Positions 1 through 32,381 of a stretch of DNA of 32,381 nucleotides are shown here, piece after piece. The notes under the pieces are model-generated. The model had not been told where the DNA came from and made no database searches. It saw only the letters and a program-made list of their open reading frames with translations. Within the stretch, counting starts at the first letter, position 1, and each line of letters starts with the position of its first letter. A program made the position numbers and the translations under genes. This DNA comes from Caldisericia bacterium. GTDB taxonomy: Bacteria > Caldisericota > Caldisericia > B22-G15. The DNA is taken from assembly GCA_026414995.1 (NCBI GenBank), contig JAOAHY010000011.1, positions 1 to 32,381 of the forward strand, in the 5' to 3' direction.

Positions 1-3
1 ACT

Positions 4-12
4 TGATATAAT
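4..12 (+). promoter_or_regulatory. Extended -10 promoter of the efp operon
   Basis: TGATATAAT: a perfect TATAAT at 7-12 preceded by the TG of an extended -10. Any -35 box lies outside the window. Transcription would start near base 19, giving a leader of about 42 nt that carries AGGAGGAG at 51-58 just before the efp start codon. The same nonamer or a one-base variant recurs upstream of other plus-strand transcription units in the window. Confidence 0.6.
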
Positions 13-61
13 AGAAATTAATTGTTAAAATCTAAATAGTTGAATTCTTTAGGAGGAGATA

Positions 62-631
62 ATGATTGATGTTAATGATTTAAGACCAGGAGTTACATTT
101 GAACTTGACGGAGAGGTTTGGATTGTTATAAGTTTCTTGCATGTTAAACCAGGTAAAGGCTCTGCATTTGTAAGAACTAAAATTAGAAATATAGAAACTG
201 GAAATGTAATTGAAAGAACATTTAGAGCAGGTGAAAAAGTAAAAGAGGCATATGTTGAGAGAAAAGAATTTCAATATATGTATAATGATGGGAGTGTTTA
301 TTATTTTATGGACAATAAATCTTATGAGCAGATTGAACTTCCTGAAGAATTTATTGGAGATGAAAAATATTATTTAAAAGAAGGAATGAATATTCAAGTT
401 TTGTATTATAAAGATAGAGCAATTGGTGTTGAACTTCCAAACTATGTTGATCTTGAAGTTGTGGAAACTGAACCAGGCTTCAAAGGAGATACTGCACAGG
501 GTGGAAGTAAACCTGCAGTTCTTGAAACTGGTCTAAAGATTCAGGTCCCACTTTTTGTTGAAAAAGGAGAAATAATAAGAGTTGATACAAGAACAGGAGA
601 ATATCTTGAAAGGGTGGGTAAAAAAGAATGA
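62..631 (+). CDS. efp: Translation elongation factor P
   Basis: EF-P binds between the P and E sites of stalled ribosomes and promotes peptide bond formation at polyproline stretches. The 189-residue length and three beta-barrel layout match the family: KOW-like N-terminal domain to about residue 60, then two OB domains. Lys32 sits at the tip of the conserved PGKG loop, the place that is modified in other bacteria; what modification is used here cannot be told. The C-terminal block ([20 protein letters not shown]) is typical. The start is fixed by AGGAGG at 51-56. It is the first gene of a nine-gene operon, and its stop overlaps the next start (ATGA). Confidence 0.97.
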
Positions 632-966
632 AAGATAATCTTGTAATGAGTGACTATGCAATAGAACATCTTATAGAATCAACTATAAGAGAATTTAATG
701 AAATAGAAGGTCTTGGGTCAGATTTTGCAAAAGAACTAATTGATATTTTTGATGGAGATGAAGCAAAAAAAGGAATAAAAATAAAAAGGGATAAAGAGGC
801 TTTAAATATTGATATTCTTTTAAGAGTTTTTTATTTAGTTGATTTAATTGAACTTTCAAAAAAATTAAGAAAAAGAATAAAAGAAATTTTGGAGAAATTT
901 ACACCATATAAAATTAATGAAATAAATTTTTATTATATAGATGTTAAAGATAAAAATGAGGGTTAG
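628..966 (+). CDS. Asp23/Gls24 family (DUF322) envelope stress protein
   Basis: A 112-residue protein starting at the ATGA overlap with efp. It looks like a short Asp23/Gls24 (DUF322) domain: an N-terminal [13 protein letters not shown]-like opening, a central acidic/basic region and a C-terminal amphipathic segment. Small Asp23 proteins commonly lie between efp and nusB in Firmicutes and some deep-branching bacteria, so position supports the call. In Staphylococcus the family is linked to cell envelope stress, but its molecular activity is not known here. An internal Met at 646 is a possible alternative start. The gene runs into nusB, whose start codon lies 9 bases before this stop. Confidence 0.7.
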
Positions 967-1375
967 GGAAATAGCAAGAGAGAAAGCCCTTCAATTACTA
1001 TATCAGAAGGAAATAACATCTTTTGATATTGATAAGATAATTGAAAATTTTGAATTTGAAAATACTCCTGAAGAAAGCATAATTTATGCAGTTGAACTAT
1101 TAAGAGGTGTTACAGAGAACTTAAATTATATTGATAATATTATTCAAGAATTTTTACTTAATTGGGAATGGGAGAGAGTGCTTGCAGTTGATAGAAATAT
1201 TTTAAGAATTGGAACTTTTGAACTTCTTTTTAAAAAAGATATTCCAACCGCTGCTATTATAGATCAAGCAGTGAGAATTGCTAAAAAATATGGAAGTTAT
1301 GATGATTCATATAAATTTATAAATGGAATTTTAGGAAGAATTGCAGAGAGGTATAGAAGTGAAGAAGAGACTTGA
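956..1375 (+). CDS. nusB: Transcription antitermination factor NusB
   Basis: NusB pairs with NusE (ribosomal protein S10) in rRNA antitermination complexes that bind boxA RNA. The 139-residue protein is all-helical and shows the family hallmarks: [14 protein letters not shown] at the start, WEWERVLAVDRNILRIGTFEL in the middle, and AAIIDQAVRIAKKYG...FINGILGRIA at the end. An ATG at 941 would add five residues, but the ATG at 956 places the conserved RE(I/A)AR motif at the N-terminus as in homologues. It overlaps the preceding gene and in turn contains the start of the acylphosphatase gene, so the three are probably translationally coupled. Confidence 0.95.
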   Translation: MRVREIAREKALQLLYQKEITSFDIDKIIENFEFENTPEESIIYAVELLRGVTENLNYIDNIIQEFLLNWEWERVLAVDRNILRIGTFELLFKKDIPTAAIIDQAVRIAKKYGSYDDSYKFINGILGRIAERYRSEEET

Positions 1376-1631
1376 AGCGAAAGTTTTTGGAATTGTTCAA
1401 GGAGTTGGATTCAGATTTTACATTCACTATTATGCTAAAAAATATGGAATTAAGGGATATGTTAAAAATAACATAGATGGAACAGTGACATTTGTTGGAG
1501 AAGGAGAAGAGGAAGATTTAAACAAAATTTTGGAACACTTAAGAACTGGACCAACAGGAGCAGTTGTCTCAAACATTGAATACTCATTTCATGAACCAAA
1601 AGGAGAATTCTCAAATTTTGTTATAAAATGA
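1359..1631 (+). CDS. acyP: Acylphosphatase
   Basis: A 90-residue acylphosphatase, which hydrolyses carboxyl phosphates such as acetyl phosphate or 1,3-bisphosphoglycerate. The signature VFGIVQGVGFRFY carries the phosphate-binding loop with its catalytic Arg, and the KNNIDGTVTFVGEG segment supplies the catalytic Asn. GTG at 1359 is preferred over an upstream in-frame TTG at 1341 because GAGAGG lies 7 nt before the GTG and homologues begin at this point. The start lies inside the end of nusB. An acylphosphatase between nusB and the prenyl synthase is unusual: xseA/xseB often occupy that spot in other bacteria and are absent here. Confidence 0.93.
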   Translation: MKKRLEAKVFGIVQGVGFRFYIHYYAKKYGIKGYVKNNIDGTVTFVGEGEEEDLNKILEHLRTGPTGAVVSNIEYSFHEPKGEFSNFVIK

Positions 1632-1635
1632 AATT

Positions 1636-2487
1636 ATGAAAGATATTTTTCTTAATTTTCTTAAAGAAAAAAGCGATATTTTAGAAAAAGAAATAGATAA
1701 TATTTTAAATGAATACAAGACCTCACCAATTTATCCTGCCCTTAATTATGCAATAAAAAGTGGTGGAAAAAGATTAAGACCAACTCTCCTTCTTGCTTCA
1801 TTCTCTTCATTTAAGGAAAATGAAGATATCGCTTTACCATTTGCTATTGCAATTGAATTAATACATACTTATTCTTTAATTCATGATGATTTACCTCCAA
1901 TTGATAATGCTGAAACAAGAAGAGGAAAGCCATCGCTTCATAAAGTTTTTGGAGAGGATATTGCAATTTTAACAGGAGATGCCTTTTTAACACTTGCATT
2001 TGAGGTTATGTCAAAAAATAAAAATTTTAAAGAAAGCTTAATTTTAAAATCTATTTATGAAATTTCATCTTTAGCAGGTATAAATGGAATGGTAGGTGGT
2101 CAAGTTATGGATGTTATGTCTTCACCAGATGAAGCAAATGAAGAACTTCTATATTATATTCATTCAAGAAAAACAGGTTGTTTGATAAAAGCATCTCTTA
2201 AAGTTGGTGCAATTTTAAGTGAAACAGAGGATGAGAATATAAAATTAATTGAAAATTTTGGAGAAAAAGTTGGATTAACTTATCAAATTCTTGATGATAT
2301 TGAGGATTCAAAGAAAAATGAAGAAGATGAAAAAAGAGTTACTTTTACAAAATTTTTTGGAGTTGAAAAGTCAAAAGAAATTGCCTTAAATTTACTTGAT
2401 GAGAGTTTGTATATTATAAAAAATTTAAATTTAAAAAATAATATTTTAGAATCTTTTGTTTACTATTTAAAATCATGGCTATCTTAG
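1636..2487 (+). CDS. ispA: Polyprenyl (farnesyl/geranylgeranyl) diphosphate synthase
   Basis: A trans-isoprenyl diphosphate synthase of 283 residues that condenses IPP with allylic diphosphates. The first Asp-rich motif (HDDLPPIDNAETRRGKPS, about residues 83-100) keeps the three metal-binding Asp, although the usual DDDD run after the Pro is reduced to DNAE. The second motif is LDDIED near residues 219-224. The GGQVMD and IHSRKTG blocks are also present. Chain length (C15 or C20) cannot be decided by eye, so the symbol is by homology and position. It starts 4 bases after acyP and overlaps dxs by 13 bases, giving a compact isoprenoid pair with the MEP pathway entry enzyme. Confidence 0.9.
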   Translation: MKDIFLNFLKEKSDILEKEIDNILNEYKTSPIYPALNYAIKSGGKRLRPTLLLASFSSFKENEDIALPFAIAIELIHTYSLIHDDLPPIDNAETRRGKPSLHKVFGEDIAILTGDAFLTLAFEVMSKNKNFKESLILKSIYEISSLAGINGMVGGQVMDVMSSPDEANEELLYYIHSRKTGCLIKASLKVGAILSETEDENIKLIENFGEKVGLTYQILDDIEDSKKNEEDEKRVTFTKFFGVEKSKEIALNLLDESLYIIKNLNLKNNILESFVYYLKSWLS

Positions 2488-4325
2488 ATAAAATAAATAC
2501 TCCTGATGATTTAAAAAAATTAAATTTCGATGAACTAAAAATATTATCTTTTGAAATAAGAGAACTGATAAAAGAAGTTGTTGGAAAAAATGGAGGACAT
2601 CTCTCTTCAAATCTTGGAACTGTTGAATTAATTATCTCTCTTCTTTACACATTTAATCCACCAGAAGATAAAATAATTTTTGATGTTGGTCATCAATGTT
2701 ATGCTTACAAAATTTTAACTGGAAGAAAAGATAAATTTCATCTTTTAAGAAAAAAGGGTGGCTTATCTGGATATCCATCACCAAGGGAAAGTGAATATGA
2801 TACATTTTTTGTGGGTCATGCATCAAATTCACTATCTTTATCTCTTGGTTTAGCATCTGCAAGAGATTTAAATGGTGAAAGTTATAAAATTGTAAACATA
2901 ATTGGAGATGGCGCTTTAACTGGTGGAGAAATATGGGAAGCACTTAACAATTTAGGTCAATCAAAAAAGGATATTTTAATTGTTTTAAATGATAATGGGA
3001 TGTCGATATCAAAAAATGTTGGAGCATTTTCATCATATTTTTCAAAATTAAGAGCAGGTAAGTTTTATAGAGATTCAGTTAATAAATTAAATGAAATTTT
3101 AAAAAGAAGAGGAAAATTAGGTGAAAGTTTAATAAATTTAATAAATAAATTTAAACTTATAATTAAAGAAGCAATTATTCCTGGAATTGTTTTTGAAGAG
3201 TTGGGAATAATGTATTTTGGACCATTTGATGGACATAATATTCCTTTACTTGTTGATGTTTTTTCAAAAGTTAAAAATATAAAATCACCTAGAATAGTTC
3301 ATATAATTACAAAAAAGGGAAAAGGAATTGATTTTGCAGAGGAAGATCCAGATATATACCATTCATCTCCACCATTTTTAATATCCTCCAAAAAAGAAGA
3401 ATCTTTTTCACAAATTTTTGGTGATGAAATTGTTAAGATAGGGAAAAAGGATGAAAGAGTTGTAACAATAACAGCAGCAATGGAACTAGGTACTGGTTTA
3501 AAAAAATTCAAGGAAACCTTTCCAGAAAGATTTTTTGATGTTGGAATTGCCGAAGAACATGCTGTTACTTTTGCAGGAGGACTTGCAAAAGGTGGGAAAA
3601 TTCCTTTTGTTGCTATTTATTCAACCTTCTTACAAAGAGCAATAGATCAAATTCTTCTTGATGTATCACTCCAAAAAGTTAAGGTAAATTTTGCAGTAGA
3701 TAGAGCAGGACTTGTTTCAGAAGATGGAGAAACACACCAAGGTATTTTTGATATTGCATATTTTTCTTTTTCTGATGATTTTGTAATTATGGCACCTAAA
3801 GATGGAGATGAGTTAAGAGAGATGCTTAATTTTTCTTTATATGAAAATAAACCTTGTGTTATAAGATATCCTAAAGATTCATCTGAAAACCTAAATATAA
3901 AAACAGAAATTATTCCCTATGAACCTGAAACTCTTTTTGAAGGTGATGATGTATTGATTATTTCTCTTGGAAAATTAAGTTTTTATGCATATAAAGCAGT
4001 TCTTGAATTAAAAGAATTAGATTTAAACCCGATGTTATTAAATATTAGATTTGCTAATCCATTGCCAATTTTTTCAATTTTAAAATATGCTGAAAAAATA
4101 AAAAGAGTTTTAATTCTTGAAGAACATTTTTATTTGAATGGAATTGGGTCAAAAATCATTCCAAAACTTCAAAATATTGGAGGAATAAAGATTGTACATC
4201 TTGCAATTAATGAGACATTTCCTCCAGTAGGAACAAGAGAAGAACTATTAAAAAGATATAAACTTGATAAAGATAGTATAAAGGAGGTGCTATTAAACAT
4301 AATTGGAAAGAAAATTAAGGCTTGA
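2475..4325 (+). CDS. dxs: 1-deoxy-D-xylulose-5-phosphate synthase
   Basis: DXS condenses pyruvate and glyceraldehyde 3-phosphate into DXP using thiamine diphosphate, the first step of the MEP isoprenoid pathway. The 616-residue length is normal. The TPP/Mg site is seen as IIGDGALTGGEIWEALNN (about residues 142-159) with the downstream NDNGMSIS segment. The transketolase pyrimidine-binding domain carries the catalytic Glu in DVGIAEEHAVTFAGGLA (about residues 355-371), and a transketolase C-domain follows. Translation starts inside the end of ispA without an obvious ribosome binding site, so coupling to ispA is likely. AGGAGG near its 3' end probably serves tlyA. Confidence 0.96.
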   Translation: MAILDKINTPDDLKKLNFDELKILSFEIRELIKEVVGKNGGHLSSNLGTVELIISLLYTFNPPEDKIIFDVGHQCYAYKILTGRKDKFHLLRKKGGLSGYPSPRESEYDTFFVGHASNSLSLSLGLASARDLNGESYKIVNIIGDGALTGGEIWEALNNLGQSKKDILIVLNDNGMSISKNVGAFSSYFSKLRAGKFYRDSVNKLNEILKRRGKLGESLINLINKFKLIIKEAIIPGIVFEELGIMYFGPFDGHNIPLLVDVFSKVKNIKSPRIVHIITKKGKGIDFAEEDPDIYHSSPPFLISSKKEESFSQIFGDEIVKIGKKDERVVTITAAMELGTGLKKFKETFPERFFDVGIAEEHAVTFAGGLAKGGKIPFVAIYSTFLQRAIDQILLDVSLQKVKVNFAVDRAGLVSEDGETHQGIFDIAYFSFSDDFVIMAPKDGDELREMLNFSLYENKPCVIRYPKDSSENLNIKTEIIPYEPETLFEGDDVLIISLGKLSFYAYKAVLELKELDLNPMLLNIRFANPLPIFSILKYAEKIKRVLILEEHFYLNGIGSKIIPKLQNIGGIKIVHLAINETFPPVGTREELLKRYKLDKDSIKEVLLNIIGKKIKA

Positions 4326-5124
4326 TAAAGCACTTTTAGAAAAAGGTTTTTTCAATTCAAGAGCAAAAGCACAGGAAGCAATTAGAAGGGGTTATGTGAT
4401 TGTAAATGGGAAAAAAGTAAATAAAAGCGGTATTTACATAGATAAAGATGCAAATATTGTAATTGTTGAAGAACTTCAATTTGTTTCGAGAGGTGGAGAA
4501 AAATTAAAAGAGATAATTGAAAGATTCAATATTGATATAAATGGAAAAATTTGTATAGATATTGGTTCAAGCAGCGGTGGTTTTACAGAAGTTTTATTGA
4601 AAAATGGTGCAAAAAAAGTTTATGCAGTTGATATTGGTAAAGGACTTCTTCATGAAAGTTTAAGAAAAGATAAAAGAGTTATTTTAAAAGAAGGATTAAA
4701 TGCAAGGTATCTATCTTTTGATGATATTCCTGAAAAAGTTGATTTAATAACAGAAGATACATCTTTTATATCATCAAAAATTATAATTTCAAATTGCAAG
4801 AAGTTTCTTAAAGAAAAAGGAGAATATATTGTTTTGATTAAACCACAATTTGAGGCAGGAAAAGAGAATCTAAAACAAGGAGTTGTGAAAAATTTTGATA
4901 TTCACAAAAATGTTTTATTAGAATTTTTAGAATTTATTAAATCTCAAGAATTTCATCCAGTTGGATTAATACCTTCACCTATTAAAGGAAAAGATGGAAA
5001 TATTGAATATTTGTTATATATGATTAAAATGACACCACCATTTGATTTTGGGGTGGAGTTATTTGTTGAAAAATCAATTAAGGAGGCAAAAGAAAGATTT
5101 TATGAGAATTGGAATTATTTATAA
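4303..5124 (+). CDS. tlyA: TlyA-family 2'-O-ribose rRNA methyltransferase (S4 plus FtsJ domains)
   Basis: A 273-residue TlyA/hemolysin-A family protein; characterised members methylate the 2'-OH of cytidines in 16S and 23S rRNA. An S4 RNA-binding domain spans residues 3-63 (LRLDKALLEKGFFNSRAKAQ). The FtsJ-like fold follows with SAM motif CIDIGSSSGGFTEVLLKNGA, and candidate K-D-K-E catalytic residues in RGGEKLKE, EDTSFISSK, LIKPQFE and GNIEYLLY. The start is a TTG at 4303; a stop codon immediately upstream in frame rules out a longer form. AGGAGG at 4282-4287 lies an unusually long 15 nt away. The gene overlaps the end of dxs and is followed by nadK, a common arrangement. Confidence 0.93.
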   Translation: MERKLRLDKALLEKGFFNSRAKAQEAIRRGYVIVNGKKVNKSGIYIDKDANIVIVEELQFVSRGGEKLKEIIERFNIDINGKICIDIGSSSGGFTEVLLKNGAKKVYAVDIGKGLLHESLRKDKRVILKEGLNARYLSFDDIPEKVDLITEDTSFISSKIIISNCKKFLKEKGEYIVLIKPQFEAGKENLKQGVVKNFDIHKNVLLEFLEFIKSQEFHPVGLIPSPIKGKDGNIEYLLYMIKMTPPFDFGVELFVEKSIKEAKERFYENWNYL

Positions 5125-5905
5125 GGAAACTGAAGAAGCAAAAAATCTATCTAAAATTGTTTTTGAATATCTAAAAGAGAAAAGAATTGACACTTTTTAT
5201 GTTGATAATGAAAAAGATTTGTCAAATTCAATAATTTTATCTTTTGGTGGAGATGGAACGCTTCTTAAAGCATTTCAATATGCATATAAATTTGATTCTC
5301 CTATATTAGGAATTAATCTTGGAGGTTTAGGCTTTTTAACTGATGTTGAAAAAGAAGATGTATTTGTTGCTATTGAAAAACTTATAAGTAATAAATTTAA
5401 AATAGAAACAAGAAAAGTTCTTGAATGTGAAATTATAAGAGAAGGGAAATCGCTTGGAAAATATTTTGCTTTTAATGATTTTGTTATTTCAAAAGACACT
5501 CTTTCCCAGATTATAACTATAGAAATATTTATAGATGGCATCTCTGTTTTTAAAATGAAAGGAGATGGAGTTATTGTTTCAACTCCAAATGGTTCAACTG
5601 CATATTCTTTATCTGCAGGTGGTCCAATTCTTTCTCCAAAGTGTGAAGCATATCTTCTTACAACTTTATGCTCTCATAAACTTACAGCAAGGCCGGTTGT
5701 TTTATCAAAAGAAGAGAAACTTTCAATAAAAATAAATGAAGAAGAGAGCAAAATTTTTTTTATTGAAGATGGAATTAAAAGGGAAGATCTAATTAAAAAT
5801 GACCACCTTCTTTTTAGATTAAGTGATAGAGATGCAAAATTGGTTCGACTTAAAGAAAAAAATTTTTACCAAATAGTAAATTCAAAATTCAACTGGGGAA
5901 GCTAA
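5102..5905 (+). CDS. nadK: NAD kinase
   Basis: Phosphorylates NAD to NADP. This 267-residue protein shows the kinase signature GGDGT at residues 49-53, the NAD-binding ND pair at 125-126 (NE is the commoner form), and the GDG...STPNGSTAYSLSAGGP block at 154-175. The ATG at 5102 is chosen over one at 5042 because homologues begin just before the first beta strand (MRIGIIYK) and the longer form would duplicate most of the end of tlyA in another frame. AGGAGG at 5081-5086 is again 15 nt from the start, as for tlyA. It is co-transcribed with rsmG, which begins 7 bases after its stop. Confidence 0.95.
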   Translation: MRIGIIYKETEEAKNLSKIVFEYLKEKRIDTFYVDNEKDLSNSIILSFGGDGTLLKAFQYAYKFDSPILGINLGGLGFLTDVEKEDVFVAIEKLISNKFKIETRKVLECEIIREGKSLGKYFAFNDFVISKDTLSQIITIEIFIDGISVFKMKGDGVIVSTPNGSTAYSLSAGGPILSPKCEAYLLTTLCSHKLTARPVVLSKEEKLSIKINEEESKIFFIEDGIKREDLIKNDHLLFRLSDRDAKLVRLKEKNFYQIVNSKFNWGS

Positions 5906-5912
5906 AAATTAG

Positions 5913-6644
5913 ATGGAGCTCTGGGAAAATTGGTTTAGAGAGGCGCTCTCTTATTTTAATTTAAATTTAAATGAGGAAAAGTTAGAAAAATTTAAAACTT
6001 ATCTTCATTTAATAATATTTTACAATCAAAAATTCAATTTAACTGGTGAAAAGACAAAAGAAGATATTGCAATTAAGCAATTTATAGATTCTTTAATTCC
6101 AATTTTTTATGAAAAAAGTAATAAAGAAATTTTTAAAAAATCAATTGATATTGGAACAGGTGCTGGAATTCCAGGAATTCCAATAAAAATATATTTTGAA
6201 GATATTGAACTATATTTAATTGAATCAAATAAAAAAAGGTGTGAGTTTTTAAAAGAAGTAGTTAATACTTTAAATTTAAAAGAAGTAATTTTACTGTCTG
6301 GAAGAGGAGAGGAGTTAATAAAAAAGGAAGAGTTAAAAAATATTTTAAGAGAAGGCTTTATAACTGTTTTTTCAAGATGGGTTTTAAGAATACCTGGAAT
6401 TTTTGAATTAACATCACCTTTTGTTAAATTAAATGGAAAAATTTTTTTGTGGAAAGGAGTAGATGAAATTGAGTTAATCGAAAGAAATAGATCTTTTTTA
6501 AATGAACTTGGATTGGAAATTGAAAATATATTTAAATATGAACTTCCTTTTTATAAAAGTGAAAGAGTATTATTAATTTTAAAGAAGACTAAAGAGACAC
6601 CAGAAAAATACCCAAGAAGTTTCAAAAGAATTAAAAGTTTATAA
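5913..6644 (+). CDS. rsmG: 16S rRNA (guanine-527-N7) methyltransferase
   Basis: RsmG (GidB) methylates G527 of 16S rRNA using SAM; loss of function is known to give low-level streptomycin resistance. The SAM-binding loop is SIDIGTGAGIPGIPIKI at residues 77-93, with the ribose-binding acidic residue in YLIESNKKRCEFL (Glu104). The family's TARAV segment is replaced by FSRWVLRIPGIFEL, a divergence that keeps the Arg. The 243-residue length fits. It is the last gene of the efp operon; its stop lies only 4 bases from the stop of the convergent transporter gene, leaving no room for a separate terminator. Confidence 0.9.
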   Translation: MELWENWFREALSYFNLNLNEEKLEKFKTYLHLIIFYNQKFNLTGEKTKEDIAIKQFIDSLIPIFYEKSNKEIFKKSIDIGTGAGIPGIPIKIYFEDIELYLIESNKKRCEFLKEVVNTLNLKEVILLSGRGEELIKKEELKNILREGFITVFSRWVLRIPGIFELTSPFVKLNGKIFLWKGVDEIELIERNRSFLNELGLEIENIFKYELPFYKSERVLLILKKTKETPEKYPRSFKRIKSL

Positions 6645-6648
6645 ATCT

Positions 6649-7518
6649 TTATTTTATTTTTTCAATTAAATAGATTGATAATATTATTAAAGAACCTCCA
6701 ATTAAAGTATTAATATTTATTGACTCTTTTAAAAAAATAACTCCATAAATTACGCCAAAAATTGGAACAATATAACCAACAAAAGAAGTTTTGGATGCTC
6801 CAAATCTTCTAATTGAGTTCAAAAAGAAAGTATATGCAAAAGATTGTAAAACTATTCCAACATAAAAAAGTGAAAGCACTGAAGAAATTTTTATTTCATT
6901 TATATTAAAATCTCTTGATGTTAAAACATATGGAATTGAGATTAAAAATCCAAAAAGAACCAAATAAAAACAAGAGAGAGAAGTTTCATATTTTAAACTG
7001 ATTTTTTTCAAAAGAATAACACCAAGACCATAAAATAGTGATGCTAAAATAATGAAAATTAATCCTGTTAAAATCAATCTATCACTATTAATAACTTCTT
7101 TATAAAAAATAATAAAAACTCCTAAAAATCCTAGTATAACAAATAAAATTTTATTTAATGTCAGTTTTTCATCTTTTAAGAAAATATGTGCAAAAATGAA
7201 TGTAAAAATAGGGGATGAAGATAAGATAAGAGAAGTTAGACCACTTGCAATATATTTTTCACCAGTTGAAATAAAAATTTGTGGAATATATACATCAACT
7301 AATGCAATTATAAAAATAAAAAGAAGTGTATTTAACTCAATTTTAAAAGAGATTTTTTTAATCTTTAAAAAAATAAAAAGAGTTATTGTTGCAATAAGAA
7401 ATCTTAAAGAAGTAAAAAGAGGAGGCGAAATAGAAGAAACACCAATTTTAATAAACATAAAATCACTTCCCCATAGTGCTGCAAGAAAAATTAAAGAGGG
7501 AATATATTTTTTATTCAT
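6649..7518 (-). CDS. EamA/DMT-superfamily membrane transporter
   Basis: A 289-residue integral membrane protein with about ten hydrophobic segments arranged as two EamA repeats, the hallmark of the drug/metabolite transporter superfamily (RhaT/YdcZ/EamA-like exporters). The N-terminal LIFLAALWGSDFMFIKIG and the second-repeat LLSLFYVGIVLQSFAYTFFLNSIRR motifs are typical. The substrate cannot be inferred; amino acids or other metabolites are common for the family. It is a single-gene unit on the minus strand, flanked by rsmG (convergent, 4-bp gap) and pxpB (divergent, 27-bp gap). No ribosome binding site precedes its ATG, and a good promoter ends 7 bp before it, so the mRNA is probably leaderless. 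Confidence 0.9.
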   Translation of the reverse strand: MNKKYIPSLIFLAALWGSDFMFIKIGVSSISPPLFTSLRFLIATITLFIFLKIKKISFKIELNTLLFIFIIALVDVYIPQIFISTGEKYIASGLTSLILSSSPIFTFIFAHIFLKDEKLTLNKILFVILGFLGVFIIFYKEVINSDRLILTGLIFIILASLFYGLGVILLKKISLKYETSLSCFYLVLFGFLISIPYVLTSRDFNINEIKISSVLSLFYVGIVLQSFAYTFFLNSIRRFGASKTSFVGYIVPIFGVIYGVIFLKESININTLIGGSLIILSIYLIEKIK

Positions 7519-7525
7519 AGAAAAA

Positions 7526-7554
7526 ATGATAATCTTAAATTAAATATGAGTCAA
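7526..7554 (-). promoter_or_regulatory. Sigma-70 type promoter of the EamA transporter (leaderless)
   Basis: Read on the minus strand: TTGACT (7549-7554), a 17-bp spacer, and TATCAT (7526-7531), ending 7 bp before the ATG at 7516-7518. With normal -10 to +1 spacing, transcription would begin at or within a base or two of the start codon. The -35 box lies inside the first codons of pxpB, so the two divergent genes share this DNA. Confidence 0.6.
7527..7535 (+). promoter_or_regulatory. Putative -10 region of the pxp operon
   Basis: TGATAATCT, readable either as GATAAT (7528-7533) or as TG-A-TAATCT, an extended -10 of the TAnnnT type. No -35 match is seen. It lies on top of the divergent -10 (TATCAT on the minus strand). 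The pxpB ATG is at 7546 without a ribosome binding site, so any leader would be only a few bases long. Confidence 0.4.
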
Positions 7555-8244
7555 GTTGATATAAGACCTCTTGGTGAAGATGGGCTTTTGATAAGATTTG
7601 AAGAAAAAATTAATATAAAGACAAATTTAAAAGTTCAAAATTTAAAAAACTTACTATTAATTGAAAAAGTTGAAGGAATTAAGGAATTAATTCCATCATA
7701 TAGATCTCTACTTGTGATTTATGACCCTTTAAAAATTTCATATTTTGATTTAAAAGATAAAATATTAAAATTTTCTATTAAAAAGAATCGTTTTTCTATT
7801 AAAAGAAAGAAAATTTTTGTAATTCCAGCATATTTTGGAAGCGATATATGTAGTGATTTAAAATATATTGCAAACTTTCATAATTTAAATGAAGAAAAAA
7901 TTATAAAAATTTTATTAAAAAAGGTTTACTATGTCTATATGTATGGATTTTTACCAGGATTTATTTATCTTGGGGGTCTTCCAAAAATTCTTCATACTCC
8001 AAGATTAGAATCACCAAGAATATTAGTTCCTAAGGGAAGTATAGGAATTGGAGGCGAGCAACTAGGAATTTATGGAATAAAATCTCCTGGAGGATTTAGA
8101 ATTATTGGTTTAACATATTTTGATTTAATAGAGATTAATGAGGAGATAAAAATAAAGATAAAAGAGGGTGATTTTGTTAAATTTAAAAGAATATCAAAAG
8201 AAGATTTAATTAAAAATTATAGAGATGAGATAAGATTTATATGA
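7546..8244 (+). CDS. pxpB: 5-oxoprolinase subunit PxpB (KipI-like)
   Basis: One of three proteins that together hydrolyse 5-oxoproline (pyroglutamate) to glutamate at the expense of ATP. The 232-residue protein shows the PxpB/KipI C-terminal domain: YGFLPGFIYLGGLP, PRLESPRILVPKGSIGIGGEQ, then YGIKSPGGFRIIG. The N-terminal third is the usual alpha/beta domain (RPLGEDGLLIRFEE). In Bacillus subtilis the homologue KipI also inhibits kinase A, but the pxpA neighbour makes the oxoprolinase role far more likely. It lacks a visible ribosome binding site and overlaps pxpC by ATGA. Confidence 0.92.
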   Translation: MSQVDIRPLGEDGLLIRFEEKINIKTNLKVQNLKNLLLIEKVEGIKELIPSYRSLLVIYDPLKISYFDLKDKILKFSIKKNRFSIKRKKIFVIPAYFGSDICSDLKYIANFHNLNEEKIIKILLKKVYYVYMYGFLPGFIYLGGLPKILHTPRLESPRILVPKGSIGIGGEQLGIYGIKSPGGFRIIGLTYFDLIEINEEIKIKIKEGDFVKFKRISKEDLIKNYRDEIRFI

Positions 8245-9257
8245 TAAAAGTTTTAGAGGAAGGTTTTTACACAACAATTCAAGATTTAGGAAGAAGAGGC
8301 TTTTTAAGATATGGAATTTCTCATTCTGGCGCAATGGATGAATTTTCTTTAAGATTAGGGAATATTTTTCTAAATACATCTGAAAATGCTCCTCAAATTG
8401 AAATCACTTTAAAAGGTCCAACAATTGAATTTTTGTGTGATAAGATAATTTGTTTAACAGGCGGAGAAATTGATGCATATATAAATTTCGAAAAAATTGA
8501 ATGTTTTAAACCTTATTATGTAAAAAAGGGTTCAATTTTAAAACTTGATTATGTTAAAAAGGGGTTCAGAAGTTATTTAATAATACAAGGTGGAGTTAAA
8601 ACAGATAAATTTTTGAATAGTGCCTCATTTGATAAATTCTTAAACAAAGGAGTAAAATTTAAAAAAGGAGATTTAATACAAGTTTCAGATTTCTTTGACA
8701 AAGAAGTTTTAAATAGAAAATTTCAAAAAGAATTTAAATTAGAGTTTGAAAAAGAGAGTGTAAAATTTATTTTAGGACCAGATAATGAAAGATTTGAAGA
8801 GGAAGAATTAGAAAAATTTTTAGAAAATTATTATATAGTTTCTGAAAAATCAGATAGAGTTGCAATAAGACTTGATGGTGAACCATTAAAGTTAAAAAAG
8901 GACAAAGAGACAATAATATCTGAGGGTGTAAATTTAGGAACAATACAAGTACCTCAAAATGGAAAACCAATAATTTTAATGAAAGATAGACCAACAACTG
9001 GTGGTTATCCAAAAATAGGAAATGTTATTAAAGTTGATATACCAATTTTGTCACAAAAAAGATTCGGAGAAAAAATTAAATTTAAGATAGTTTCAATTGA
9101 GGAGGCTCAAAAATTATATTTTGAAATGGAGGAGGAAATTAAAAGTTTCAAAAAGAGTTTAGGTATAATAAAAAAATATTATATTATTTTAAAAGATAAA
9201 AAATTTAATGTAAAGGTTGAGGAGATTTTTGATGAGGAAAATTTTAATAAATATTGA
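8241..9257 (+). CDS. pxpC: 5-oxoprolinase subunit PxpC (biotin-dependent carboxylase-like, KipA)
   Basis: The partner of PxpB, 338 residues, in the carboxyltransferase-like cyclophilin-fold family often annotated as urea amidolyase-related or KipA. Characteristic blocks are TIQDLGRRGFLRYGISHSGAMD near the N-terminus, LTGGE, the YLIIQGG strand, and the C-terminal GTIQVPQNGKPIILMKDRPTTGGYPKIG. The last 60 residues are Lys-rich and run past the start of pxpA. It begins at the ATGA overlap with pxpB. PxpB and PxpC form a complex that activates and cleaves the oxoproline ring with PxpA. Confidence 0.92.
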   Translation: MIKVLEEGFYTTIQDLGRRGFLRYGISHSGAMDEFSLRLGNIFLNTSENAPQIEITLKGPTIEFLCDKIICLTGGEIDAYINFEKIECFKPYYVKKGSILKLDYVKKGFRSYLIIQGGVKTDKFLNSASFDKFLNKGVKFKKGDLIQVSDFFDKEVLNRKFQKEFKLEFEKESVKFILGPDNERFEEEELEKFLENYYIVSEKSDRVAIRLDGEPLKLKKDKETIISEGVNLGTIQVPQNGKPIILMKDRPTTGGYPKIGNVIKVDIPILSQKRFGEKIKFKIVSIEEAQKLYFEMEEEIKSFKKSLGIIKKYYIILKDKKFNVKVEEIFDEENFNKY

Positions 9258-9975
9258 TTGCGGAGAAGGTTTTGGAATATATAGAAATGAATTTGAAGAA
9301 GAGTTAATAAAGAATGCTGATCTTGTTAATATTGCTTGTGGTTTTCATGCAGGAGACCCAGACATTATGAGGGAAACGGTAAAAATTGCTAAAAAATATA
9401 ATGTTTTAGTTGGTGCTCATCCTTCATATCCAGATTTAGTGGGTTTTGGAAGAAGAAGCATAAAGATGACACCTCAAGAAATTGAAAATCTTGTACTTTA
9501 TCAAATAGGAGCTCTTTACTCTATTTTAAAAATAGAAAAGTTATGTTTAAATCATGTTAAACCACATGGTGCTTTATATAATGATTCAGTTAAAGATCCA
9601 AAAATTGCTGAAGCGATAGGAAGGGCAGTTTCTCTTTTTGACAATAATCTTTATTTAATTGGTCTTTCAGGTTCAAAACAGGTTGAAATTTGGAAAAATA
9701 TGGGTCTTAAAGTTTTAAATGAAGTTTATATTGATAGAGCATATAATGATGATGGAACTCTTGTTCCAAGAAGTGAACCACACTCTGTTATTTCCGATTT
9801 AAAAATAATTGAAGAAAGATTAATAAATTTAATAAAAAAAGGAGAAATTTTATCTATAAATGGGAATTCAATTAAACTCAAATGCGAAACCCTTTGCCTC
9901 CACTCCGACACCCCCCACTCTTTAGAAATCATAAAGTTAGTAAGAAATCTTTTAATTAATGATATAATTTTTTAA
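9232..9975 (+). CDS. pxpA: 5-oxoprolinase subunit PxpA (LamB/YcsF family)
   Basis: The LamB/YcsF-family subunit of the ATP-dependent 5-oxoprolinase, 247 residues. Conserved blocks are INIDCGEGFG, VNIACGFHAGDPDIM, GAHPSYPDLVGFGRR, HVKPHGALYN and, near the C-terminus, CLHSDTPHSLE. ATG 9232 is preferred over a TTG at 9217: GAGGAGA sits about 6 nt before the ATG and homologues begin with the INxDxGE strand. Residues 218-230 are written in C-ending codons (TGC, ACC, CAC, CCC) foreign to the rest of the window. The start lies within the end of pxpC. Confidence 0.93.
   Translation: MRKILINIDCGEGFGIYRNEFEEELIKNADLVNIACGFHAGDPDIMRETVKIAKKYNVLVGAHPSYPDLVGFGRRSIKMTPQEIENLVLYQIGALYSILKIEKLCLNHVKPHGALYNDSVKDPKIAEAIGRAVSLFDNNLYLIGLSGSKQVEIWKNMGLKVLNEVYIDRAYNDDGTLVPRSEPHSVISDLKIIEERLINLIKKGEILSINGNSIKLKCETLCLHSDTPHSLEIIKLVRNLLINDIIF
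9883..9921 (+). other. C-rich, codon-atypical patch inside pxpA
   Basis: Thirteen codons covering the conserved CETLCLHSDTPHS segment use almost only C-ending codons, with a six-C run at 9911-9916. The minus strand shows G runs (G6, GG, GG, GGG) separated by short loops. This stands out sharply in a genome that otherwise prefers A/T third positions. Confidence 0.6.
9960..9968 (+). promoter_or_regulatory. Extended -10 promoter for mutS2 (leaderless)
   Basis: TGATATAAT, identical to the efp promoter nonamer, with its TATAAT ending 8 bp before the mutS2 ATG at 9977. It overlaps the last codons of pxpA. Normal spacing puts the transcription start at the start codon, consistent with the absence of a ribosome binding site before mutS2. 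Confidence 0.5.
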
Positions 9976-9976
9976 A

Positions 9977-12304
9977 ATGGATTTATATAGTTTAAATAAA
10001 CTTGAATATTTTAAAATTGTTGAAATTGTAAAAGGATATGCCTATACATCAATGGGTAGGGAAATTATCTCTAATATTTCCCCTTCTTTAGATTTTGATT
10101 TTATTGAGAGAAGTTTGATTGAGGTTGAAGAAGCGAAAAAATTTATTGAAAATGAGGGAAATCTTCCTTTTTCATCTTTTGAAGAAATTGATGATGTTTT
10201 AAAAAAAGCAAAGATTAGATCGATTTTAAATGGTAAAGAGTTAAACAGGTTAAAAATAGATTTGATTTTATTTAATGAAATTAAAGATGAGATTGAAAGA
10301 AGAAAAGAAAATTACCAAAATTTATTTAATTTAGCAAAAGATTTAAAAAAAGATACAAGAGTTTTATATGAAATAGAAAGATGCATAGATGATGAAGGAA
10401 ATGTGAAAGATGATGCATCTCCTGAACTTAAATCAATAAGAAGAAGAATAAAAGACCTTAGAGAAAGAATAATTGAAAAACTTGAAGACCTATTTTCTCT
10501 TTCAGTTTATAGAAACATGATAGCAGAACAAATAGTAACTATAAGGAATGGAAGATATGTTATTCCAATAAAAAAAGAGTTTTTAAATTATTTTCCATCT
10601 GTTGTTCAAGATACATCTGGATCAGGAAGGACAGTTTTTGTTGAACCACAATTTATAGTTCCAAAAAATAATGAACTGATTGAACTAATTGGTAGAGAAG
10701 AGGAAGAAGTCAAAAAAATACTTACAGAATTAACAATAATTGTTTATGAAAATTTCGAAATTATTGAAAAAAACATGGAAATTTTAGGAAAAATTGATTC
10801 AATTTTTGCAAAAGCTCACTATGCTTTAGATACGAAATCAACAAAACCAAAAATTATAAAAGAGAAAAGAATAAAAATAATAAATGGAAGACATCCTCTT
10901 TTAAAAGGATATGTTGTACCAATTTCACTTGAAATTGGAAGAGGTTTTAGAGTTTTAATAATTACAGGACCAAATACAGGCGGAAAGACTGTTACTTTAA
11001 AAACAATCGGACTTTTTCAAGCAATGGCTCAATCTGGTTTTCATGTACCATCTGATGAATATGAAACATATATTTTTGATAATATTTTTGCTGATATAGG
11101 TGAAGAGCAAAGTATTGAACAAAGTTTATCAACCTTCTCTTCTCATATGAAACAGATAGTAAATATTTTAAATAATGCAACAGAGAACTCCTTGATTCTT
11201 CTTGATGAGCTTGGTGCAGGAACTGATCCAGAAGAAGGAGCAAGTTTAGCACAATCAATAACAGAATATATTTACAACTTAGGTTCAATATGTGCTATTG
11301 CAACTCATTATCCAAGATTAAAAGAGTATGCATATAAAACTGATGGAGTTGAGAATTGCAGTATGGGTTTTGATATAGAAACTCTAAAACCAACTTATAA
11401 GCTTTTTATTGGTGTTCCTGGAGAAAGCCATGCTTTAACAATTGCATCATCTCTTGGTTTAAAAGAAGAGATAATTAACAAAGCAAAAGAACTACTTGGG
11501 GAAGAGCATATAACAAAAGAATTTATAATAAACAAAATGAAAAATGATCAAACAACAATTGAAAGGGATAAAGAAATAATTGAGGAAGAAAAAAAGAAAA
11601 TTATAAAAGAGAGGGAGGAGTTAGAACTTTTACTTCAAGAACTTGAATTAAAAAGAAAAGAATATTCTATTTTAGCAAAAAAGGAGATGCAAAAAATTCT
11701 TGAAGAAACAAAAAGAAAAATGGAAGAAATTCTTGAGACCCTTCCAAGAGAAAGAAAAGAAGTTTTGGAAAAGAAAAAAGAATTGGAAAAAGAGATTGAA
11801 AAAATAAATGAAGAAATTGAGGAAGAAGAAATTGAAAAAGAGTTTGTGCCTTTTGAAGAATTAGAGGAAGGAGATTTAGTTTTTATAGATAAGTTTGGAA
11901 AACAAGGAATTATTTTAAAGAAAGATTATGAAGAGAAAAAAGCGGTCATTCAAATTGGAACTATGAGAGTGGTTTTACCATATACAGAAATCACAAAGAA
12001 ACTAAATGGGAATTTTGAAATTGAGAAAGAGACAAAAGAGGGTGAATTGATATTACCAGAAAGGGAAATGCCTCCAATGAAGATTGAACTTCATGGTAAA
12101 ACAGTTGATGAAGCGCTTGCAAAACTTGATAAATATCTTGATAGTGTTTCTCTTGTATCATATCCATTTATATATATCTATCATGGAGTCGGCTCTGGAA
12201 TTTTAAAAAGAGCAATTCATGAATTTTTAAAAAATCATCCTCATGTTGAAAGATTTACACTCGATCCTGAAAATGTTGGTGTAACAATTGTCTTCCTTAA
12301 ATAG
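9977..12304 (+). CDS. mutS2: MutS2 family ATPase/endonuclease
   Basis: MutS2 of 775 residues. Family members suppress homologous recombination by acting on branched DNA and, in some bacteria, rescue collided ribosomes. Visible domains in order: MutS III-type core to about residue 300, ABC-type ATPase with Walker A TGPNTGGKT (about 331-339) and Walker B LILLDELGAGTDP (about 404-416), a long charged coiled coil (about 520-620), a KOW-like segment (FEELEEGDLVFIDKFGKQG), and a C-terminal Smr nuclease domain with IELHGKT and HGVGSGILK. It follows pxpA by one base, has no ribosome binding site, and probably also has its own leaderless promoter. Confidence 0.95.
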   Translation: MDLYSLNKLEYFKIVEIVKGYAYTSMGREIISNISPSLDFDFIERSLIEVEEAKKFIENEGNLPFSSFEEIDDVLKKAKIRSILNGKELNRLKIDLILFNEIKDEIERRKENYQNLFNLAKDLKKDTRVLYEIERCIDDEGNVKDDASPELKSIRRRIKDLRERIIEKLEDLFSLSVYRNMIAEQIVTIRNGRYVIPIKKEFLNYFPSVVQDTSGSGRTVFVEPQFIVPKNNELIELIGREEEEVKKILTELTIIVYENFEIIEKNMEILGKIDSIFAKAHYALDTKSTKPKIIKEKRIKIINGRHPLLKGYVVPISLEIGRGFRVLIITGPNTGGKTVTLKTIGLFQAMAQSGFHVPSDEYETYIFDNIFADIGEEQSIEQSLSTFSSHMKQIVNILNNATENSLILLDELGAGTDPEEGASLAQSITEYIYNLGSICAIATHYPRLKEYAYKTDGVENCSMGFDIETLKPTYKLFIGVPGESHALTIASSLGLKEEIINKAKELLGEEHITKEFIINKMKNDQTTIERDKEIIEEEKKKIIKEREELELLLQELELKRKEYSILAKKEMQKILEETKRKMEEILETLPRERKEVLEKKKELEKEIEKINEEIEEEEIEKEFVPFEELEEGDLVFIDKFGKQGIILKKDYEEKKAVIQIGTMRVVLPYTEITKKLNGNFEIEKETKEGELILPEREMPPMKIELHGKTVDEALAKLDKYLDSVSLVSYPFIYIYHGVGSGILKRAIHEFLKNHPHVERFTLDPENVGVTIVFLK

Positions 12305-12313
12305 GTTAATCTG

Positions 12314-12324
12314 GTGTCAGACAC
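12314..12324. repeat. Short palindrome between convergent genes
   Basis: GTGTC-A-GACAC, an 11-base inverted repeat in the 32-bp gap between the stops of mutS2 and the SplB-like gene. The single-base centre makes an RNA hairpin unlikely, so it is not a good terminator. The core, followed by ACAAAAGTAACATTTT, is reminiscent of insertion-sequence termini, but no transposase remains here. Confidence 0.4.
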
Positions 12325-12336
12325 AAAAGTAACATT

Positions 12337-13158
12337 TTAAAAAAGAATATTTGAATGAAGATTTTTAAACTCTTTTACTACATTTTGAATTTTTATTCTT
12401 AATTCTATTAAATATTTTTCATCTTCACTTTTTAAAAATTCTTTAAATAGACCTAGATTAAAAGAAATTTCTTTTATTCTTTTCATAAATTTGAAATAAC
12501 TTAATTTATCAAATAGAATCTCTCTTGTTCCTGTTTCATAAATTAATTTGACAATTTTGTATATTGTATCCTCTCTATCAGAAATTCCAGGGAGAATAGG
12601 ACCAAAAAATGCATATGTTTTAATGTTATTTTTATTAAAAACCTCAAGCGCTTTTAATCTTTTATATGTTTCAGATGCACCCCTTTCAAATATTTTTCTT
12701 TTTTCTTCATCCATAATAGTTATTGTAAATCCAATAGTTACATCTTTTAAATTTTTTAAAATATCAATATCTCTTAAAATAAGGTCTCTTTTTGTTTGTA
12801 CTGTTATTTTGAATTTTTTATCAAATAAACTGTTCTCTTCATTTAAAAAAACTTTTAAAATCTCTCTTGTTAATTTATATTTTTCTTCAATAGATTGATA
12901 TGGATCAGTCATAGAAGATATGTAAACATCAATTTTATCTTTATTTTTAATTTCTTTTTTTAAGTTTTCCGGAGTATTTACTCTTACATCAACAAAATTA
13001 CCCCAAATTTCTTCTTTATGATGCCACTTTTGCATTATAAATGATGCATAGCAATAAAGGCACCCATTAAGACAACCAAAATATGGATTTATGCAATATT
13101 CTGAGATTTTTGATTTTTGAAGTGATTTTTTAATTTTAACCTCTTCTATTTTTATCAT
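12337..13158 (-). CDS. SplB-like radical SAM protein
   Basis: A 273-residue radical SAM protein of the spore photoproduct lyase-related group (COG1533). The cluster-binding CxxxCxxC is GCLNGCLYCYA with Cys29, Cys33 and Cys36, preceded by the family's NPYFG. The following segment (VRVNTPENLKKEI, YISSMTDPYQSIEEKYKLTREIL) is also typical. True SplB repairs spore photoproduct in endospore formers; this shorter relative lacks anything that proves that activity, so the substrate is unknown. It starts at an ATGA overlap with the DUF72 gene upstream, forming a two-gene unit. Co-occurrence with DUF72 proteins may hint at a nucleic-acid-related role. Confidence 0.85.
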   Translation of the reverse strand: MIKIEEVKIKKSLQKSKISEYCINPYFGCLNGCLYCYASFIMQKWHHKEEIWGNFVDVRVNTPENLKKEIKNKDKIDVYISSMTDPYQSIEEKYKLTREILKVFLNEENSLFDKKFKITVQTKRDLILRDIDILKNLKDVTIGFTITIMDEEKRKIFERGASETYKRLKALEVFNKNNIKTYAFFGPILPGISDREDTIYKIVKLIYETGTREILFDKLSYFKFMKRIKEISFNLGLFKEFLKSEDEKYLIELRIKIQNVVKEFKNLHSNILF

Positions 13159-13841
13159 TCTTTGAGAATTTTAAAAAACATTTGAGCATTTTTTAACATT
13201 GAATGATTGTTATTAAAATATGTATAAATTAATTTCGGTTTTTTACTTTTAATAATATCGGCTATTTCTCTTAGTTCTTCTTCACCATAGTCGTATTGAT
13301 ACCAAGATTCTCTTCCATGAAACCTTAAATAAATTTTTCCATTTATTACAAATATTTTTTTCTGCAAATCTGGTGAGTCAATTGATGAAATTAAAATAGA
13401 ATTTTTATTTCCAAACTCTTCAAGGTCAATATTAAACCACTTTTTATTTCTAAATTCAACAACAATTTTATCTTTTTCTAAATTTTTAAAAAAATTAAGA
13501 AGAGTATCTTTGTTTTCTGGTCCAAATGAAGGAGGGAGTTGAAAAAGATAAAAATCGATTATATCATCCATTGGTTTAAAAAGTTCAAGAAACTTTTTAA
13601 AACTTTCCTTTGCGCCTTCATTTAATTTAAACTTGTGAGTTATTAATCGATGAACTTTAATACTCCATCTTAAAGATATTCCCTTTTTAACCCAACCTTT
13701 AATTTGATTTTCAAATGGAAATCTATAAAAAGAAGCATTAAGTTCAACTGAGTTTAAACCACTATTTTTTACATACCAATCAAAATTACCACCTTCATTC
13801 CATGAATACATCCAACCTGATGTTCCAACAAAAATTTCCAT
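13155..13841 (-). CDS. DUF72 (YecE-like) TIM-barrel protein
   Basis: A 228-residue DUF72 protein. The opening EIFVGTSGWMYSWNEGG, the VELNASFYRFP strand, WSIKVHRLITH, the FQLPPSFGPE block, VVEFRNKKWF and YLRFHGRESWY match the family closely. DUF72 proteins adopt a TIM-barrel fold; their biochemical function is not established. GAGG about 9 nt upstream of the ATG (reading on the minus strand) supports the start, and a TATAAT lies further upstream. It is the first gene of a two-gene unit with the SplB-like radical SAM gene. Confidence 0.9.
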   Translation of the reverse strand: MEIFVGTSGWMYSWNEGGNFDWYVKNSGLNSVELNASFYRFPFENQIKGWVKKGISLRWSIKVHRLITHKFKLNEGAKESFKKFLELFKPMDDIIDFYLFQLPPSFGPENKDTLLNFFKNLEKDKIVVEFRNKKWFNIDLEEFGNKNSILISSIDSPDLQKKIFVINGKIYLRFHGRESWYQYDYGEEELREIADIIKSKKPKLIYTYFNNNHSMLKNAQMFFKILKE

Positions 13842-13860
13842 ATTTATTTACCTCAAATTT

Positions 13861-13866
13861 ATTATA
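13861..13866 (-). promoter_or_regulatory. Putative -10 box for the DUF72/SplB-like unit
   Basis: TATAAT on the minus strand, 20 bp from the start codon of the DUF72 gene, with GAGG between the two. No clear -35 box is visible. It lies 14 bp from the divergent extended -10 of the hemerythrin gene, so the two promoters face away from each other in a 75-bp region. Confidence 0.4.
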
Positions 13867-13877
13867 AACTCATAAAT

Positions 13878-13886
13878 TGTTATAAT
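13878..13886 (+). promoter_or_regulatory. Extended -10 promoter for the DUF438-hemerythrin gene
   Basis: TGTTATAAT: a perfect TATAAT at 13881-13886 with the upstream TG of an extended -10. The predicted start near 13893 leaves a short leader with GGAGG at 13906-13910, 6 nt before the ATG at 13917. Confidence 0.6.
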
Positions 13887-13916
13887 GAAACTGTAGAAAT
13901 TTAATGGAGGTTTTTT

Positions 13917-15122
13917 ATGAGTGAATTTTATACTGGATTTAATGAGAAAAAAGAGATTTTAAAAAATATTATAAGAAGAATACATAAAGGTGAGAATCCG
14001 GAACAAGTAAAAAGTGAATTTAAAGAACTCCTTAAAGATGTACAACCTGAAGAGATTGCTAAAATAGAAGAAGAATTGATAAAAGAAGGGATGGATAGAA
14101 ATGAAATACTAAAACTTTGTGAAACCCATCTTCTTGTCTTTAAAGAGAGTTTACAGAAAAAAGAAGATTTTGACAAAAATAATCCAATTAATATTTTGTT
14201 GAAAGAGCATGAATTAATATTAAAAATGGGGGATGAATTAATTAAAATACTTAATATTATTAATGATATAAAGACATTTAAAGAAAATGAAGAAAAAATA
14301 AAAAATATCATTCAAAATTTTAAAGATTCAGAATCTCATTATTTAAGAGAAGAGAATGCTCTTTTTCCAACTCTTGAAAAATATGGGATTGTTGAGCCAC
14401 CAAAAATTATGTGGATGGAACACGATAAAATTAGAGAAATCAAGAAGAGCCTTTTTGATATTTACGATAATTTGAAAGAAACCTTTAATGAAAATAACTT
14501 ACAAAAATTGAAATCACTATCATTAGATTTATTTAATTTTATTAATTCACACTTCTTTAAAGAGAATAATATTCTATTTCCAACAGCTAATAAATTATTT
14601 AGGAAAGAAGATTTTTTGAAAATTAAAAAAGATTTTGACGAAATTGGGTATCCAACATTTCTTCCGGATGATTATAAAGAAAAATTGTTTTCTATAGAAG
14701 AGAAAGTGGATATAGAAAAAGAGATTAATCTTCCGACAGGATCATTTAATCTGTATGAACTTGAAGCAATATTAAATACACTTCCAGTTGATTTAACATT
14801 TGTTGATAAAAATGATAAAGTTAAATATTTCAGTATGACAAAAGATAGAATTTTTGTAAGGACAAAAGCAGTTATTGGAAGAAGTGTTCAAAATTGTCAT
14901 CCTCAAAAAAGTGTTCATATTGTAAATAAAATTATTGAAGAGTTTAAAAAGGGAACAAGGGATTCCGCAGAATTTTGGATTACTATAAATGGAAAATTAA
15001 TTTATATAAGATATTTTGCTGTAAGAAAAGATGGAGAATATTTAGGAACAATTGAGGTTACTCAAGACATAACTAATATCAAAAAGATAGAAGGAGAAAA
15101 ACGTTTGTTAGATTGGGAATAA
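13917..15122 (+). CDS. DUF438-hemerythrin-PAS protein
   Basis: A 401-residue soluble protein of three parts. A DUF438 helical domain covers about residues 10-80 (ending LCETHLLVFKESL). A hemerythrin-like four-helix domain follows with candidate di-iron ligands His98, His141, Glu145, His169, His212 and Glu216. A C-terminal PAS domain spans about 283-390 (LPVDLTFVDKNDKVKYFS, GRSVQNCHPQKS, GTIEVTQDIT). This exact architecture is known in many anaerobes and is thought to sense or bind oxygen, NO or redox state, but the output is unproven. The gene has its own promoter and a GGAGG site, and overlaps or abuts the downstream hydrolase gene. Confidence 0.88.
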   Translation: MSEFYTGFNEKKEILKNIIRRIHKGENPEQVKSEFKELLKDVQPEEIAKIEEELIKEGMDRNEILKLCETHLLVFKESLQKKEDFDKNNPINILLKEHELILKMGDELIKILNIINDIKTFKENEEKIKNIIQNFKDSESHYLREENALFPTLEKYGIVEPPKIMWMEHDKIREIKKSLFDIYDNLKETFNENNLQKLKSLSLDLFNFINSHFFKENNILFPTANKLFRKEDFLKIKKDFDEIGYPTFLPDDYKEKLFSIEEKVDIEKEINLPTGSFNLYELEAILNTLPVDLTFVDKNDKVKYFSMTKDRIFVRTKAVIGRSVQNCHPQKSVHIVNKIIEEFKKGTRDSAEFWITINGKLIYIRYFAVRKDGEYLGTIEVTQDITNIKKIEGEKRLLDWE

Positions 15123-15151
15123 ATTTTATAAATAATATATGGAGGTGGAGA

Positions 15152-15940
15152 GTGGAAAATTTTTTTAATTTTAAAGGATACAAAATTTTTTATCACTCAA
15201 ATGGTTTAGGTGAAAAGGGTAAAATTTTTATTGTTCATGGTCTTGGTGAGCACATTGGGAGGTATGAGAGGATAGAAAAAATTTTAGTAAACTCTGGCTA
15301 TATGGTTGAAGGAATTGATCTTATAGGTCATGGAAGAAGTTCTGGAATAAGAGGAGACATTCCATCATTTGAAGTACTTTTTGAAATCTTTGATGAGGCA
15401 TTAAAATTTAATCCAAAAAATGAAGTTTTCCTTTTAGGTCATAGTTTAGGAGGTTTAATTGGATATAGATACCTTCAAGAAAGAGAAGGTTTTTTTAAAA
15501 AAGCAATTATCTCTAGTGGAATTTTTAATTTAAATTTAGATGAACTCCCAAAAGGGCTAGTCTATCTTGCAAAATTTTTAAATTCACTTTATCCAAAATT
15601 TACAATGTCAAATAGAATAAATCCAGAAGATCTTTCAAGAAATGAAGAAGAAGTTAAAAAATATATACTTGATCCACTCGTTCATAATAAAATTTCAGTA
15701 AGACTATTTTTTGAAATTTATAAAAATACAAAAATTGCTCTTCAGAAAGGAACAAAAACTCCTATTTTAATTCTTTTTGGAGCTTATGACAAAGTTGTTC
15801 CACCAATTTCTGCTAAACTTCTTTATGATTCTATTTTTGGCGATAAATTAATAAAAGAATATCCAATGAAACATGAACTATTTAATGACCCAGAAGGAGA
15901 TAAAGTTATAGAGGATATTTTAGAATTTTTAAAATCTTAA
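15152..15940 (+). CDS. Alpha/beta hydrolase, monoacylglycerol lipase-like
   Basis: A 262-residue alpha/beta hydrolase of the lysophospholipase/monoglyceride lipase group. The family's HGLGEHIGRYERI oxyanion-hole region, the nucleophile elbow GHSLGG, the Asp in FGAYDKVVPP and the His in MKHELFNDPEGD complete the catalytic triad. No signal peptide is evident, so it is probably cytoplasmic. GTG at 15152 is chosen over a TTG at 15113 because GGAGGTGGAG (15141-15150) lies directly in front of it and the longer version adds a poorly conserved tail. A monoglyceride substrate would fit the adjacent glycerol operon, but that operon is on the other strand and the link is only suggestive. Confidence 0.88.
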   Translation: MENFFNFKGYKIFYHSNGLGEKGKIFIVHGLGEHIGRYERIEKILVNSGYMVEGIDLIGHGRSSGIRGDIPSFEVLFEIFDEALKFNPKNEVFLLGHSLGGLIGYRYLQEREGFFKKAIISSGIFNLNLDELPKGLVYLAKFLNSLYPKFTMSNRINPEDLSRNEEEVKKYILDPLVHNKISVRLFFEIYKNTKIALQKGTKTPILILFGAYDKVVPPISAKLLYDSIFGDKLIKEYPMKHELFNDPEGDKVIEDILEFLKS

Positions 15941-15942
15941 AC

Positions 15943-16281
15943 TTATTCAACTGTCTCTTGTGAGACAAGATTAACTCCTAAATTTAAAACATTTTCTAAA
16001 ATAATTTCACCTCTTCTTATTTTTTTATCTATCTTTATTTTTTTTATTTCTCTTAAAACTTCAAAAATTTTTTCTTTAGGTATCTCTTTATCAATTCTAA
16101 CAGCAACTCTTCTTTTTGAAAGTCCTATTGCTTTAAGTGTTGTTGTTAAACCTCTTTTTGGATTTTCCAACTCTTCTATTGCGTATTTAAGACCTTTTTT
16201 GCACTTATAATTTGTAATTTTATCTTCAATATATAAAATTCTACAACCTACTGGACATATTATACAAGTTATCTCTTTCAT
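15943..16281 (-). CDS. DUF1667 protein of the glycerol-oxidation complex
   Basis: A 112-residue DUF1667 protein. Four cysteines near the N-terminus (Cys6, Cys9, Cys13 and Cys27 in TCIICPVGC and YKCKKG) form a likely metal or Fe-S site. The TTTLKAIG, VAVRIDKEIPKEKIFEVL and GEIILENVLNLGVNLV blocks are typical. Such proteins are regularly encoded beside GlpA-like and FAD/NAD oxidoreductase genes, as in Thermotoga, and are presumed to be a small electron-transfer subunit; this has not been seen directly here. It is the last gene of the glpK operon, starting at an ATGA overlap. Its stop lies 2 bp from the stop of the convergent hydrolase gene. Confidence 0.85.
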   Translation of the reverse strand: MKEITCIICPVGCRILYIEDKITNYKCKKGLKYAIEELENPKRGLTTTLKAIGLSKRRVAVRIDKEIPKEKIFEVLREIKKIKIDKKIRRGEIILENVLNLGVNLVSQETVE

Positions 16282-17498
16282 AACACCTCAATTATTATCT
16301 CATCTTTTTCTATTTTATTTGGATTTATTAAAATTTCTTGTATTTCTGCAGGATATGAAGCTTTTAATTTTTTGTTTATTATTAATTTATTTTCTTCTCT
16401 TATAATAACCTCTTTATTAAAAATTGGCTCCTTTACTCTAAAATAAATTTTTATCTCATCATCACTTCTTTCAATAAGTTGAGGTATATAATTTTTTATT
16501 AAGTTTCCTCCAAAAACCTTTATTTTAGGGTTTTCTTTGTTTTTATTTTTAAGAATATAATTTAATGTAGACAAAGAAGAAATCATTGCTCTATCAACAA
16601 GATCAAAGATATAGACTGAGTTTCCAATAACGAATGTGTTTTTTATATTAGTTAATAAATATTGATTTACAACAGGTCCTAATGTTTTTTTATCAATGAT
16701 AAGATTTCTTCTTAAAATATCAATTTCAGGAATTAAGCCCACTGAGAGTAGAAGTGTATCAACTTCAAATTCCTTATAATTTCCTATTGGTTTTAAATTT
16801 TCATCCACTTCTGAAACATAAATTTTTTTTAATCTCTCCTCTCCTTCAACTTTTAAAACTGTATGTGAAAGATAAAGTGGAATTTCAAAATCTTCAATAC
16901 ATTGTCTTATATTTCTTGGTAATCCCCCATAAAATGGCATAATTTCAAAAACTCCAATAACATTCATTCCTTCAAGAGTTAATCTTCTTGCCATAATTAA
17001 TCCTATATCTCCAGAGCCAAGTATAGCAATCTTATTACCAATTTTTAAACCAAGAATATTTGTTATATATTGAGCAAATCCTGCTGTAAAAATTCCAGAA
17101 GGTCTGTCTCCTTCAATAAAAACACTCCCCCTTGCTCTTTCTCTTGCTCCAAGAGCAAATGCATAGTAATTTGATTTAACTTCAACTATTCCTTTTGGTG
17201 AATAAAAATAGAGAAGTTCATTTTCAAAACCTATGCACATTGAATTTGTAAAAATATTAATATTTAGATTAAGAACATCCTCTTTTAATTCTTCAATCAG
17301 TTCTGGACCTGTTAAATCTTTTTTGTAGATTTCTAAACCAAATCCAGTATGAATACATTGTTTAAGTATTCCTCCAATTCTCTCTTCTCTATCAAAAATA
17401 ATAACATTAAGACCTCTCTTTTTTGCTTCTTTTGCAAGAAAAAGTCCTGCTGGTCCTCCACCCACTATTACCAGATCAATATTATTCAATTTCACCAT
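16278..17498 (-). CDS. NAD(P)/FAD-dependent oxidoreductase, glycerol operon
   Basis: A 406-residue flavoprotein with an N-terminal FAD-binding Rossmann fold (VIVGGGPAGLFLAKEA) and a second nucleotide-binding motif (IAILGSGDIGLIMARRL), as in disulfide-reductase-like proteins. No CxxxxC redox disulfide is seen. The region GGILKQCIHTGFG and the ALGARERARG segment match the subunit found with GlpA-like proteins in Thermotoga-type operons and in the HcnB/ooxA relatives. It probably passes electrons from the glycerol-3-phosphate dehydrogenase to NAD or another carrier. ATG at 17496-17498 follows a GAGGAG site about 9 nt away, inside the end of the GlpA-like gene. Confidence 0.88.
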   Translation of the reverse strand: MVKLNNIDLVIVGGGPAGLFLAKEAKKRGLNVIIFDREERIGGILKQCIHTGFGLEIYKKDLTGPELIEELKEDVLNLNINIFTNSMCIGFENELLYFYSPKGIVEVKSNYYAFALGARERARGSVFIEGDRPSGIFTAGFAQYITNILGLKIGNKIAILGSGDIGLIMARRLTLEGMNVIGVFEIMPFYGGLPRNIRQCIEDFEIPLYLSHTVLKVEGEERLKKIYVSEVDENLKPIGNYKEFEVDTLLLSVGLIPEIDILRRNLIIDKKTLGPVVNQYLLTNIKNTFVIGNSVYIFDLVDRAMISSLSTLNYILKNKNKENPKIKVFGGNLIKNYIPQLIERSDDEIKIYFRVKEPIFNKEVIIREENKLIINKKLKASYPAEIQEILINPNKIEKDEIIIEVL

Positions 17499-18897
17499 AA
17501 ACTATTACTCCTCTACTTCCTTTCTTTTTTATCTTTTCAAATGGGATTTTCTTTTCTTCATTCAAAATTTTTAAAATCCTAATCGTACAGAAAGAGCCTT
17601 GGCATCTTCCTGAAGTTACCCTCAATCTCCTTTTAAGTCCATCAATATTTTTTGGTTCTGGAAAATTTTTTAATGTTTGTAGAATTTCTCCTTTTGAGAC
17701 AAATTCACATCTACAAATTATTTCTCCATAAGATGGATTCTTTTTTATTAATTCATCAATTTCTAATTTTGTAAGATTTTTTAAAGAGATATCTTTTTCA
17801 ATTGATTCTATAAAATCTTTTTTTTCTTTTAAACTGATTCTCTCTTTTATTAAATCTGAAACATATCTTGCAATTGCTGGAGATGCTGTAAGACCTGGGG
17901 AATCAATTCCTTGGACATGCAAAATATTTGAATTATCATCAAATTCAATTATGAAATCTTTTCTTTTAGATGATGCTCTTACTCCTGTAAAATCTCTTAT
18001 AATAAAATTTGAAAAATCAAAATCAATAAAATTAGAAATTCTTTCTAAAATTTCTTCTCTTTCTTTTAAATATGAAGATGTATCATATGAATTAACAATA
18101 TGAGATGTAGGTCCTAATAAAAGATTCCCATAGGGTGTAGGGGTTATTGAAATTCCTTTCCCTTTTTCTGTAGGAACTCCAAAAATTGGTCTTGAAACTA
18201 AACCTTTTAAACTTTTATCTGTTATTAAATATTGTCCTCTTCTTGGGAAAATCTCATCTTTTTTTAAAAATTTTTTTCCAAAAAAACCTAACGCATTTAC
18301 AAAAATTTTTGTTTTAAAATCTCCTTTATTAGTTATTACTATAACCCATCCATTTTCATTTATTAAATCTTTTATTTCGCATGAAAAAAGAACCTCTCCG
18401 CCATTTAAATAACCAGATCTAACAAGATTTATTGTTGCAATAAATGGATCTATAATACCAGCATCAGGAGATAAAAGCCCTTTTTTATATGTATCTTTCA
18501 GATTTGGCTCTAATCTTTTAATTTCATTTTTATCAATTATTTCAACATTAACTTTATTTTTAATCCCTCTTTCATAAAGTTCATACAAAAACTTTTCTTC
18601 TTCATCTGTATATGCTAATACTAGAACACCATTAAATTCTGAATCAATATGTAATTTTTCTGTTAAATCTCTCCAAAGTTTTTTTCCTTCACTATTAAAT
18701 AACGCTTTTAAACTTCCTGGTATTGGATCATAACCTCCATGAATTATTCCTGTATTTGCTATTGTTGAGCCAAAAGATGCAACATCACATTCTTTTTCAA
18801 TTAAGAGAATTTTTAACTCATATTTTGAAAGTTCTCTAAAAATATTTGCTCCAACTATACCCCCTCCACCAATAATTACATCATAATTTTTCTCCAA
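17482..18897 (-). CDS. GlpA-like glycerol-3-phosphate dehydrogenase with [2Fe-2S] domain
   Basis: A 471-residue FAD protein of the DAO family fused to a BFD-like [2Fe-2S] domain. The FAD motif is VIIGGGGIVGANIFRELSK near the N-terminus. The C-terminal domain has CRC in GEIICRCEFVSKGE and a second pair in TSGRCQGSFC, the four cluster ligands. It should oxidise glycerol 3-phosphate to dihydroxyacetone phosphate; its place directly after glpK supports this over a generic amino acid or L-2-hydroxyglutarate oxidase role. The start is TTG at 18895-18897, preceded by AAGGAG with 6 nt spacing and placed just inside glpK. Confidence 0.88.
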   Translation of the reverse strand: MEKNYDVIIGGGGIVGANIFRELSKYELKILLIEKECDVASFGSTIANTGIIHGGYDPIPGSLKALFNSEGKKLWRDLTEKLHIDSEFNGVLVLAYTDEEEKFLYELYERGIKNKVNVEIIDKNEIKRLEPNLKDTYKKGLLSPDAGIIDPFIATINLVRSGYLNGGEVLFSCEIKDLINENGWVIVITNKGDFKTKIFVNALGFFGKKFLKKDEIFPRRGQYLITDKSLKGLVSRPIFGVPTEKGKGISITPTPYGNLLLGPTSHIVNSYDTSSYLKEREEILERISNFIDFDFSNFIIRDFTGVRASSKRKDFIIEFDDNSNILHVQGIDSPGLTASPAIARYVSDLIKERISLKEKKDFIESIEKDISLKNLTKLEIDELIKKNPSYGEIICRCEFVSKGEILQTLKNFPEPKNIDGLKRRLRVTSGRCQGSFCTIRILKILNEEKKIPFEKIKKKGSRGVIVYGEIE

Positions 18898-20372
18898 CCT
18901 AAACTCCTTTTAACTGCTTCTTGCCATATTTTATACTTTTTTTCTCTTGTCTCCTTATCCATTTTAGGAGTAAAAATTTTTTCAATTTTTTCAAAACACA
19001 CTATATCTTCTAATTTTATCAAACCAATTCCTAGTGAAGAGAGTAAAAATGTACCAAAAGCTGTTGTTTCTAATATTTTTGGTCTTTCAACTTTTATTCC
19101 TAAAAAATCAGATTGAATTTGAAGAAGGAGGTCATTCATTGCTGCTCCACCATCAACTCTTAAAACTTTAATTTTTTCTTTTGTTTCTTTTTCCATTGTT
19201 TCTATAACATCTTTAGTTTGAAATGCAATTGCTTCAAGAGATGCTCTTGCTATATGAGATTTGTTGGTTTTTCTTGTTATTCCAATTATGAGCCCTCCTG
19301 CATACATATCCCAATATGGAGTGCCAAGACCAACAAATGCTGGTACAATATAAACTCCTTCTGTATCTTCCACCTCTCTTGCTAAAGTCTCTATCTCATT
19401 TGAATTTTTAATAATATTTAATCCATCTCTTAACCATTGAACAAGTGCTCCTGCTATGAATACTGAACCTTCAAGTGCATAACTCACTTTTCCATTTACT
19501 CCCCATGCAATTGTTGTTAAAAGACCATTTTTTGAAAAAACTCTTTCATTTTCTGTATTTAAAAGAATAAAACAACCTGTTCCATAAGTATTTTTAACCA
19601 TCCCCTTTTCTAAACATAATTCACCAAATAGTGAACCTTGTTGGTCTCCTATAATTCCAGTAATAGGGATTTCTCTTCCAAAAAATTCTTTATCAATTTT
19701 TCCAAACATAAATGATGAATCTTTTACCTCAGGTAAAGAGTGTTCTGGAATTTTAAAATGTTTTAAGATATCTTCATCCCAATTTAAACTATTTATATTA
19801 AACATCATAGTTCTACTTGCATTAGAATAATCTGTATAAAATGATTTTGTTTTTGTTAATCTATACAGTATATATGTATCAACTGTTCCAAAAAGTACCT
19901 TTCCTTCAATAAATTTTTTATTTATATCTTCTCTTTCTCTTAAAAGATATACAAGTTTTGTTAAAGAAAAGTATGGATCAACAACAAGTCCAGTTTTTTT
20001 GTGTATTTCATGAGAAAGTCCGTCTTTTTTTATCTTTTCACATATTTCTGCACTTCTTCTACATTGCCAAACTATTGCATTATAAACAGGTTTTCCTGTA
20101 TCTCTTTCAAATAAAATTGTTGTTTCTCTCTGATTTGTAATTCCAATTGATAAAATATCTTTTGGTTCTAAATTTAATGTTTTCAGAGATTTATTAATTG
20201 TTTTAAGAACTGAATTAAAAATCTCTTCTGGATCGTGTTCAACCCATCCAGGTTTTGGATAAATTTGTGTAATTTCTTCTCTCTCTATGTGTTCAATTTC
20301 TCCAGAATCGTTAAAAATAATTGATCTTGTACTTGTTGTTCCTTGATCAATCACAAGAACATATTTTTTCAT
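18876..20372 (-). CDS. glpK: Glycerol kinase
   Basis: ATP-dependent phosphorylation of glycerol to glycerol 3-phosphate. The 498-residue length and FGGY kinase motifs agree: VIDQGTTSTRSIIF at the start, GITNQRETTI, YNAIVWQCRR, GDQQGSLFGE, GTGCFILLNT, and LRVDGGAAMNDLLLQIQSDFLG near the end. It is the first gene of the four-gene minus-strand operon and has a clear GGAGG site before its ATG. No glycerol uptake facilitator is encoded in the window, so uptake must be encoded elsewhere or be passive. Confidence 0.96.
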   Translation of the reverse strand: MKKYVLVIDQGTTSTRSIIFNDSGEIEHIEREEITQIYPKPGWVEHDPEEIFNSVLKTINKSLKTLNLEPKDILSIGITNQRETTILFERDTGKPVYNAIVWQCRRSAEICEKIKKDGLSHEIHKKTGLVVDPYFSLTKLVYLLREREDINKKFIEGKVLFGTVDTYILYRLTKTKSFYTDYSNASRTMMFNINSLNWDEDILKHFKIPEHSLPEVKDSSFMFGKIDKEFFGREIPITGIIGDQQGSLFGELCLEKGMVKNTYGTGCFILLNTENERVFSKNGLLTTIAWGVNGKVSYALEGSVFIAGALVQWLRDGLNIIKNSNEIETLAREVEDTEGVYIVPAFVGLGTPYWDMYAGGLIIGITRKTNKSHIARASLEAIAFQTKDVIETMEKETKEKIKVLRVDGGAAMNDLLLQIQSDFLGIKVERPKILETTAFGTFLLSSLGIGLIKLEDIVCFEKIEKIFTPKMDKETREKKYKIWQEAVKRSLGWRKIMM

Positions 20373-20390
20373 ATATCCTCCATAAGATTA

Positions 20391-20396
20391 ATTATA
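20391..20396 (-). promoter_or_regulatory. Putative -10 box of the glp operon
   Basis: TATAAT on the minus strand, 18 bp before the glpK start codon, followed by the GGAGG ribosome binding site. No upstream TG and no convincing -35 are seen. The 140-bp divergent region (20373-20512) also holds the por promoter; no operator-like palindrome stands out in it. Confidence 0.4.
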
Positions 20397-20421
20397 ATAA
20401 TTTTATTTTTAAATTTTTAAA

Positions 20422-20430
20422 TGATATAAT
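20422..20430 (+). promoter_or_regulatory. Extended -10 promoter of the por operon
   Basis: TGATATAAT, the same nonamer as at the efp and mutS2 promoters, with TATAAT at 20425-20430. The predicted start near 20437 leaves a leader of about 75 nt with no strong hairpin, ending in GGAGG at 20499-20503, 9 nt before the GTG start of porG. Confidence 0.6.
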
Positions 20431-20512
20431 GATAAAAGTGTGATTTAGTGTTTTAGAGCAAAAAATTTAGAATTGGCTTATATATTTTTTAAATAAATGG
20501 AGGTTATGAGAA

Positions 20513-21076
20513 GTGAGCGACCTTTTTGAGGTTAGGATTCATGGTAGAGCCGGTCAGGGAGCAAAAACAGGGGGTCAAATTTTAGCATACGCTGCATTTT
20601 TCGAAGGAAAAACAGTTCAAGCATTCCCTGAATATGGCTCAGAAAGAAGAGGTGCACCAACAGTTGCTTACACAAGAATTTCTACAAAAGAGATTAGAAC
20701 TCATGAACCAATCTTAGAACCTGATGCTGTAATTGTCCTTGACGAAACTTATATTTACACTCTTCCTGTAACAAAAGGCTTAAAAGAGAATGGTGTTTTG
20801 ATTGTTAACACAATAAAAAGTGCTGAAGAGGTAAAAAAGGTTACAAAATTTAATGGAAAAGTTTTTACAGTTGATGCAACAGGAATTTCACTATCAACAG
20901 TTGGAAGAGATGCACCAAATATTCCAACTCTTGGTGCTCTTGTAAAAGTAAGTAATATTCTTTCACTTGATTCTCTAAAAAAAGCAATTGAAGAAATGTT
21001 TTTAGAAAAACTTGGTGAAAATCTTACAAAGAAAAACATTGATGCTCTTAAAAGAGGATATGAGGAGGTAAAGTGA
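20513..21076 (+). CDS. porG: Pyruvate:ferredoxin oxidoreductase, gamma subunit
   Basis: The gamma (catalytic domain III) subunit of a four-subunit 2-oxoacid:ferredoxin oxidoreductase, 187 residues. Hallmarks are VRIHGRAGQGAKTGGQILAYA near the start, YGSERRGAPTVAYTRI, and PDAVIVLDETY. The start is GTG at 20513, 9 nt after GGAGG; the ATG at 20506 is out of frame and opens only a 7-codon reading frame. With porD, porA and porB it oxidises pyruvate to acetyl-CoA and CO2 and reduces ferredoxin. The gene order gamma-delta-alpha-beta is the one seen in Thermotoga and archaea. Confidence 0.94.
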   Translation: MSDLFEVRIHGRAGQGAKTGGQILAYAAFFEGKTVQAFPEYGSERRGAPTVAYTRISTKEIRTHEPILEPDAVIVLDETYIYTLPVTKGLKENGVLIVNTIKSAEEVKKVTKFNGKVFTVDATGISLSTVGRDAPNIPTLGALVKVSNILSLDSLKKAIEEMFLEKLGENLTKKNIDALKRGYEEVK

Positions 21077-21429
21077 TGAATAAGGTTAATAAAGTAAAGA
21101 TAGGTGCTACATGGAAAGAATTACCAATCGGTGGTACACTTCCTGCTGCAAGTGCTCTTGATTATAAAACTGGTGCATGGAGAAGTTTTGTACCAAAATG
21201 GGATCCATTGATGTGTTCACACTGTATGATTTGTGTGCATTATTGTCCTGTAATGGCAATTCCAACTGAGATAAATGAAGAAGGAGTTAAAGGTTGGAGA
21301 GATAGAATTTATAAAGGAGTAGTTAGATTAGAAACAAATTTAGATTTCTGTACAGGATGTGGTGTTTGTGCTGAGGAGTGTCCAACTGAAGCAATTAAAA
21401 TGGAGAGAGAAACATGGGAGGTGAAATAA
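21073..21429 (+). CDS. porD: Pyruvate:ferredoxin oxidoreductase, delta (ferredoxin) subunit
   Basis: A 118-residue ferredoxin-like subunit that carries electrons from the thiamine diphosphate site to external ferredoxin. Two [4Fe-4S] motifs are complete: CSHCMICVHYCP in the middle and CTGCGVCAEECP near the C-terminus. The N-terminal WKELPIGGTLP segment is typical of PorD and not of a free ferredoxin. It starts at an ATGA overlap with porG, and its stop codon overlaps the porA start, so the four subunits should be made together. Confidence 0.95.
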   Translation: MMNKVNKVKIGATWKELPIGGTLPAASALDYKTGAWRSFVPKWDPLMCSHCMICVHYCPVMAIPTEINEEGVKGWRDRIYKGVVRLETNLDFCTGCGVCAEECPTEAIKMERETWEVK

Positions 21430-22610
21430 TGGCTACTGTTGTTAAATCTAAAAAATTACCATTAACTGGCGCTGAAGCAGTAGCAGAAGCAATGAGACAA
21501 ATTAAGCCAGATGTTGTTGCTGCATATCCAATAACACCACAGACTCCAATTGTTGAAATTTTTTCAAAATTTGCCGCAGATGGTCTTGTTAAAACTGAGG
21601 TTGTTACTCCAGAATCAGAGCACTCTGCTATTTCAATTGTAACTGCTGCATCAGCAGCAGGAGCAAGAGCAATGTCTGCATCAGCATCTCAAGGTCTCGC
21701 ACTTATGGTTGAAGTTCTTCCTGCTACAAGTGGACTTCGTCTTCCAGTTGTTATGGCAATTGCAAACAGAGCACTTTCAGCACCTATTAATATTCATTGT
21801 GATCACTCAGATATGATGGCAGTAAGAGACCTTGGATGGATAGAAATTTTTTCAGAAAATGTACAAGAAGCATATGAAAATATGTTTTTAGCAGTAAGAT
21901 TGTCAGAACATCCAGATGTTTTGCTTCCAGTTATGGTTGGCCTTGATGGATTTATCATAAGTCATGGTGTTGAAGTTGTTGAAATTTATGATTGTGAATT
22001 AATGTATTCATTTGTCGGAGAAAGAAAACCACATTTTTCCCTTTTTGATTTTGAAAATCCTATAACAATAGGTCCCTTACAATTACCTGATTTTAATTTT
22101 GAGACAAAAAGACAAGAACAAGAAGCTATGAAAAATGCTCTTAAAGTTTATCTTGAAGTTGGAAAAGAGTTATCTAAGATAACTGGCAAAGACTATCCAT
22201 ATTTTGAAAGTTATAAACTTGATGATGCCGAAGTTGCAATTGTTGTGATGGGTTCAACTGCTGGAACTGCAAAAGATACTGTTGATGAATTAAGAAATGA
22301 AGGGATAAAAGTTGGTTTACTTAAACCAAAACTTTTTAGACCTTTCCCATATGATGAAATAAGAGATGCTCTTAAACATCTCAAAGGAATTGGAGTTTTA
22401 GATAGAGCATACTCTTTTGGAGCGTATGCTCCACTTTATTCTGATATAAGAAATGCACTTTATGATTTAGATAAAAGGATTCCTATTCAAAGTTATATTT
22501 ATGGTCTTGGTGGAAGAGATATATTCAAACATCAAATTAGAAAAGTTTTTATTGAACTTCTTGAAGGAAAATTTTCAAAAGAAGAAAAATGCATTGGATT
22601 AAGAGAGTGA
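21429..22610 (+). CDS. porA: Pyruvate:ferredoxin oxidoreductase, alpha subunit
   Basis: The alpha subunit, 393 residues, containing the pyrimidine-binding (domain I) and transketolase C-like (domain II) regions. Clear blocks are GAEAVAEAMRQIKPDVVAAYPITPQTPIVE at the start (the YPITPQT loop contacts substrate), ESEHSAISIVTAASAAGARA, and GLDGFIISHGVE. The ATG at 21429 overlaps the porD stop and follows GGGAGGTG; an ATG 15 bases upstream would only add five unconserved residues. The preferred substrate is probably pyruvate, though a related 2-oxoacid cannot be excluded by eye. Confidence 0.95.
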   Translation: MATVVKSKKLPLTGAEAVAEAMRQIKPDVVAAYPITPQTPIVEIFSKFAADGLVKTEVVTPESEHSAISIVTAASAAGARAMSASASQGLALMVEVLPATSGLRLPVVMAIANRALSAPINIHCDHSDMMAVRDLGWIEIFSENVQEAYENMFLAVRLSEHPDVLLPVMVGLDGFIISHGVEVVEIYDCELMYSFVGERKPHFSLFDFENPITIGPLQLPDFNFETKRQEQEAMKNALKVYLEVGKELSKITGKDYPYFESYKLDDAEVAIVVMGSTAGTAKDTVDELRNEGIKVGLLKPKLFRPFPYDEIRDALKHLKGIGVLDRAYSFGAYAPLYSDIRNALYDLDKRIPIQSYIYGLGGRDIFKHQIRKVFIELLEGKFSKEEKCIGLRE

Positions 22611-22620
22611 GGTGAATAAA

Positions 22621-23583
22621 ATGGAAGTTAAAACAGTAAGAGATTTAGCAGAACTTCAGACCAAAACAGGTTTGAAGTTTGTTGCAGGTCATAGAATGTG
22701 TGCAGGTTGTGGAATAGCAACAATTTTAAGAACCGTTCTTTCTGCATCAAAGAAACCAGTAGTTGTTGTAAATGCGACAGGTTGTCTTGAAGTAGTATCT
22801 ACTATTTACCCATACACAGCATGGAACACTCCTTGGCTTCATGTTACTTTTGTTAATGCTGCATCAAGTGCATCTGGTGTTGAAACAGCATACAGAGCAC
22901 TTAAGAAAAAAGGTCTTATTAAAGAAGAAGTAAATATTGTGGCAATAGGAGGAGATGGTGGAACATATGATATAGGAATTCAAGCTCTTTCTGGAGCATT
23001 AGAAAGATGGCACAATTTTCTTTACCTATGTTATAACAATGAAGGTTATATGAATACAGGACATCAAAGAAGCGGAGCGACACCTCTAGGTGCATCAACA
23101 ACAACTCAACCTGCAGGTAAAGTATCAATAGGGAAAATTCAATGGAGAAAAGATTTGGTAAAAATTGTTGCTGGACACAACATTCCTTATGTTGCACAAT
23201 CAAATGTTTATAACACCATGGATATGTTTAAAAAAGCAAGTAAAGCATTTGAGATAGAAGGTCCAAAATTTTTAAATATATTAATGCCTTGTACAACAAA
23301 CTGGGGATTTCCAGAAAGTATGACAATGAAATTAAGTAGATTAGCAACAGAAACAAATTATTGGCCACTATTCGAAATAGAAAATGGAGTGCTTACTGTT
23401 AATTACAAACCAAAAGAGAGAAAACCCATTGAAGAATTTTTAAAACTTCAAACTAGATTTAAACATCTTTTTACTCCTGAAAATAAACATGTAATAGAAG
23501 AAATGCAAAAAAGAATTGATGAAGATTTTGAAAATCTTCTTAAACTTGAAAAAGTAACACACGAGATGGGAGTAAGAATATAA
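22621..23583 (+). CDS. porB: Pyruvate:ferredoxin oxidoreductase, beta subunit
   Basis: The thiamine diphosphate-binding beta subunit, 320 residues. The cluster ligands are Cys27 and Cys30 (HRMCAGCG), Cys55 (NATGCLEV) and a distal Cys near residue 223 (MPCTTNWGFP). The TPP/Mg motif runs from IGGDGGTYDIGIQALSGALE to YNNEGYMNTG. ATG 22621 is favoured over a GTG at 22612 because GAGGTG lies 6 nt before it. The gene closes the por operon and is followed within 10 bases by the strong terminator at 23591-23620. Confidence 0.95.
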   Translation: MEVKTVRDLAELQTKTGLKFVAGHRMCAGCGIATILRTVLSASKKPVVVVNATGCLEVVSTIYPYTAWNTPWLHVTFVNAASSASGVETAYRALKKKGLIKEEVNIVAIGGDGGTYDIGIQALSGALERWHNFLYLCYNNEGYMNTGHQRSGATPLGASTTTQPAGKVSIGKIQWRKDLVKIVAGHNIPYVAQSNVYNTMDMFKKASKAFEIEGPKFLNILMPCTTNWGFPESMTMKLSRLATETNYWPLFEIENGVLTVNYKPKERKPIEEFLKLQTRFKHLFTPENKHVIEEMQKRIDEDFENLLKLEKVTHEMGVRI

Positions 23584-23590
23584 TAATTTA

Positions 23591-23620
23591 TTAAGCCCCA
23601 GATTTTAATCTGGGGCTTAA
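23591..23620 (+). terminator. Intrinsic terminator of the por operon
   Basis: A near-perfect hairpin: TTAAGCCCCAGAT pairs with ATCTGGGGCTTAA around a TTTA loop, followed by TTTTAT. The GC core (GCCCCAG/CTGGGGC) stands out in AT-rich DNA. It sits 8 bases after the porB stop and 22 bases before gcvT, separating the por and gcv units. Confidence 0.85.
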
Positions 23621-23642
23621 TTTTATAAAGAGAAAAAGATAT

Positions 23643-24740
23643 ATGAAAAAAATTCCACTTCATTCTTTTCATGAGAAGCAAGGCGCTAAATTTGTAGAAT
23701 TTGCAGGTTTTATAATGCCAATTTATTATACATCAATTAAAGATGAGCATATAGCAGTAAGAGAAAGAGTTGGAGTTTTTGATGTTTCACACATGGGAGA
23801 AATTAGAATAAAGGGAAAAGATGCAAAGCGCTTTGCAGATTTTATTTTGACAAATGATATATTAAATACAAAATTTAAAGATGTAAAATACACAGTTATG
23901 TTAAATGAAAATGGGGGAATTGTAGATGATCTTTTTTCTTATACTTTTTCAGATGAAGATATTCTTTTAGTTATAAATGCAGCAAATATAGAAAAAGATT
24001 TTAATCATATTAAAAAATATTTATGGAGTGGACTTGAAATATATAATGAATCTCAGGATATTGTTGAATTAGCAGTTCAAGGACCAAAAGCAGAAGAGCT
24101 ACTTCAAAATTTCACTAATTTTAATCTTCAAAATATAAAATATTTCAATTTCGATATGATTGAAATTTTCGGTGAAAAGTTATTAATCTCAAGAACCGGA
24201 TATACTGGTGAAGATGGTTTTGAAATTTATATGGATAAAAATTTAGGCGAGAAAGTAATAACTCAAATTTTAGAAAAAGGAAAAGATTTTGATATAAGAA
24301 TTTGTGGACTTGGAGCAAGAGATACTTTAAGATTTGAAGTATGCTATTGGCTTTATGGAAATGATATCGATGAGAGTATAAATCCAATTGAGTCAGGTCA
24401 AAAGTTTCTAGTTAATATGAACAAAGAAAAATTTATTGGAAAAGAAGCAATTCAAAAAATTCTTGAAGAAGGTGTTAAAAGAAAATTTATTGGAATTGAA
24501 GTAGAAGGTGGTATTGCAAGACATGGAAATAAAATTTTTAATAAAGAAAATAATGAGATTGGATTTATAACAAGTGGTAATTTTTCTTTTATTTTAAATA
24601 AATCTCTTGCATTGGGTTATGTTAATCTTCCTCATGGCGAGATTGGAGAAGAGGTTATAATTTCTGATGGTAAAAGATATCTATCTGGTAAAATAGTTAA
24701 AAAACCATTTTTAAAACCAAGAGTAAAAAAGGAGGGATAG
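23643..24740 (+). CDS. gcvT: Glycine cleavage system T protein (aminomethyltransferase)
   Basis: Transfers the methylene group from aminomethyl-lipoyl H protein to tetrahydrofolate and releases ammonia. The 365-residue length and conserved blocks fit: PLHSFHEKQGAKFVEFAGFIMPI, VFDVSHMGEIRIKG, NENGGIVDDLF, RTGYTGEDGFEIYM, and the C-terminal barrel domain. Only a weak purine-rich stretch precedes the ATG, and no separate promoter is obvious in the 59-bp gap to porB. No glycine riboswitch is present, as there is no room for one. It heads a seven-gene string that ends with lipoyl assembly genes. Confidence 0.95.
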   Translation: MKKIPLHSFHEKQGAKFVEFAGFIMPIYYTSIKDEHIAVRERVGVFDVSHMGEIRIKGKDAKRFADFILTNDILNTKFKDVKYTVMLNENGGIVDDLFSYTFSDEDILLVINAANIEKDFNHIKKYLWSGLEIYNESQDIVELAVQGPKAEELLQNFTNFNLQNIKYFNFDMIEIFGEKLLISRTGYTGEDGFEIYMDKNLGEKVITQILEKGKDFDIRICGLGARDTLRFEVCYWLYGNDIDESINPIESGQKFLVNMNKEKFIGKEAIQKILEEGVKRKFIGIEVEGGIARHGNKIFNKENNEIGFITSGNFSFILNKSLALGYVNLPHGEIGEEVIISDGKRYLSGKIVKKPFLKPRVKKEG

Positions 24741-24741
24741 A

Positions 24742-25125
24742 ATGAGTAAAGTTTTAGAAAATTTATATTATGCTGAAACAGATGAATGGTTAAAAGTTGA
24801 GGGGGATATTGGAATAGTTGGTATTACAGATTATGCACAAGATAAACTTGGAGATATAGTTTTTTTAGAAGAAGCTAATGTTGGAAAAAAAGTAAGAAAA
24901 GGAGATATAGTTATTTCAATTGAATCTGTAAAAGCAGCAGCAGAAATTCACTCTCCAGTTTCTGGTGAAATAATAGAGGTTAATAAAGAGGTAATTAAAA
25001 ATCCTCAAATTATTAATGAGGATCCATATGGTAAGGGGTGGCTTTTTAAAATTAAAATCGAAAATTTAGAAGAGATAAAAAGTTTAATGGACGCAAAAGG
25101 TTATTCTGCATATAGAGAAGAATAA
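24742..25125 (+). CDS. gcvH: Glycine cleavage system H protein
   Basis: The lipoyl carrier of the glycine cleavage system, 127 residues. The lipoylation site is Lys64 within SIESVKAAAEIHSPVSGEI, preceded by the GDIVFLEEANVG strand and followed by the NEDPYGKGWLFKI block. It shuttles the aminomethyl group between P and T proteins and is reoxidised by the L protein (not in the window). AGGAGG lies just before the ATG, and gcvT ends one base upstream. It is the presumed target of the three lipoyl assembly genes at the end of this operon. Confidence 0.97.
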   Translation: MSKVLENLYYAETDEWLKVEGDIGIVGITDYAQDKLGDIVFLEEANVGKKVRKGDIVISIESVKAAAEIHSPVSGEIIEVNKEVIKNPQIINEDPYGKGWLFKIKIENLEEIKSLMDAKGYSAYREE

Positions 25126-26457
25126 ATGAGATTTATACCTCATACAAATAAAGATATTGAAGAGATGCTTAAAGAGATTGGAATATCTTCAATTGATGAA
25201 CTTTTTGAAGATATTCCAGAAGAAGTTAAATTAAAGAAAGACCTTAATCTTCCACCACCTCTTGATGAGTTAAAACTTAAGGAAGAAATAGAAGATATCT
25301 TTTCATTGAATTTAAAAGTTAAAAGAATTTTTCTAGGTGGAGGAGCTTACTTACATTTTATTCCATCAACTGTAAACTATGTTATATCCAGAGGAGAATT
25401 TTATACATCATATACTCCATATCAACCTGAGCTTTCACAAGGTATACTTCAAGCACTTTTTGAATTTCAATCAGTTCTTTCTGATTTAACACATGCAGAT
25501 GTTACAAATGCCTCAATGTATGATGGAGCAACATCTCTTGTTGAAGGAGTTTTAATGGCTGAGAGAATCAAAAAGAAAGGAAAAGTATTAATTTCAAAAA
25601 GCATAAATCCAGAATATAATGAAGTATTAAAAACATATCTTTTGCCAAGAGAAATTTTAATTGATTATGTTGATTTTGAAGAGAATGGAGAAATTTCTTT
25701 AGAAAAATTAAAAAATAAAATCAAAGAAGGTTATTCTTCTTTTGTTGTTCAAAGCCCAAATTATTTTGGAATTATTGAAAATTTATCTGAGATTGGAAAG
25801 ATAGTAAAGGAAAATGACACTCTTTTTATTTTAACAATAACTGAAGCAATATCTCTTGGAATGCTTAAACCTCCTTTTGATTATGGGATTGATATATTAG
25901 CAATGGAAGGACAATCTTTTGGTATCCCACTTTCTTATGGTGGACCATATTTAGGAATACTTCAGACAAAAAGAGAGTTTATAAGAGAAATTCCAGGAAG
26001 AATAATTGGTGAAACACAAGATAAAAATGGAAAAAGAGCATTTGTTATGACACTTAGAGCAAGAGAACAAGATATAAAAAGAGAAAAAGCAACTTCAAAT
26101 ATTTGTACAAATAATACTTTAAATGCAATTGCATCTTTAGTTTACCTTGTAACTTTAGGACCAAATGGGCTTAAAAAGATTGCTGAGATAAATTATAAAA
26201 AATCACATTATCTTGTAAAAAGATTAATTGATGAAGGATTTGAATTGAAATTTAATAATCCTAAGTTTTTCAATGAGTTTGTTTTAAAATTGAATATTCA
26301 ACCAATTAGATTAAAAGAGAAACTTTCTCTTGTGGGCATTGAAGGAGGGATTCCTTTAAGATATTTTGGTTTTGATGATTCATATCTTTTTACAGTTACT
26401 GAAATGAATTCAAGAGAGGATATTGAACTTCTTGTTTGTGCTTTAAAGGAGGGATAA
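25126..26457 (+). CDS. gcvPA: Glycine dehydrogenase (decarboxylating) subunit 1
   Basis: The N-terminal-type half of the split P protein, 443 residues, which with subunit 2 decarboxylates glycine and passes the aminomethyl group to lipoyl-H. Conserved features are FIPHTNKDIEEMLKEIG at the start, SYTPYQPELSQGILQALFEFQ, the DVTNASMYDGATS motif, and LRAREQDIKREKATSNICTN. This half keeps the PLP-enzyme fold but lacks the catalytic Lys, as is normal for the two-gene form. It follows gcvH without a gap and overlaps the next start by TAATG. Confidence 0.95.
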   Translation: MRFIPHTNKDIEEMLKEIGISSIDELFEDIPEEVKLKKDLNLPPPLDELKLKEEIEDIFSLNLKVKRIFLGGGAYLHFIPSTVNYVISRGEFYTSYTPYQPELSQGILQALFEFQSVLSDLTHADVTNASMYDGATSLVEGVLMAERIKKKGKVLISKSINPEYNEVLKTYLLPREILIDYVDFEENGEISLEKLKNKIKEGYSSFVVQSPNYFGIIENLSEIGKIVKENDTLFILTITEAISLGMLKPPFDYGIDILAMEGQSFGIPLSYGGPYLGILQTKREFIREIPGRIIGETQDKNGKRAFVMTLRAREQDIKREKATSNICTNNTLNAIASLVYLVTLGPNGLKKIAEINYKKSHYLVKRLIDEGFELKFNNPKFFNEFVLKLNIQPIRLKEKLSLVGIEGGIPLRYFGFDDSYLFTVTEMNSREDIELLVCALKEG

Positions 26458-27878
26458 TGAAAACTTTAAAAGAACTTTCAAAACATGGAAGTAATAAATT
26501 TAATATAGAAGATGATTTAGATTTTTTTGAAGTTGAAAAATTAGAAAATGAATATTTAAGGGAAGAAGTAGAAATTCCTGATATATCAGAAATAAATTTA
26601 ATAAGGCATTTTATAAATCTCTCAAAACTCAACTATGGTGTTGATGTAAACTTTTATCCATTAGGTTCATGCACTATGAAATATAATCCAAAGATAAATG
26701 AAGATATTGCAAAAAAGGAGGATTTTTACTACCTTCATCCACTTTTATCAACTGAATATACACAAGGGATACTTAAAATATTATGGGAGATGCAAGAATT
26801 TTTAAAAGAGATAACAGGAATGGATGGTTTCACTCTTCAACCAGCTGCTGGTGCCCATGGAGAGTACACTGGTCTTAGAATTATGTGGGAATATTTTAAA
26901 GATAAGAAAGAAAGAAGAAATAAAGTAATACTTCCTGACTCTGCTCATGGAACAAACCCTGCATCATCTTCAATGTTAGGACTCGAGGTAATTGAAATAC
27001 AATCAAAAGATGGAATGGTTGATCCAGATAAATTAAAAGATGTAGTTGATGAAAAAACTTTTGCTTTGATGTTAACTAATCCAAATACTTTAGGATTTTT
27101 CGAAAAAGATATTTTAAAAATTAGTGAAATATTGAAGAGTAAAGGTGCTCTTCTTTATTATGATGGTGCAAATTTAAATGGTTTTATTGGAATTGCAAGA
27201 CCAGGGGACATGGGTTTTGATTGCGTACATTTGAACCTTCATAAAACTTTTTCAACTCCTCATGGTGGTGGTGGTCCTGGAAGTGGACCAGTTGGTGTAA
27301 AAGATTTTTTAGTAAAATATTTACCATATCCAGTTATTGAAAAAAGTGAAGATGATTTCTTTTATTTTTCAAAACCTGAAAGAACAATTGGAAAAGTTAG
27401 AAGTTTCTTTGGAAACTTCTCTGTCATTTTAAAGGCATACTTATATATAAGAGAACTTGGAAGTGAAGGTTTAAAAGAAGTTGCTCAACTTTCTGTTTTA
27501 AATGCAAACTATATTAAGGAGAAACTAAAAAAATATTACCCATCACAATTTGATAGAGTTGTAAAACATGAATGTGTCTTATCTGGAAAGATCTATAAAG
27601 AGTATGGTGTAAAAACTTTAGATATAGCAAAGAGATTAATGGATTATGGTTTCCATCCTCCAACAATCTATTTCCCACATATAGTTGATGAAGCACTAAT
27701 GATTGAACCAACAGAAACAGAAAGCAAAGAAACTCTTGATGAATTTATTGAAGTTATGATTAAAATTAGTGAGGAGATAAAGAAAAACCCAGAGTTAGTT
27801 AAAAATGCACCTCATACAACATACATTTCAAGACCTGATGAGGTGAAAGCAGCTAAGGAATTAAAAGTTAAGTGGTAG
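26457..27878 (+). CDS. gcvPB: Glycine dehydrogenase (decarboxylating) subunit 2
   Basis: The catalytic half of the split P protein, 473 residues. The PLP lysine is Lys263 in the HLNLHKTFSTPHGGGGPGSG block; GSCTMKYNPK, QPAAGAHGEYTG and DSAHGTNPAS are also present. ATG 26457 is preferred over an upstream ATG at 26436, which would add seven residues from inside gcvPA; AAGGAGGG lies a few bases before 26457. Its stop overlaps the GTG start of the first radical SAM gene, which links lipoyl assembly tightly to glycine cleavage. Confidence 0.96.
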   Translation: MKTLKELSKHGSNKFNIEDDLDFFEVEKLENEYLREEVEIPDISEINLIRHFINLSKLNYGVDVNFYPLGSCTMKYNPKINEDIAKKEDFYYLHPLLSTEYTQGILKILWEMQEFLKEITGMDGFTLQPAAGAHGEYTGLRIMWEYFKDKKERRNKVILPDSAHGTNPASSSMLGLEVIEIQSKDGMVDPDKLKDVVDEKTFALMLTNPNTLGFFEKDILKISEILKSKGALLYYDGANLNGFIGIARPGDMGFDCVHLNLHKTFSTPHGGGGPGSGPVGVKDFLVKYLPYPVIEKSEDDFFYFSKPERTIGKVRSFFGNFSVILKAYLYIRELGSEGLKEVAQLSVLNANYIKEKLKKYYPSQFDRVVKHECVLSGKIYKEYGVKTLDIAKRLMDYGFHPPTIYFPHIVDEALMIEPTETESKETLDEFIEVMIKISEEIKKNPELVKNAPHTTYISRPDEVKAAKELKVKW

Positions 27879-28684
27879 AAGAAAAAATTAAATTTTTTTA
27901 TCCAATAAAAACACTTCCTGTATCTTTAACTGGAGACATTTGTTCTTTAAATTGTCTTCATTGTAATTCTTTTTATCTAAAAGGAATGAAAACAAAAGAT
28001 GAATCACTGAGTTATCTTCAAAGTGAAGAATTTTCATCATTTTTGATATCTGGTGGATTTGATGAAAAAGGAAAACTAGATATTTTTTCAAATTTGGATT
28101 ATATAAAAAAAGTTAAGACAAGTGGCAAGAAGATAGTACTTCACCCAGGTTTTATAACAAAGGAAGAGATTGATGCTTTAAAAGGTTATATTGATGTTAT
28201 ATCTTTTGATTTTATATATGACGATGAGACAATAAAAGAGATTTACCATCTTGAATATAAAAAAGAGGATTTTAAAACTCAATATCTATTATTGAGAAGA
28301 AATATTAAAACTATTCCACACATTATTGTTGGACTTTATAAAGGAATAATAAAAGGTGAGTATGAAGCAATTGATGTTCTTGCAGAGTTAAAACCAAGTT
28401 TAATAATATTTCTTGTAATAGTTCCAACAAAAGAAACACCTTTTGAAAAAATAAATATTCCAGATATAGGCGAAATAAAAGAATTATTTATGAAAGCAAA
28501 AAGAAAGTTAAGATTAACTAAATTTCATCTTGGTTGTATGGTTCCAAAAGGTGAGATAAAAGATGAAATTGAGTTAGCAGCATTTGAAAGTGGGTTTATA
28601 GGTTTTGTAAATCCTCAAAATAAATTAAAAAACTTGGTTAAAGACCCTGAAGTTTATTATGAATGCGATGCTCTCTACTATTAG
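27872..28684 (+). CDS. Radical SAM protein, split lipoyl synthase (LipS-type) candidate 1
   Basis: A 270-residue radical SAM protein. The cluster motif is CSLNCLHC (Cys24, Cys28, Cys31) after VSLTGDI; Cys222 (FHLGCMVPKG) and Cys265 (YYECDALYY) are the only other cysteines and may help bind a second cluster. It resembles the archaeal and bacterial LipS1/LipS2 proteins, biotin-synthase-like enzymes that together insert the two sulfur atoms into octanoyl-H protein. Which of the two this is cannot be settled by eye. It starts with GTG at 27872 inside the end of gcvPB, and the next radical SAM gene overlaps its 3' end. No LipA-type gene is seen. Confidence 0.75.
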   Translation: MVEEKIKFFYPIKTLPVSLTGDICSLNCLHCNSFYLKGMKTKDESLSYLQSEEFSSFLISGGFDEKGKLDIFSNLDYIKKVKTSGKKIVLHPGFITKEEIDALKGYIDVISFDFIYDDETIKEIYHLEYKKEDFKTQYLLLRRNIKTIPHIIVGLYKGIIKGEYEAIDVLAELKPSLIIFLVIVPTKETPFEKINIPDIGEIKELFMKAKRKLRLTKFHLGCMVPKGEIKDEIELAAFESGFIGFVNPQNKLKNLVKDPEVYYECDALYY

Positions 28685-29615
28685 AGTATCTCTTGGTAGC
28701 ACCTCTGTTTTAGAATTTAAGAAACTTAAATATGATTTTGAAATTAAGACAATATATCTTCTCCTTTCAGGAAAATGCACAAAAGATTGTAAATATTGCA
28801 CGCAAGCAAAAAGTTCAAAATCAGATGAAAAATATTTATCAAGAGTTGTTTGGCCTGAATATGATTTAGATGAAACTCTTGAAAAAATTTTAGAAAAAAA
28901 AGAAGAAATTGGAAGGGTTTGTATTCAAACAGTTAATAATAAATATACAAAAGAGACTATTTTTAAAATATTAAATAAATTAGGCAAAGAGATAAAAGTT
29001 TCAATCTCCATTAACACATCAAATTTGAAATTAGTTGAAGAGCTTTTTAATCTTAATGCTGATAAAGTTGGACTTCCAATTGATGTTGCAAATTCATACC
29101 TTTATAAAAATTTAAGAGGAGGGGACTTTTATAAAAAGGTTAATTTTATTTTAAATGCAAATAAAATTTTTAAAAACAAAATTTCAACTCACATTATTGT
29201 TGGTTTAGGAGAATCTGATAAGGATATATTAAATCTATATAAAATTTTTATCGATAATGGAATAATAGTTGCACTTTTCTCATTTACTCCAATTGAAGGA
29301 ACACTTTGTGAAAGAATATCTCCCCCCTCTTTATTAAGATATAGAAAGATTCAAATTGCAACCAAATTAATAGAAAAAGGATTTTCTATTTCTCAATTTG
29401 AATTTGATGAAGAGAATTATTTAAAAAGAATTCCTGAAATTTCCATTGATTTATTAAAAGATTTAAATCCATTTATAACTAGAGGTTGTCCTTTTTGTAC
29501 AAGACCATATTATAATGAAAGACCAAAAGGAGATCTATATAATTATCCATATCCTTTAACTGATAAAGATTTTAAAAAAGAATTTGAATTTTTAAAAACT
29601 AATAAAGTTTTATGA
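28668..29615 (+). CDS. Radical SAM protein, split lipoyl synthase (LipS-type) candidate 2
   Basis: A biotin-synthase-like radical SAM protein, 315 residues from the ATG at 28668 (an ATG at 28659 is possible; neither has a good ribosome binding site). The cluster motif is GKCTKDCKYCTQA. The C-terminal RGCPFCTRPYYNERPKG, with a CxxC pair, is characteristic of this group and probably helps bind an auxiliary [4Fe-4S] cluster that donates sulfur. Two isolated Cys (in GRVCIQ and GTLCERI) are further candidates. Pairing with the preceding gene matches the LipS1/LipS2 system, in which one enzyme adds sulfur at C8 and the other at C6. A CCCCCC run lies at 29322-29327. Confidence 0.78.
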   Translation: MLSTIRVSLGSTSVLEFKKLKYDFEIKTIYLLLSGKCTKDCKYCTQAKSSKSDEKYLSRVVWPEYDLDETLEKILEKKEEIGRVCIQTVNNKYTKETIFKILNKLGKEIKVSISINTSNLKLVEELFNLNADKVGLPIDVANSYLYKNLRGGDFYKKVNFILNANKIFKNKISTHIIVGLGESDKDILNLYKIFIDNGIIVALFSFTPIEGTLCERISPPSLLRYRKIQIATKLIEKGFSISQFEFDEENYLKRIPEISIDLLKDLNPFITRGCPFCTRPYYNERPKGDLYNYPYPLTDKDFKKEFEFLKTNKVL

Positions 29616-30379
29616 GTTTTAAATTAATAATTTTAAAGTATAAAAAACTTAATCCATACTTAAATATGGCAATAGATGAAGCAAATCTCCTTTATGGAAA
29701 TAAAGATGAGATTATTTTAAGATTTTTTGGATGGGAGCCATACTCTGTTTCAATAGGAACTTTTCAAAAAATTGAAGAAATTAATATAGATTTTTTGAAA
29801 GAAAATAAAATTCCATTAGTTCGAAGACCTACAGGTGGAAAAGGAGTATATCATGAGAATGAACTTACATATTCAATTGTTATTCCAAAAAACCACCCTT
29901 TATATGAGCTAAGCATAATTGAATCTTATAAAGAAATTTCTAAAGTTTTTATCTTTTCTTTAATCGAGTTTGGAATAAAAGGAGAATTGACTAAAAAAAG
30001 TGGTGAAATAGATGGGTTTTGTTTTTCTTCTTTAAACTATTATGAAGTTTCAGTTAATGGTAAAAAAATAATTGGATCAGCTCAAAGAAGAAAAAAAGAG
30101 GGTCTTCTTCAACAAGGTTCAATTCCTATTGAAATTGATTATGAAAAAGTAAAAAATATTTTTTATTTAGAAGATACAAGTAAATTCACTTCGTTAAAAG
30201 AATTAAATAAATCAATCGAAATTGATATATTAGAAGAAGTTTTAATTAAAAATTTTATTAATTTTTTCTCTCTACCTTATGAAATAATAGAACAAAATAA
30301 TGATAAAATTTCTATAGGTTTTGATTTATTTAAAAATAAATACTCATTAGAATCTTGGAACTATAGAGGAGTTTATTAA
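29612..30379 (+). CDS. LipM-like octanoyltransferase / lipoate-protein ligase family
   Basis: A 255-residue member of the biotinyl/lipoyl transferase fold. Key blocks are VRRPTGGKGVYHENELTYS (residues 70-88), FCFSSLNYYEVSVNGKKIIGSAQ with Cys137 and Lys152, and LLQQGSIPI. The Cys to Lys spacing of 15 and the CFxxxxxYE context resemble LipM of Bacillus subtilis, which moves octanoate from ACP to H protein through a thioester on that Cys. The accessory domain of LplA ligases is absent. Octanoyl loading before the LipS pair is therefore the best reading; a short sLpl-type ligase is the alternative. It begins at ATGA and ends overlapping the dnaB stop. Confidence 0.8.
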   Translation: MSFKLIILKYKKLNPYLNMAIDEANLLYGNKDEIILRFFGWEPYSVSIGTFQKIEEINIDFLKENKIPLVRRPTGGKGVYHENELTYSIVIPKNHPLYELSIIESYKEISKVFIFSLIEFGIKGELTKKSGEIDGFCFSSLNYYEVSVNGKKIIGSAQRRKKEGLLQQGSIPIEIDYEKVKNIFYLEDTSKFTSLKELNKSIEIDILEEVLIKNFINFFSLPYEIIEQNNDKISIGFDLFKNKYSLESWNYRGVY

Positions 30380-32381
30380 AAAGGTACTTCTTCTCCTTTT
30401 TCTTCTTCTCTATACTCAATTTCTGTGAATTTTGCATAATTTTTCAAGAATTTTAATTTAAGTTTACCTAAAGGCCCATTTCTGTTTTTTGCAACAATTA
30501 ATTCAACAATTGAATGCTCTTTTCCAATATCATCATCTTCCTTATTTAAAAACATAACAACATCTGCATCTTGCTCAATACTATTATGAACAAAAATGTT
30601 ATTTGCTATAAAGTTATGTGTTTCTTCAACTGTAACATCATAAACTTCATCTTCATAAAGTTCTATTATTTCTTTTACTCTATCCCAATAAATATCTGAT
30701 TGAGATAAATTATTTAATTTTTCACTATTTAATATTTCTGCATATTTATTTAATCTGTGTCTACTTAAATTATTTTCAAAAATTGAACCTGAATAAGAAA
30801 CTCCTAATAATTTTGAAATATTCCTCCATGAATAATTTATTTTATCTTTTTCATATTTAATTAAATTCCATACTGTTTTTGGAATTATATCATTATTTGG
30901 ATTTTCTTTTTTCTTTTTTATTAATTTTATTAATTCAAAAATTTTATTTCCTTTTGCTCCATATGAACCAATCAAATTAAGAAATTTTAATTGATTCTCT
31001 TTTCCCTGTATTTCCAATACCCAATTTGTCCTATAATTATTTTTCTTTTTGCCTCTTATTGTTGAAATAATACCTAATCTTAATAACAAATATTGAATTT
31101 GAGTTATCAATTTTTTGCTTGATGAAGAGTAATAAATTGAAATACTTTCCTTACCTGTTTTAGTTTTTACATATGAAATATTTCCATCAGTAGACCAAAG
31201 ATGCTTTAAAAAAGTACATATTTTTTTATCAGTCAAATTCATAAAAGAATCGGGTAATTCTTTCTCAAAAGATTTAGCAAGTTTTAAATCATTTTTAATA
31301 AGCCAGTCAACAAAAGGATGGTGTCTATTTTTTGTTAAATTATAAGGTGATGGTAAATAAATATGATACCAATTTTTCTGTTTAATAATTTTTGGATTAA
31401 TATTAAATAAATTTTTTGCTATCTTTTCAACAATTTTCAAATTTTCTTCATCACTACTAGTATAGTGTATTGGTTGTTTAGGAGCATAACAACCATCTCC
31501 AATCATATGTGCAAAAAATATTATTTCTTCATCAGAATACCTTTCTTTTCCCTCAAGTTTTATAATTCTTGGCACTGCAATATGTTCGTTTATTTTTAAT
31601 TGATCTAATCTTTTCCAGCCTTCAAATGTTAAAAATGGATGATTCGCTGAGGCTTTAATTTCTCTTCCACTAAATGTTCTTAATAAATAAACTTTTTTAA
31701 TTCCGCTTGAAAATGCTTTTATGAGATTTGCATTTTTTATTTTTAAACTTTTTTCATCAAGTGAAAGTATAGGAATAGGTAATTTAATTTTTCCATCAAC
31801 TAAATCTTTTAGTTTTATTAATTCACCTGTATCTCCTCTTATAAGAATTGTATCCCCAGTTAGACAGCCGCTCTCTCTTAAATCTGAGAGTAATGGGCGT
31901 TTATTTTCTCTTTTTTCAATCGCCCTAGATAGTTGTGAAATAACTAAAACAGGAATTTCAAGTTCTCTCGCAAGTTTTTTTAAACTTCTTGTTAATTCTG
32001 AAATTTCTTGTACTCTATTTTCTACTTTTGTTTTTAAATGCATCAACTGAAGATAATCAATAACAACCATTCCAAGATTATGTTGATTTTTGAGTCTTCT
32101 TGCTTTAGTTCTTATTTCAAGAATTGAAATATCAGATGAATCATCTATATATATTGGTGCATCATAAAGTGGTCCATATGCTCTTCCAAGTTTTACCCAA
32201 TCTTCATCTGAAAGCATACTAGTTTTTAATTTATGAAAGTTAACATTTGCAGTAGATTCAAGAATTCTCTCAACAATTTGCTCTTTTGACATTTCAAGAG
32301 AGAAAATGGCAACAGGAACCTTTTCTTTTAAAGCAATATTCACACAAATATTTATTGAAAGAGAAGTTTTTCCAAGAGAGG
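30376..32381 (-). CDS. dnaB: Replicative DNA helicase DnaB, 5' partial, with intein
   Basis: The C-terminal RecA-like domain of DnaB, the hexameric helicase of the replication fork. The reading frame runs off the window edge, so the N-terminal domain is missing. The first visible residues are the Walker A tail SLGKTSLS. After it come PVAIFSLEMSKEQIVERIL, Walker B GMVVIDYLQLM, and VISQLSRAIEKRENKRPLLSDLRESG. The intein follows, and then the extein resumes with SIEQDADVVMFLNKED and AKNRNGPLGKLKLKF. A GTG at 32343 is internal to the frame and is not the real start. The stop codon overlaps that of the convergent octanoyltransferase gene. Confidence 0.95.
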   Translation of the reverse strand, partial: SLGKTSLSINICVNIALKEKVPVAIFSLEMSKEQIVERILESTANVNFHKLKTSMLSDEDWVKLGRAYGPLYDAPIYIDDSSDISILEIRTKARRLKNQHNLGMVVIDYLQLMHLKTKVENRVQEISELTRSLKKLARELEIPVLVISQLSRAIEKRENKRPLLSDLRESGCLTGDTILIRGDTGELIKLKDLVDGKIKLPIPILSLDEKSLKIKNANLIKAFSSGIKKVYLLRTFSGREIKASANHPFLTFEGWKRLDQLKINEHIAVPRIIKLEGKERYSDEEIIFFAHMIGDGCYAPKQPIHYTSSDEENLKIVEKIAKNLFNINPKIIKQKNWYHIYLPSPYNLTKNRHHPFVDWLIKNDLKLAKSFEKELPDSFMNLTDKKICTFLKHLWSTDGNISYVKTKTGKESISIYYSSSSKKLITQIQYLLLRLGIISTIRGKKKNNYRTNWVLEIQGKENQLKFLNLIGSYGAKGNKIFELIKLIKKKKENPNNDIIPKTVWNLIKYEKDKINYSWRNISKLLGVSYSGSIFENNLSRHRLNKYAEILNSEKLNNLSQSDIYWDRVKEIIELYEDEVYDVTVEETHNFIANNIFVHNSIEQDADVVMFLNKEDDDIGKEHSIVELIVAKNRNGPLGKLKLKFLKNYAKFTEIEYREEEKGEEVPF
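30583..31866 (-). mobile_element. DnaB intein with LAGLIDADG homing endonuclease
   Basis: A 428-residue in-frame insertion. It begins at Cys1 (CLTGDTIL) after RESG and ends at His427-Asn428 (NIFVHN) before the Ser of SIEQDADVV. Splicing blocks are seen: A at the N-terminus, B (SANHPFLTF, about 73-81, Ser in place of the usual Thr), F (DEVYDVTVEETHNFIA, 406-421) and G. Endonuclease motifs are FFAHMIGDGCY (about 117-127, Asp124) and FLKHLWSTDGNI (about 219-230, Asp227), both acidic residues intact. A helix-turn-helix-like stretch (about 343-386) precedes block F. The site is the same as that of the Synechocystis DnaB intein. It appears able to splice, and possibly to home. Confidence 0.93.

Follow-up and report, generated by a model that had tools for sequence, protein, structure and literature searches.

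The locus raises the question of which enzyme supplies octanoylated protein to a LipS1/LipS2 lipoyl synthase pair encoded at the end of a glycine cleavage operon of a Caldisericia bacterium. In the window (the whole stretch of DNA that was analysed, 32,381 nucleotides of contig JAOAHY010000011.1) the reading frames give the order gcvT-gcvH-gcvPA-gcvPB-lipS1-lipS2-lipM, with lipM as the terminal gene (Table 1), and the lipM start and the lipS2 stop share 4 bp (ATGA). The gcvPB reading frame is listed from a TTG codon and its true start may be internal. The terminal gene very probably encodes LipM, that is, a Cys-type transferase that would pass octanoyl groups from octanoyl-ACP to GcvH for sulfur insertion by LipS1/LipS2.

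Table 1. Features of the gcv-lipS-lipM operon in the window.
Feature	Position	Strand	Remarks
gcvT	23643..24740	+	profile matches
gcvH, lipoyl acceptor H protein, likely substrate	24742..25125	+	PF01597, TIGR00527 over cut-off
gcvPA	25126..26457	+	NF001696 554 bits vs cut-off 364
gcvPB	26436..27878	+	NF003346 690.9 bits vs cut-off 441
lipS1, lipoyl synthase subunit	27872..28684	+	NF053742 253.5 bits vs cut-off 230
lipS2, radical SAM lipoyl synthase subunit	28659..29615	+	NF053743 323.6 bits vs cut-off 270
lipM-like, putative octanoyltransferase	29612..30379	+	255 aa; Cys137 predicted nucleophile, Lys152 conserved, LplB domain absent

An earlier note on this DNA had placed Cys137 in a CFxxxxxYE context 15 residues before Lys152 and had described the LplA accessory domain as missing. 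Both statements were borne out: the reading frame and the alignment give CFSSLNYYE with Lys152 at +15 residues, and Pfam finds only the catalytic domain of the LplA/LipB family (PF21948 116.6 bits, cut-off 27; PF03099 65.4 bits, cut-off 21), with no match in this protein to the LplB accessory domain Lip_prot_lig_C (PF10437). Cys137 is taken by us to be the equivalent of Cys150 in B. subtilis LipM; a look for the LipM Cys number in the literature yielded no useful result. The protein scored 57.7 bits against the LplAB model NF053751 (cut-off 550), a narrow model that was over its cut-off in 0/249 genomes searched, and for the LipL models it reached 19.1 bits vs a cut-off of 450 (NF047857) or was unmatched at E 0.001 (NF053589). 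The AlphaFold model (pLDDT 94.7, pTM 0.91) had LplA of T. acidophilum as its top PDB match (Z 30.1, rmsd 2.3, 242 residues aligned). The nearest solved fold is that of an ATP-dependent ligase, which counts against the LipM reading. This match of a predicted structure gives the fold of the family and not the reaction, ligase and transferase being inseparable by fold, and the missing LipM entry in the structure search carries no evidential weight. An LplA annotation based on the top PDB match alone was rejected.

The Cys and the Lys were kept in 29/29 other LipM-like loci when the residues were checked. Cys137, Lys152, Gly155 and Ser156 were invariant in 15/15 LipM-like proteins (alignment A2) and in 28/28 rows of alignment A4 (the window protein and 27 lipS2-adjacent proteins from named organisms), where the rows were picked as Cys-type and the Cys invariance is not independent. 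All five Lpl-type rows of the 20-row alignment A1 were without the Cys loop and had the Lys. The Cys loop (residues 128-146) was removed before the phylogeny was built (66 rows, 246 columns), so that the trait itself does not build the tree. The rows included those from 23/38 Cys-type and 7/10 non-Cys loci of the LipS2 survey described below and from 17 LipM-like proteins in addition to the window; L065 was left out as its sequence is identical to that of the included L005. One clade comprised all 41 Cys-type rows (ultrafast bootstrap 100, SH-aLRT 96) with the Lpl-type ligases outside, and it included a group of 15 rows from the class of the window (96/90) and three long-branch rows from LipA genomes with no LipS2 over the cut-off. 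The presence of the Cys needed 1 change over the 66 rows vs a mean of about 20 changes after shuffling. Given the conservation of Cys and Lys at the other loci and the single change on the tree, the residue is more than a chance occurrence; chance as an explanation of Cys137 was rejected, the Cys being invariant throughout the family.

The phylogeny proposed as a check in the earlier note was obtained in part, in that the Cys clade stands apart from the Lpl-type ligases in a tree that omits characterised LipM, LipB, sulfur-oxidizer sLpl(AB) and any over-cut-off LipL row. The window protein is placed with LipM-like proteins, characterised LipM not being among the rows. A search with NF053751 around L067 for sulfur-oxidizer sLpl(AB) to be used in the tree gave 0/249 genomes over the cut-off, and the ten loci that it brought up were left out of the tree. 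No Bacillus LipM was present among the matches listed (25 of 38 plasmid-collection records). L067 comes from a record titled Acetobacteraceae that is probably a misnamed MAG; its LipM groups with Bacillota rows.

The non-Cys rows closest to the clade in a quick tree were archaeal LplA encoded near lipS2, and the archaeal LipS-linked rows had no Cys loop. This neighbourhood is in line with the proposal of Tanabe et al. (2023, PMC10332631) that LipM arose from archaeal LplAB. Together with T. acidophilum LplA as the closest solved relative, it could also point to an ATP-dependent LplA-like catalytic subunit that acts alone or with a separate LplB and in which Cys137 is incidental. We regard this as highly improbable given that the Cys is invariant at all 29 loci and marks a single clade, and that the only LplB-like match of the genome lies within another, fused gene.

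The genome of the window has a single KAS II gene, which lies within a FAS II cluster whose ORFs were read as FabZ, FabD, FabG, ACP, FabF and an enoyl reductase-like protein (ACP, FabF and FabZ are over an NCBIfam cut-off; FabD, FabG and the enoyl reductase-like protein were read by eye only). As this cluster includes an ACP, octanoyl-ACP is a plausible donor. LipA models gave background radical-SAM scores only in this genome (at most 20.7 bits vs a cut-off of 310.25). Family membership, Cys/Lys conservation, the clade, the operon, FAS II and the lack of a LipA over the cut-off are all read from the sequence, whereas the catalytic steps and the identity of donor and acceptor are inferred. Octanoate from octanoyl-ACP would be bound to Cys137 as a thioester and positioned with the help of Lys152 and the conserved RRPTGG loop, and the octanoyl group would then be handed to the lipoyl lysine of GcvH from the same operon. 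LipS1 and LipS2 would insert two sulfurs on octanoyl-GcvH, and the glycine cleavage system would in this way gain its cofactor with no need for free octanoate or for activation by ATP. The Cys-type transferase with octanoyl-ACP as likely donor and LipS1/S2 as recipients of its product, as suggested in the earlier note, is thus consistent with the evidence from the protein sequence, the phylogeny, the operon and the FAS II genes.

Two other gene products of the genome count against the LipM reading and leave more than one possible acceptor and division of labour: a protein that resembles Lpl(AB) and an E2 that carries a lipoyl domain. Biotin_lipoyl matched two proteins, GcvH and this E2, the latter encoded together with E1 alpha and beta in one operon. 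The second homologue is a fused Lpl(AB)-like protein of 362 aa on contig C15 (L033:7205-8290) with PF21948 at 116.2 bits. Its weak match to Lip_prot_lig_C (21.0 bits vs 24; counted as a match, 24, when in-frame neighbours are included) is the sole LplB-like match of the genome. The best NCBIfam score of this protein was to the lipoate--protein ligase model TIGR00545 (174.6 vs a cut-off of 280). The fused gene is also found in G002 and G004, and a same-genus genome (L065/G003) instead carries a gene over the TIGR00545 cut-off (393 bits vs 280), so that a ligase is available within this family of genomes. As a guess, the fused protein might serve in salvage or in E2 loading. The pairing of the transferase with LipS enzymes instead of an sLpl(AB) ligase, as described in the earlier note, therefore holds for the operon and does not hold for the genome.

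A set of 61 genomes was searched, of which 44 belong to families f1-f4 and f6 of the class of the window. Among these 44, a LipM-like match (E ≤1e-17) was found in 38, LipS2 over the cut-off in 31 and both in 29, and LipA was over its cut-off in 0/44. Family f5 had neither LipM nor LipS2 in 5/5 genomes and LipA in 4/5. LipS2 occurred without LipM in two genomes that are both 55-56% complete (G047 and G048), and LipM without over-cut-off LipS2 in nine (G004, G030, G031, G033, G035, G038, G040, G043 and G046), with partial LipS2 matches in G004, G030 and G035. Two of these distributions count against the LipM reading: lipM adjoins lipS1/lipS2 in f1 only, with no LipS match near lipM in the other loci examined, and the f3 genomes G031, G033, G035, G043 and G046, all of them fragmented assemblies, have LipM and no LipS2 over the cut-off. 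In G031, G033, G043 and G046 both LipS2 and LipA were below the cut-off beside LipM, a pattern that reflects either assembly gaps or another sulfur-insertion enzyme.

The class survey also bears on the possibility that the fused Lpl(AB)-like protein loads free octanoate or lipoate as the true input of LipS1/S2, with LipM in a minor or redundant role. This is unlikely, although the fused gene with its PF21948 and weak Lip_prot_lig_C matches is present in G000 (the genome of the window), G002 and G004: its neighbours are DUF5714 and oxidoreductase-like genes, on a contig other than that of gcv/lipS, it stays below the TIGR00545 cut-off, and none of the 33 f2 + f3 genomes has a Lip_prot_lig_C over the cut-off, yet LipM is present in 28/33 of them.

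Outside the class, a LipS2 alignment against genome_contigs was used, in which the best 80 of at least 585 loci were kept and the sample leans towards this query. The pairing is common: a Cys-type gene was close or fused to lipS2 in 38 of the best 80 loci, a non-Cys homologue was present in 10 (most of them archaeal), and 32 had no homologue within the locus DNA, some of these being short contigs. LipS1 was found in 34 and gcv genes in 31 of the 38 Cys-type loci, and LipA was over the cut-off in 4/38 of the corresponding genomes, with a fifth just under it. In 15/38 of these genomes from the best 80 loci the Cys-type gene was the only PF21948 match, and LipA was over the cut-off in 0/15.

These last genomes are relevant to another scheme, a LipL-like relay in which the protein is an amidotransferase that takes octanoyl or lipoyl groups off GcvH and attaches them to an Aco/PDH-type E2, with GcvH loaded by another enzyme. 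In favour of a relay, the genome of the window encodes a possible acceptor, the E2 with its lipoyl domain, the loading of GcvH could fall to the fused Lpl(AB)-like protein, and LipL likewise belongs to the PF03099 family and has no LplB domain. The relay is nevertheless very unlikely, as the LipL models were far below the cut-off or unmatched and the gene belongs to the gcv-lipS operon and not to the E2 operon. In the 15/38 genomes with the Cys-type gene as sole PF21948 match, a further enzyme of this kind that could load GcvH was not found.

Three loci carried LipS2 followed by a Cys-type LipM in one ORF (L090:6974-8800, L136:6980-8749 and L137:5676-7721, from a Chloroflexota MAG, an unclassified bacterium and a Symbiobacterium MAG, respectively), and the L090 fusion was over the LipS2 cut-off. 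A tentative extension of the LipM reading is that LipM and LipS2 might form a physical unit that channels octanoyl-GcvH from transfer to sulfur insertion in Caldisericota, several Bacillota and Chloroflexota. We consider this possible rather than probable; it is testable given the three fusions and the cultured strains in which LipM is the only PF21948 match and no LipA is over the cut-off. The LipM-LipS1/S2 route looks like the only one in some anaerobes that are in culture, namely Tepidibacter thalassicus DSM 15285, T. formicigenes DSM 15518 and Faecalimicrobium dakarense FF1. Six loci from Clostridioides, Tepidibacter and other Peptostreptococcaceae (L085, L109, L091, L129, L116 and L124) had lipS1-lipS2-lipM and a nearby gcvH-like gene, and gcvT/gcvP were unmatched in these loci.

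The earlier note had proposed the combination as a hybrid de novo pathway. As a hybrid it is not new: LipM with LipS1/S2 was already inferred in section 8 of Tanabe et al. (2023, PMC10332631). According to that paper, some LipS1/S2 bacteria have no ligase gene, and lipM co-occurs with lipS1/S2 (in Schekmanbacteria, Synergistota and Thermotogota), which implies that LipS1/S2 insert sulfur into targets octanoylated by a transferase. The pairing is known and the window is a further instance, with a LipM-type octanoyltransferase, LipS1/LipS2 and the same inferred mechanism; it differs from the systems of that paper in belonging to Caldisericota, in its position within a gcv operon and in the extra fused Lpl(AB)-like gene of the genome. 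Among the places listed for a term search of the main text of the same paper (PMC10332631; 12 of 13), none names Caldisericota, Peptostreptococcaceae or a LipS2-LipM fusion. No literature on Caldisericota with lipoate was found, the available text of the Thermococcus LipS1/S2 paper (PMC9585515) has no mention of LipM, and the texts available to a literature search contained no assay of a LipM together with LipS1/S2. The present data add a phylum that the main text of Tanabe et al. does not name, an association across the class, fusions found in nature and strains in culture on which a test could be made. Operon, tree and survey support the route inferred in the literature, in which an ACP-dependent transferase would feed LipS1/S2 for de novo lipoylation.

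In B. subtilis, LipM acts as an octanoyltransferase from ACP to GcvH (PMC6067878), and the active-site Cys is on different loops in LipB and LipM (PMC7253636). Like the LipM of the B. subtilis LipM/LipA system, the window protein is predicted to be a single-domain Cys transferase that loads GcvH; unlike in that system, sulfur insertion is assigned to LipS1/S2 and not to LipA, and no LipL model was over the cut-off for this protein. The lipoyl synthase pair is the same as in the sLpl(AB)-LipS1/S2 systems of sulfur oxidizers and the archaeal LplAB-LipS1/S2 systems, whereas in both of these an ATP-dependent ligase that includes an LplB part serves as the input enzyme.

Some further features were noted in these genomes. 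On C15, the divergent fused Lpl(AB)-like gene lies directly 3' of a DUF5714 gene (L033:6553-8290), an arrangement conserved in G002, and its cluster contains ORFs that resemble a xanthine/CO dehydrogenase-type oxidoreductase, an odd setting for a lipoate ligase. At 30376-32343 on the minus strand of the window, close to the contig end, a DnaB helicase is split by an intein with a LAGLIDADG domain. G002 has a 451-aa ORF at the position that matches this DnaB, perhaps the gene without the intein.
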